Origin: Methanosphaera stadtmanae
Lineage (GTDB): Archaea; Methanobacteriota; Methanobacteria; Methanobacteriales; Methanobacteriaceae
NCBI GenBank assembly: GCA_015062825.1
Contig: SUTR01000005.1
Span: 16,459 to 80,458 of the forward strand
DNA: 64,000 nt
Direction of reading: 5' to 3'
A program made the translations under genes and the position numbers. This document shows, piece by piece, positions 1 to 64,000 of the stretch. Position 1 is the stretch's first letter. Each line of letters begins with the position of its first letter. The notes under the pieces were generated by a model. The model worked only from the letters and a program-made list of their open reading frames with translations, had not been told where the DNA came from and made no database searches.

Positions 1-669
1 AAAACATGCGCTGACTTAGAGTCATGGGGTGCAAAAGCATTGATATTGATGAGATTTGCAAATACCAGAAATCAGGGATTAATCTTGAATAGCGATCCTA
101 TTATTCCGGGCATACAGGAACAAAACATTAATGAATTTGAACAGATAGTAAGGGAAACTGCAAAGGAATTTCATTTAAAAGTTACAGGCACTCCCGTATG
201 TGATCCTGACAATGATACGCCTTATGCATTATCCAAGGATAAAAATAAAGAATATCTTGAAATATTAACACCAATCAAAGCAGAGGCAACTATCATTACC
301 AGTAAAATATCGGCCCCATATATTCAGAAAATATTTGATAACATTGGTGCATCAGAACATGTGAATATTATCGCTACCCAACAAGAAATTGCATGTTTAA
401 TAACAGAGCAGGACCTTAGAGAAATTGATTTAAATGAGGTAAAGGATACTGTTATAATTCCAGGCAGATGTTTTGTGCACGATATGGTTGCAGAGGAAGT
501 CTTCCGCAAAGATGGAAAATTTAGGCTGATACATAGAGGACCTGATATGCTGACAATGGATGGTGAAATGAGTGGAACATTAACTAAAGAAGATGTTCTT
601 AAACAGGAATTATTTGCCTTTGAGGATCTTATTGAATTAATTAATTATATGGGTGTAAGAATAAATTAA
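1..669 (+). CDS. Mmp10-like methanogenesis marker radical SAM protein, C-terminal part (5' truncated by window edge)
   Basis: Frame 1 is open from base 1 (KTCADLESWGAKALILMRFANTRNQGLILNS...), so the listed TTG start at 40 is internal. C-terminal 'MRFANTRNQGLIL' resembles the Mmp10 family from memory. Confidence 0.6.
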   Translation, partial: KTCADLESWGAKALILMRFANTRNQGLILNSDPIIPGIQEQNINEFEQIVRETAKEFHLKVTGTPVCDPDNDTPYALSKDKNKEYLEILTPIKAEATIITSKISAPYIQKIFDNIGASEHVNIIATQQEIACLITEQDLREIDLNEVKDTVIIPGRCFVHDMVAEEVFRKDGKFRLIHRGPDMLTMDGEMSGTLTKEDVLKQELFAFEDLIELINYMGVRIN

Positions 670-692
670 AAAAAATATTGACGGTCATTATT

Positions 693-1424
693 ATGAAGGG
701 TAAATTGATAGGAGATATATTAGTCGTTAAAAAAGAACCTGAAAATATGGAAGAGATACTGAAATTACCATATGTAAAGAATATTGTGAAAATCGGTACG
801 ATTCATGGACAAAAAAGAGAACCGAATGTTACAATAATTTATGGTGATAGAACAGAAACAATTCATAAGGAAAACTATTGTAAATTTAAGATAGATGTTG
901 CTAAGGTAATGTGGTCTAAGGGCAATACTGGTGAAAGAAAAAGAATGAGTACTCTTCCTGAAGACAATGAAACTATCATTGACATGTTTGCAGGAATTGG
1001 ATATTTTACTATCCCCATGGCTGTTCATTCTAATGTTAAAAAGATTTATGCAATAGAGATTAATCCTGTCTCCTATAACTTTTTATGTGAAAACATAAAA
1101 TTAAATAAAGTTGAAGATATTGTAGAACCAATTCTTGGTGACTGCAATCTTCAAGAGTTTGATCATGTTGCCGATAGAATTATGATGGGTTATATCGGAA
1201 CCACACATCATTACCTGGATAGTGCCATTAAATATCTGAAAAAAGGTGGCATCATCCATTATCATGAGTCTACCCCGGAACCTATCCTATTTACAAGACC
1301 TGTTGAAAGAGTAAAAGATGCTGCTAAAAAACAAGGAAGAGATATTGAAGTTCTTAATAAACGTAGCATTAAGAAGTACTCTCCAGGTGTTCATCATACT
1401 GTTGTAGACATAAAGGTTAATTAA
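693..1424 (+). CDS. taw2: tRNA wybutosine-synthesis protein Taw2/Tyw2-like SAM-dependent transferase
   Basis: Trm5/Tyw2-type Rossmann fold: 'DMFAGIGYFTIPMAVH', 'RIMMGYIGTTHHYLDSAI', 'GGIIHYHES'. ATG at 693 preferred over TTG at 678. Confidence 0.75.
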   Translation: MKGKLIGDILVVKKEPENMEEILKLPYVKNIVKIGTIHGQKREPNVTIIYGDRTETIHKENYCKFKIDVAKVMWSKGNTGERKRMSTLPEDNETIIDMFAGIGYFTIPMAVHSNVKKIYAIEINPVSYNFLCENIKLNKVEDIVEPILGDCNLQEFDHVADRIMMGYIGTTHHYLDSAIKYLKKGGIIHYHESTPEPILFTRPVERVKDAAKKQGRDIEVLNKRSIKKYSPGVHHTVVDIKVN

Positions 1425-2517
1425 TTCCATTTCTTTTTTTAATTTTTATTGCTTTATCATATACCTCTTGACTTAAGTACTCCCTATTAATATATTTATC
1501 ATAGACAGGTAGTCGTTCACTTAAGGTATAATTTATATTTCTTAATTGTCTTTCTAAATCATTTATTCTTGGCCATTTGTCATTTGGATTTATGTAATCC
1601 TTTGTTAATGGAGATATTCCTCCAAAATCATCTGCTCCCATAAGAGTAAAAATGGGTACCAGTCCATCGTTAAGATTTGGTGGAATCTGGATACTTACAT
1701 CAGGAAACATTAATGATGATAATAATGTTAATTTTATTAAATCCGTTATTGGAGGTTCTGGATAATCAGCCATGGGAATGTTTTCTTTAGGCTTGAAATT
1801 TTGTAGTATAATCTCTTGTATATGACCATATTTATCTTGAATTTTTCGTAACTTAAATAAGGAATCTATACGGTCATCTTTTGATTCGCCTATTCCTACA
1901 AGTAATCCTGTTGTGAACGGTATTTTCTCACAACCTGCATTTTCAATTAGTTTTAAGCGTTTTTTGGGATCTTTGCTAGGACTTTCCTGATGTACTATTG
2001 TTTTTAGCAATTCTTTATTTGTTGTCTCAAGCATCAATCCCATTGATGCGTTTACTCTTGACAATTTAGATAACTGATTTCTTGTAATGATGCCCATATT
2101 GGTATGTGGAAGGATTTCATATTCGTTTAGTAGTACCTTTGATAGATGGTAGACATATTCTACCATGGAATCATATCCATATTCATCGAGTTTTTTTAGA
2201 ACTAAATCATTTTTATCTGCTGATTCTCCAAATGTGAATAAGCTTTCAGTACAATTATAATCTCTTGCTTTTTTTGCAATGACGTAAACATCTTGGGGAT
2301 TCATCAAGAGATTGTCTGTTTGTTCTGGAGTCTCTTTAAATGTACAATAGCCACAGTTATTTTGACAGATATGTGTTAAAGGTAGAAAAATATTTTTGGA
2401 ATACGTGATATTATTTGATGTTCTTTTTAAATTAACTTCCTTTATTATTTGAAGTATATCCACAATACCATAATCCAACATTTCACGGGCTTCTTGTTTT
2501 GACAATAGATTATGCAT
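1417..2517 (-). CDS. cofG: 7,8-didemethyl-8-hydroxy-5-deazariboflavin synthase subunit CofG
   Basis: Radical SAM motif CQNNCGYC; 'LPHTNMGIITRNQLSKLSRVNASMGLMLET' is typical of CofG (coenzyme F420 synthesis). Confidence 0.88.
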   Translation of the reverse strand: MHNLLSKQEAREMLDYGIVDILQIIKEVNLKRTSNNITYSKNIFLPLTHICQNNCGYCTFKETPEQTDNLLMNPQDVYVIAKKARDYNCTESLFTFGESADKNDLVLKKLDEYGYDSMVEYVYHLSKVLLNEYEILPHTNMGIITRNQLSKLSRVNASMGLMLETTNKELLKTIVHQESPSKDPKKRLKLIENAGCEKIPFTTGLLVGIGESKDDRIDSLFKLRKIQDKYGHIQEIILQNFKPKENIPMADYPEPPITDLIKLTLLSSLMFPDVSIQIPPNLNDGLVPIFTLMGADDFGGISPLTKDYINPNDKWPRINDLERQLRNINYTLSERLPVYDKYINREYLSQEVYDKAIKIKKRNGIN

Positions 2518-2810
2518 TTTAAAATCCTCTTTTATACATATTGAATTCAGATTATTAATCCCTATTTAATTTGCAATTTTAGACATATTTAGCTAAAAAA
2601 ATATTACTTCTTTAAATATTGCCTCATATTTAATGATTTATCCATTATATTTAAAAGAATGTAATAAGAATATTTAAGAACAAAAAAATAAGAATTTGTA
2701 TCCGATATAACGGGAATTAGTTTACTTGAAAAATTATTAAACACTTTTTCTATTTATTTTATCTTTTTTCTTTAAGATAATAAAAAGGAATAAAAAGTCT
2801 ATGATAATAC

Positions 2811-3293
2811 TTAGAACGCATTATCATTTTCATTTTCAGGATCTAATTGAACTACCATTGTTTCTACAAAACGAGGTCCAAAACCTGTATTGTCCATCCA
2901 CATTACAACATAAACTGCTATATCTTCTTCAGTTATTCCTATAACATAATCTGCTATAAATCCCGTCATTTCAAATGTATTTTTTAAACGTTCAATTCCT
3001 TCAATTCCATTTGGCTGATCATATACTTCAGTTACTTTTCTGAATTTCTTGTCTATTCTATCAGTTATAGTTCTTGCACTTTTAGATTCTAAGTATACAC
3101 GTTTTATATTCATTTTTTTATATAATTCTTCTATGGTTGGAACAATTTCATCTTTTTCTAATCTTTCATGAGTCATTCCTTTAATAATCATCGCTTCAGC
3201 ATTGTTTACGACTGGTTTAGAACCTTTAAAAACTCCTAGATTTTCCATTATTTCTCTTGCAATTTCTATTACTTCCATATTATTCATCTCCAT
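2811..3293 (-). CDS. Conserved methanogen protein, possibly DUF2120
   Basis: 160-aa ORF directly downstream of mptA; family assignment from memory. Confidence 0.5.
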   Translation of the reverse strand: MEMNNMEVIEIAREIMENLGVFKGSKPVVNNAEAMIIKGMTHERLEKDEIVPTIEELYKKMNIKRVYLESKSARTITDRIDKKFRKVTEVYDQPNGIEGIERLKNTFEMTGFIADYVIGITEEDIAVYVVMWMDNTGFGPRFVETMVVQLDPENENDNAF

Positions 3294-4245
3294 AAATTTC
3301 TTTTCTTAATTGACCTAAAGATGCATTTTTTTGTGCAAATGCATTGTGTTGATGTATACTTTCCTCGTTGACTTGTTTGATTGTTACCATAGAACTATCT
3401 GGAAGATTAGAATATTTTTCAAGTATGCCAGATGTCATATTTCTTACGCAATCTTCTACAAATACAGGATTTTTATGTGCATTAGTTACAATTCTATTTT
3501 CATCAGGTCTTTTTAATAATTCACATACCGGAGAACTCATTGAATCTTGTATAATATTTATTAAATCCTCAACATTTACATCTTGATTTTCTGATACTTC
3601 AAGTAATATGCTTCCCCGTCCTCTTTGATTGTGTGAAGCAAAAGTAACAGAATCTATGACTTTTTCAACTGTTTCTTCATCTAAAAATTCCAGCAACTTT
3701 TCTTTAGAATCTTTAATTATTGATTCCTGAGCACATGGACATACGGTCATTCCAATTACTTCTGCACCTATCATTTTTTGAACATGTATATCCCCATTAT
3801 CATCCTTTGTTGCCACAGCACGTGCAATTATTTGTGTTGTTTCTTGGGTTTTCTTATTAGATACTGGAGATAATTTATTTATAATATATTCCCCTCGCGC
3901 TTCAGTTTCTGCACGAGTTGCATATTCATGTTTTTCAAGTAATCTTTTTACAAGATGTGCACATAATGTTTCTATATGAATTTCCGGTTCATTTACTGCC
4001 TCATCTATTATTTCAGATATTGCTTCAGGATTTCGTGACATATGAACACCTTTTTGTGTACTTGGCAAATCCACATAAGCATCAAATGTTGGCAATAATA
4101 TTATTGGTCTTTTTTCATCACGCTTAATTTTTAATAATTTTTTCACACCTGTTACTCCTACCTTTGTAAGTGATAACGGCATGTCCGGTTGTTTGTCTTG
4201 AGTATCTGGAAATTCACAAATGGACATTATATTCAATTCCTCCAT
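3280..4245 (-). CDS. mptA: GTP cyclohydrolase MptA (type IV, methanopterin pathway)
   Basis: 'MPLSLTKVGVTGVKKL', 'TFDAYVDLPSTQKGVHMSRNPEAI', 'EVIGMTVCPCAQ'. Start could be the internal ATG (MSICEF). Confidence 0.88.
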   Translation of the reverse strand: MEELNIMSICEFPDTQDKQPDMPLSLTKVGVTGVKKLLKIKRDEKRPIILLPTFDAYVDLPSTQKGVHMSRNPEAISEIIDEAVNEPEIHIETLCAHLVKRLLEKHEYATRAETEARGEYIINKLSPVSNKKTQETTQIIARAVATKDDNGDIHVQKMIGAEVIGMTVCPCAQESIIKDSKEKLLEFLDEETVEKVIDSVTFASHNQRGRGSILLEVSENQDVNVEDLINIIQDSMSSPVCELLKRPDENRIVTNAHKNPVFVEDCVRNMTSGILEKYSNLPDSSMVTIKQVNEESIHQHNAFAQKNASLGQLRKEIYGDE

Positions 4246-4556
4246 GTTATATTATTCTTGAATTTTAATTAAATAATTTAATGATTTTTTTAATAAATTT
4301 TATGAATATTTATTTTCATCTTTATAATAATAGTATATTAGATTTTTTTAGTATTTTCTTTTTTTGAATAAGAAAAAAATAGATACATAAAAAAAATGAT
4401 TTTGGTAGTATGTGTTAATTTCAAAATAGAACATTTTTTAAATTAAAGATCTAGAATCTTAAATCCGATGTATTATTAATTTTTTCAAAAAAAAATAATA
4501 AAATGTCGAAAGCACAAAATAAAAAAAATATCCAATTTAAAAGTAAAAAGAGTAAA

Positions 4557-4580
4557 CTGATAAAGATCTTTCTTTATCAG
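4557..4580 (-). terminator. Hairpin, 9-bp perfect stem, 3' of the Lrp-family gene
   Basis: ctgataaag-atcttt-ctttatcag; T-rich tract follows on the minus strand. Confidence 0.45.
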
Positions 4581-4589
4581 AAAAAAAAT

Positions 4590-5108
4590 TTAATCAAATT
4601 TAATCATAGATGAGTTTAATTCTTCTTTTACAATGTTTAGTACTGTATGAGTATATGTTTTAACAACAGGTTCTTCAGCCAGTAATAATTTAATAAACTC
4701 ATTTAATTCAAATGTATCCCTAAATTTAGCAATCATTATAGAATCAAATTGTCCTGTTACATCATAAACTGCAAGTAAATTATGTTTAAATATTTCTTTA
4801 TCCACTATAGATGATATTGTTCCACCTTTTAGTTCAAGACCAATGAGTGCAGTTAGATTATAACCTAATTTTTCATGATCTATTACAGGTACAAATTTAT
4901 TGATTATACCGGATTTTGTTAATTTATCTACTCTATTGTGTATTGTTCCTACAGATACTCCTAATTCCCTAGAAATTTTACGGTAGGATTTTCGTCCATC
5001 ATTACTTAATAAGTCTAAAATTCTCTTATCAAGTACGTCCATTGAGACATTTGCCATATTTTCATTGTTTTTTCTTAGTTCTTCCATAGTTATCCCCTTT
5101 CTTATCAT
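4590..5108 (-). CDS. Lrp/AsnC family transcriptional regulator
   Basis: N-terminal AsnC HTH ('LDKRILDLLSNDGRKSYRKISRELGVSVGTIHNRVDKL') plus RAM-like C-terminus. Confidence 0.85.
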   Translation of the reverse strand: MIRKGITMEELRKNNENMANVSMDVLDKRILDLLSNDGRKSYRKISRELGVSVGTIHNRVDKLTKSGIINKFVPVIDHEKLGYNLTALIGLELKGGTISSIVDKEIFKHNLLAVYDVTGQFDSIMIAKFRDTFELNEFIKLLLAEEPVVKTYTHTVLNIVKEELNSSMIKFD

Positions 5109-5548
5109 TACTCCGTTAATAAATGGTAATGAAATTAGCTATGATTTGAATTTTCCTATGATATTATTTTAGATAGATTAGTATATAAACCTTTTGAAAA
5201 ATAACAGTAGATGTCTATAATATTTATAAAGATTTTATCATTTCTAAATTTTTACTTTTAAAACTTAACAAAGTTAATAAAATAACTGAAAAGATATAAA
5301 TTAAAAATTTAAAAAAAATCAAAAATAGCCCATTTAGACATTATTAAATAAGATAGAATTATTAGTTAAAAATAGATATAAAGTAGATTATAACCGAAAC
5401 TAAAAAAAATATACCAAAATACAACATTGAAAACATAATGATAATTACAACAAACTAATAAAAAAAATAATAATCCTTTAATAACTATAAAATACAAACA
5501 TTATTAAATAATAATGAAAAAAAATTTATAACAAAATGGTGAAAATAA

Positions 5549-6241
5549 ATGAAATGGTATGTATCATTCATAATTGTAATATTTCTACTAGTAGGTTTGA
5601 TATATGTTGCATCAAGTTCAACATCTGACGACATAGAACCACTAGGAAGATTAGCATTTGTAAAAATTGCAAATCCCGACATGTATCCCGGTCATGTACA
5701 TGCAAATCTGCTAGCTCAATACGCTCAAGAAAGAGATTCCAAATGTGCCATCGTTTTACACTACGCAGGTAGTTCAAATTATAGAAATTTCATGAATGGA
5801 AATACATACATAATTGAAATGGCATTTATGGATACTGCAGGAGCACAAGTAAATATTGATTGGGGACAAGTTATAGACTATGGATTACATGGAGTTCCGA
5901 ATGATAAATGGGATTATAAAGTAGATGGTGAAATATACGATAAATTTGAAGATGCATGGGCAAGAGTACTAGAATTTGCAGACAGTAATCAACAGAAAGG
6001 ACCAATACCTATGGTATGGCATGGAACTGTTCGTGAAGGAAGTATATTCATAAATCCAGGTTGCGGATTCCCATTATACTACCAAGTATGCTGTAAAGAA
6101 TTCGGACACCTCGGTGGAATTTTACATGCGGCTACCGGATCAATATTCCCTTACTTCAACAACCCATACAGATCATATGAAATAGAACATGCATCAGAAT
6201 TACAATATTATTACACACATAATATGTTAAATTATGAATAA
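5549..6241 (+). CDS. Hypothetical protein with N-terminal membrane anchor/signal
   Basis: N-terminal hydrophobic segment 'WYVSFIIVIFLLVGLIYVASSS', then a globular Cys-containing domain; no family recognised. Confidence 0.7.
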   Translation: MKWYVSFIIVIFLLVGLIYVASSSTSDDIEPLGRLAFVKIANPDMYPGHVHANLLAQYAQERDSKCAIVLHYAGSSNYRNFMNGNTYIIEMAFMDTAGAQVNIDWGQVIDYGLHGVPNDKWDYKVDGEIYDKFEDAWARVLEFADSNQQKGPIPMVWHGTVREGSIFINPGCGFPLYYQVCCKEFGHLGGILHAATGSIFPYFNNPYRSYEIEHASELQYYYTHNMLNYE

Positions 6242-6276
6242 ATGTAGATATTAAAATCTACATTATACTTTTTTTT
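6241..6276 (+). terminator. Hairpin plus T-tract between convergent genes
   Basis: aatgtagat-attaaa-atctacatt (9-bp perfect stem, 6-nt loop) followed by atactttttttt. Confidence 0.6.
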
Positions 6277-6287
6277 AAAAAATAAAA

Positions 6288-7448
6288 TTAGCTGTTTTTT
6301 TCCTTAACTTCTTTAATTATATCCTTTAATTCATTGATTGGAATATCCGTTCTCATACCCGTTAACTTGAAATGAGTTCTGGATATGAAGTATCCTCTTG
6401 ATTCAATCTCATCCATGACATCATTTATTTTTGGAGCACTTATTTTTAGTTTTTTACATAATTTATGAATATCAAAAAAGGTTGCCGGACCATCTGCTTC
6501 ATTATAACATTTAGTGAATAGATCCAATATTTCAGATTTTTTATTTAAACTCAAATCTTCTGCAGTTTCCATCATAGATTTGAGAAATTCCTTATCCCAT
6601 AATTTTCCAAGCCATAAAGGACCTGCTATATCATATTTATGGCCACAACATGGACATTCATCAACTATTGATGGAGAATAACCATAAAACAATTCCCTAT
6701 TAAGACATTCAGGACAATGTGCAACAAAACCCACATTATTTAAGGATTCATTGGTCTTCTTACCACCCCTTTGAACAATTGCATAAACTCTCATATAATG
6801 TTCAGTACTATGTGAAAATAAAACATGCAAATACTTCTGATTTACGGCCAAATTACGGGCTGTTGCAGCAATCAGTATACGTATTCCATTTTCATGACAA
6901 TATTCAGTTTTTTGAGGATTTGCCCCATATTTACGAATACATGGATCGTGATAAGTACCACATAATGCAGATGTATCCGTAGCACTAATACAAATTAAAC
7001 CTCCTGGCCTAATATTTGCAGCTGTTGACTGAAGAAACATAGCAGGCGTACCAAAGGGATCTATATCCACCACGTCAAACAAGCCTTTATTTGATTGCAA
7101 TAATATATTAGCATCATTTTTTTCAACTTCAACATTTGAAATATTATTTAATTGCATATTAGCTTTTGCTTGGTTGACAGCCAAAGGATTTACATCTCCA
7201 ACAACCACCTTTTCTACCCCTTCAATTTCCTTGGAATATCTTGCACCCCTTATACCCGTTCCACCAAAAGCATCACATATAATAATATCATGATCCAACT
7301 GTTTTCTATACTGATTAATAACTACAACAGATATGTCCCTGTTGAATTCCATTACAGGATTGTAGAAAACAGGAGCTTCTGATGAAACTTTTTCATAGTC
7401 AGGTACTTGAATCTTAACTAATCCTTCTTCTATAAAATGTGTATCCAT
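6288..7448 (-). CDS. trm1: tRNA (guanine26-N2)-dimethyltransferase Trm1
   Basis: 'CDAFGGTGIRGARYSKEI', 'DVVDIDPFGTPAMFLQSTAANIRPGGLICISATDTSALCG', zinc-binding Cys pairs. Confidence 0.9.
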   Translation of the reverse strand: MDTHFIEEGLVKIQVPDYEKVSSEAPVFYNPVMEFNRDISVVVINQYRKQLDHDIIICDAFGGTGIRGARYSKEIEGVEKVVVGDVNPLAVNQAKANMQLNNISNVEVEKNDANILLQSNKGLFDVVDIDPFGTPAMFLQSTAANIRPGGLICISATDTSALCGTYHDPCIRKYGANPQKTEYCHENGIRILIAATARNLAVNQKYLHVLFSHSTEHYMRVYAIVQRGGKKTNESLNNVGFVAHCPECLNRELFYGYSPSIVDECPCCGHKYDIAGPLWLGKLWDKEFLKSMMETAEDLSLNKKSEILDLFTKCYNEADGPATFFDIHKLCKKLKISAPKINDVMDEIESRGYFISRTHFKLTGMRTDIPINELKDIIKEVKEKNS

Positions 7449-7933
7449 AATTGTACTCCCAAATAAATGATTTAATGTTATAACTAACTTTTATTCAACA
7501 ACTTATCAATAGGAAATTAGGCCTCTTAAATAATCAAATCCAAAAATAGAATCTGTAAAGCAACTCCCCAATCTCCAAAGTTGTATAATACTAATATAAT
7601 ATTATTCTTTTATAGGATATGAGTATTATTATTTTTTCATGAAAACATTTGCAGAGATAGTTTTTTCCTGATTTTAACATGGAATTTATTTGAGTATAAT
7701 TTTATTTTAGTCATAATACCATTAATCGCCATTAACAGTTTTTAAGATGCAACAATTTAAGTAGTAATTATTTAATATTATTTTAAGAATTCTTTTATAG
7801 TATAAAAAAGAGATACATAATTAGGAATATTATTCATCAAATATTAATATAAGAGATAATATGAAAATAATGACAATTAAGTAAATAAGAACTTTTTTTT
7901 TAGTTATATAAAAAGATAAAGGTGTTAAAGACT

Positions 7934-9025
7934 ATGATAAATATTGCTAAACCAATCATTAGTGATGAAGAAATAGAAGCAGTAACTGAAGTATTAAAAT
8001 CAGGAATGTTAGCACAGGGTCCACAAGTAGATGCATTTCAAAAAGAATTTGCTGAATATACCCAAGCAAAACATGCAATTGCAACAAGTTCCGGAACAAC
8101 AGCATTACACACAGCACTCGTTGCAGCAGGAGTTAAAGAGGCAGATGAAGTTATAACAACACCATTCACATTTGCAGCTACATCAAACTCAATATTATAT
8201 TCCGGTGCAAAACCAGTATATGCGGATATTGACCCTAAAACTTTCAATTTAGATCCGGAAAAAATTGAAGAAAAAATTACTGATAAAACAACAGCCATTG
8301 TACCAGTTCACCTGTATGGACAAGCAGCACAGATGGATGAAATTATGGAAATAGCACAAAAACATGACTTGAAAGTAATCGAAGATGCTGCACAAGCTCA
8401 TGGTTGTAAATTCAAAGGTAAAAAAATCGGAAGCATTGGAGATTTAGGATGTTTCAGTTTTTATCCTACAAAAAACATGACAACCGGAGAAGGTGGAATG
8501 GTTACAACTAATGATGATGAATTAGCAGAAAAATCAGGTATGGTTAGAGCTCATGGTGAAAGTAAAAGATATGAACAATCATTATTAGGATATAACTATA
8601 GAATGACAGATATTGCTGCCAGTATTGGTCGTTGTCAACTAAAACATATTGATGAATTTAACCAGAAAAGAAATGAAAATGCAGAATACCTCAATGAAGG
8701 ACTAAGTGATGTTGAAGGAGTCACTACCCCTGAAGTTGCAGAGGACACATACCATGTATTCCACCAATATACTATAAGAGTTGCTAGCAAAAGAGATGAA
8801 TTTAGGGAATTCTTAACTAAAGAAGAAATTGGAACTGGAGTCCATTACCCTATTGTATTGTATAAACAGCCATACTATCAAAATTTAGGCATTACTGGAA
8901 ATTGTCCTGAAGCAGAACGTGCAGCAAGTGAAGTAATATCATTACCAGTACATCCATCCCTTACAACTAACGATTTAGATACTGTTATTGAAGCTGTTAA
9001 AAAAGCTGCAAATGAATTATTATAA
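7934..9025 (+). CDS. DegT/DnrJ/EryC1/StrS family PLP-dependent aminotransferase
   Basis: '[11 protein letters not shown]', '[43 protein letters not shown]'. ATG at 7934 preferred over GTG at 7922. Confidence 0.85.
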
Positions 9026-9075
9026 ATATACCCTTTTATACTTTTTTTTAAAATTAAATTGATGGTTATAATTTT

Positions 9076-9936
9076 ATGAAACTTGATAAAGAAACATTCA
9101 ACAATTATGTTAAAGAAAATGTCTTTAGAACAATAACTGATTATAAGCTTATCTGTGAAGATGATAATATTATGATTGGAGTCTCTGGTGGAAAAGACAG
9201 TATCTTGACGTTGCATATGATTAACCAATACCAAAAAGAAAATGACATTGATTTTAAAATTACTGCCGTATGTGTAGATGAAGGAATAGCAGGTTATCGT
9301 GAGAATGGAATCAAAACTGCAATAACAAATTGTAAAGAATTGAAAATTCCATTGAATATTGTTTCATTCAAGGAAGAATTTGGTTATAATCTAGATGAAA
9401 TTTCATCATTATTCAGCAGTAGCTGTATGCCCTGTGGAATATATCGCAGATACCTATTAAACAAAATATCAGATAAGTATCATTGCGATAAAATAGCAAC
9501 AGGCCATAATCTGGATGATGAAATACAATCATTTTTAATGACTTTTGCCCGTAATGATCGACAGAAATTTACAAAGTTTTCCCCTATTCTTGATAAGATT
9601 CATGAAAATATGGTTCCTCGCATAAAGCCATTATGGCAACTGGCTGAAAAGGATGTTGCAATATGGTGTATCTTAAATGACATACCCATCCATGATGAGG
9701 AATGTCCATATTCAAAAACATCACTTAGAAGTGATGTAAAACTATTCTTAAATAAACTGGAAGAGGACAATAAGGGCATTAAAAGAAATATTTTTGAATC
9801 ATTTAAAAAGACTTTACAGTTTCCAAAGGTTGATGTAGAATTAACCAATTGTAAAATATGCAATCAGGCAACAGCAACAAGTCCTTGTCAAGCATGTAAA
9901 CTTACAAATCAAATAAGAGATATGTTAAATGAATAA
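9076..9936 (+). CDS. TtuA/NcsA-like tRNA thiolation ATPase (TIGR00269-like C-terminus)
   Basis: PP-loop 'GVSGGKDSILTL', 'SSCMPCGIYRRYLLN', 'TGHNLDDEIQSFLM', C-terminal CxxC pairs 'CKICNQATATSPCQAC'. Confidence 0.75.
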   Translation: MKLDKETFNNYVKENVFRTITDYKLICEDDNIMIGVSGGKDSILTLHMINQYQKENDIDFKITAVCVDEGIAGYRENGIKTAITNCKELKIPLNIVSFKEEFGYNLDEISSLFSSSCMPCGIYRRYLLNKISDKYHCDKIATGHNLDDEIQSFLMTFARNDRQKFTKFSPILDKIHENMVPRIKPLWQLAEKDVAIWCILNDIPIHDEECPYSKTSLRSDVKLFLNKLEEDNKGIKRNIFESFKKTLQFPKVDVELTNCKICNQATATSPCQACKLTNQIRDMLNE

Positions 9937-9982
9937 ATAATAAAAAAAAGAGTGGTGGAAATAGTAATTTATATTTATTTAA

Positions 9983-10195
9983 TTATAATTCATCAGCAGT
10001 TCTGAATATTGAACCACCATAAATTTGCTCTTGCATATCCTGTACTGCTTGTGTAGCCAAGGCTACAGTATCGGCAGTTTTCAAAATTCTTCTTTTTTGT
10101 ACATTCAATGTTTTTCCACAAGTACATTTCTTTGTTTTATTACCCTCTTTTGAATACAATACTCTTCCACAATCACATCTATAAATCAAATACAT
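9983..10195 (-). CDS. DUF1922-like small zinc-ribbon protein
   Basis: 'MYLIYRCDCGRVLYSKEGNKTKKCTCGKTLNVQKRRIL'. Start taken at internal ATG, which avoids overlap with the upstream gene. Confidence 0.65.
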   Translation of the reverse strand: MYLIYRCDCGRVLYSKEGNKTKKCTCGKTLNVQKRRILKTADTVALATQAVQDMQEQIYGGSIFRTADEL

Positions 10196-10203
10196 CAAAT
10201 CAC

Positions 10204-11538
10204 CTAAATTCCAAATATTGTATGAATATATGGTAAAAATACATTGTTTATTACCATTAGAACACCTATTGTACAACCAAGATTTGTCCCTATTACAACC
10301 AGTATTACTCTAAATAATTTATTATGCCATAAATCCTTAAAGGAATCAAAATCTGCTAGTTGTTGCAAGTCTTCCATTCCCACATGTCTTAATTTTCCTT
10401 CAACTATTCCTGAAAACCATCCTGCAGCCAGCAATGGATGAAGTACTGTGATTGGTGCTACTAAAAATCCTACAATTGCTGATTGAATTTTTGAACCGGA
10501 TAGTAATGATCCAATAAATGCTCCTCCACCAGCAAATATTAGATAATTTATTAAACCTCCCTGAATATTTATACCCTGAAAGTATGCTAATACAAACAAT
10601 ATTACAAATATTACAGGAATTAGGTATAATATTATTTGAATAATTGAAAATCTTGATTCTTTAACAAAATTCAAACTATTTAGTTCAGGTATAGTATCTG
10701 GATTGTCAAGGTATTCCAACATACCATTTTTATGACCTGCACCTACTACTGCCACAACATTATATTCTTCCAAACTTTTTAGATTATATGCCATATATGC
10801 ATCTCTTTCATGTACTAATGCATTATATCCCCCAGGAGATGCTTCTTTAAAGTAGTTCATTACTTCAATAATCGTATCTTCTTGTTTTAGATGTTCCACC
10901 TCATCTTTTAATTCTTCATCCACTTCATCATCCATAAATAGTGATTTTAATAATTCCCAACCAAATGATAATTTCTCCCTTAAGGACATGCCATTCAATG
11001 TTCTTTTTAATGTAACTTGTATATTCCGATCAATCAATGCAATATCAGCATTTACTTCTTTTGCTATTTTAGCTGCTTCAAGCATTTCAGAACCCGGCTT
11101 TACACCTACTTCTTCACCCATTTTCTTCTGCATAGTTGATAGTATTAAACTTACAATAGTTACGGTTAAGTTTGATGATTTTAATAACTGTTTAAGATCT
11201 AATTTTTCTTCACGCACTATTCCCTTATCTTCATCCATTAGTTTCTGAAAACGTCCTAAATCCAATTCGATTGCAACTATTTCTGGATGTTTCTCATAGA
11301 TAGTTTGCCGAACATGTTCTATACTTTTATCAGATATATGTGCTGTTGGCACTATCTCTAATGATGATTCATGTATCGGCAGAATAATATCCTCTTCTAG
11401 TTCATCAGATGATTCATCTGTATCAATTGGTTGTGTTAACTGTGTATCTTGAATAGGATTGTGTAATCTTATAATAGGTGGTTTTGAAAAAATCCTATTA
11501 TTCTTTTGTTGATCATTATCGTTGTTTTGCTCGTTCAT
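10204..11538 (-). CDS. TraB/PrgY-like membrane protein
   Basis: TraB-type motifs ('IVPTAHISDKSIEHVRQTI', 'VVAVVGAGHKNGML') with C-terminal hydrophobic segments. Confidence 0.75.
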   Translation of the reverse strand: MNEQNNDNDQQKNNRIFSKPPIIRLHNPIQDTQLTQPIDTDESSDELEEDIILPIHESSLEIVPTAHISDKSIEHVRQTIYEKHPEIVAIELDLGRFQKLMDEDKGIVREEKLDLKQLLKSSNLTVTIVSLILSTMQKKMGEEVGVKPGSEMLEAAKIAKEVNADIALIDRNIQVTLKRTLNGMSLREKLSFGWELLKSLFMDDEVDEELKDEVEHLKQEDTIIEVMNYFKEASPGGYNALVHERDAYMAYNLKSLEEYNVVAVVGAGHKNGMLEYLDNPDTIPELNSLNFVKESRFSIIQIILYLIPVIFVILFVLAYFQGINIQGGLINYLIFAGGGAFIGSLLSGSKIQSAIVGFLVAPITVLHPLLAAGWFSGIVEGKLRHVGMEDLQQLADFDSFKDLWHNKLFRVILVVIGTNLGCTIGVLMVINNVFLPYIHTIFGI

Positions 11539-11733
11539 ATAATCACAATATTTATTAATTAAATTGTAGCATGCTAGTACTATTATTTTGTTGATTCTTA
11601 AATCTATTATTTTATCGAAATATATACTTTTATAAATAATATTTATTATAGGTTAATAGATTAAATCTTTTGGGTAAGATTACAAAAAAATATTAACTAT
11701 TCAATTTAATATATATTTAATAATAGTGGTTAT

Positions 11734-12237
11734 ATGAGAATTGTTACAACACCAATGTGTGAAGATATTTTAAAAATTGCAGGTTTAACTGATTATGAAG
11801 TAGTTGCAGTATCACAGTTAGTTAATGCAGATATTGCAATCGTATTATCAGAGACAAAGACTCAGCTTGATACTATTAGAATTAAATTAAATACATACCA
11901 ACAGATTATCGAATCAGCAACAAGAGTATCTGATGAATTCAATACTCAAGTCGATGAAGATGTAATAAGTAAGATTCAAGTTTTAATAGATGAAAATAAC
12001 AATAAAAAAGATAAAAGAAAACAAACTAAAATAAAAGTATATAGTAATTTTTTATCTGAAACTGTTAAGGATATGGGTTATACAATTTGTGATGATGACT
12101 ATGATTATGTAGTTATACCAGATTTTATGAAAGAAGATATTGATGATGAAAATACTATCATAATACCATCACATTCAAATGTGACTAAAAGTATTATTGA
12201 ACGTTTAAAAGAAAGATATGAATTATTGGAGATATGA
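11734..12237 (+). CDS. Putative methanogenesis marker protein 5-like
   Basis: Small acidic protein directly upstream of, and overlapping, the marker-7-like gene; assigned from context and memory. Confidence 0.45.
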
Positions 12238-13148
12238 TTATGTATGAAACAATGACTTATACAGGTGGAGTCCATAAACATAATGAAATTGAGGAATTGA
12301 TTGAAGATTTAGGCGGATTCATTTTACAAAAAAATGATCAGCAAATGGATATTACTATGACTATTGCAATTCCTGCAGAAGATACTGATAAACTAGAAGA
12401 AAAAGCTAAGGAATTATTAGGAGATGTTGAATTATCACCACTTGCCAGTACAGAAATAGCTGTTGTATCACCAACACTTGCAAGACAACACCTGCCTCAT
12501 GCAGCATGTGATATTGCAGAATACCTTAGAAGATATGGTACAAAAACCAATATGATTGGACTTGCAAGAGGGGCAGGAAAAGGCATATCCCAAATTAGTA
12601 AATCCGAAAAAGATTTGATTGAAGAACATGACCTTGCAATTTTCTCATTAGGTAGTTTTGATGATTGTATTCGTAAAAAAACACATCTATTTGAAGATAT
12701 AGACATACCAGTAATTGTCACTGGAAGCCCTGAGATTGAAGCTGAAGAGATTAATGCAAATGCATATGTATCAGGTTTTGGTAGAATACCACGCAGACTT
12801 AAACGTGGAGAAAACATACGTGCACTTAGAAAATTAGTTGAAAAATCTGAAGAAATCATATCTAAGCAAAAAGAAGATTTAAACGATGATCCACTTATCG
12901 TTTCACCAGTAATTGTCAAAATTGCATTAGAACGAAAATTACCAGAAGTAGAACATATTAATGCACCTATGGCATTAGTAAGTCAACTTGATGGTGTTCG
13001 TGTTAAATTACCTTATGATGAGTTTAATGAAGAAATAGCAGAAGTTGAAGTTGAAGGATACAGATTAGGCGACATAGCAGAAATAAAGAAATCAAAAATG
13101 TATGACCACACCCTAGTTAAAATACTACCAGAATCATCATTATTATAA
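12234..13148 (+). CDS. Putative methanogenesis marker protein 7-like
   Basis: '[13 protein letters not shown]', '[55 protein letters not shown]'. Confidence 0.55.
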
Positions 13149-13411
13149 CCACCATTTATCGATAAATAATCATATTTATCTTATCTTCTTTTTTTGATTA
13201 AGTTTAGAGATTAATTAGTAAAATAACTGTAATCATAAGCACCATATGAAAAAAATATTCTTGATATCCATTATTTATTTTGATGAAATATAAAACATTA
13301 TATTACAAATGAAGATAAATAATTAAATATAGAAAAAATATTAAAAACATATTATTGAATAATATATATAAAAAAATTTTATGTAATAAAATAATAATGG
13401 AGTAGTGAAAC

Positions 13412-14266
13412 ATGCCAGAACATGGAGCTGGAATGTCTGATGAAGAAAAAAAGGCAATAATGGAACAAAATATTAACATTACACGTAATTTAGCCAATAT
13501 TAAATATAAAATAGCTGTAATGAGTGGTAAAGGTGGAGTTGGTAAATCAACAGTATCTGTAAACTTAGCACAAGCATTCAATGCTATGGGTTATAAAACA
13601 GCAATATATGATGTGGATATACATGGACCTAATGTACCTAAAATGTTAGGTATAGAAGGAGAAAAGATGGGTGTTAAAGGAAACAAACTATTACCAGTTG
13701 AAACTGATGATGGAATACTTGTAGCATCAATGGCTTTTCTAATTGAAAGTAATGGTTCACCAATCATATGGAGAGGACCACAAAAAACTGGTGCAATCAA
13801 ACAGTTAATATCTGACGTTGCATGGAGCAATCTTGATGTTATGATATTTGACAACCCACCAGGTACTGGAGATGAACCATTAACTGTTCTTCAAACAATA
13901 CCTGACTTAGATGCCGCGGTTATGGTTACCACACCAAGTTCTGTTTCAGAAGAGGATGTTGTTAAATGTGTTACAATGACTAAAATGATGAACATCAATA
14001 AGATAGGTCTTGTTGAAAATATGTCCTACTTTGAATGTCCAAATTGTAATCAAAGACATGACATATTTGGTCAAAGTAAAGGTGAAGACTTTGCCAAATT
14101 AATGGACATCGACTTTTTAGGTGAATTACCATTTAAAACAGATGTTTCTGAATCAGCAGATATTTATGATGTGCCTATCGTTAAATCCAATCCAGATTCT
14201 TCTGCAGCTAAAGAATTTATAAAAATAGCTGAAAAAATCAAAGAACAATACTTTAAAGAGGAATAA
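13412..14266 (+). CDS. Mrp/NBP35 (ApbC) family Fe-S cluster carrier ATPase
   Basis: Walker A 'VMSGKGGVGKSTVSVNLA', 'DVDIHGPNVPKMLGIEG', 'DNPPGTGDEPLTVLQ', C-terminal CPNC. Confidence 0.88.
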   Translation: MPEHGAGMSDEEKKAIMEQNINITRNLANIKYKIAVMSGKGGVGKSTVSVNLAQAFNAMGYKTAIYDVDIHGPNVPKMLGIEGEKMGVKGNKLLPVETDDGILVASMAFLIESNGSPIIWRGPQKTGAIKQLISDVAWSNLDVMIFDNPPGTGDEPLTVLQTIPDLDAAVMVTTPSSVSEEDVVKCVTMTKMMNINKIGLVENMSYFECPNCNQRHDIFGQSKGEDFAKLMDIDFLGELPFKTDVSESADIYDVPIVKSNPDSSAAKEFIKIAEKIKEQYFKEE

Positions 14267-14523
14267 TCCTCTTTTCAAACTTTTTTTTTTAAAATTAATT
14301 TTTATCATACTTTTGAATAAAATCAAAAATAATCCCATATGCAAATTTTATATAAAAATTCTTTTAATAACTAAAAGTTATTTATAGTATAAAGTTAAAA
14401 TAATATTATTGTAAACATTAAAAAAATTCAAAAATAAAATTTATGAAAAAAAAATGCTGATATGAAAAGAAATATCAACATTAATAACACTAATTACGAA
14501 TAAAATTAATGAGGTGTAAATCA

Positions 14524-15144
14524 ATGTCAGAATCAGATAAAAACATGAAAGGAACAACAACAGTAGGATTTGCATGTAAAGATGGAATAATAATAGCAAC
14601 AGAAAAAAGAGCAACAATGGGATCATTAGTAGCTAATAAAGGTGCTGACAAATTATTCCAATTAGATGACAAGATAGGTGCAACAATAGCAGGGACAGTA
14701 TCACATGCACAATCATTAATGGATGTTCTTAAAGCTGAAATATCCTTATACAAATTAAAGAACGATAAAGAAATGTCAATCGATGCATTAGCAGTACTTA
14801 CCAGCAACATTCTCAAATCAAATCCATTTATGGTACAGACAATTATAGGTGGAGTAGATAAGGATGGTGCAAAATTATACTCATTAGACCCAAGTGGAAG
14901 TTACATCCCTGATGACTGCATATCAACAGGTTCCGGTTCCCCTTATGCATACGGTGTTCTTGAAGACAGATATTCAAAAGATTTAACTGTAGAAGAAGGT
15001 CGAAAAGTTGCGATAAAAGCATTAACCTCTGCAATGGAACGTGATGTATTCAGCGGCAATGGAATTAGATTAGCAACCATTACCGAAGAGGGTATGAAAA
15101 TATATACTGAAGAAGAAATAGAAGCTATTAAAGCAGACATATAA
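14524..15144 (+). CDS. psmB: Proteasome beta subunit
   Basis: 'KGTTTVGFACKDGIIIATEKRATMGSLVANK' N-terminal nucleophile Thr region. ATG at 14524 sits behind a gaggtg Shine-Dalgarno. Confidence 0.92.
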   Translation: MSESDKNMKGTTTVGFACKDGIIIATEKRATMGSLVANKGADKLFQLDDKIGATIAGTVSHAQSLMDVLKAEISLYKLKNDKEMSIDALAVLTSNILKSNPFMVQTIIGGVDKDGAKLYSLDPSGSYIPDDCISTGSGSPYAYGVLEDRYSKDLTVEEGRKVAIKALTSAMERDVFSGNGIRLATITEEGMKIYTEEEIEAIKADI

Positions 15145-15505
15145 TTTCATACTACTTTTTTATTTTATTTTTTAAAAAAAAAACAAACATTATATATAAC
15201 CTTAAACAAAATAATTAATAGATTTGTTTTGAACAATTTTTTATTTAATATTTTAATTAGTTTAAATAAGAAAATAAACTTTTTATAGTAAATTTTATAT
15301 GAAAAATAGTTAATCATTAGTTAGTATGCTATTTTAAACATTACAAAATTTAGAAAACAACTGATTATCATACCATATAATATTACTAAAGTAAATAAAT
15401 TTATTATTCAATTTTATAAATAATCTATTTTTTAAAAAAAAATAACATGATAATTCAAATAGATAAACAAAAAACATAAAAGAAAATCAGAGAGAGTGAT
15501 CAATT

Positions 15506-17413
15506 ATGTGTGCCATGATTGAGGAAATAAAAGATAAAATCATTGAAAGTTTACCTGAAAAAGTTAAACTAGCAAAAGTTGAATTTGAAGGACCTGAAAT
15601 CGTTATTTATACAAAAAATCCGGAAATTATTAAAGACAATGGAAATATAATACGTGATTTAGCAAAAGAAATTAGAAAAAGAATCATCATCAGATCAGAC
15701 AAATCAGTATTATGTGAACCACAGGAAACCATAACAAAAATAGAAGAAATCGTGCCAAAAGAAGCTGAAATAACAGACATATCATTTGATGATGTTACCT
15801 GTGAAGTAATCATAGAATCCAAAAAACCTGGGCTTGTAATAGGAAAATATGGAGCTACATCCCGAGAAATAGTAAAACAAACAGGATGGGCTCCAAAAAT
15901 ATTAAGAACACCTCCAATTACGTCCGAAACAGTTCAAAGAATAAGACTTACATTAAAAAGAAACAGCAAGGAAAGAAAGGAATTCCTACAAAACTTAGGA
16001 AAAAGAATCCATAGAGAAGCAATATTTGATAATGACTGGACTAGATTAACCTCACTTGGAGGATTTAGAGAAGTAGGAAGATCCTGTCTATTTTTACAAA
16101 CACCAAACAGTAAGGTAATATTAGACTGTGGAGTAAATGTAGCAGGAGTAGATGATAAAACATCATTCCCTTACCTTAATGTTCCTGAATTTAATTTAAA
16201 TGATTTAGATGCAGTGATTGTTACACACGCACACCTTGACCATTCAGGATTTGTACCATACCTATATCATTATGGATATGATGGACCAACATACTGTACA
16301 ACACCTACCCGTGATTTGATGACACTGCTTCAACAGGACCATATTGACATATCCCACAGAGAAGACAATCCACTTCCATTCAATATAAAAGATGTCAAAG
16401 AAACTATTAACAAAACAATATGTCTAGATTATGGAGAAGTAACAGATATTTCACCAGACATAAAGTTAACATTGCATAATGCAGGACATATCGTAGGTTC
16501 AGCAATGGCTCACCTCCACATAGGTGATGGAAAACATAACTTTGTATATACTGGTGACTTTAAAAACGAAAAAAGCAGATTACTTGAACCATCAGTAACC
16601 AGATTCCCACGTATAGAATCAATGGTAATGGAAAGTACATATGGTGGACATGAAGATATTACACCAACAAGAAACACCGCTGAAAAAGAACTAATAAAGA
16701 CAATATACACAACATTAAATCGTGGTGGAAAAGTACTTATACCAGTATTTGCTGTAGGACGTGCACAGGAGATAATGATTGTACTTGAAGAATACATTAA
16801 CCATGGAATACTAAAAGATGTACCTGTGTATCTTGATGGAATGATATGGGAAGCTACAGCTATACATACAGCACATCCAGAATATTTAAGCAATGACCTA
16901 AGAGATCAGATATTCCACATAGGCAAAAACCCATTCATATCAGAAGTATTTAAGAAAGTAACTAACCAAGAACAACGAAGAAGAATCGAAGAAAGTGATG
17001 AACCATGTGTAATCCTTTCCACATCAGGTATGTTAACCGGAGGAAACTCCGTTGAATACTTCAGATACATATGTGAAGATGAAAAGAACACTATCATATT
17101 TGTAGGATACCAATCAGAAGGTTCTCTTGGTAGAAGAATACAGAAAGGATGGGAAGAAGTACCATTAGATGATGATGGCGTGACAAGATTATATCAAATA
17201 AATCTTGAAGTCATTACTATTGACGGATTCAGTGGACACAGTGACAGAAAACAGTTAATGGAATATGTAAGAAGATTATCTCCAAAACCTGATAAACTAT
17301 TAGTATGTCACGGTGATGCTTATAAAGCATTGGATTTAGCAAGTAGTATATACAGATCATATAAATTAGAAACAAAAACACCAATGAATCTTGAAACAAC
17401 AAGATTACAATAA
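15506..17413 (+). CDS. fttA: Beta-CASP ribonuclease aCPSF1 / transcription termination factor FttA
   Basis: N-terminal KH-like region, metallo-beta-lactamase '[14 protein letters not shown]', beta-CASP '[17 protein letters not shown]', '[11 protein letters not shown]'. Confidence 0.9.
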
Positions 17414-17620
17414 AAAATTAATTAACCTCCCCTAGAACTCTCTCTTTTTAGAAGATTAAAATTATCAATACATATAAAAAATATTAAACATATATATTAT
17501 TATATATTAATCAAAAACTCAAATTCAATATTAGTTCTTTTAAAATGAAAAATATAAGTTTTTGAATAGAATAAATATTAAAAAAAATAAAGTAAAAATC
17601 TTTTAAAGAGGGGTTGAAAC

Positions 17621-18646
17621 ATGGTTACATATTCAGAAGCTGGTGTAGATATAAGTTTAGAAGAAAAAACTGTTAAAGCACTAACTGGAGAATTATCTGA
17701 AACTTTAAATTACCAGAACATTATAAAAAATGAAGGACATTTTGCAGCACTAGTTGACTTTGGTTCAAAAGCAATAGCAATGAGTACTGATGGTGTTGGA
17801 AGTAAAATATTAATAGCAAATTTAATGAATAAATTCGACACAGTTGGAATAGACTGTATTGCAATGGTAGTCAATGATATATTATGTGTTGGAGCAGAAC
17901 CAATTGCAATGGTTGACTATTTAGCAGTGGAAAAACCAGATCCTGAAGTTGCAAGTCAAATCGGTAAAGGATTAAATGAAGGATGTAAACAATCCAATAT
18001 TGCAATGATAGGAGGCGAAACTGCATCATTACCAAAAATCATTAAAGACTTTGACCTTGCAGGAACAGGAATTGGAATAGTAGACAAAGATAAAATTATA
18101 ACCGGTTCTGATATTAAAGATGGTGATGTCATAATAGGCATATCAAGTAGTGGAGTACATAGTAATGGATTAAGTCTTGCTAGAAAAGCATTGCTTGAAG
18201 AAGCAAATCTCAAAGTAGATGATCCATTACCAACAGATGAAAAAATAACAGTGGGAGAAGCACTACTAGAACCTACCATAATATATGTTAAACCAATAAT
18301 GGATTTACTTAACAATGATATAGAAGTACATGGACTTGGACATATTACTGGAGGAGGATTTAGTAATTTAAAACGATTAAACCACAACATGAGTTATCAT
18401 ATTAACAATCTTCCTGAAACATTACCAGTATTCAAAGCAATCCAGGATACTGGAATTGAAAGTAAAGAAATGTACCATGTATTCAATATGGGTATTGGGT
18501 TTGCAGTAATATTAGATAAAGAATATAAAGATGCAGCATTAGAAATATTGAACAAATACCACAAATCCTATGTTATTGGTGAAATAACAGAAGATAAAGA
18601 TAACAGAGTAATAATCAATACTCCTGAGGAAACTATTGAATTATAA
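17621..18646 (+). CDS. purM: Phosphoribosylformylglycinamidine cyclo-ligase (AIR synthetase)
   Basis: '[14 protein letters not shown]', 'IGGETASLP', '[16 protein letters not shown]', '[16 protein letters not shown]'. Confidence 0.92.
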
Positions 18647-18662
18647 TTATGGAGAAATACAT

Positions 18663-19694
18663 ATGAAGATTAGTGTAGATAATGAAAGAAAATTAATAGA
18701 AGAATTATTGCTTGCTTATGATGTAAAAGAAATAGAAGCTAGCATAGTAGCAGATGTTATTACAGATGGAGATTTAAAAGGATTTTCAACCCATGGAATA
18801 GGAAGATTTCCACAATACATAAAAAGCATCAAAGCAGGTACAATATTAACTGAAGGCGATTATGAAATAGAAAAAGAAACAGAAGCTACTGCTTTAATAA
18901 ATGGTAATCATAAGTTTGGACACTATGTTACAGTGAAAGCTATGGATTTAGCGGTGGAAAAAGCATCAAAAACTGGTATAGGTATTGTAGGTATACATGA
19001 CAGTAACCATTATGGAATAGCAGGATATTATTCTGATTTAGCATCAGTGCAGGATATGATTGGAATAGTAATATCAAATACAGAACCTGCAATGGCACCA
19101 TTTGGTGGAAAAAAAGCATTACTTGGAACTAATCCTATTACAATCAGCATACCTACAGATGACATCCACAGTTACATTTGTGTGGATATGGCAACAAGTA
19201 TAACTGCTCGTGGAAAATTACTTGAAGCAAAAAGGAAACAGGAACAAATTCCAGAAGGATTAGCATTAGACAAAGATGGAAAACCTACAACTGATCCTGA
19301 AGAAGGACTTGAAGGTTCAATATTACCATTTGGTGGATTCAAAGGATATGCATTAGCATTTATGTTTGAATTACTGGCAGGACCACTAGTAGGTGCTGCA
19401 GTAGGAGACAAAGTCCAAGGTACAGCTACTCCTGATGAAATGTGTACAAAAGGAGATTTATTAATTGTAATAGATCCTGAACACTTTGCAGGTTCAATGA
19501 AATTCAAATTTTATGTAGATCAATTTGTAAGAGAAATCAGAGAAGAAAATGGAGTTATACCAGGTGACCGTGAAATAGAAAATATGAATATTGCACATGA
19601 AAATGGCATAACCATTGATGAAACATTACATGAACAATTAACATCCATAGCTAATGAAAAAGGATTAAATATTGAAGAATATTTTGAAGAATAA
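18663..19694 (+). CDS. comC: L-sulfolactate/malate dehydrogenase family (ComC-like)
   Basis: Ldh2 family: 'STHGIGRFPQYIKSIKAG', 'GIVGIHDSNHYGIAGYYS', 'GGFKGYALAFMFELLAGPLVGA'. ComC assignment supported by adjacent comDE. Confidence 0.8.
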   Translation: MKISVDNERKLIEELLLAYDVKEIEASIVADVITDGDLKGFSTHGIGRFPQYIKSIKAGTILTEGDYEIEKETEATALINGNHKFGHYVTVKAMDLAVEKASKTGIGIVGIHDSNHYGIAGYYSDLASVQDMIGIVISNTEPAMAPFGGKKALLGTNPITISIPTDDIHSYICVDMATSITARGKLLEAKRKQEQIPEGLALDKDGKPTTDPEEGLEGSILPFGGFKGYALAFMFELLAGPLVGAAVGDKVQGTATPDEMCTKGDLLIVIDPEHFAGSMKFKFYVDQFVREIREENGVIPGDREIENMNIAHENGITIDETLHEQLTSIANEKGLNIEEYFEE

Positions 19695-19808
19695 ACACTA
19701 TCTTCATATGACCTCCCCTCTTTAAAAAACTTTTTTTTTCGGAAACTTTAAATATTTTTAATAAAAAATTTAGTACTAATTCACTAATAAAATGAGGATG
19801 AACTGAAC

Positions 19809-20315
19809 ATGGATAGTACTGATGTAATATACAACGGTTTAAAAGAAGCAGGAATAAATTTTATAGTAAGTGTACCCTGTGCTAATCTAAAAAAATTACT
19901 AGAATTAATAGATGAGGATGATGATATCAGACATGTCCCGGTAACTAGAGAAGAAGAGGGATTTGGAATATGTGCCGGTGCATATATGGGTGGAATGAAA
20001 CCTGCCATCCTTATGCAAAATTCAGGACTAGGCAATAGCATTAACGTACTAACATCACTGATGAAACTATACAACTTTCCAGTGTTAATGATTATTAGTC
20101 ATAGAGGAACTTTTGGCGAAGGAATATGTGGACAAGTTCCAATGAGCAAAGCCACTACAAAAATTTTAGATAGTATGGATTTTATCTATGAAAAGATAAA
20201 TTATCCTAATGAATCTACAGATAAAATAAAAAAGGCATGGAATTTAGCTAGCATTACAGAAGAACCTATAGCACTATTATTTGAGATTAGTTACTGGTCA
20301 AGGAGTGTTGAATAA
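19809..20315 (+). CDS. comD: Sulfopyruvate decarboxylase subunit alpha
   Basis: '[14 protein letters not shown]', '[36 protein letters not shown]', 'SHRGTFGEG'. Confidence 0.88.
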
Positions 20316-20887
20316 TGAAAAGATATGATGCAATAAAAAAGATTGTTGAAGGATTAACTGATGAATTAATTATTTCAAATATTGGTATCCCATCAAAGGA
20401 ATTACATGAAATCAAGGATACTTCATGCAACTTTTATATGTTAGGTTCTATGGGAATGGCAACTCCTATAGGATTAGGTCTTTCACTAGCACTTGAAGAA
20501 AAAGAAGATGATAGAAAAATTATTGTTATAGATGGTGACGGATCTGTACTGATGAACTTTGGAGAATTAATTACTGTATATGCTCAAGATGCATCGAATT
20601 TAATTATTGCTTTAATTGACAATGAAGCATATGGGTCAACAGGTTCACAGAAAACATATTCTTCATTAATAAACATGTCAAATATTGCACGTAGTATTGG
20701 TTATAAAGAAGTATATTATATAGATGCAAAAGATTCTGTTGACGATATAGATATGAGCAAATATTTGAATAAAAAAGGCCCTATGATATTACACATCAAA
20801 GTTAATGCGGGAAATAGTGATGCACCAAATATAAAATACACTCCATCACAGATAAAAAATAGGTTCATTAAAGAAATAAATAAATAA
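20315..20887 (+). CDS. comE: Sulfopyruvate decarboxylase subunit beta
   Basis: ThDP-binding 'GDGSVLMNFGELITV...DNEAYGSTGSQKTYS'; TAATG junction with comD. Confidence 0.88.
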   Translation: MKRYDAIKKIVEGLTDELIISNIGIPSKELHEIKDTSCNFYMLGSMGMATPIGLGLSLALEEKEDDRKIIVIDGDGSVLMNFGELITVYAQDASNLIIALIDNEAYGSTGSQKTYSSLINMSNIARSIGYKEVYYIDAKDSVDDIDMSKYLNKKGPMILHIKVNAGNSDAPNIKYTPSQIKNRFIKEINK

Positions 20888-21013
20888 ACTCCATCCATTC
20901 ACTTTTTTTAAAATAAAAAATAATTGATTAAATTATAAATCATCAAATATACTTTAAACAATTATTAAAAATAAATCAATGAGAAAAATAGTTATAATAT
21001 AATAATAAAATAA

Positions 21014-21088
21014 TGCTCCGACCGGGATTCGAACCCGAGTCTTCGGCTCGAAAGGCCGAAATGATTGGCCGGACTACACTATCGGAGC
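21014..21088 (-). tRNA. tRNA-Glu(UUC), copy 1
   Basis: Cloverleaf GCTCCGA...TCGGAGC; anticodon loop CTTTCGA. Confidence 0.93.
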
Positions 21089-21103
21089 TAAATAAAAAAA
21101 TTA

Positions 21104-21176
<73 letters not shown>

Positions 21177-21196
21177 AAATAAATACATATAAATAG

Positions 21197-21268
21197 GGCC
21201 GGGGCCGAGAATCGAACCCGAGTCGGAGGATCCACAGTCCAACAGTCTAACCACTAACCTACCCCGGC
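21197..21268 (-). tRNA. tRNA-His(GUG)
   Basis: GCCGGGG...CCCCGGC acceptor, loop CTGTGGA, C73 discriminator. Confidence 0.9.
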
Positions 21269-21305
21269 ATATAAATTAAAGGAAATAAATGTTCTTTTCC
21301 TTGAG

Positions 21306-21389
<84 letters not shown>

Positions 21390-21501
21390 ATATAAAAAAT
21401 TATATCCGCAAACCTTCTATTACTGGAATATTAACATTTATAAAATACTCTAGAATCTATAATTAATTAATAAATTTTAATAAAAGAAAGGTTCTAGAAA
21501 A

Positions 21502-21576
21502 TGCTCCGACCGGGATTCGAACCCGAGTCTTCGGCTCGAAAGGCCGAAATGATTGGCCGGACTACACTATCGGAGC
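21502..21576 (-). tRNA. tRNA-Glu(UUC), copy 2
   Basis: Identical by eye to the copy at 21014-21088. Confidence 0.93.
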
Positions 21577-21584
21577 ATATGAAA

Positions 21585-21661
<77 letters not shown>

Positions 21662-21671
21662 AAAATTATAG

Positions 21672-21744
<73 letters not shown>

Positions 21745-21781
21745 ACACTTTCCATTTTACAATACTATTATATATGATTAA

Positions 21782-21794
21782 TAGTATATAAATG
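21782..21794 (-). promoter_or_regulatory. Candidate TATA box for the minus-strand tRNA array
   Basis: Minus strand reads catttatatact about 40 nt upstream of the first tRNA (tRNA-Asn copy 2). Confidence 0.45.
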
Positions 21795-21962
21795 TTACTC
21801 TAAAATACATATTTTTTAAGTATTGTTAAAGCACATAATAATGTATGTTTTAATAGTATATATACTTAACGGTCTAATGTTTTTAATAATTAATAAAATA
21901 GTAAAATAAAGAAGAATAAATATTATAACAATGATTTAATATTTGCTTTAGGAGTAATTAAT

Positions 21963-22973
21963 GTGGATGTAATAGAAAAAATAAATAACAGAGAAATATT
22001 TGATTTACTAATAGAAGCTAATAATATTACAGAAAGAGTACATGGAAAAGATATTAGCTTAGAACGCGCAATATTCCTATCATGGTGGTGTGAAAAAGGA
22101 GATTGTAAATTTTGTTATATGTCATCCCAAAAAGATAGAATACAAGACCCTGATAAGGCAAGACGACATATAAAAGGAATTTATGCAGAAGCAGAATTGA
22201 CAAAACGTATGGGATGGAACATTGAATTCCTATCTGGAGGATATGGTGTTTACACGACCCAAGAAATTAAAGAAATATCCGAAACAATATATGATATAAC
22301 CGACAATCCTGTCTGGTTAAATATTGGAATAACCAACGAATTAGATCAATATGATGATGAAATTATAGGTGTTACAGGTGCTGTTGAAACGGCAAACCCC
22401 CAATTTCAACATGAAATTTGTCCTAGCAAATCATTAACCGATATTAAAAATATGCTAATACAAGCAGACCAATTAGGATATAAAAAAGCAATAACAATAA
22501 TTATAGGATTAGGTGAACAAATAGAACATTTAAATGATTTATTTAATCTTATTGAAGAATTAAACATTGATAGAATAATTTTCTATTCATTAAATCCACA
22601 TCCTGATACTGAATATCATCTAACACCACAACCAGCATCATTATATTATGCGAGCATTGTTGCAAGTGTAAGAATTAAATTCCCACATATAGAAATCATA
22701 ACAGGAACCTGGACGGACAACTTAGCAAACATAGGAGTACTTCTTAAAGCAGGAAGTAATGGACTAACAAAATTCCCATTATTTAAAATGTACGGTAATA
22801 GATTTGGAAGAAGAGTTGAAGAAGAAGTAAAATGGGCAAATCGAAATTTAATAGGAAGTTTTTCAGATTTAGAATTACTAAAACAGGGAAATAATTTACG
22901 TCCAGAATTAGATCCTTATATACAAAGATATATTAACATGTGTTATGAGAATAGAGATATCAAAAAAATATAA
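21963..22973 (+). CDS. Radical SAM protein with non-canonical CX4CX2C motif (BioB/HydE/HcgA-like)
   Basis: 'WWCEKGDCKFCYMSS'; GTG start with GGAG 8 nt upstream. Confidence 0.7.
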   Translation: MDVIEKINNREIFDLLIEANNITERVHGKDISLERAIFLSWWCEKGDCKFCYMSSQKDRIQDPDKARRHIKGIYAEAELTKRMGWNIEFLSGGYGVYTTQEIKEISETIYDITDNPVWLNIGITNELDQYDDEIIGVTGAVETANPQFQHEICPSKSLTDIKNMLIQADQLGYKKAITIIIGLGEQIEHLNDLFNLIEELNIDRIIFYSLNPHPDTEYHLTPQPASLYYASIVASVRIKFPHIEIITGTWTDNLANIGVLLKAGSNGLTKFPLFKMYGNRFGRRVEEEVKWANRNLIGSFSDLELLKQGNNLRPELDPYIQRYINMCYENRDIKKI

Positions 22974-23433
22974 TTTTAACCAAAACATTGAAATTTGCAT
23001 AAATATGAAAAAAGAAAAGAAATATGATTAGTTATTGATTTTAACTCAATTAATTCATTAAACTCTTTTTACTATTTTAACTAGCCAACTTTTTTTAAAC
23101 CAATTTAATATAATCCATTATTATAAAAAAAAATATTAAATTATTAGATTTTTATAATTTCAAAAAGATATAAAAATTAAGTAATAAATTAAATATGCAC
23201 TATTTTTAAGGACAATAATAAATTCTATAGTTATAAATTGAAAAAAATCTGAATAGATTTAAATAAGTTTAACCTATGTTTAATGAGAAAAAATCTAAAA
23301 ATTTAAATTAACTAAACAACATAATAAATATATAATATAAAATTTTGATTTTTCAAGAATAAATTTCAAATTATTTTAGACTAAAAACACATTTAAAGAA
23401 AGATTATATTTTGGAGGAATAACTATTACAGAT

Positions 23434-24792
23434 ATGATGTGTGGACTTGAAATCCACGTACAATTAAATACAAATTCAAAACTATTTTGTGGTTGTCAAA
23501 CAAACTACCAATCAGCAGATAACAACACCAATATCTGTCCAGTATGTTTAAATCAGCCAGGAGCAAAACCATTCCCAGTCAATCAATCAGCAATTGATAA
23601 TGCCATAAAAGTTGCATTAATGTTAGGCTGTGACATATCTGATGAAGTAATTTACTTTATGAGAAAACATTATGATTATCCTGATTTATCAAGTGGATAC
23701 CAGAGAACATCAGTTCCTGTAGGAATAAATGGTGAATTAAATGGTGTAAGAATACATGAAATCCACGTTGAAGAAGATCCAGGTCAATATAAACCAGATA
23801 GAGGAACAGTTGACTTTAACAGATCAGGAATTCCATTGATTGAAATTGTAACTGAACCTGATATGAAATCACCTGAAGAAGCAAGAAGCTTCCTGAATGA
23901 ATTAATTCGTGTACTAAATTATAGTGGAAGTGCTCGTGGTGAAGGAACCATGAGAGCAGACGTGAACATTTCCATTGAAGGTGGAAAAAGAGCAGAAGTA
24001 AAAAATGTAAACTCCATTAGAGGAGCATATAAAGTTCTTAAATTTGAATTAATCAGACAAAAAAATATTCTACGTAGAGGTGGAGAAGTACAACAAGAAA
24101 CACGTGCATATCTTGAGTCACAGATGATTACAGTTCCAATGAGATTAAAAGAAGATGCTGATGATTACAGATACATACCAGACCCTGATTTAGCACCTAT
24201 GAAAATAGACCCTGCTCATGTTGAAGAAATAAGAGAAAACATGCCAGAACCAGCACACCTTAAAACAGCTAGATTTGTAGAAGAATATGGTATTGATGAA
24301 GCTGATGCAAAAGTATTGACAAGTGAATTAGAGCTTGCAGATGCATTTGAAGAAGTATGTAAAGAAGCAGATCCTAATACTGCTGCAAGACTTATGAGAG
24401 ATGAATTGAAACGTGTTTTACATTACAATAAAATTCAATACTCTGAAAGTAAAATAACACCACAAGACATCATAGAATTAATTAATCTTATAGATACAAA
24501 ACAGGTTACACCAGAAGCTGCACATAAATTAATTGAACAAATGCCTGGAAATGAAAAAACACCAACTGAAATTGGTAAAGAAATGGATATTATAGGTGTA
24601 GTTGAAGATGATGCAGTAGCTAATGCAGTTCAAGAAGCAATAGACAATAATCCACAGGCTGTTACTGACTATAAAAATGGTAAGGAAAATGCTGTTAATT
24701 TCCTAGTTGGTCAAGTTATGAGATTAACAAAAGGTAAAGCGAATGCTGGTGAAACCAACAAAATGATTAGAGAAAAATTAGATTCACTCTAA
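23434..24792 (+). CDS. gatB: Asp-tRNA(Asn)/Glu-tRNA(Gln) amidotransferase subunit B
   Basis: 'MMCGLEIHVQLNTNSKLFCGC', 'KHYDYPDLSSGYQRT', C-terminal Yqey-like region. Confidence 0.93.
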   Translation: MMCGLEIHVQLNTNSKLFCGCQTNYQSADNNTNICPVCLNQPGAKPFPVNQSAIDNAIKVALMLGCDISDEVIYFMRKHYDYPDLSSGYQRTSVPVGINGELNGVRIHEIHVEEDPGQYKPDRGTVDFNRSGIPLIEIVTEPDMKSPEEARSFLNELIRVLNYSGSARGEGTMRADVNISIEGGKRAEVKNVNSIRGAYKVLKFELIRQKNILRRGGEVQQETRAYLESQMITVPMRLKEDADDYRYIPDPDLAPMKIDPAHVEEIRENMPEPAHLKTARFVEEYGIDEADAKVLTSELELADAFEEVCKEADPNTAARLMRDELKRVLHYNKIQYSESKITPQDIIELINLIDTKQVTPEAAHKLIEQMPGNEKTPTEIGKEMDIIGVVEDDAVANAVQEAIDNNPQAVTDYKNGKENAVNFLVGQVMRLTKGKANAGETNKMIREKLDSL

Positions 24793-24829
24793 AATATTCT
24801 TCAAGTTAGATATTCAAGGAGAGATAAAG

Positions 24830-25636
24830 ATGAGTGATTATAAAAAAGTAAAAGATTACATGACACGCAATGTCATTTCTGTAAAGCCAGATATGACAAT
24901 TACAGAGATTAAAGAATTAATCAAACAAACAGGTCACGATGGATTTCCAGTAGAAGATGAAAATGGAATTGTTGGAATAATCACTGCTTCTGATATCCTT
25001 ATAAGAGATTTAACCCCCACAGTTAGGGGTATGATGTCAGATGACATAGTAATTGCTAATGAAGAGTTATCAATTAATGATGCAGCAAGAGTAATGTTTA
25101 GGATGGGAATTTCAAGATTGCCTGTTACTGATGAGAATAAAAAAGTATTGGGCATTATAACAAACACAGATATTCTAAGATCACATATTGAAAGATCAAC
25201 ACCTGAAAAAGTAGATCAGTTTAGGGGAACTTTAGAACAGTTATATGGTATAAAAACCAATGTTGATATGAAAACAGTCCCTATCAATGAATTAAAACCT
25301 ACCCAAGACAAAGTATATGCAGATGAATTACAAGGAAGAACATACGAAATAGAACGTGGTCTTGCAGAACCAATAATTTCTGTCCAAATAGATGATCACA
25401 AATATTTGGTTATTGATGGCCATCATAGACTTGTAGCATCTTATCAGATGGGAAATGATGAAATATCTGCATATGTAATTACATTAAGTGAAAAAATTAA
25501 GTTAGGTGTTGAAAAAACTGCTGAAAAAGAAGGAATTTACACAATAGATGATATTAACATTATAGCTGATGCACAACATCCATTGATAGCAATAACAGGA
25601 AGTTTAAGAGAAAAGAACACCACCATTAAGAAGTGA
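24830..25636 (+). CDS. Two CBS domains fused to a ParB-like nuclease domain
   Basis: Two CBS repeats ('[18 protein letters not shown]...', '[18 protein letters not shown]...') then '[14 protein letters not shown]...[16 protein letters not shown]'. Confidence 0.8.
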
Positions 25637-25641
25637 ATATA

Positions 25642-25929
25642 ATGAAAGATGAAATTATTAGAGAGGTATATGATACATTAGTAGATAGACGAGACAATCC
25701 TATCGATTCATATACATCCAAACTTATGCAAGATTCTGATAAAAAGGCAGAAGATAAAATTCTTGAAAAATTAGGTGAAGAGGCAACAGAAGTAATTCTT
25801 GCATCAAAAAATAATGAAGATCTTGTTCATGAATCAGCAGATTTAATATTCTTTACAATATTAAACCTTGCATATAAAGGAATAAGTATAGATGACTTGT
25901 TTGATGAACTAGAATCAAGACACAAATAG
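25642..25929 (+). CDS. hisE: Phosphoribosyl-ATP pyrophosphatase
   Basis: '[35 protein letters not shown]...[11 protein letters not shown]'. Confidence 0.9.
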
Positions 25930-26050
25930 AATATTGACCTCCTTCCAATATAATCTTTTTTTTCTAATAAAATTATAACTTTATAATTCAAAAAAAAATA
26001 TCATGCGAATATACATATTTTTAATATAATCCTCTAAATAATATATTAAT

Positions 26051-28180
26051 ATGCAACTAACAATTGATTCTCTTATCAAAGAGGCAAAGATATTTTGTGA
26101 AATAGAAAATAGAAAGGAACATCCAAAACTCTTCGGTATTAGTGATGGGAAAGCTATTGGCACATACATTGAACATAAATTTAAGAAATATCTTAAAGAA
26201 TCATACACGTTTAATCAAGGAAATAGTGCAAATGGAATAGATTTTCCAGATAGTCACATTAACACTGATATTAAAGTTACATCCTTTAAAAAACCTCAAA
26301 ATTCATGCCCATTTAAGGATATTTCACAAAAAATTTATGGATTAGGATATAATCTTTTATTATTTATTTATGATAAAAAAGAAGAAGATAATAAATGCTT
26401 CTTGGAGTTTAAATCATCTACTTTTATTAAATCTGAACAAACAGGTGATTACAACCTTACTCGAAATCTACGACGGATGGTGTTTAATAATTGGTCAATT
26501 GATGAAATTACTAGTTACTTGGCCAAATCCAATATTCCTGGAGATTATGCAACATTATCCAATTTAGCAAAAAAAGTAATAGAACAACCTCCAGAAGAAG
26601 GTTATCTAACCATTAGTAATGCATTTCAATGGAGACTGAAGTATAACCATACAAATGAAATTAATGAGAATCAAAAGCAGGACATTACTTATAAAACAAA
26701 AAAGGAATATGGTGATTATCAAACACCCCTTGATTTTGCAAAAAGAGTAGTCAAATACGTGTATGAAAACTTTAATATCCATCCGGATGTTATAGTTGAG
26801 CCTACATGTGGTATTGGAAACTTTATAAAAGCAAGTAAAATATATTATCCTGATGCTTCAATCATAGGAATAGACATTAATGAAATCTATTTAAATAAAT
26901 TAGAAAATGAAGTTGAAGATGTTGTATTGTATAATGAGAATATATTCACATTTGACTATGATAAGATAAAACAGAAAGATAAAAAATATTTATTTATCGG
27001 AAATACTCCTTGGATAACAAATACAAGATTATCCAAGTATGACTCGGACAATATTCCACAGAAGCAAAACATTAAAAGCTATGATTTCTTTGAATCAACC
27101 ACAGGTATGAGTAACTTTGATGTTTCAGAAAACATACTGTTAAATCTAATAAAAGAATTTGAAAACATGAATACATCATTAGTTTTCCTATGTAAATTCA
27201 ATGTTGCATGCAACATATTTGAACATCTGATAAGAAATGAAAAGTATCCTGAGAAGATTCAGATAATCAAATTTAATGCAAGGAAAGTCTTTGATATTGA
27301 TACGTCAGCTTGCATACTACTGATTAAATTAGGCAAAAATGCAGAGAAAATAGATACATGTACTGTAACCGACATTAATAATATGGAAGATACATATTCT
27401 ATTGGAGTAATTGATGATAAATTCTATTCAAGAATAGATGACATGCCAGATATTGATGGAAACTGTCCGTTTGAATGGAGACAGGGAATAAAACATGACT
27501 GTATCAAAGCCATGGAACTGGAAATAAAGGAAGATAAATTATACAACAGACAGGACCAAGAAGTAAAAGTAGAAGATAATCTGCTGTATCCACTACTTAA
27601 AAGTAGCAATCTAAAAAAGCCCATTGTAACAGATTATGATAAAAAAATCATAGTAACACAACAGAAACTAAAGGAGGATACAAGTTATATTAAAAATGAA
27701 TATCCACATACATGGAAATATCTCAATGAAAACAAGGAATTATTTGACAATAGAAAAAGTAATATCTACCTCAAAGCTCCACCATTTAGTATATTTGGAA
27801 TAGGTGATTATACATTTAAAAAATATAAAGTTGCAATATCCGGTTTTTATAAAAAAGGACGGTTTAGCTTAGTATATAATGAGAAATCTATGATGATGGA
27901 TGATACTTGTTACTACATATCCTTTGATGACTATGAGACTGCATATATCACCATGTTAATATTGAATAGTGAAATTGTACAAAAATTCATAAAATCAATA
28001 GCAACACTTGACTCAAAAAGACCCTATACTAAAAGAGTACTTAAAAGAATAGATATCAGTAAAACACTAGAAAAAATAAATTTTAATGACCTGATTGATA
28101 CTGAAAGAAAATTAAAACTAGACAGATATATAACAAAAGAAATATTTGAAAAATATAAGAGATCATATAAAAAGAATTAA
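26051..28180 (+). CDS. Single-polypeptide restriction-modification enzyme (type IIG-like: N-terminal PD-(D/E)XK nuclease plus N6-adenine methyltransferase)
   Basis: Nuclease 'GIDFPDSHINTDIKVTS'; MTase motif I 'VIVEPTCGIGNFI', motif IV 'IGNTPWITN', conserved 'GMSNFDVSENIL'. Confidence 0.8.
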   Translation: MQLTIDSLIKEAKIFCEIENRKEHPKLFGISDGKAIGTYIEHKFKKYLKESYTFNQGNSANGIDFPDSHINTDIKVTSFKKPQNSCPFKDISQKIYGLGYNLLLFIYDKKEEDNKCFLEFKSSTFIKSEQTGDYNLTRNLRRMVFNNWSIDEITSYLAKSNIPGDYATLSNLAKKVIEQPPEEGYLTISNAFQWRLKYNHTNEINENQKQDITYKTKKEYGDYQTPLDFAKRVVKYVYENFNIHPDVIVEPTCGIGNFIKASKIYYPDASIIGIDINEIYLNKLENEVEDVVLYNENIFTFDYDKIKQKDKKYLFIGNTPWITNTRLSKYDSDNIPQKQNIKSYDFFESTTGMSNFDVSENILLNLIKEFENMNTSLVFLCKFNVACNIFEHLIRNEKYPEKIQIIKFNARKVFDIDTSACILLIKLGKNAEKIDTCTVTDINNMEDTYSIGVIDDKFYSRIDDMPDIDGNCPFEWRQGIKHDCIKAMELEIKEDKLYNRQDQEVKVEDNLLYPLLKSSNLKKPIVTDYDKKIIVTQQKLKEDTSYIKNEYPHTWKYLNENKELFDNRKSNIYLKAPPFSIFGIGDYTFKKYKVAISGFYKKGRFSLVYNEKSMMMDDTCYYISFDDYETAYITMLILNSEIVQKFIKSIATLDSKRPYTKRVLKRIDISKTLEKINFNDLIDTERKLKLDRYITKEIFEKYKRSYKKN

Positions 28181-28231
28181 AATGAAAAACTCATATAACA
28201 TTAAAAAAAATAAGATTATGAATGAATTAAA

Positions 28232-29908
28232 TTATTCATTCTTTAATTTTTCTTCATCAGCAAGTCTGATTTTCTTACGCATTATTTTACCACTGATAGT
28301 TTTTGGTAGACTATCAACATATTCTATTGCACGTGGATATTTATATGGTGCTGTTACATGTTTTACATGGTTTTGTATATCTTTTGTTAGTTCTTCTGAT
28401 TCCTCATATCCTTCTGAGAGAACTATTGTTGCTTTTACAATCTGTCCTCTTATTGGATGAGGTATACCTGTTACTGCACAGTCAAGTACTGCAGAGTGGG
28501 ATAACAATGCACTTTCAACTTCATATGGTCCTATCTTGTATCCTGAACTTTTAATTACATCATCAATTCTTCCCTTATACCAGTAGTAGCCATCTTCATC
28601 TTTCCATGCAGAATCTCCAGTATGATAATATCCATCATAGATTGTTTCATTTGTTTTTTCTTCATTGTTATAATATCCCTTAAACAATCCTAATGGATAA
28701 CCTTCGGATATGTCAAATACTATTTCTCCTTCTTCTCCAACATCACATTCCATTCCTTCAGAATTTAATAGTTTAATATCAAATAATGGTGCTGGTTTTC
28801 CCATTGACCCTAATTTAATATCCATCCATGGGAAGTTTGCTATTGTAGCTACAGTCTCTGTTTGTCCAAATGATTCCCTTATTTCAAGTCCTGTTAAGTC
28901 CCGGAATTTATAGAATACTTCATCATTTAATGGTTCACCTGCAGTTGATACATGCTTTAATGATGAAAAATCCAAATCATCAATGTTTTCTTTTATGAAG
29001 AATCTGTACATTGTTGGTGGACAGCAGAGTGTTGTTATGTTATGATCCAATGCACGACTTAATACATCAAATGGATGGAATCTGTCATAATCATATATGT
29101 ATATTCCAGAACCAGAAATCCATGGACCATATATTTCACCCCATAATGCCTTTCCCCATCCTGTATCAGCGATGGTATAATGAAGACCATCCTCTACTAC
29201 CTGATGCCAGTAGTGGCTTGTTACTATGTGTGCTAATGGATATCCAAAACTGTGTTTTATCATCTTCGGCTGACCGGTTGATCCTGATGAGAAGAACAGT
29301 ACTGATGTATCTTCTACTGAATCATCATCATATACTGGTCTTTTAAAGTCATCGGATGCATGACGTACCTCTGTTCTTAAGTCATACCATCCCTCTAATT
29401 CTTTGTATCCTACATATATTTTATTTAAGTGTATGCCCAAGTCTTTCTCTACTTGTGCATAATTTTCAGGAACTCCATCCTCTCTTATTACAATTACAGT
29501 ATTTATACCACCTACTTTTATTCGGTATTCTATGTCTTCAGGTTTTAGCATGTGAGTTGCAGGTACTGCTATTGCTTTTATTTTATGCAGTGCTAACATG
29601 CAATACCAGAAGTCATATCTGCTTTTTAGTGTTAATAGTACACGATCTCCCTTTTTTATTCCTATGGATGTGAAGAAGTTTGCTGCTTTATCACTGAAAT
29701 ATTTAAGATCTTTAAATGTGAATACTTTTTCTACTTTTTCATCACACCATGAAAGTGCCACCTTGTCTGGTTGTTCTTTTGCATATACATCTACAATATC
29801 ATATGCAAAGTTAAAGTCCTCAGGAACATTTATTTTTAGGTTTTCATAGAAGTCTTCATATGATTCAAATTCTGTTCTTTCCACATATCTTTCTAATAAT
29901 GAAGTCAT
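28232..29908 (-). CDS. AMP-forming acyl-CoA synthetase
   Basis: '[19 protein letters not shown]', 'ESFGQTETV', '[39 protein letters not shown]', '[14 protein letters not shown]'. Confidence 0.9.
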
Positions 29909-29918
29909 TTACCCACCT

Positions 29919-30476
29919 TTATAATTTTAGTACATCTAGGAATTTTACTTTCTTATCTCCTAATGCTACCATAGAATGTTTGTGTAATGAGTCAAAGTAT
30001 ATTGAATCTCCTTCTTCCAAGTCAATAATGTTGTCCTTAATGTAGATTCTTAATTTTCCTTCCAGTACATATACAAATTCGTATCCTTTATGGTAGTTTG
30101 GTTCTGGTATGTAATTGTCATCACGTGGCATTACAGTTACTATGAATGGTTCCATTTCCTTATGTGCAAAATTTGATGCTAGATTTTCATAGTCATATGC
30201 TTCACGACGATCGATTCTTACTCCCTTGTCTTTTCTGGTTACTGCAAATGCACTCATTCTTGTGTCTTCACCTGTTAATAATAGACTTGTATCTACTTCA
30301 AATATCTGTGATGCCTCATATAGTATGCTTGCTGGAATATCTATTTCTCCTGATTCATATTTTTGATAGATTTCAACTGGTACATCTAATTTTTGAGCCA
30401 TATCCTGTAGGCTAATTTCACATACTTCTCTCATATCTTTTACTCTGCTTGCTATCTCTAGTTGAATATTTGTCAT
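29919..30476 (-). CDS. XRE-family HTH plus cupin-domain regulator
   Basis: N-terminal HTH 'VCEISLQDMAQKLDVPVEIYQKYESGEIDIPASIL', C-terminal cupin 'NYHKGYEFVYVLEGKLRIYIKDNIIDLEEGDSIYFDSLHKHS'. Confidence 0.85.
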   Translation of the reverse strand: MTNIQLEIASRVKDMREVCEISLQDMAQKLDVPVEIYQKYESGEIDIPASILYEASQIFEVDTSLLLTGEDTRMSAFAVTRKDKGVRIDRREAYDYENLASNFAHKEMEPFIVTVMPRDDNYIPEPNYHKGYEFVYVLEGKLRIYIKDNIIDLEEGDSIYFDSLHKHSMVALGDKKVKFLDVLKL

Positions 30477-30761
30477 AATTTACTCCCATTTTGTTTTTCT
30501 GATTTAATTATAATAATTTTTATGATAAAAAAAGAATTAATTCATCGATTATATTATTTATTATATTATAATTTTTGTTTAACCTGATATTAATATTTAC
30601 AATTTTAAAAAAATAGCTTGTAAAGAAATATTATAGTGACTGTTGTATTAATAATGAAAAAAGAAGGTTATTTATAGTGTTCAATATGTTAGGTTAAGTC
30701 TTGTTTAATAAAATAGGATTATTAATAATAGTGCTCTTTAGAGCTAAAAAAAGGTTAAGAA

Positions 30762-30807
30762 TAGATATGATGAAAGATCATATCTATAATCTGCATAGTT
30801 TATGCAG
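30762..30807 (-). terminator. Tandem hairpins at the 3' end of the first adhesin gene
   Basis: tagatatgat-gaaag-atcatatcta (10-bp stem) and ctgcata-gtt-tatgcag (7-bp stem; overlaps the stop codon). Confidence 0.5.
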
Positions 30808-33800
30808 TTATGTTTAATGTTTTTATATCTTCAATTTTAATGTCAGATGATATATAGGTTGCAGTTATTGTATATTCTTTTGCTTTGTATGAGGATGGAA
30901 TTGTATAACTATCAATTATTGCCATTCCATTTACAACTTTAGCATATATAACTTTACCATTTGCATCTTTAACTGTTTTACCATTAATCTTAAAGACTAC
31001 TTTACCAGTGTTGACCGGTTCAGTTCCTGCATTTATTGTAGCATTTAATGAAATTGTACTGCCTGCTGTTGCAGTTATGTCATTGGTTGTAATTGTAGGT
31101 TGTGGTTGTACTATTGTAATATTGTATTTATCACTGGTCATGGAAGATATTTCTGCACATCCAGTGTATGATGCAGTTATTGTTGTGTTTTCTTTGTTCC
31201 ATGAATCTGGTACTGTGAAGTCATCAATTATTGCTGTTCCATTTACTACTTTAGCATAGATTACTTTTCCATTTGCATCTTTAAGTGATTTACCATTGAC
31301 TTTAAATACTACTTTTCCTTTGTTAAGGATTTCTACAATTTCTGAACCTTGATATATGGTTGCTTTTAATTGTGTTGTTTGACCAATAGTGAATGTTGTT
31401 GTGTCAACTGTTATCATTACTGGTAATTCAACAACTTTTATTGTGTTTGTTGCATTGCTGTCTGCATATTTTTCTGATTGATTAAATGTTGCAGTTATTG
31501 TTGTGTCAAGTTCTTCATCGAATGTGTATGTTATTGTTGCTTGTGAGTTTTCTACATTTGCTGTTGCAAGTACTGTTCCATCTTCTAAGGTTAATGTTAC
31601 TTTTCCTTCATTTACTGTACTGTCATCAGCAGCATTTATTGTAACGGTTATTGTTACTTGTGTACGTGCAATTGTATCAATTGCATTTAATACTACTGTT
31701 GTATCTACAATTGCATTTATGTTTTGACCAGTAGTGTCTTCTGATGCAAAGTAGTTATTTGTTTCTTCAAATGCTGCGGTAACTGTATGTTCACCAGCTG
31801 TTGTTACTGTGTATTTTGCTGTGTATGTACCATCATCATTATCAGTTATATCTGATAAAATTGCTTCACCATCAACTTTAATTATGATTGTTTGACCTGT
31901 TAATCCTGCATTATTATATGAATCATTTAATTCAACATTTATTGTGATTTCATCATTTACTTTTACAGGAGTTGTTATTGGTTGAACTGTTATTGTTGTA
32001 GGAGTTTTTACTGTGAATTCTACTACATTGCTTGTTTTGTTTTCAAGATAGTAATCTTGACCAGCATATTCTGCTGTTACATTATATAATCCATTAGCTG
32101 TTGTCAAGTAGGAGTATGTGAATATTCCTTGATCATCTGTTGTGATTTCTGCATTTACTGCTTCACCATTAATGTATAAGGTAATATCCTGTGCTGCTAT
32201 TGGATTATCATTAGCATCAGTTAATTTACCAGTTATTTCTACATTTGTACCGATAGTTACTGGACTTGTTATTTCATCAACTACTATTTTTGTAGAAGTG
32301 ACAACAACTACATCTTGTGAGCTGGAAGCACTACCAAGATAGAATCCATTATCTTCAAATACTGCTGAGATAGGAATTACTCCAACAGTTGTGGTTTCAT
32401 AATCATATGTGAATGTACCATCATCAGATGTCTGAGCAGTTTCTGTAGTTTCACCTAATTTAATTGATACGTTTTGACCTGCAAGAGCATTGCCTTGTAC
32501 ATCTGTAAGTTTACCGGTAACTGTTACTTTATCACCAACATTTACAGGAGTTGTAATAGCCTCAAGTGTAATTTGTGTATCAGCTTTTACAGTTACAGTT
32601 ATATTACCATAACTTAATGAATATACTTCATCACCATCAAATACTGCAGTTATAAGGTTTTCACCAATAGTTTCTGGTGTAAATACGTATGTGAATTTAC
32701 CTTCACTATCAGTAGTTACAGTACTTTCAGCTTCACCAACTGTGAATTTAATTTCTTTGTCTGCTACACCATTACCATTAGCATCTTTTAATGTACCGTT
32801 TAATTCAACAGCACCGTCACCAACTTTAACAATAAATCCTTCATCTAATTCATCAAATGCTAATGTGGTAGCACTGGTTACTGTTACATTTATTGATGCT
32901 TCATTACTGTCAAGGTAATAATCATTAGCATTGAATTTAGCAGATACTGCAATTTTACCTGGTGCTGTTGGTGTGTAGGTGTATGTGAATTTACCTTCAC
33001 TATCTGTAGCATCAGATTCAAATGATTCTTCACCAATTGTAATTGTTACTTTCTGGTTTTCTACAGGAACATTATCTCCATAGGTTAAAGTACCAGTTAT
33101 TGTAGTTTCTTCATTTACTTTTGCATTTGTTATTTCATCAAGTGTTATGGTTGTTGCTACTTTATTTGTTACATTTACTGTGTTTGATTTGTTTGCAATG
33201 TAATGTTCATCATCTAATTCGGCATATATACTGATTATTCCAGGATTATTTGCTGTGAATGTGTATGTGAATTTACCTTCTGAGTCAGTTGCTTCACTCA
33301 TACCCATTAATTCATCATTGACATAGATATTTACTTGTTTATCTGATATTCCGTTATTGTTACTGGTTAATGTACCGGTTACTGTTATAGGTGTGCTTTC
33401 ATATACTTCTTTGTCTGTTGAGATAACTATTTCAGCTTGGATTTTGTAGTCTAATTCTTTTTCTTCAGATATGAATGTGTAGTAATGATCAGATGATATG
33501 AGTTCAAGTTTTATAGTTGTATTTTTTGCCTGTGTTTGTGTGATTGTAAAATTGAATTTACCATTTGTTTCTACTGGATATTCTCCTATTTCTACATCAT
33601 CAACATATACTTTAACTGTGTCATTTCGATAAGATTTATAGAGGTAATCATATACTTCTCCTGTAATAGTGGTTTCTTCCCCAACTATTAGATATTCAGG
33701 ATAGTCCATTACGAAATGTGTTAAGACATAACCTTCATCTACAAATACTCCATTGATAGTATTGTTATCTCTTGTTACATTTACATCATCACTAGGATTA

Positions 33801-36343
33801 TGTGAAATTACAGTATCTTTATCTATATATTGTGAATCAATAGTTATATTTGAATTTGTTAATGATACATTTGCTTTGACAGGTGATGCTATTGCACCTT
33901 TATTAATTGTACTTCCTTCACCATGGAATATAACTGTATTGTTGACAAATTCTGATTCGTCAATTGTTAATTTACCATTGAAAAAGTAAATTGCTCCACC
34001 GTAAAACTCTGCATTGTTATTTGTGAAAGTTGTCTGATTGATTGTTAAATCGTTGTAAGAATATACTGCTCCACCTACATCTGCTTGGTTATTAGTTAAA
34101 GTTGAATTGTCTACTGTAACTATTGCATCAGTATTACTAAATACAGCTCCACCATCTTCAGCAGAATTATTTGTGAACTTTGAACTGTCTACTGTAACTT
34201 TTACACTAGTATCACCATATACAGCTCCACCCTTATTAGCAGAATTATTTGTGAATTCACTGTTATTTATTGAAACATCAACTTTTGTATAAATTGCACC
34301 ACCAGTTTTATTTGCAGAGTTATTTGTGAATTTTGAATTGTTCACATTTAAAGTTACATCCTCACTATGAATTGCACCACCAGTGTTATTAGCAGAGTTA
34401 TTTGTGAATTCAGAGTTGTCAATATATGTTTCATCTACTGCGAAGATTGCACCTGCATCATTATTTGCATAATTGTTGATAAATTTTGAATTATTTACTG
34501 TTAATGGACCAAATGCATTAATTGCTCCACCTTCCCATTGAACAGAATTGTTGATAAATTTTGAATTATCAATTTTTGTATTTGCATGGGAATAAATTGC
34601 GCCACCAGCACCACATTCATTATTATTGGTGAAGTTTGAATTATTGACTGTTAACTGACCTTCCTGAATATATATTGATCCGCCATTCTTTGCAGATTGG
34701 TTATTGAATGTTGAACTATCAATTATTGTTGTACTTTCAGCATAAACTGCAGCTCCTGAAGGAGCATAGTTATCCATAAATTTGGAGTTGTTAACAGATA
34801 ACGGACCATAGGATAATATTGCTCCACCCATTACTGTTGATGAAATATTTTTGAATTTTGAATTGTTTATTGTAATTTCTGCATCATTGTCTCCATATAT
34901 AGCTCCACCCCAATCACCAGATATGTTTTCAAAGTTAGAGTTATCTATAGTTGCTGTTGCATATGTTAGGAAAATTCCAGTACCACTATTTCTTCCAAGA
35001 TCATCTTCAGTTTCTGCAGTATTTTCAATACCTTTTTGATTGGTGAAATTAGTATTGTTTATTGTTATTTGATTGTTATAAGAGTATATTGCTCCTCCGC
35101 TTAATGCAGTGGTATTATTGAAATTTGAATTATCTATTAATGCTGTATGGTATGCTATATACAATGCTCCACCTTGTGAATCATCAGGAGAATAATGATT
35201 AGTGAAATTGGAATTGTTTAAAATGAATAGATAATCACTATCTTGATCGGATTCTACATAAATTGCAGCACCAGCTCCATTATCATATCTACCATTATCT
35301 TCAAATGAGGATAAATCTACAGTTAAATCACCCTTAGAATAAATTGCTCCACCTAGAAATCCAAGATTATTTTTAAAGGTAGATTTATTTATAGTTAAAT
35401 CAGACTTGGAGTAAATTGCTCCACCCCAATAATATGCATCATTACCTATGAAAGTGGAGTCAATTATCATTGCTTCTGCATTTTCTGCATAAATAGCAGC
35501 TCCACCATTTTCCCCATTATTAATATAACCATTTTCAAATGTAGAGTTTTCTACATACAAATAACCATCATTTATTCTGATGGATCCACCAGAAAATGCT
35601 ACCCAGCTTCCAGTGAAATATGAATTAGTTACCGTGAGATCATTATTGGTAAATATTACACCACCATTTCCAGCATTAGCCTTATTGTCCTTAAAGGTAC
35701 AATTGGTGAAAGTGACCTCAGAACTACCTCCATTTATTACTCCACCTTGATAATCAGCCTGACATTCAATAAATGTTGAGTTTTCAAGGATTATTTCTCC
35801 ACTAGTTATTGAAAATACTCCACCATCACCTGAAGTTTTACAATTTTGTACTGTAATATTTGCTATGGTTAATATTAACCCATTATTTCCACCGTTCATC
35901 CATTGTTTACTATCACCGTTTAATGTTGCACCATTACCATTGATTGTTATTGTTACTGGTTTATTTATGGATATAGTATCGGTTATGGTATATGTGTTTT
36001 CAGGATTTAACTTGAATGTTGCTTCATCATCATATTCTAATGCATCTATTCCTGATTTTAATGAATCATAGTCATTAACTATTATTTCATCTTCTGTTTT
36101 TATATTTTTAGCTGTTTTATCCAGCTTTGAATTTACTTCCTTATTTGTATTATTTGTTGTTTTGTCAATTGTTTGTTGTGTTTCCTTTGATACTTGTATT
36201 GGTTCGGTTATTGGATTGTCTGCATTGTTTACAACTTGTGTTGTAGTTGTGTCTGTCGTGTTATCCGTTGCATATAGTATCGAACTTGTTAATAATGTAA
36301 ATAATAATACAATAAAGAAGAATACATATTTCTTCTTGATCAT
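30800..36343 (-). CDS. Adhesin-like protein, 1847 aa: beta-helix repeats plus Ig-like repeats
   Basis: Signal peptide 'KKKYVFFFIVLLFTLLTSSILYA'; many 'FTNNSANxGGAIY' repeats; then many 'G.LTD..G..V....V...V' Ig-like modules. Confidence 0.88.
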   Translation of the reverse strand: MIKKKYVFFFIVLLFTLLTSSILYATDNTTDTTTTQVVNNADNPITEPIQVSKETQQTIDKTTNNTNKEVNSKLDKTAKNIKTEDEIIVNDYDSLKSGIDALEYDDEATFKLNPENTYTITDTISINKPVTITINGNGATLNGDSKQWMNGGNNGLILTIANITVQNCKTSGDGGVFSITSGEIILENSTFIECQADYQGGVINGGSSEVTFTNCTFKDNKANAGNGGVIFTNNDLTVTNSYFTGSWVAFSGGSIRINDGYLYVENSTFENGYINNGENGGAAIYAENAEAMIIDSTFIGNDAYYWGGAIYSKSDLTINKSTFKNNLGFLGGAIYSKGDLTVDLSSFEDNGRYDNGAGAAIYVESDQDSDYLFILNNSNFTNHYSPDDSQGGALYIAYHTALIDNSNFNNTTALSGGAIYSYNNQITINNTNFTNQKGIENTAETEDDLGRNSGTGIFLTYATATIDNSNFENISGDWGGAIYGDNDAEITINNSKFKNISSTVMGGAILSYGPLSVNNSKFMDNYAPSGAAVYAESTTIIDSSTFNNQSAKNGGSIYIQEGQLTVNNSNFTNNNECGAGGAIYSHANTKIDNSKFINNSVQWEGGAINAFGPLTVNNSKFINNYANNDAGAIFAVDETYIDNSEFTNNSANNTGGAIHSEDVTLNVNNSKFTNNSANKTGGAIYTKVDVSINNSEFTNNSANKGGAVYGDTSVKVTVDSSKFTNNSAEDGGAVFSNTDAIVTVDNSTLTNNQADVGGAVYSYNDLTINQTTFTNNNAEFYGGAIYFFNGKLTIDESEFVNNTVIFHGEGSTINKGAIASPVKANVSLTNSNITIDSQYIDKDTVISHNPSDDVNVTRDNNTINGVFVDEGYVLTHFVMDYPEYLIVGEETTITGEVYDYLYKSYRNDTVKVYVDDVEIGEYPVETNGKFNFTITQTQAKNTTIKLELISSDHYYTFISEEKELDYKIQAEIVISTDKEVYESTPITVTGTLTSNNNGISDKQVNIYVNDELMGMSEATDSEGKFTYTFTANNPGIISIYAELDDEHYIANKSNTVNVTNKVATTITLDEITNAKVNEETTITGTLTYGDNVPVENQKVTITIGEESFESDATDSEGKFTYTYTPTAPGKIAVSAKFNANDYYLDSNEASINVTVTSATTLAFDELDEGFIVKVGDGAVELNGTLKDANGNGVADKEIKFTVGEAESTVTTDSEGKFTYVFTPETIGENLITAVFDGDEVYSLSYGNITVTVKADTQITLEAITTPVNVGDKVTVTGKLTDVQGNALAGQNVSIKLGETTETAQTSDDGTFTYDYETTTVGVIPISAVFEDNGFYLGSASSSQDVVVVTSTKIVVDEITSPVTIGTNVEITGKLTDANDNPIAAQDITLYINGEAVNAEITTDDQGIFTYSYLTTANGLYNVTAEYAGQDYYLENKTSNVVEFTVKTPTTITVQPITTPVKVNDEITINVELNDSYNNAGLTGQTIIIKVDGEAILSDITDNDDGTYTAKYTVTTAGEHTVTAAFEETNNYFASEDTTGQNINAIVDTTVVLNAIDTIARTQVTITVTINAADDSTVNEGKVTLTLEDGTVLATANVENSQATITYTFDEELDTTITATFNQSEKYADSNATNTIKVVELPVMITVDTTTFTIGQTTQLKATIYQGSEIVEILNKGKVVFKVNGKSLKDANGKVIYAKVVNGTAIIDDFTVPDSWNKENTTITASYTGCAEISSMTSDKYNITIVQPQPTITTNDITATAGSTISLNATINAGTEPVNTGKVVFKINGKTVKDANGKVIYAKVVNGMAIIDSYTIPSSYKAKEYTITATYISSDIKIEDIKTLNITA
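30803..33715 (-). repeat. Ig-like tandem modules within the first adhesin
   Basis: Recurrent 'ITVTGTLTSNNNGISDKQVNIYV...FTYTFTANNPGIISIYAELD' type units; the last two units are near duplicates. Confidence 0.75.
33900..35900 (-). repeat. Beta-helix (Pmp/right-handed helix type) repeats within the first adhesin
   Basis: Tandem 'xINNSxFTNNSANxGGAIYS' units. Confidence 0.8.
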
Positions 36344-36487
36344 AAAATTCTTTCCATTTGTTTAATTTTTTCTACCGTGTGATATAATTTATCAAATATT
36401 TTATTTCTTCTAGAAATTTTTTAATATTTGTTTCCATAATTAAAAATTGTTATATAAAAATAAAATATTAATGTCTTTAAATTTATT

Positions 36488-36503
36488 TTTAACAATTGTT
36501 AAA
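36488..36503. promoter_or_regulatory. Perfect 16-bp palindrome upstream of the first adhesin gene
   Basis: tttaacaattgttaaa, about 145 bp upstream of the start and just upstream of a candidate minus-strand TATA (tttttatata, about 36451-36460). Confidence 0.4.
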
Positions 36504-36994
36504 TTATAGAATTATAAACTAACACCACTAATTTATGATTTGTCAATAGAAATATATAATTTAATGGGATTTTATATTTAATTACAGTTTAAAAGAGTTA
36601 TGGATTAATTCAATTTAAATTAGAAATATTCTTATTAAATTGTTTTAATGTTTATTTTTAACGTTTAACTTCATATTTATTCCGTGTAAAATGTTAGAAG
36701 TCTTTGATTAATGTTTTAATTTCTTGTTAACTCCTTATTTTTAGTATCATATTTTGTTTGATTTTTTGTTTGAGGATTATTGTTGACATTTCAAGATAAT
36801 AAGAATATAAATAATTAGAACATGCTTTCATATTTATATTACTTGAATTTAGGAGGTTTTTATAATATTATAAATTCAACAAATTGAAATTTAATTATGA
36901 AATAATCTATTTAAAAGTAGTTTAAGTAAGAATTAAGATTAAATTAATTAATTTGAAAAAAATAAAAAAAAGAAAAAAAGGGTAGTTTGAAATA

Positions 36995-39900
36995 TTAGTC
37001 TACAACATCAGTTATTCCTGCATCCATGACAGGTTCATCAAATCCAACGGGGTTATCGGTGTGAACATCTTCACCAGTTGCGGGTATGTTTTCTTCACCT
37101 GTATAACCATCATCTGCTCTGACTTGGATGTAGTTAGGAATATAATCTGTATCGTCATATTCTAATACTATTTGACCATTTTCATCAAAGTGTATATTTT
37201 CTTCACCTAAAATGGCGACTAAATCTTCAAAAGTGATATTTCCATTCAAATATAGAATATATATGTATAGTTTATATTTGAAGTTATCATAACTATATGT
37301 CTTATACGTTGTTACAGAATGCGTAACTGGTCTTGAATAGTGATATGTTTTAGTTTTTGGAACAGTGATTGTTTGTGTCCTGTTTTTTGTTACTGTTTTC
37401 TGTTCAATTTCAGTATAAGTTTCATTTTTATACTTTGTTATTGTAACAGGTTCTGTTATAGTACTTGTTTCATTCCTGTATTTAGTTACATTTCTGTATC
37501 TGGTTTCAGGTTCAATAACTGTCCTAGTCTTAGTAACATTTCGATATTTTGTTACAGGTTCAACAACTGTCCTAGTCTTAGTCACATTTCTGTATCTAAC
37601 CTCAGGAACTGAAATTGACCTATACTTAGTAACATTACGATATCCTATTTCAGGTTCAACAACTGTCCTAGTCTTAGTCACATTTCTGTATCTAACCTCA
37701 GGAACTGAAATTGTTCTAGTCTTTGTTACATTTCGATATTTTGTTACAGGTTCAACAACTGTTCTATATTTTGTAACATTTCGATATTTTGTTACAGGTT
37801 CAACAACTGTCCTAGTCTTAGTCACATTTCTAAATCTAGTTTCTGGAACTATGACAGTTCTATTTTTTGTAACATTTCTATACATTACCACTGGTTCAAC
37901 TACTGTTTTATACTTTGTTACATTACGATATTTAATTACTGGTTCTCCAATAACTATATATTTTGTAACATTTCTGTATCTGACCTCTGGTACGCTAATT
38001 GTTCTATTTTTAACAATTTTTTCTGTTTCATTGTATGGTTCAACAATTGTTCTGTTGACTATATATGGTTCTTCGACTGTATAATTGATTACTCGTGTAA
38101 CATTTTCAGTGTACTCTTCTACTTCAGTATAAGGAACTTTTTTAGTTACATTTTCAATATACTCCTCTACATCAGTATAAGGAACAGTCTTATTCACATA
38201 AACAGTATACTCCTCTACATCAGTATAAGGAACAGTCTTATTCACATAAACAGTATACTCCTCTACATCAGTATAAGGAACAGTCTTATTCACATAAACA
38301 GTATACTCCTCTACATCAGTATAAGGAACTGTTTTAGTTACATTCTCAACATATTCTTCTACTTCAGTATAAGGAACAGTCTTAGTCACATTAACAACAT
38401 ACTCTTCTTCAACGATATAAGGAACAGTGACTGTAATATTTCTTGTTACATTAACTGTTTCATTATATGGTACTTCACGAGTATGTTCAACAGTTACATT
38501 AACTGTTTCATTGTATGGAACTATTATCTCTTCTGTATCATTATACTCAACGGTTTCATCATATTCTTCTAATTCAGTAATGTTTTCAACAAAACTTTCT
38601 GTTATGTTTTCTACAGTACTTTCATTTTTAAGTACGAATCCCCATGCGAATTCAAATGGAAGAGGATATAAATATATACCAAATGTTCTCTGATAGTCTT
38701 GATCAGCTACATATTTGTTAGGATGACTGTATGCAAAGTAGTAATTATATAGGGTATTGTCTACTACTACAGTTCCATTATTTGCTGGTACATGTCCTGC
38801 TTCAACTAATTCTATTGTTTCATTTACAAATTCACTTATTGGATGACTATTTCCATCCGCATCTATAATTGATTTATCATACCATGAATCTGATTGATCC
38901 CTGTAGGAAAAATCAGTAAATCCATATATTACATTTTGTTTTTGAATATCTTCGGTGAAATTCTGAGTATCACCCAAGTGAGTAATTATGAATGTTTTAA
39001 GATATTTTACAACATCTTCTGACGTATATGCATTATCTCTTGTCTGGTTAGATGTTGTATCTCCGTACATTTCCCTATCATATATTACAGTATCAATAGG
39101 TGCGGCCCTATTTTTATCAATACAATATGCCATGTATCCATCTTCATAGTAAATAGGAATTCCACTAGATATTACAGATACATTTGTGTTAATTAAATGT
39201 TTAACTACTTCATGTATTGTTACTGTTGTATTATGTGGGAATTCTTCCGTATGATTATAACCTGTAGTATTATGATTTTCTAAAATAACTTCAATATCAT
39301 GTTCATGATATTCTGTTGCTATTTTATAACTTTTAGATGCAGAATTTTTAGCAATCTTCTGATTATTGCTTGTTTTTGCAATATTTTGATCAGGTAATTT
39401 TTCCACTACATTATATGTGAATTCTTCACTTGCAGAGTTATAATTACCATCTTCAACATATGAAAGTTTGCCTGCGAATTTTCCTAATTTTTTCTGTACT
39501 GCACTATAATTGAAGTATCCTTCTGATACAGTAGTAATTGTCACGTTATTATTGTTTATAGTTAACAATAATTTAGCATTTTCAATTGCATGTCCTTCAT
39601 TATCCAAGAGTATTCCAGTGATTGTTAATTTATCATTGAGTTCTACATCTTTTTGACTTTGAGTCATGATGATTACTGCATCTTTTTTGTTAAAGCTAAA
39701 TCTTACATTTTTACTGCATGGTTCATATGCATTATTTCCATTGAATTTAACAGTTACGTTGTTTAATCCTCGAATTGTAGCATGATGTGTGTAATGGAAT
39801 TCATTTGTTGATTCGACTCTTAATGTATGTTTTTGACCATTAATTATCAAGTCAACATATGCATTTTTAACTTTTTGACCATTAGCATCAGTTAATTTAC

Positions 39901-42900
39901 CACTTATTTCTATGAAATCATTTACTTCAGGATTGTTCTTATCAATGGATAATGTAATATTTGTCTTTTTCTTAACAACATTGATTTGTTTGGAATTAGT
40001 TGAATTTGTACGTTGTTCATCCCCATAATATATTGCTGTAACGTTTTTTATACCCATACTTGTTGCTTTGTATGGTAGGAAAAATTCTCCATCATCATCA
40101 GTATATAGATAATATTTTCCATTGTTTATATAAACGGTCACTTGATTATAGTTAATTCTACCATAAAGACCACTTAATGTTCCGTTGATTATTGTTTCTT
40201 CACCAATAGTCATCTCTTCGGGAACATCTAATGTAATAGTAGTATTACGTTTTTTCATTATGAAGGTTGTATTGTTATTAGCAGATTGATAATCTTCTGA
40301 TTCATTAACATGTACAGTTACATTGTTTACTCCTACAAATCTAGTAGTTGTCCAATATTCAAAGTAACCGTTTTCATCTGTTTCTAAACCAATAGTAAAT
40401 ATGTTTATTTTTAAACCAATATCTATATCTTTTCTACCAGTACCATCCCAACCTTTTAACCATCCATATATAAGTAACTTATCACCATATAATTCTTCTT
40501 TACGATCAGTGTATAATTCAAGAGTAGTTTTTGCTTTATCTATTTCAACAGTTGTAGTGTTTGAACCTGGAGTATAGGTTTCATTTCCAGCATATGATAC
40601 ACGAATATGTTCGGTATTTGCTTCAATGATAGTAGTTGTAAATGAAAATCTTCCATTTTCATCTACAGGTATGTTATCATTATTATGACCATTGAAATAT
40701 ATTGATACATTGGTATTTTTAATTATATTACCATTTCTATCACGTAATGTACCACTTACTGTTAATGAATCACCTAATGTTCTATTTTTCTTAGGTATTT
40801 CATCAATTTCAATGATTGATAAACCATATACTGCTTGTAATGTAAATGAATCATTACTACTTATATAATATTTTTGAGCTATACCTTCTTCGAAAACTGC
40901 ACGAATTGTGTAATTTCCTTCAGGTAAGTTTTCAGTACTTCCAGCAAACCTGAATTTAGTTAATTCTTCAGCAAATACAGTTCTGTTCTTATCTTCAGCG
41001 TATTCCGGATCAGTTCCATTTATTCTTACATCTATATATGATGGTGTGAGATGTAGATACGTATCATGGTTTTCAATTGGTTTACCTTCTTCATCATCCA
41101 AGGTCAATACAACATAACATGAAGTATTTGCTTGGATGTATGGAATTGGTAATAATTTTAGTTTTGTACCCATCTTAATAACTTTTATGTTAGTCCAATC
41201 ACTTGATGCTTTATAAAGCTGATCACCCTTGAATGATACTGAAAGATTTTTATCTTCCATATATCTTATTCTACGAGTATAATTAAATTCACCTTTAAGA
41301 TTGGTTTCAATAGAATATGTATCTTTATGTTCATATCCATTTACATATACATCAAGTTGAACATTAGGTATAGGATTACCATTCTTATCTTTTAATGTTC
41401 CATTTAATTTTAACATTTGTGAATATTTGAAGGTATATTCATCTTCATCATCATTTTTAGAGGTATAATTAGTTACCTCAAATGTTAAAATGGTATCTAA
41501 TGGAGTTGTATTAAATGTTAATAACTTTCTAGCTTCATCATACTTATCATTACCAGGATAAAATATTAATACTCTGTTGTTTCCTAGTTTAGTTGAATTG
41601 AATTCATATTTGAAGTTACCATTCTTATCAACATTTACTTCTTTAACATCACCATTGATTGTGATGTTTATCTTAGTGTTTCCAATTGGTCCATCAACAC
41701 TAGATAATGTACCGGATACTGTTACTGTGTCATTATAAACAACATCATTTATGGTTTTTGCATTTAAAACTGTATTACTACTTGTAATTGTGACTGATGT
41801 GCTGTTTTCTGAAGGATAATATTTATCATCTCCATCATATCTTACAGATATGTTTAAAGGTCCAGCCACATGAGGAATATAATCAGTATATTCAAATGAA
41901 CCATATTTATCCAACTGAATAGGAATTTCTGTTGAATTAATTATTAATGTTGCATTGACAGAAGAAATTGCACGTCCATCATCGGATTGTAACTTACCTG
42001 TTATAGGTAAATGTTGACCTACTACAGTATCATTTGCTGTGATACTAATATGGGTTCTTTGAGGTAATTCCACTGTCCAATTGAATCCATGATAATCTAA
42101 TCTTGGTGAGACAAACTCTAACCTTATTGAATTAGATTTCATATTATTCATTGTATTCTTATCAATGACAATTGTTGATTGATTGTTATTTACATCAAAT
42201 TGTTTATATAAAACACCATCAACATAAACGTTAAGTTTACTGTTATCAACTGATGAATTACATACTTCACGTATTTGAAGTGTTGCATTTGCAACATAAT
42301 TTCCATTTTTATCAAATGATTGACGAAGATCTCTATAGAAGACTTCTAAATAATTACTAATGTAAGTATTGTTTGTTACATAGTAATCTGCAAAATCACC
42401 AAACAACATCCCATGTTTGAAGTTGGTGTTGTTTCTGAAGACATTGTTTGTTATTTCAATATAGTTTTCTGAATATGAACTTTTATCTGAACGAACCACA
42501 TCATAATGCCAATTTAATGATTCTTCATCCAATTCAATAGTTATAACATTTCCAGTTAAATTAGAACCATTAATACGCGTGTAACCATAATAATAATGTT
42601 CAGTCACGTGACTTACAATAACTCCATATAGTCCACTATTATTAATTAATTCTGAATTATCTATTTCAATGCGTGTATTCATTGAATTTAATACACTGGA
42701 TTCATTACCAATGTTGTTGATTATTTTTGAATTGTTAATTGTTATATTTGAATATTCAGCCATTGTTAGACCTATACTCGTTGCAGTATTGTTAACAAAT
42801 GTTGTATCATTTATATCAAGATTTGTATAATATACTGCTACTGTAGAACTTAAATTAGCTACATTATTGGTAATGTTTAATGAATCCATACTTGCATTTG

Positions 42901-44806
42901 TATTAATCAAGTAGATTGCAGATCCTCTATAACCATTGTTTTTATCAAATGTAACATTAGAGAATTTTAAATTAACATCATATTCAGTTAAATTTTGAGA
43001 ACGACCTGCTCTGATTGCTCCACCATTATAACCTGTGTTATTGATAAATGAAGAATCACTTAAGGTTAAATTTGATTTATCAAACGTGAGGATTAATGCC
43101 CCACCATCCCCTATAGCATGATTATTTATGAATGAAACATTATTTCCAACCAGTTCTGAGACAGAAGCAACTGCTCCACCAGAAACACGTGCAGTATTGT
43201 TTTCAAATAAAGTATCATTTGCTATTAAAAGAATTGAATAAATTGCCCCTCCCAAATTACTAGCTGAATTATTAATGAATGTATTATTCAAAGAGGTCAC
43301 ATGATAATTCCATGAATTAATAGCTCCACCATAATATGCAGAGGAATTAGTGAAATATGAATTGCTAATTATGCCATTCCCATGACTACTGATAGATCCA
43401 CCACGTGTCCAATGACTAGATTTATCAATATCAGAAGCATTACTTTTTGCACTATTGTTAATGAATATTGAATTATTAACTGATAAATCAGTACTTGTAT
43501 ATATAGCTCCACCTTCTTTAGTAACATTATTGTTGACGAAAGTGTTATTGTTTATGGCTAAAACAATTTTATTTCCACCTTTACTATAAATAGCTCCACC
43601 ATTTGATATAGCAGAGTTATTTTTGTATAGGTTATTATCTGATATTAAATTAGCATCTGTAAAGATTGCTCCACCATCACCATAATATTCTGCTTCAGTT
43701 TTTACATCTGCATGTTCAGGATTTGTCGGATCATAAACTATTCTTTCATAGTTTTCATCATATGCAAACTTTCCATAGTCATCAAGTAAATAATCAATAC
43801 CATATCCATGTACTTTATTATTTGTGAAGTTACTATTTTTAATAGTGATATTTGACTTAGAGTATATAGCTCCACCATATACTCCTGCAGTATTATTTAC
43901 AAATAAAGAATCAGCTACTGTACTAGTCTTATTCAATGTTATTACAGCCCCACCATTGGCCTTAGCATAGTTATTAATAAATTTTGATTCGTTTATGAAT
44001 ATACCATTCTGTGTATATATTGCACCACCATTATCTGATGCATTGTTACCAGAAAATGTGGAATTAATAACTTTTACTATATTACGACTATTCTCAGATG
44101 CATGCCATATTGCAGCACCAGACCATACAGCAGTGTTATTTTCAAATAAGCTATTGATAACAGTAACATTACCCTTACTGTAAATTACTCCACCATTACT
44201 ACCACCGTTGTTAGTAAACTTAGAATCAGACAAGGTTATATTCGAATTAGTATTACTGTAAATAACAGAACCATCCGAAGTACTTTTACAATTAGATATT
44301 GTAATATTAGTAATATTTAATCCAGATTTACTCTTTTCTAATTTAATAAATTGGTTATTATTACCGTCAATTGTCTGACCATTACCATCTATTGTTATAA
44401 TTAATCGTTTACTAATTGTTATTGGAGTTGTAACTGTGTACGTTCCAACATTCAGTGTTATTTTTATAGTATCTCCTGCAATATTAGATTTTGATTCGAG
44501 TACACTTTTTAGTTCATCATAATTGTTAACAGTCTTCTCATAATTTGCTGTTTTCAAAGTCTTAAGATTACTGGTTAAGTTATTTGTCGAATCATTTGAG
44601 ATATTTTTAGTTTTTACATCACTTTTGGTATTTGTTTCAACATTGTATGCATTATCAGTACTTAAGTCATTTTGCTGACTTGTAGTCATCTGCATAGAAT
44701 TATCATTATCTGATAAACTATCTGTTGCAGATATCACTCCCATACTAATAAATAAACACACGAATGTTAAAATAAAAAATATAACTTTATATTTTTTACT
44801 TACCAT
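36995..44806 (-). CDS. Giant adhesin-like protein, 2603 aa: beta-helix, Ig-like modules, thioester-domain-like module, sequon-rich stalk
   Basis: Signal peptide 'YKVIFFILTFVCLFISMGVISA'; 'NNSAxxxGGAIYS' repeats; Ig-like repeats; 'AYCIDKNRAAP...QNVIYGFTD'; 16-aa C-terminal repeats. Confidence 0.88.
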   Translation of the reverse strand: MVSKKYKVIFFILTFVCLFISMGVISATDSLSDNDNSMQMTTSQQNDLSTDNAYNVETNTKSDVKTKNISNDSTNNLTSNLKTLKTANYEKTVNNYDELKSVLESKSNIAGDTIKITLNVGTYTVTTPITISKRLIITIDGNGQTIDGNNNQFIKLEKSKSGLNITNITISNCKSTSDGSVIYSNTNSNITLSDSKFTNNGGSNGGVIYSKGNVTVINSLFENNTAVWSGAAIWHASENSRNIVKVINSTFSGNNASDNGGAIYTQNGIFINESKFINNYAKANGGAVITLNKTSTVADSLFVNNTAGVYGGAIYSKSNITIKNSNFTNNKVHGYGIDYLLDDYGKFAYDENYERIVYDPTNPEHADVKTEAEYYGDGGAIFTDANLISDNNLYKNNSAISNGGAIYSKGGNKIVLAINNNTFVNNNVTKEGGAIYTSTDLSVNNSIFINNSAKSNASDIDKSSHWTRGGSISSHGNGIISNSYFTNSSAYYGGAINSWNYHVTSLNNTFINNSASNLGGAIYSILLIANDTLFENNTARVSGGAVASVSELVGNNVSFINNHAIGDGGALILTFDKSNLTLSDSSFINNTGYNGGAIRAGRSQNLTEYDVNLKFSNVTFDKNNGYRGSAIYLINTNASMDSLNITNNVANLSSTVAVYYTNLDINDTTFVNNTATSIGLTMAEYSNITINNSKIINNIGNESSVLNSMNTRIEIDNSELINNSGLYGVIVSHVTEHYYYGYTRINGSNLTGNVITIELDEESLNWHYDVVRSDKSSYSENYIEITNNVFRNNTNFKHGMLFGDFADYYVTNNTYISNYLEVFYRDLRQSFDKNGNYVANATLQIREVCNSSVDNSKLNVYVDGVLYKQFDVNNNQSTIVIDKNTMNNMKSNSIRLEFVSPRLDYHGFNWTVELPQRTHISITANDTVVGQHLPITGKLQSDDGRAISSVNATLIINSTEIPIQLDKYGSFEYTDYIPHVAGPLNISVRYDGDDKYYPSENSTSVTITSSNTVLNAKTINDVVYNDTVTVSGTLSSVDGPIGNTKINITINGDVKEVNVDKNGNFKYEFNSTKLGNNRVLIFYPGNDKYDEARKLLTFNTTPLDTILTFEVTNYTSKNDDEDEYTFKYSQMLKLNGTLKDKNGNPIPNVQLDVYVNGYEHKDTYSIETNLKGEFNYTRRIRYMEDKNLSVSFKGDQLYKASSDWTNIKVIKMGTKLKLLPIPYIQANTSCYVVLTLDDEEGKPIENHDTYLHLTPSYIDVRINGTDPEYAEDKNRTVFAEELTKFRFAGSTENLPEGNYTIRAVFEEGIAQKYYISSNDSFTLQAVYGLSIIEIDEIPKKNRTLGDSLTVSGTLRDRNGNIIKNTNVSIYFNGHNNDNIPVDENGRFSFTTTIIEANTEHIRVSYAGNETYTPGSNTTTVEIDKAKTTLELYTDRKEELYGDKLLIYGWLKGWDGTGRKDIDIGLKINIFTIGLETDENGYFEYWTTTRFVGVNNVTVHVNESEDYQSANNNTTFIMKKRNTTITLDVPEEMTIGEETIINGTLSGLYGRINYNQVTVYINNGKYYLYTDDDGEFFLPYKATSMGIKNVTAIYYGDEQRTNSTNSKQINVVKKKTNITLSIDKNNPEVNDFIEISGKLTDANGQKVKNAYVDLIINGQKHTLRVESTNEFHYTHHATIRGLNNVTVKFNGNNAYEPCSKNVRFSFNKKDAVIIMTQSQKDVELNDKLTITGILLDNEGHAIENAKLLLTINNNNVTITTVSEGYFNYSAVQKKLGKFAGKLSYVEDGNYNSASEEFTYNVVEKLPDQNIAKTSNNQKIAKNSASKSYKIATEYHEHDIEVILENHNTTGYNHTEEFPHNTTVTIHEVVKHLINTNVSVISSGIPIYYEDGYMAYCIDKNRAAPIDTVIYDREMYGDTTSNQTRDNAYTSEDVVKYLKTFIITHLGDTQNFTEDIQKQNVIYGFTDFSYRDQSDSWYDKSIIDADGNSHPISEFVNETIELVEAGHVPANNGTVVVDNTLYNYYFAYSHPNKYVADQDYQRTFGIYLYPLPFEFAWGFVLKNESTVENITESFVENITELEEYDETVEYNDTEEIIVPYNETVNVTVEHTREVPYNETVNVTRNITVTVPYIVEEEYVVNVTKTVPYTEVEEYVENVTKTVPYTDVEEYTVYVNKTVPYTDVEEYTVYVNKTVPYTDVEEYTVYVNKTVPYTDVEEYIENVTKKVPYTEVEEYTENVTRVINYTVEEPYIVNRTIVEPYNETEKIVKNRTISVPEVRYRNVTKYIVIGEPVIKYRNVTKYKTVVEPVVMYRNVTKNRTVIVPETRFRNVTKTRTVVEPVTKYRNVTKYRTVVEPVTKYRNVTKTRTISVPEVRYRNVTKTRTVVEPEIGYRNVTKYRSISVPEVRYRNVTKTRTVVEPVTKYRNVTKTRTVIEPETRYRNVTKYRNETSTITEPVTITKYKNETYTEIEQKTVTKNRTQTITVPKTKTYHYSRPVTHSVTTYKTYSYDNFKYKLYIYILYLNGNITFEDLVAILGEENIHFDENGQIVLEYDDTDYIPNYIQVRADDGYTGEENIPATGEDVHTDNPVGFDEPVMDAGITDVVD
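37430..38020 (-). repeat. Basic stalk repeats, 16-aa period (e.g. VTKYRNVTKTRTVVEP)
   Basis: More than ten degenerate copies of 'YRNVTKxRTVVEPxxx'. Confidence 0.85.
38080..38530 (-). repeat. Acidic stalk repeats, 16-aa period (VPYTDVEEYTVYVNKT)
   Basis: Degenerate 16-aa units containing EEY and an N-x-T sequon. Confidence 0.85.
38162..38330 (-). repeat. Perfect 48-bp tandem repeat, about 3.5 copies
   Basis: ctcctctacatcagtataaggaacagtcttattcacataaacagtata repeats with unit starts at 38162, 38210, 38258 and 38306. Confidence 0.92.
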
Positions 44807-45522
44807 GTTATCAACTTATAACTTGTGAATGAAATAATGTATTTATTTTTAATCAATTGAAAAAAAATTTTAAATATATTCCGTTGTACATAAGTTTCCA
44901 ATACACTATAATTATTATAATTATATAAATTATTTCAATTCAGGATTGAAGTGAAGAATCAATGAAATAATAAAAAAACATTTTTATTATTAATTGAATT
45001 TTTTCATTTTATGTACAACATTTATTAATGATACTTAAAATATTTTCATTATTGATATTTTTATTTATACACAATTTATAGCAGATAATAAATTAATTTA
45101 CTCATAACAATATTTCTAAAATTATGATTATTATCAATCATTACCTGTTATTACCTTAGAACACAATTATATTTATAGTTTATTAAAAGAAGAAAAAATA
45201 GACAACAATATATTTTTTTAATCATTTTTATTAACAGATTACATCATAGTTAAAGGAGTTTATGAATAGTTATAAGTTTTGAAATAATTTATAAAAAAAG
45301 AGTAATCTCATTAAAATTATTTAAAAAATGTGTTTTATTAAAGATATGAAGAAACACGTAAATCTAAAAACACATCCCTTATTCACAAACTAGTCTCTGA
45401 ATAACCATAACTAGTTCATGCTATACATAATATACAAAAATAATATTTAATTAACCATTCATGATAAATAACATATACTTCAAAAAAATAAAAAAAAATA
45501 GTAGGAAAAGGTATTAACTGAT

Positions 45523-46863
45523 TTATATGAATTTATTTATTAAATTCATACCCCAATCAGCTAATTCTGTTGCTTTTTCTTCAGTTTTAGCTTCTGAGAA
45601 ACATCTGTATATAGGTTCTGTTCCTGATGGTCTGATAATTACCCATCCATCATCAGTAATGATTTTTACCCCATCAGTTGTATCAACTTCATATTCAGTG
45701 GTTTCATCTAATATTCCTTGAGCAACTTCTGATTTTTTGTCATCAGGACATTCAATTTTCCTTTTCTGTGAATAGTATGTAGGCAATTCTTCAATTAATG
45801 TAGATAATGGTTTTTTGGTTGTGGCGAGTATTTCAAGTAGCATTGCTGTTGCAAGTCCGGAGTCTCTTCCATATACAAAGTCGGGGAAGATTAATCCACC
45901 ATTTTCTTCTCCACCAAACAGCCCATCAACTTCTTGTAGTTTACGTGCAACAACTAAATCTCCTACTTTTGTTAGGATTATTTCTCCATTGTTTTCTAGT
46001 GCTATGTCTGCAATTGCATTACTGGTTGCAACTGTTGTGACTATTGTTCCACCATTGTTTTTTTCTAGCATTGACTTTTCAACTAGTGCAAAGGATTTAT
46101 CACCATAGACAAATTGTCCTTTTTCATCAATACATATTGTTCTATCTGCATCCCCATCATGAGCTATACCTATATCTGCACCCGTTGCTTTTACTACTGA
46201 TATAAGGTCTTGTAGATTGTCTTCTGTTGGTTCTGGGTTTCTTCCAGGAAATGCTCCGTCTGCTTGACAGTTTATTGTGGTTATTTCACAGCCTAACTTT
46301 CTTACTATGTATGGTGTTGTATCACATGCTGCTCCTGATCCACAGTCAAGTACTACTTTGATATTTGCTTGTCTGATTTTGTCTGCATCTACTCTTTTAA
46401 TTACTTCTTCAATATATTCATCGATGATATCTCTTTTATATGCAGTTCCTATTTTATCCCATGAAACTCTTTCTTGTTTGTCATTGAAGTATATGTCTTC
46501 TATTTCTTCTTCTAAGTCATCAGGTGTTCCTATTCCATCAGAATCTAAAAGTTTTAATCCATTATATTTTGGCGGATTATGGGATGCTGTTACCATTATT
46601 CCACCATCATAATATTTACGTACTGCATATTGTACTGCTGGTGTTGGCAGCATTCCTAAATCTACCACATCACATCCTACTGATAAAAGTCCAGCAGTTA
46701 CTGCATGTTTTATCATTTCAGATGAGGTTCTTGGATCAGAACCTATTGCTATGGTTCCTTGTACTTTTGTACCATATGCTGCTGCTATTTTGGATGCAAA
46801 TTCTGGTGTTAACACTGTATTTGCTACTCTTCTTACCCCAAATGTTCCAAATAATTGTTTCAT
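45523..46863 (-). CDS. glmM: Phosphoglucosamine mutase / phosphomannomutase family
   Basis: 'MKQLFGTFGVRRVAN', 'GGIMVTASHNPPKYNGLK', 'IAHDGDADRTICIDEKG', 'GEENGGLIFPDFVYGRDSGLA', 'IRPSGTEPIYRCF'. Confidence 0.85.
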   Translation of the reverse strand: MKQLFGTFGVRRVANTVLTPEFASKIAAAYGTKVQGTIAIGSDPRTSSEMIKHAVTAGLLSVGCDVVDLGMLPTPAVQYAVRKYYDGGIMVTASHNPPKYNGLKLLDSDGIGTPDDLEEEIEDIYFNDKQERVSWDKIGTAYKRDIIDEYIEEVIKRVDADKIRQANIKVVLDCGSGAACDTTPYIVRKLGCEITTINCQADGAFPGRNPEPTEDNLQDLISVVKATGADIGIAHDGDADRTICIDEKGQFVYGDKSFALVEKSMLEKNNGGTIVTTVATSNAIADIALENNGEIILTKVGDLVVARKLQEVDGLFGGEENGGLIFPDFVYGRDSGLATAMLLEILATTKKPLSTLIEELPTYYSQKRKIECPDDKKSEVAQGILDETTEYEVDTTDGVKIITDDGWVIIRPSGTEPIYRCFSEAKTEEKATELADWGMNLINKFI

Positions 46864-46994
46864 ATACCCATTAATCTCCTTTATACTTGATTTAGTTTTT
46901 TTTAAGAAAAAATATCATTCTATTGAAATGAAAAATATATGTTATATTTTATATTATTATTTCTTATTTTTATTGATAATAACTATTTTGAATC

Positions 46995-48503
46995 TTAGTT
47001 TTGATGTGCTGTTGATGATTGTATGTAGTAGCATAATTTATCATCGTCATAACAGTACCATGTTGTTCCATCATAACTCCAAGTGTAGTTTTTTACAGGT
47101 TGCATTTCTGTCCATGTATTATCATCATTTTCTATCCATTTAACTGTATAATATGTGTTGTTTTGATATAGGTATTCTTCTGTCCAGACATTGCTTTCTT
47201 TTATCCAATGATATTCATATCCATTGTCTGATTTTTGTGTGTAATTGTTTTGATTGTTTATAGTCCACGTATATGGATGTATTGTATTCCATTTTAGGAT
47301 AATCGTATCATTTGATTTATGTGTTACTGTTGCAGTTATATTATTTGAGTCTTTCCATGCATCCTTATCCAATAATGATATTAAGGGCGGATTTGACTTT
47401 ATGCTGTTATGAGATTTTAATGTATTGTTTGAGTTTAATTCCCCCAGTTGCTTTTTGTTATGTGTTATTTGTTCTAGTGTTACTATTTTCATGTCATATA
47501 ATCCTGTTGCTTCATTTAATGTTCTTTGTCGTGTTAAGTATTCAATATTGAAATTATTCTCTTCAAGCTTTTCTATTACTTCAGGGGATATGTAATCTGT
47601 TTCTTCCATTTGAATATAATCTGTTTGTTGGTTTCTGGTTATTATTATTGTATCGATTAAGTTTTCTTTTAGATAGTTTATGATGTCTGCATGACTTGTT
47701 GAATCCTCTATTAATATTGCATTATCCTTTATTACTGTTGGTATTATTGTAGGAAGCTCCCCATAAAATCCATAATATGCTGTTGTTGTATTATTAAGAT
47801 ATCCGTCTTTTTTGAGTTTGTCTATTACGTTTATACTTACCTGTGATGAATCTGCTCCGGTTATAATCTCAAGATTTTCATCATATTCTCTTAGCTGTTT
47901 GGTTAGAGATTCAGGTAATGTTCCAATGATTATTATGTGTTTTATTTGATGCGTTTCTAGGTAGTTGATGTATTCATCTTGTAGATTTTGGGCAGAATTG
48001 TATGTGCTGTTTGTTGCTGTTATGAATACAGGTGTTTTTGTATATGCTCCCAGTAATCCGGCCATTGGATCTGAGGATGTGAATATTATTGTTTCATTGT
48101 TTATATCATGTGTATTATCTGCTATTTTTGTAAGTATATCGGCTATTGAATTTCCATTTACCTGTTTTACTTCTGGAACCATTCTTTGTAGGTTTATTAT
48201 TTCATCCACGTTCATGGGTCCTATTATGATTATCTTTGTTATGTTGTTTTGTTGAATAAATTCTGGCAGATATTCCTTTAGTTGTTCTGGTAACTTTTTA
48301 TCAGATAATATTAGCGGTGTTTGTTTATATCCTGCATATACTGATATTCCAGTTTCTAATGCTCTCATATCTCCAGTACATACTGATATTATCATTGTAT
48401 TTTCATCGGAGTCTATGCTATCAGTATAGAAATTACTTAACAGGTATGAAGATACTGCCAATATAATTAAAAATATGAGCATTAATTTAATGTATTTATT
48501 CAT
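46995..48503 (-). CDS. Secreted/membrane-anchored protein with CWB2-like (cell wall-binding repeat 2) modules and Trp-rich tail
   Basis: N-terminal hydrophobic segment; repeated pattern 'GAYTKTPVFIT...LQDEYINYLETHQIKHIIIIGTLPESLTKQL...LEIITGADSSQVSINVIDKL'. Confidence 0.65.
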   Translation of the reverse strand: MNKYIKLMLIFLIILAVSSYLLSNFYTDSIDSDENTMIISVCTGDMRALETGISVYAGYKQTPLILSDKKLPEQLKEYLPEFIQQNNITKIIIIGPMNVDEIINLQRMVPEVKQVNGNSIADILTKIADNTHDINNETIIFTSSDPMAGLLGAYTKTPVFITATNSTYNSAQNLQDEYINYLETHQIKHIIIIGTLPESLTKQLREYDENLEIITGADSSQVSINVIDKLKKDGYLNNTTTAYYGFYGELPTIIPTVIKDNAILIEDSTSHADIINYLKENLIDTIIITRNQQTDYIQMEETDYISPEVIEKLEENNFNIEYLTRQRTLNEATGLYDMKIVTLEQITHNKKQLGELNSNNTLKSHNSIKSNPPLISLLDKDAWKDSNNITATVTHKSNDTIILKWNTIHPYTWTINNQNNYTQKSDNGYEYHWIKESNVWTEEYLYQNNTYYTVKWIENDDNTWTEMQPVKNYTWSYDGTTWYCYDDDKLCYYIQSSTAHQN

Positions 48504-48508
48504 CTTGA

Positions 48509-50047
48509 CTACCTATATTCATCAGTTATTTTACATATTTTATAGTTACTATTTTCATATTCCAATTTTGCATATATTGGTATAGGTGTATTCTTTTTTA
48601 ATAATAGATAATGGATGTTTAAGCTTTTCAATTCATTGGTGGTGGAATGATTTTCTACTATATGAACCGGATCAACTACATATTCTGGAATTGACTCGGT
48701 AAATCCTCCATAAACAACACTACTATTACTATTTGATACTATTATTGTATCCATAATAGCATCCTCTGATACTATGATACCCGTATCATTTAATTTTTTA
48801 ATGTATTCGGCCATATCATATCTATCATAGGCCAGCGGAGCACTTCCATATCTATCTGAAATAATTGATACTTTCAATGTACTTCCTACAGGATCAAATA
48901 ATAAATGATATTCATCAGGAAGCACTGTTGTATTAATATCTGATTCAACCATTAAATCAGGCGTGTATGAATCAACATATGCAATTGAGGAGAATACTGA
49001 CAGTAATATTATGACTACCACAAATATCCTTTTTAAATTATTCTTGTTTATTTTTTCATACAGATAAGTAAATCCTATTGCTGCAACAAGTATTAATGGA
49101 TATGCTGCAACTTCCAGTATTCTTATTGATACAGTTTGTATGCCTATTAAATATACTTGACTTAGGATTAATATTGACAATGTCCATATGCATAGGAATA
49201 TTGACTTTTCATCCCTTTTCTTATATAATGCATAATATCCTATTATTGTAAATAATGTTGGTAGGATTCCATAGTATTTTGCTAAGAATTCAGTTATCCT
49301 CATGTTGCTTCCAGCAATGGAATTAAATACCAATGTATAATTGCAGACTATGTAAATCCACCAGGGCATTGCAATTATTATAAATAATGCAAGGAATACC
49401 AATATGTGTTTTATATTGATTTGTTTTCGCCTGATTAACTGTATGAAAGTATATAATCCCAATACTCCTATTGTTATAATGCTAGTTGCCATGTGAAGAT
49501 TTACTATTATTGCAAGAGCTATGCTTGAATATAATATTTTTCTAAGATTATTTTCATTTAAGCCCTCATAATAATATAGACATACAATCAGAGACAATGC
49601 AATTGCTATTGTAGCTGGCGTACATATGACACTACGATTAAATGTGACAAAGGACAGCATTGATAAAAATCCTGCCATCAATCCAGTAAATGTATTATCA
49701 AATAGTTTATATGCCGTGAATGTTATGAGATATATTAATATGAATGAAAATATGGGTTGTGCATATAAGCATAGTGCTATATAATTTATTTTTGTAAATG
49801 ATGAAATCGCTGCAAATATCATATGAAACAATGGAGGATACATTATCAATCTACCCTTCGGTGCTACTGTTGAGTAGTCCCAGAAAACCAGCCCATTTTT
49901 CATATATAAGTCAATCATATGCATATGGTAATATACATCCCAGGATATTGGATAGGAATATTTATATAACAACAATAATGCAATGATAAATGACATTACA
50001 GCAGGCAATAATAATATTTTCTTATTTTCTAATAAATTGTCATACAT
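48509..50047 (-). CDS. Polytopic membrane protein, GT-C glycosyltransferase-like
   Basis: Multiple TM segments; first loop 'YSYPISWDVYYHMHMIDLYMKNG' resembles a GT-C acidic first loop; 'YPPLFHMIFA'. Confidence 0.6.
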   Translation of the reverse strand: MYDNLLENKKILLLPAVMSFIIALLLLYKYSYPISWDVYYHMHMIDLYMKNGLVFWDYSTVAPKGRLIMYPPLFHMIFAAISSFTKINYIALCLYAQPIFSFILIYLITFTAYKLFDNTFTGLMAGFLSMLSFVTFNRSVICTPATIAIALSLIVCLYYYEGLNENNLRKILYSSIALAIIVNLHMATSIITIGVLGLYTFIQLIRRKQINIKHILVFLALFIIIAMPWWIYIVCNYTLVFNSIAGSNMRITEFLAKYYGILPTLFTIIGYYALYKKRDEKSIFLCIWTLSILILSQVYLIGIQTVSIRILEVAAYPLILVAAIGFTYLYEKINKNNLKRIFVVVIILLSVFSSIAYVDSYTPDLMVESDINTTVLPDEYHLLFDPVGSTLKVSIISDRYGSAPLAYDRYDMAEYIKKLNDTGIIVSEDAIMDTIIVSNSNSSVVYGGFTESIPEYVVDPVHIVENHSTTNELKSLNIHYLLLKKNTPIPIYAKLEYENSNYKICKITDEYR

Positions 50048-50168
50048 GATTTACACAGATAATGTTTTATGTTTATAAGTATGTCTTATGAAATTGAAAT
50101 ACTTTAAAATCAGATTTTATTAGAATGTTTTATTTGAAATTATTTAAAAAATAAAAAAGAAGTTGAAG

Positions 50169-50534
50169 TTAGATATGCTGAATTTTTGATGAATCCTCCA
50201 GTATTAATTCAAGCTGACCATTATATTCAGTTACCTTTGCAACAACAATTATTCTATCTCCTTTATTTAATTCTATCACATTTATTGTTGTTGGAAATAT
50301 TACAAGATTGATACTTGTTGTATCATCTGCAATTGTAATTATCCTTGTTTGTGATTTAGTATTATGTATTGATTGTATTGTTGCATGTACTTCAACTTGA
50401 TTGTCTATCTTTGATTTGTCAATATCTTCTATTTTTAGTTGTTCGGGATTTACATATCCTGTAAGGAATATAATTCCAACCAATCCTATTATAGTAGTTA
50501 CTGAACATATCTTGAAAATTGTTTTATCATGCAT
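50169..50534 (-). CDS. Membrane-anchored OB-fold protein
   Basis: One N-terminal TM, then 'VEVHATIQSIHNTKSQTRIITIADDTTSINLVIFP...LNKGDRIIVVAKVTEYNGQLELIL' OB-fold pattern. Confidence 0.65.
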   Translation of the reverse strand: MHDKTIFKICSVTTIIGLVGIIFLTGYVNPEQLKIEDIDKSKIDNQVEVHATIQSIHNTKSQTRIITIADDTTSINLVIFPTTINVIELNKGDRIIVVAKVTEYNGQLELILEDSSKIQHI

Positions 50535-50655
50535 AATGTATTACTATATAAGATATGTATTAAAAAATATTTAATAATTATGATTATAATATGAATAATA
50601 TTTAAAATTTAATTAAAAAAATAAAATTTTTATAAAAAAAGTAATGGAAAAAGAA

Positions 50656-52347
50656 TTAATTATTTTGTAATTCCAATAATTGATTTAACTTCTCCAACGT
50701 GTCAACTTGATCCAATCCTATGTCATCCCGTACCCTCTTTATTGCAGGAAATCTTAATGAGTATCCGGATTCATATTCATTACTTTCAACTATTTCACTG
50801 AATGCTACCTCAAGTATTACAGCTGGTTTAAATACAACAGTTTGTTCAGAAGTAGAGATAATATGCTCCTGCATACGTTCGGTCATGGTTGCAAGCATTT
50901 CATCATCCATTCCTGTAGCTGCATGCACAAGTGTTTTGTATTCTCCTGTTTTTTCATCAAGTAGGGAAAGCAAGTAAGAACCAAAGAATTTTGCCCTTTT
51001 TCCTTTTCCATATATTCCCCCAGTGATGACACAATCCAATGTTTCACGTATAGGCTTATATTTTAGCATGTTTTTACCCCTTTTACCAGGAGAATAGGGA
51101 CTGTTTACATCCTTAAACATTATTCCTTCATGACCTGTTTCTATAGACCAGTTGAATAATTCTTCAGCTTCTTCATAATTATCAGGTGTGATTACCTTCA
51201 TGGTACTTAATTCCACATCATCAGAGACTGTGACAATGTCTTCCAGCAATTTACGTCTATTTATCAGTGAATCTTCTGCTACAGGATTTTCATAATACAA
51301 TACATCAAAGAGGAATACCTTTAATGGTACTTCATCCATCATTTTTTCAATGTCATATTTTCTTTTAACTCTTTGTAATATGTATTGGAATGAAACTGGT
51401 TTATTATCCTTTATTGCTATTACCTCTCCTTCAACAATAAAATCAACATTATTTATAGCATTCTCAATATATTCCACAATTTCTGGCAGAGCCTTTGTAA
51501 CATTTTCCAATCGTCTTGTGAAAATTTTGGTTTGTCCATCAAAATGGTGAATTTGCACTCTTATACCATCATATTTGGTTTCACATATTACTTCACCCAT
51601 CTCTTCAATACTCTCTTTTATACCAGGACTTAATTGTGCAAGCATTGGCTTGATTGGTTTGCCCGGATTGATTGTTAAGCTTTTGACAGATTCAATAGAT
51701 TCCTGTGCACGTAAAGCCACTTCACCCAAATCATTAGATAACATGTAAGCACGGTCAATTACTTCCTTATCCATATCATATGCTTTGGCAATTGCTTCAA
51801 CCAGAGTTCCTTCACCTACACCTATACGTAGTTTTTCTGTGATTGTTCGGGTGATGTACTTTGCTTCTATAGGCTCAGCAGAAGTATATAACTCCAGAAT
51901 ATAATTTAATTTTTTATTTTGAGATTTGCTTCCAGTAATTTCTTCAGTTTTTCTAAGGTTAGAGATAACTTTAGAAACCGTTAATGGTACTTTGAAAAAT
52001 GTTACCTGTTTATTATTTGCAACCAATTCCTCAGTGATTTCACCCATATCCCCAACAGAAGCTAATTTATTTTCAATGTCTTTAGTATTTTCACCAAGCA
52101 ATTTAGATAATGCCTTTATTATCAGTTGGGTAGATATGCCCATTTCCTTCTCACTCCATGGTGGGAATATTTTACCCTGTAATAAAAGTGCAATGTCATA
52201 GGTTATTTCAGGATCATTCTCTTTGATTTCTTTTAAGAAATCTGCAATAATATCCCTTTTTTCTAAACGAGCACTTGTTGAGGCTATCTTTTCATAGCAT
52301 TCAACAAGTTTTATATATGGTGTTTTTGTCATAGTTACCCACTTCAT
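50656..52347 (-). CDS. lig: ATP-dependent DNA ligase
   Basis: Adenylation motif 'CETKYDGIRVQIH', 'VEGEVIAI', 'EGIMFKDVNSPYSPGKRGKNMLKYKP'. Alternative start at 52332. Confidence 0.92.
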   Translation of the reverse strand: MKWVTMTKTPYIKLVECYEKIASTSARLEKRDIIADFLKEIKENDPEITYDIALLLQGKIFPPWSEKEMGISTQLIIKALSKLLGENTKDIENKLASVGDMGEITEELVANNKQVTFFKVPLTVSKVISNLRKTEEITGSKSQNKKLNYILELYTSAEPIEAKYITRTITEKLRIGVGEGTLVEAIAKAYDMDKEVIDRAYMLSNDLGEVALRAQESIESVKSLTINPGKPIKPMLAQLSPGIKESIEEMGEVICETKYDGIRVQIHHFDGQTKIFTRRLENVTKALPEIVEYIENAINNVDFIVEGEVIAIKDNKPVSFQYILQRVKRKYDIEKMMDEVPLKVFLFDVLYYENPVAEDSLINRRKLLEDIVTVSDDVELSTMKVITPDNYEEAEELFNWSIETGHEGIMFKDVNSPYSPGKRGKNMLKYKPIRETLDCVITGGIYGKGKRAKFFGSYLLSLLDEKTGEYKTLVHAATGMDDEMLATMTERMQEHIISTSEQTVVFKPAVILEVAFSEIVESNEYESGYSLRFPAIKRVRDDIGLDQVDTLEKLNQLLELQNN

Positions 52348-53552
52348 ATTAATGATTTATATAACATGTCGTTTCCTTCTTTGATTTGGAATATTTTAAT
52401 ATCATTATCCTGTGCAACTTTATTGTATTGTTCTACTTTTTCTTCAGGGAAGTTTACACCTAAATATATTGCTTCTGGTTTTCTAAATTCTATTTCCATT
52501 GTATCCGGAGTTATACCATATACATCTCCCAATGAATCTTTTATTTGATTATTGAATTCATCAGATGTTAATACTTCATCAATATCTGCTATGAATTTCT
52601 TATAATCATATTCCAAGTTGGAATCTTTTACCATCAAATTGTTTTCCTGTGAGATTTCTTTTAATTTTGGATAATTCATTGCTTTTTCATATATTGGTTC
52701 TAATACTCTGTTTAAAATGTTATATTCCTTTTCAGTATATTTATGTGATTCCAGATATTCCCATGAATTGTCTTCTTCATTTACATTATCATCTATCTTT
52801 ATAAGATTAGCACAATGAGAATTATATATTTTATGGTCAAAATCATCAATGGTCATTTTTTTATCTGTATATATTACAGGATATAACTTTGATAAAAGCA
52901 ATGCTGTCTGATTGTTTATTTCCTTAAAATCATATGTTATGCATATTCCCCTATTGTTGTCTGCATACTTATCCCATGTGTGTATTTTGTTATAGGGTGT
53001 TTGAAATGTAGTTGTGTATATATTATCATGATATAATTTCATTGTAAAGTAGGTGTTTACTACTGCAAATAATATTTGATCATTTATGAATTGATTCATG
53101 GATGTTTTCCATTGTTCCTGATCTTCTTTAGTCATATCATCAGTATCTTTTGAATATACTAATGTCATTAATTTTATAAATGGAAAATCTGCCTTTTCAA
53201 TCTCTTCTTTTTCATCATCTTTTAAGAAGTATGGATCTTCTTGCATTAACCGGTCAATTTGTTGTTGCATCACATTATTTAATTGTGTTTTAATAGTTTC
53301 TTCATAGTTGATATCAATTAATTCACCATGATATGAACGGGATAGTTTAGCCTTTTTTAATTGTATTTTACCGTCACAGATTTTCTGCAAATCCACATCA
53401 TCCAAGTTAGTATAAAATTTTGCTATAACTGGTGGAAAATGACTGAATTTTATCTTGTCAGCATTTTCTAATTCTTCTTTGTTATTATGATCTTTTGAGA
53501 ATATGTTAAAAAAATCAATTCTCCATTGTGTATTTAGATTTGTATCAATCAT
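52344..53552 (-). CDS. DUF2971-like protein
   Basis: 'IHTWDKYADNNRGICITYDF...LYPVIYTDKK' and 'KPEAIYLGVNFPEEKVEQYNKVAQDNDIKIFQIK' fit the DUF2971 pattern. Confidence 0.55.
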   Translation of the reverse strand: MIDTNLNTQWRIDFFNIFSKDHNNKEELENADKIKFSHFPPVIAKFYTNLDDVDLQKICDGKIQLKKAKLSRSYHGELIDINYEETIKTQLNNVMQQQIDRLMQEDPYFLKDDEKEEIEKADFPFIKLMTLVYSKDTDDMTKEDQEQWKTSMNQFINDQILFAVVNTYFTMKLYHDNIYTTTFQTPYNKIHTWDKYADNNRGICITYDFKEINNQTALLLSKLYPVIYTDKKMTIDDFDHKIYNSHCANLIKIDDNVNEEDNSWEYLESHKYTEKEYNILNRVLEPIYEKAMNYPKLKEISQENNLMVKDSNLEYDYKKFIADIDEVLTSDEFNNQIKDSLGDVYGITPDTMEIEFRKPEAIYLGVNFPEEKVEQYNKVAQDNDIKIFQIKEGNDMLYKSLI

Positions 53553-53992
53553 TGGATTATTTCTCCTTCCTAAATATTATGATAAATTACATTAATTATA
53601 TAAAAAAATCTTTTCTCTATTAATAATTAATATATAATTTTATACTAAAAATTTTATCTAAAATAAGGTATGGTTATTCTTTTGATATGACTAAATTTCT
53701 TAATCAAAAAAATCTCAATAGAATAATCTATTAAGTGTTTATATAATTAAAAATTAGAAAAAAATATGAAAAATTATGTTTCTTCACAATTAACATGTTA
53801 AACTAGGAATTATCGTTTTTTTTAATCCATTATAGGAAGATATTGTAGTCAAATAGAAGATAAAAATATGCAAAATTTCATCATTAAAAAAATTTGTATA
53901 TTAGATAAAACATAAACTAATACACTTAAAATTTATACTCATCTAAACCATGTTAAAAATATTATTAAAATATAAGGGAGGGAAATAGTACT

Positions 53993-56900
53993 ATGGATTA
54001 CTTTGAAATGCTTGAAGAAAAAACTCAGGAGTTATATGAAATAGCAAGACAAGCAAGAAAACAGGGAAAAGACCTAGAACTTGAACCAGAAATTCCACTG
54101 GCAAAGGACCTTGCTGAACGTGTAGAAGGGCTTGTTGGTCCTGAAGGTGTGGCAAAAAGAATTAAAGAACTAGAACAGACAATGTCACGTGAAGAAGTTG
54201 CTTTTCAGATAGCAAAGGAAATTGCAACAAGAGATGATAATCCAGGAGAAGAAAATGATTATGAAGTACAGGAAGCCAATGCTGACAGTGCAATAAGAAC
54301 TGCACTTGCAATCCTCACTGAAGGAGTAGTAGCAGCACCACTGGAAGGAATAGCAAAGGTAAAAATCAAGGACAATTCTGATGGAACTAAATGTTTCGGA
54401 GTATACTTTGCAGGACCTATACGTAGTGCAGGAGGTACAGCAGCAGCACTTGCAGTACTCCTTGGAGATTATATACGTATTGCACAGGGACTTGACAGAT
54501 ACAAACCTACCGATGATGAAGTAGAAAGATATGTGGAAGAAGTAGAATTATATGAGTCTGAAGTTACAAATCTCCAATATTCACCAACCCCCGATGAGGT
54601 AAGACTTGCTATAAGAGGAATACCAGTAGAAGTTACCGGAGAACAGACAGACCCTGTAGAAGTTCAACATAGAGATCTTCCAAGGGTAGAAACAAATAAT
54701 TTGAGAGGCGGAGCATTACTTGCGGTAGCAGAAGGTGTAATTCAGAAATCTCGTAAGATTGTTAAATATGCAAATACATTAAAAATTGATGGATGGAAAT
54801 GGCTGGAATACTTTACAGCACCAAAAGCAGAGAAAAAAGAAGAAAAAACTGAAGAACAAAAGGATGAAGAAAAAGCAGAAAAACCTAAGAAAAAAGCAAA
54901 GTATATGGAGGATATTATTGGAGGAAGACCTGTAATATCATACCCTAGTGCTAAAGGTGGATTCAGATTAAGATATGGCCGAACACGTGATAGTGGTCTT
55001 GCATCCATGGCTATTCATCCTGCCACAATGGAGATTATAGAATTCCTTGCTGTCGGTACACAGATGAAAATTGAAAAACCAGGTAAAGGTAACTGTGTAG
55101 TACCCTGTGATTCCATTGAAGGACCAATAGTGAAATTAAAAAATGGGGATGTAGTTCAAGTAAATAATATTTCACAGGCAATAGCAATACGTAGAGATGT
55201 GAATGAAATACTCTTTGTAGGTGATATGCTTGTTGCATTTGGTGAATATCTTCGTGGTAACATCCCACTTGATGCATCTTGTTGGTGTGAAGAATGGTGG
55301 GCACAGGAAGTAGAGGCTTCGGATTACTATAAGCAGACACATGATGATTTTGACATAGGCTTTAAAGAAGAACTTGAATTGACAGATCTTTTAAAGTTAG
55401 ACATTGACATTAAGAAAGCTATTGAAATAGCTGAAAAAACATCCACGCCTTTACATCCAAAATATACATATTATTACCATGATGTTACAAAGGAAGAGTT
55501 AAATGATCTTAGAGATTACCTATATGAATTGATTGAAAGTCCGGATAAAGTGTTTAATGTAGATATGAACAGGATTCCTCTTGATTATCATAAAAGAATA
55601 CTGGAAGTTATTGGTATTTGCCATCATGTCAACAACAATTCTCTTATAATGTCCAATAATGATTTATATGCATTAATGGTTACTCTCCCTAAACATTTAA
55701 CTGATGATGAAGATGTTGAAACATTAGAAGCAATTAATAGGAATAGTCCATTTGAAATAAAAGCAAAAGCCCCTACATATATTGGTGGTCGTGTAGGTCG
55801 TCCAGAAAAAACCAAAGAAAGACTTATGAGACCAGCTCCTCATTCATTATTCCCTATTGGTAACTATGCAGGAAATATTCGTAATATTGTAGAGGCTGCA
55901 AAAAAGGGTACTATTAAAGTTACACTTGCTAAGTGTAAATGTACAAATCCCGATTGTAGAGTAACATCATTTAAGGCAATTTGTCCTGTTTGTGGTTCAC
56001 GTACAGAACTTGAAAGTTCAGCTGCTAAAAATATCAAACTAGGAAAATTGTTATCAGATGCATTTGATAGTGTAAAAGTAAGACGTTTAGATGAAGTAAA
56101 AGGTGTAAAAGGATTAATTTCAGAGGATAAATTCCCAGAACCTCTTGAAAAGGGTATTCTAAGAGCTAAAAATGATGTTTTTACCTACCGTGATGGTACT
56201 ATAAGACATGATTCTACTGATTTGCCATTGACCCATTTCATTCCTCGAGAAATAGGTGTTCCTCATGAAAAGATACTTGAAATGGGATATACCGAAGATA
56301 TTTATGGTAAACCTATTACTGATGATAATCAGATAATTGAATTGAAAATACAGGATATTGTAGTATCAGAAAGTTGTGGAGATTATCTTCTTAAGGTGTC
56401 CAAGTTTATTGATGATTTACTTGTTAAATATTATAATATGGATTCATTTTACAATGCTGAAACTCGTAATGATTTAGTAGGTCATTTAGTTGCTGGACTT
56501 GCACCACATACATCTGCAGGAGTTCTTGCGCGTATTGTAGGTTATACCAAGGCATCTGGTTGTTATGCTCATCCATATTTCCATTCTGCTAAGAGAAGAA
56601 ATTGTGATAGTGATGAAGATGCTGTTATGTTATTGTTAGATGCATTGTTGAATTTTGGTAAAACTTATCTTCCTAGCACTAGAGGAGGTAGTATGGATGC
56701 TCCTTTAGTTTTAAGTATTCGTATTGACCCTGAAGAGATAGATGATGAATCCCATAATATTGATTGTGTAAAAAGAATCCCATTAGAAATTTATCATAAG
56801 ACAGAGGAAGGTGGTGTAAAACCATCAGACGTTAATGATTTAATGGACAATGTGGAAAGCCGTCTGGGTACTGATGCACAATACAAAGGTTTGATATATT

Positions 56901-57355
56901 CCCACCCAACTAGTTCGATACATGCCGGACCAAAAATTTGTTTATATAAGACATTACAGTCAATGCCTGAAAAAGTTGAACATCAAATTGGGCTTGCAGA
57001 ATTACTAAGATGTGTAGATCAAAAAGGCGTAGTTGAAGGTGTTTTAAATTCACACTTCTTACCCGACATGGCAGGTAATATTAGAGCATTTTCCAGGCAG
57101 AAAGTTAGATGTACTAAATGTGGAGCGAAATATAGGCGAATTCCACTGTCTGGAGAGTGTACTTGTGGAAATAGTTTAATCTTAAGTATATCAAAAGGTT
57201 CAGTTCTTAAGTATTTAGAGATTTCAAAGGATTTATCCCATCGTTATCCTATAAATCCATATGTAGTTGAACGTATTGAAATAATAGAAACATCCATAAA
57301 CTCTTTATTTGAAAGTGATAAATCTAAACAGAGTTCTTTGGATGTATTCTTCTAA
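53993..57355 (+). CDS. polC: DNA polymerase D large subunit (DP2)
   Basis: 'FAGPIRSAGGTAAALAVLLGDYIR', 'GRVGRPEK', 'HPYFHSAKRRNCDSDEDAVMLLLDALLNF', C-terminal Zn Cys motifs; no intein seen. Confidence 0.95.
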   Translation: MDYFEMLEEKTQELYEIARQARKQGKDLELEPEIPLAKDLAERVEGLVGPEGVAKRIKELEQTMSREEVAFQIAKEIATRDDNPGEENDYEVQEANADSAIRTALAILTEGVVAAPLEGIAKVKIKDNSDGTKCFGVYFAGPIRSAGGTAAALAVLLGDYIRIAQGLDRYKPTDDEVERYVEEVELYESEVTNLQYSPTPDEVRLAIRGIPVEVTGEQTDPVEVQHRDLPRVETNNLRGGALLAVAEGVIQKSRKIVKYANTLKIDGWKWLEYFTAPKAEKKEEKTEEQKDEEKAEKPKKKAKYMEDIIGGRPVISYPSAKGGFRLRYGRTRDSGLASMAIHPATMEIIEFLAVGTQMKIEKPGKGNCVVPCDSIEGPIVKLKNGDVVQVNNISQAIAIRRDVNEILFVGDMLVAFGEYLRGNIPLDASCWCEEWWAQEVEASDYYKQTHDDFDIGFKEELELTDLLKLDIDIKKAIEIAEKTSTPLHPKYTYYYHDVTKEELNDLRDYLYELIESPDKVFNVDMNRIPLDYHKRILEVIGICHHVNNNSLIMSNNDLYALMVTLPKHLTDDEDVETLEAINRNSPFEIKAKAPTYIGGRVGRPEKTKERLMRPAPHSLFPIGNYAGNIRNIVEAAKKGTIKVTLAKCKCTNPDCRVTSFKAICPVCGSRTELESSAAKNIKLGKLLSDAFDSVKVRRLDEVKGVKGLISEDKFPEPLEKGILRAKNDVFTYRDGTIRHDSTDLPLTHFIPREIGVPHEKILEMGYTEDIYGKPITDDNQIIELKIQDIVVSESCGDYLLKVSKFIDDLLVKYYNMDSFYNAETRNDLVGHLVAGLAPHTSAGVLARIVGYTKASGCYAHPYFHSAKRRNCDSDEDAVMLLLDALLNFGKTYLPSTRGGSMDAPLVLSIRIDPEEIDDESHNIDCVKRIPLEIYHKTEEGGVKPSDVNDLMDNVESRLGTDAQYKGLIYSHPTSSIHAGPKICLYKTLQSMPEKVEHQIGLAELLRCVDQKGVVEGVLNSHFLPDMAGNIRAFSRQKVRCTKCGAKYRRIPLSGECTCGNSLILSISKGSVLKYLEISKDLSHRYPINPYVVERIEIIETSINSLFESDKSKQSSLDVFF

Positions 57356-57572
57356 ATTAACCTCCTTTTTTTTCTATGAAACAATAGTTTTGTTATATAC
57401 GAATTGTTTATTATTAAACGAACCTTTTTTTATCAAAAAACCCAATTATTATATACTAAGTAACCCAAAAATAAGTATAGAAATAATGACCATTTTTAAG
57501 TTTATACAAAAATAAATTTTATAAAAAAAGATTTTTGACAATAATTTACATCCACAAAGAGAGTGTGATAGA

Positions 57573-59888
57573 ATGATGAAAGATCCAGAAACAATACAAG
57601 AAGCATACAATCTAAACGATATATATGTAATAAAAAACAACGGAATAAAAGAAAAATTCAGTTATGAAAAAGTCATAAGATCATGTATAATGATAAACAT
57701 ACCCCTAGGATTATCAGAAAAAATAGCATACAAAGTATCCAAAGAAGCACATGACAACATAACAACCAAAGAAATCAAAAACATAATCTATGAAATATTA
57801 CAAAAAGAAAATAGCAAATTAGCAGACAAATATTATAATACAAACACATTACGTGTAAGAACAGGTAGAGACACAATAGAACCATTCGACAAAACAAAAA
57901 TATCCGATACATTAATACAAGAAACACAAACCACCCCCAAACTTGCAGAAAAAATAGCAAATGATGTGTACAAAGAACTTAAAAAGCTAGAACTAGACTA
58001 TTTAACTGCACCAATAATAAGAGAAATGGTTAACACAAAATTAACAGAAAATGGACTAGAATCTTTAAGAAGAAAATACACACGTTTAGGAATGCCAGTA
58101 TACAACATTACAAACCTCATTGAATCTGGAAATAAAGATAATGCAAACATGATGCATAATCCTGAAACAATACATAAATACGTTGCAGATGAATCATTAA
58201 AGCAATACGCATTACTAAATATTCTACCACACAACCTAGCAGATGCACATATGAGTGGAAGCATACACATACACGACCTTGAATTCTTTGCAGGAAGACC
58301 AATAAACTGTCTCCAACATGATCTTAGACAATTTATAAGATATGGATTAAAAGTAGATGGAACCGGAGACCATACCAGTGTAGCAAAATCACCAAACCAC
58401 ATTGAAACACTCATGAACCACTCTGGAGAAATAATGCTTGCAGCACAACAAAACATGAGTGGTGGACAAGCAATGAGTCTATGGAACGTCTTTGTAGCAC
58501 CATTTGCAGCAGGATTACCTTATGAAAAAATCCAACAGTCAGTAGAAATGTTCATATTCAACCTTAACATGGCATATGCAGCACGTGGAGGACAAGTACC
58601 ATTCACAAGCGTAGGACTAGAATTTACCGTACCGGACTTCCTAAAAAATGAACCTGCATACGGACCAGGAGGAAAAGTAGTCGGAGTATATGGAGACTAT
58701 GAAAAAGAAGTCAGATTATTACAAAGAGCATTTACAGAAGCACTAATTAAGGGAGACTCTGAAGGAAAACCACATTTATTCCCAAACACCATATACTACC
58801 TAAGAAAAGAATGTTTAACACCTGAATTTACAGAAGACATAGAAAGAGTACATTTCTTATCTGCTAAATTTGGAACCGCATACTTCATCAACATGCTTCC
58901 AAAATACATGGGAAACATGGCAAACTATATGGGTTGTCGTACAAGATTATCCGACAATTGGACAGGTGACTGGGAAACAGACTGTTTAAGAACAGGAAAC
59001 CTTGCATATGTAACAATGAACCTTCCAAGAATAGGATATGATGCAAGAGACGAAACAGAAATATACGACTACCTCGATGACTACATGAACATAGTAGAAG
59101 AAATTCTATTATTAAGAAGAGAAAGAGCATTGAAATGTCTAAATGATTACAAAATATTACCATTCCTAACACAAAAAATGGGAGAAGACCCATATTACCA
59201 AGTAGATAACAGTACATTATCATTCGGATTTGTAGGATTAAATGAAATGTTACTTGCACAAACAGGTGCAGGACTAGAAGATCCAGATTCAAACAAATTA
59301 GGTATGGATGTAATCCAATACATCAACGACAGAGCTGCAAAACTTAAAAGTGAAACCGGACTAAGATGGGGAGTAATACAGACCCCTGCAGAAAGTACAG
59401 CATACAGATTTGCAACAATGGACCGAGAAAAATATCCTGACCAAATAATATGTAACGGTGATTCAACCGCATCATACTATACCAACAGTAACCACGTACC
59501 AGTAGATACTGCAATGAGCCTACCAGAAAAAATCAAAATAGAATCTGCATACCATCCATTAACACAAGGTGGACATATATTCCATGCATTCATGGGAGAA
59601 TCATACAGTGACCCTGACAGCCTAATGAGTCTAACCGACAAAATAACCCACAAGACAGATATTGGATTCTGGGCATACAGTAGTGCATTAAGTTTCTGTG
59701 TAAACTGTAAAACATTAATGAAAGGATTACAGAGTAAATGTACACATTGTGGAGAAACACAAGAAGTAGAATGGTATGACCGTATAACAGGATATGTACA
59801 ACAAGTAGGACATGCAAAAAGTGCATCCGGTGGATGGAATGCTGGTAAAAAACAAGAACTTGTAGACAGAAACAGATGGCAAAAATAA
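57573..59888 (+). CDS. nrdD: Anaerobic (class III) ribonucleoside-triphosphate reductase
   Basis: N-terminal ATP cone; 'RPINCLQHDLRQFIRYG'; Zn site 'CVNCKTLMKGLQSKCTHCG'; glycyl-radical region 'YDRITGYVQQVG'. Confidence 0.92.
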   Translation: MMKDPETIQEAYNLNDIYVIKNNGIKEKFSYEKVIRSCIMINIPLGLSEKIAYKVSKEAHDNITTKEIKNIIYEILQKENSKLADKYYNTNTLRVRTGRDTIEPFDKTKISDTLIQETQTTPKLAEKIANDVYKELKKLELDYLTAPIIREMVNTKLTENGLESLRRKYTRLGMPVYNITNLIESGNKDNANMMHNPETIHKYVADESLKQYALLNILPHNLADAHMSGSIHIHDLEFFAGRPINCLQHDLRQFIRYGLKVDGTGDHTSVAKSPNHIETLMNHSGEIMLAAQQNMSGGQAMSLWNVFVAPFAAGLPYEKIQQSVEMFIFNLNMAYAARGGQVPFTSVGLEFTVPDFLKNEPAYGPGGKVVGVYGDYEKEVRLLQRAFTEALIKGDSEGKPHLFPNTIYYLRKECLTPEFTEDIERVHFLSAKFGTAYFINMLPKYMGNMANYMGCRTRLSDNWTGDWETDCLRTGNLAYVTMNLPRIGYDARDETEIYDYLDDYMNIVEEILLLRRERALKCLNDYKILPFLTQKMGEDPYYQVDNSTLSFGFVGLNEMLLAQTGAGLEDPDSNKLGMDVIQYINDRAAKLKSETGLRWGVIQTPAESTAYRFATMDREKYPDQIICNGDSTASYYTNSNHVPVDTAMSLPEKIKIESAYHPLTQGGHIFHAFMGESYSDPDSLMSLTDKITHKTDIGFWAYSSALSFCVNCKTLMKGLQSKCTHCGETQEVEWYDRITGYVQQVGHAKSASGGWNAGKKQELVDRNRWQK

Positions 59889-60107
59889 TCAATATAAACA
59901 CTTCACCCCCACATCATACTCTTTTTTTTAGATTTAAAATTAAATTAAATATAAATAAGATAATTCAACAACCAATTAATAGATAATCTTTTAAATATAC
60001 AATAATTGGTTAAATTAGAAATAGAACAATACAGGACAATAATCAAAATATATAAAAATAATTTAAATGAAGAAAAAAAGAAAAAATGATGTCATGAATC
60101 AAAAAAC

Positions 60108-60932
60108 TTATTCTTTACAAGATACGTACTTATTTTCTATTGTTACAGCAGTACCATATGCTGCTATTAACATATCTGGAGGAATTTGTTGATTATAATT
60201 GGTATATTCTATTTCAATATCAATTATAGCATTAGCCCCTAACTTTTTAGCATTTAATTCCAGTTGATTTAATATATATTTTTTAGCCAGAACATAATCC
60301 TGATGTTTAAGGACACTTTTTTTATCCTGATGAGATCCAAGATATTCTACTTTTTCAGAAGCATTTTTTTGTTCAAATTCTATTACATTCTCTGCAAATA
60401 CTAATCCATGATATTCAAGAATAGGAATGTCTGGTGCATTTGTTAATATTAATAAATTATCCAGTCTTTCTTCGGGAAGTTCTGAAACAGGAACTGTTTT
60501 TTCATGTTTGACCAGGATTGTTTCAAAGATTGCACCTATTCTTCCAAAAATATATACAAAGGAAAATCCAATAGCAAGTATAATATAGTTAATTGTTAGT
60601 GGAAAAGCTGCTTGAAACATTAATGCCAATCCTCCGAATGTAAATATGTTCCATTTAATAGGATTGGGTGTGAAAAACCATCCAAATGCATTGGTAATGA
60701 CAAACAGAAATATTGCACTAATTGCTCCGGATGTTTTATGAGTCAGTTTCTTTGATATATATGTTTCTACAAAACCTGCAATTATAGGAGATATTATCAA
60801 ATAGATATTAAATCCAAATATTGCAAGATTAAAATAGACGCATAATCTCATGGATATTAAACCAGCAACAGTACCTAAAATAATTGCAATAGCAAATCCC
60901 TGATTTTTCTTAGAAAACATTTCATTAGACAT
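60108..60932 (-). CDS. Membrane protein fused to a C-terminal YbjQ/UPF0145-like domain
   Basis: Several N-terminal TM segments; C-terminal 'KLGANAIIDIEIEYTNYNQQIPPDMLIAAYGTAVTI'. Confidence 0.65.
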   Translation of the reverse strand: MSNEMFSKKNQGFAIAIILGTVAGLISMRLCVYFNLAIFGFNIYLIISPIIAGFVETYISKKLTHKTSGAISAIFLFVITNAFGWFFTPNPIKWNIFTFGGLALMFQAAFPLTINYIILAIGFSFVYIFGRIGAIFETILVKHEKTVPVSELPEERLDNLLILTNAPDIPILEYHGLVFAENVIEFEQKNASEKVEYLGSHQDKKSVLKHQDYVLAKKYILNQLELNAKKLGANAIIDIEIEYTNYNQQIPPDMLIAAYGTAVTIENKYVSCKE

Positions 60933-61218
60933 GATACAACACTCTAATATATTATTTATACTTCTTAGAATATATTGGTGTTGAACTATAGATATGATAA
61001 AATAGTTTTTGATTTTGAAATAAAAATTAAAAATAAAAAATTGTATAAATGAAATAATGTATAAAAAATAATATATTAAAATTAACTACATATGTTAATT
61101 TAGAAAAACTAATAATATACAATTAATACCTTTAAGAACATCATACAATATTTCTTTTATTTTAAAAATTAATTATATTATTCAAATATTATAAAAAAAA
61201 ACTAAAAGGGAGATACAA

Positions 61219-62157
61219 ATGAAAAACGTTGATTTACTAGTATTAGGACATACTGCATTTGACTATATTATGCAGGTAGAAGAATTTTCAAAGTTAAATA
61301 CATCAGCACTTGTAAATAAAATGGATACGTTACATGGTGGTGCTGCAGGAAATGTGGCTGTTGTTGCAAGCAAGTTAGGATTAGATGTAGGGTTGATTTC
61401 TTGTATAGGTAAGGATTTTAAGGATAGTGATTATGAAAAATATTTAAATGAATTGAATATTGATATAAGTGACATGATTTTATCAGAGGATACTAATACA
61501 CCAACAGCATTTGTATTAACCAACCCACAAGATGAACAAATGTTTTACTTCTATTGGGGAGCTGCAAAAATGTATAGCCAATCAGATATCCCGAAGGCAG
61601 CTATTGACAATGCCCGTGCTGTGCATCTTGCAACAGGAGATCCCACATTTAACATAAAAGCTGGTAAATATGCATATAGTCAGAAAAAATTAGTTTCATT
61701 TGATCCGGGACAAGATTTACATTTATATTCAACAAATGATTTGAAGGAATTAATTAGCAATTGTAATATACTCTTTGGTAATGAACATGAAATAGAACAC
61801 ATATCTGATTTACTAGAAAAATCCATAGATGAAATATTAGAGGATGGACCAGAACTTATAATTAAAACACTAGGAAGCAAAGGTAGTACCATATTTGTTA
61901 AAGGAGATGAACCTATTGACATTGAAGTTGTACCTACCAAAGCTGTTGATCCTACTGGTGCTGGCGATTCATATAGAGCAGCTTTCCTAAGAATGTTTTT
62001 AAGAGACAATACTCTTGAAACATGTGGTAGATTTGGAAGTACTGTATCCTCATACATAGTAGAAGCACAGGGAACACAAACCAACATCCCATCAATTGAC
62101 CAAGCACTAGAAAGAATGGACAACAATTGGTCTGAAAGTACTGAAAATTTAAATTAA
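61219..62157 (+). CDS. PfkB family carbohydrate kinase
   Basis: 'LHGGAAGNVAVVASKLGLDVGLISCIGKDFKDSDY', C-terminal 'VDPTGAGDSYRAAFL'. Confidence 0.88.
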   Translation: MKNVDLLVLGHTAFDYIMQVEEFSKLNTSALVNKMDTLHGGAAGNVAVVASKLGLDVGLISCIGKDFKDSDYEKYLNELNIDISDMILSEDTNTPTAFVLTNPQDEQMFYFYWGAAKMYSQSDIPKAAIDNARAVHLATGDPTFNIKAGKYAYSQKKLVSFDPGQDLHLYSTNDLKELISNCNILFGNEHEIEHISDLLEKSIDEILEDGPELIIKTLGSKGSTIFVKGDEPIDIEVVPTKAVDPTGAGDSYRAAFLRMFLRDNTLETCGRFGSTVSSYIVEAQGTQTNIPSIDQALERMDNNWSESTENLN

Positions 62158-62528
62158 ATATCCACCACCCTCATTTTCTTTTATTAATTTTTTAATTAAT
62201 TGTTTTCTTAAAGTAATTAAATTCATCAATTAATCAATCAATAACTACAAAAATATGACGATACCTCCTTTTGTCTTAAAAGACGTTATTTTTTTAAAAA
62301 AAATGTTCATATAAATAGTACCATCCAATATAATCCCCTATCAGATAACATTTTCAACATGTAAAAATTAATTGAAAATGTCATTAAAAAATAAAACAAT
62401 ACTTTATTAAAAATAAAAAATAATTTAAGTAAATCAAGTATAATAGATAAAAAAGAGTAATTAAAGCGTATTTCTACAAAATATTTATATATAATTCAAC
62501 ATTAAGTATAAACTAGTTTTATGAAAGC

Positions 62529-62545
62529 AATCATTGACAATGATT
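62529..62545. promoter_or_regulatory. 17-bp dyad in the thiC promoter/leader, candidate operator
   Basis: aatcattg-a-caatgatt, perfect 8-bp arms, about 40 bp downstream of a TATA-like tttatatata. Confidence 0.5.
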
Positions 62546-62608
62546 TTCATATAACGAAAAAAAAATCTAAAAAAAATCTAAAAAAAAATCAATAGTGGAG
62601 TAAATATT

Positions 62609-63910
62609 ATGACACAAATGCAAGAAGCCAAAAAAGGTATTATTACACAAGCCATGAAAGATGTGGCAAAAGATGAAAAATTAGATGTTGAATATGTTAG
62701 AAAAATGGTTGCGAAAGGATATATTGCTATTCCAGATAATAATCAAAGAGAAACTGTTGCAGTAGGTATAGGACAAAATTTACGTACAAAAGTCAATGCA
62801 ACTATTGGAACATCCACAGATATCATAGACTTAGATGATGAACTAACAAAAGCCAAAGCTGCTGAAGAAGCAGGCTGTGATACCTTAATGGAATTAAGTA
62901 TTGGTGGAGACTTGGATTACATTAGAAGAACAGTTTTAAGTCAAACCAAAAAACCGGTTGGAAGTGTACCAATATATCAAACTGCAGTAGAATCCATAGA
63001 AAAAAATGGTTCTGTTATTGACATGGATGCAGACGACATGATTAAAAATATTGAAAAACAAGCAAAAGATGGTATAGATTTCATGGCTATCCACTGTTCA
63101 GTCAACAGGGAAACACTCAAAAGACTTAAAAGACAAGGAAGAAAAGGAGGACTTGTCAGTAGAGGAGGTTCATTCATATCATCATGGATGGTACATCATG
63201 ATGCAGAAAATCCATTATATGAAAACTATGATCAGATATTAGATATTGTAGAAGAATATGATGTTTGTTTAAGTATGGCAAATGCCATGAGAGCAGGAGC
63301 ACTTACAGATTCCACCGACAGGGCTCAGATACAAGAACTAATAGTACTTGGCGAATTAGTTGATAAAGCAAGAGAAAGAGGAGTTCAAACAATAGTTGAA
63401 GGACCAGGACACATACCAATTAATGAAATTGAAACAAACATTAATATTCAGAAAAAAATGTGCAATAATGCACCATTCTACATGTTAGGTCCTATTGTAA
63501 CAGATATTGCACCTGCTTATGACCATATTGTATCAGCTATTGGAGCCGCACAATGTGCTCGTTATGGAGCTGATTTCATATGTTATGTAACACCAGCCGA
63601 ACATCTAGCATTACCAGATGCACAAGATGTTAAAGATGGAGTAATAGCTACCAAAATTGGAGCTCATGCTGGAGACATAGCAATAGATATGGAAAGATTT
63701 GGAGAAGATGACATTAAAATGGCAGATGCAAGGAAACAGCTTAATTGGGCAGAACAATATCAACTTGCAATGTGGCCAGAAGATGCTAAGGCAATAAGAG
63801 ATAAAAGACCTCCTGAAGCAGATGATACCTGTACAATGTGTGGAAATTATTGTGCAGTTAAAATAGTAAGTCAATGGCTAGATAAAGCAGATATAGATGT
63901 ATTTGATTAA
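62609..63910 (+). CDS. thiC: Phosphomethylpyrimidine synthase
   Basis: '[37 protein letters not shown]', '[12 protein letters not shown]', C-terminal CX2CX4C 'CTMCGNYC'. Confidence 0.93.
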
Positions 63911-64000
63911 AAAAAAGATAATTTCACTAACTTACCCAAAAATTCATCACACAAAATATATTGAAAATGGAAGACTCATAGAATCTCTCCCCCATTTTCA

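Follow-up and report, generated by a model that had tools for sequence, protein, structure and literature searches.

The radical SAM protein of 336 amino acids encoded in the 64,000-nucleotide stretch of Methanosphaera DNA analyzed here (the window) is the Methanosphaera orthologue of the archaeal family NF004911 and probably a stand-alone, single-cluster enzyme with a small-molecule substrate. More tentatively, NF004911 itself may represent an unrecognized class of archaeal radical SAM enzymes, found in Methanobacteriota, Methanococci, and small-genome nonmethanogens, with a naturally variable CX4-5CX2C loop and a reaction that has not been described. The family is near universal in Methanobacteriota, including the gut genera Methanosphaera and Methanobrevibacter, and occurs in many small-genome archaea, and it carries no assigned function.

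The gene and its family

The gene (positions 21963 to 22973, forward strand) begins with GTG, and a likely ribosome-binding site, AGGAG (21950 to 21954, forward strand), lies 8 nucleotides upstream of this start. The nearest relatives of the window are Methanosphaera metagenome-assembled genomes. Compared with seven congeneric sequences, the protein has 83 to 88% identity, and the dN/dS ratios of approximately 0.04 to 0.10 indicate strong purifying selection within Methanosphaera. The gene is thus real and well conserved, and it belongs to a methanogenic archaeon of the gut. Just upstream, on the opposite strand, are seven tRNA genes (21014 to 21744, reverse strand); Rfam matches to Plastid-ycf2 on the other strand of this cluster were below threshold and were dismissed as spurious.

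In the NCBIfam search, the protein matched NF004911 (PRK06267.1, "hypothetical protein") with a bit score of 507.6, about 200 bits above the cutoff of 305, and the match is full length, with residues 8 to 330 of the protein aligned to positions 2 to 322 of the 351-position profile. By this score the protein is a clear member of an uncharacterized family. The Pfam Radical_SAM profile scores 29.3 bits on the Methanosphaera protein, 0.2 bits under the gathering cutoff of 29.5, and matches all 26 NF004911 members tested, with E values down to 6e-15; no other Pfam family matches the Methanosphaera protein at an E value below 0.01. The cysteine triad characteristic of the radical SAM superfamily is invariant and is located, in the structural model described below, in the loop that follows the strand of residues 30 to 38.

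We found no paper on PRK06267 or on MJ0597, the latter being a guessed gene number for Methanocaldococcus jannaschii, and no biochemical work on any member of NF004911, so that cluster binding and SAM cleavage stay predictions. Mvol_1414 of Methanococcus voltae has been named as a CX5CX2C protein with homology to HydE (PMC9431491); this protein may belong either to NF004911 or to HcgA.

A noncanonical cysteine loop is the rule in NF004911

The preliminary description of this DNA had reported a CX4CX2C motif, and direct reading of the gene bears this out: C43, C48, and C51 (22089 to 22115, forward strand) stand in the context SWW-C43-EKGD-C48-KF-C51-YM. The suggestion that a shifted alignment might recover the canonical CX3CX2C fails, because the protein contains cysteines only at positions 43, 48, 51, 153, and 327. 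In an alignment of 122 NF004911 members from four groups, the three motif cysteines are invariant (100%). Of the 122 sequences, 108 have CX4CX2C and the other 14 have CX5CX2C; CX3CX2C was found in none. CX4CX2C is present in all 31 members from Methanobacteriota, all 11 from the phylum around genome G306, and 66 of 67 from the small-genome phylum around genome G228, while CX5CX2C is found in all 13 members from Methanococci and in one small-genome member. Noncanonical spacing is the rule within this family. With the triad invariant and the gene under purifying selection, the CX4CX2C spacing is not a product of chance. It had been considered that the protein might fall into a well-characterized subgroup in which CX4CX2C is standard; the spacing is indeed standard in NF004911, but this family is uncharacterized.

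CX4CX2C has been listed beside CX3CX2C as a signature motif (PMC3087415), and a Cx4Cx2C motif has been reported for GenD1, which like GenK is a cobalamin-dependent radical SAM methyltransferase (PMC4340712). Since GenD1 and GenK have cysteine spacing identical to that of the Methanosphaera protein, the spacing alone has precedent. In contrast to these cobalamin-dependent enzymes, the Methanosphaera protein is only 336 amino acids long and has Radical_SAM as its sole Pfam match. CX5CX2C, in turn, has been described as unique to HcgA (PMC10100467, PMC3087415), but the methanococcal orthologues in NF004911 carry the same spacing, and the motif is therefore not unique to HcgA. It loses its value as a mark of HcgA, and annotators should not read FeGP cofactor synthesis from it. 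The occurrence of two spacings within one family offers a natural test of how far the radical SAM cysteine loop may vary. The window itself supplies an internal contrast in a CofG-like radical SAM protein (1417 to 2517, reverse strand) with a canonical CX3CX2C motif (CQNNCGYC).

Predicted fold and active site

An AlphaFold2 model computed from 47 Methanobacteriales sequences alone, free of ligands, has a pLDDT of 92.1 and a pTM of 0.91, and its predicted fold is a barrel of the HydE/BioB/PylB type. Foldseek ranked HydE first (E value, 8e-15; TM score, 0.68), followed by BioB (TM score, 0.72), MqnE, PylB, HydG, and ThiH. When the family profile was searched against the sequences of the Protein Data Bank, HydE (59.6 bits), PylB (53.5 bits), and BioB (41.2 bits) were the leading matches, and the BioB/HydE-like scaffold proposed in the preliminary description thus agrees with both searches. 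HydE, BioB, MqnE, PylB, and ThiH have in common a closed barrel and small-molecule substrates. Residues 245 to 278 (22695 to 22796, forward strand) include several invariant positions and form, in the model, a BATS-like C-terminal part that would close the barrel; Pfam BATS matches 9 of the 26 NF004911 members.

The best profile and fold match, HydE (PDB 3ciw and 7o1t), shares the closed barrel, and its E161 aligns with E142 (22386 to 22388, forward strand), which is 100% conserved in NF004911; however, HydE has a CX3CX2C motif, its R159 is replaced by alanine in the alignment, sequence identity is only about 19%, and HydE appears to fall in a separate clade. PylB, the methylornithine synthase (PDB 3t7v), is likewise a single-cluster closed barrel and the second-best profile match among solved structures, but it also has CX3CX2C and a distinct clade, and the Methanosphaera protein, with 34.7 bits, misses the cutoff of 348.2 for the PylB family TIGR03910.

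A second family signature, C153-P-S-K156 (22419 to 22430, forward strand), is located in the segment that follows strand 4. Its lysine, K156, is invariant, and C153 is 91% conserved in the 122 members, with valine or alanine otherwise. Because valine or alanine replaces C153 in several members, this cysteine is unlikely to be indispensable. The alignment contains no second conserved cysteine set beyond the triad, and since C153 is the sole further conserved cysteine, no second cluster like those of BioB and SPASM enzymes is expected.

We propose that C43, C48, and C51, in an enlarged loop, bind a single [4Fe-4S] cluster where a full TIM-type barrel opens, and that the CX5CX2C loop of the Methanococci would serve the same cluster-holding role. 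SAM would be anchored by the unique iron of the cluster, with E142 as the probable contact to the ribose, by analogy with HydE E161, and K156 as the probable contact to the carboxylate, by analogy with BioB R173. Reductive cleavage of SAM would then yield a 5'-deoxyadenosyl radical, which could take a hydrogen from a small substrate enclosed by the barrel, much as PylB and HydE do. The chemistry would be of a mutase, lyase, or maturation type, in contrast to the insertion of sulfur or methylation dependent on B12.

Distribution of NF004911

NF004911 was found in 137 of 152 Methanobacteriota genomes (87 of the 91 good ones), and each of the 13 Methanococci-type genomes tested carries it as well. 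Two complete Methanothermobacter-type genomes and five Methanopyrus-type genomes lack it. Outside these groups it is present in 16 of 23 genomes from the phylum of G306 and in 86 of 211 from the phylum of G228, mostly of 0.6 to 2 Mb, a phylum that from its small genomes is probably DPANN-like. No bacterial member was found among the control genomes. Many of the small-genome members are divergent and score below the NF004911 cutoff, and these may use a different substrate. A role specific to methanogenesis was rejected, as mcrA is missing from every one of the 18 genomes tested that carry NF004911 but belong to no methanogen group. One genome, which we took to be that of M. jannaschii, also contains a broken second copy of the gene with stop codons (L180; G357:C1:742424-742672).

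Gene neighborhood and candidate pathways

No conserved operon partner was detected in about 110 loci, and the commonest Pfam family accounts for only 4 of 87 operon-like neighbors. That no neighbor is kept across lineages underlies the reading of the protein as a stand-alone enzyme, and, together with the occurrence of the family in small genomes that lack methyl-coenzyme M reductase, it suggests that the enzyme acts alone in one step, on a metabolite or cofactor precursor that is common. In Methanobacteriota, the NF004911 gene is followed in conserved order by gatB, a gene for a CBS-domain protein, and hisE, an arrangement that we take for housekeeping synteny. Farther along the window are two very large repetitive adhesin-like proteins of 1,847 and 2,603 amino acids (30800 to 36343 and 36995 to 44806, reverse strand).

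Two more specific roles were suggested by neighbors in other lineages, and we consider each of them unlikely. The first is a role in thiamine metabolism, for example, with a thiazole or pyrimidine precursor as the substrate. Directly downstream of the NF004911 gene lies thi4 in most Methanocaldococcus-type genomes read, and thi4 is nearby at one further Methanococci locus (L196). In two nonmethanogen genomes from the phylum of G306, thiDN overlaps the NF004911 gene (L226:3175-5515 and L227:7892-10230, both reverse strand), and thiC is found within the window (62609 to 63910, forward strand). Against this, the two adjacency events were chosen after the fact and are weak evidence, and the presence and absence of the two genes do not match: Thi4 is missing from all Methanosphaera and from most Methanobrevibacter-type genomes, where NF004911 is retained, and Thi4 is present in the two Methanothermobacter-type genomes and in the Methanopyrus-type genomes that lack NF004911. 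A partnership with Thi4 was therefore rejected despite the adjacency. As Thi4 is absent throughout Methanosphaera, where the window has its ThiC-like gene, thiazole would have to come from another source.

The second role, to which we give about the same small chance, is the supply of a small precursor for archaeal tRNA modification. Neighbors connected with translation recur across lineages, among them gatB with tRNA genes, serS, archease, and TrhP-type U32 proteins, and the occurrence of the family in small genomes would fit a housekeeping modification. In one small genome (L209:6839-10430, reverse strand), the NF004911 gene stands between genes for a TrhP-like U32 protein and a prephenate dehydrogenase-like protein, and the three are closely packed with some overlap; by its annotation, TrhP depends on prephenate. 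Such neighbors are common in archaea, however, and none is conserved across lineages (serS, archease, and the U32 proteins, like thi4, thiDN, NAD synthase, and a glucosidase-like protein with a nucleotidyltransferase, were each seen in one or a few lineages), and the NF004911 gene is dispensable in some species. A self-contained step catalyzed by a stand-alone enzyme remains the reading that we prefer over either role.

Relationship to HcgA and BioB

The preliminary description had likened the protein to HcgA (HmdB), another archaeal BioB-like radical SAM protein with an enlarged cysteine loop, which in that case is CX5CX2C and linked to hmd. The HcgA profile TIGR03957 is indeed the second NCBIfam match, and the methanococcal orthologues share their loop spacing with HcgA, but the score of 49.6 bits is far below the cutoff of 320.9. 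The absence of hmd and hcg genes noted for the window extends to the genus, as the 20 Methanosphaera genomes searched contained neither hmd nor an HcgA above the cutoff. HcgA above the cutoff is present in 103 of 396 genomes. Methanococci genomes contain hcgA and NF004911 as distinct genes, and Methanopyrus-type genomes contain hcgA without NF004911. Since each occurs without the other, the two genes are uncoupled in both directions, and this, with the holders that lack mcrA, ties NF004911 to neither the FeGP cofactor nor methanogenesis.

Phylogenetic analysis placed all NF004911 sequences in one clade (support, 100/100) on a long branch of 1.86 changes per column. HcgA forms its own clade (100/100), with the Methanosphaera protein outside it, and HydE joins PylB. 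A topology with NF004911 and HcgA as sisters was not rejected (p-AU, 0.225); one that joins NF004911 to HydE, represented by a single partial sequence, was near the limit (p-AU, 0.0525). NF004911 is distinct from HcgA but may be its distant sister. A role in FeGP cofactor synthesis was rejected on the profile score, the separate clade, and the missing hmd and hcgA genes, and an HcgA-like function, in that pathway or toward a related pyridinol, is very improbable, being largely refuted by the distribution. The enzyme, we think, carries out one self-contained step that belongs to neither FeGP synthesis nor methanogenesis.

Sulfur insertion of the biotin synthase type is just as improbable, for although BioB (TIGR00433) is the third NCBIfam match and its fold is close, the score of 45.8 bits misses the cutoff of 225, and the cysteines of the sacrificial second cluster of BioB are missing, with just C153 and the nonconserved C327 left outside the triad. 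Another archaeal BioB/HydE-like protein (L250:872-1900, reverse strand) also has a CX5CX2C motif (CVMEKYCIYC) and sits on a very long branch outside every group tested.
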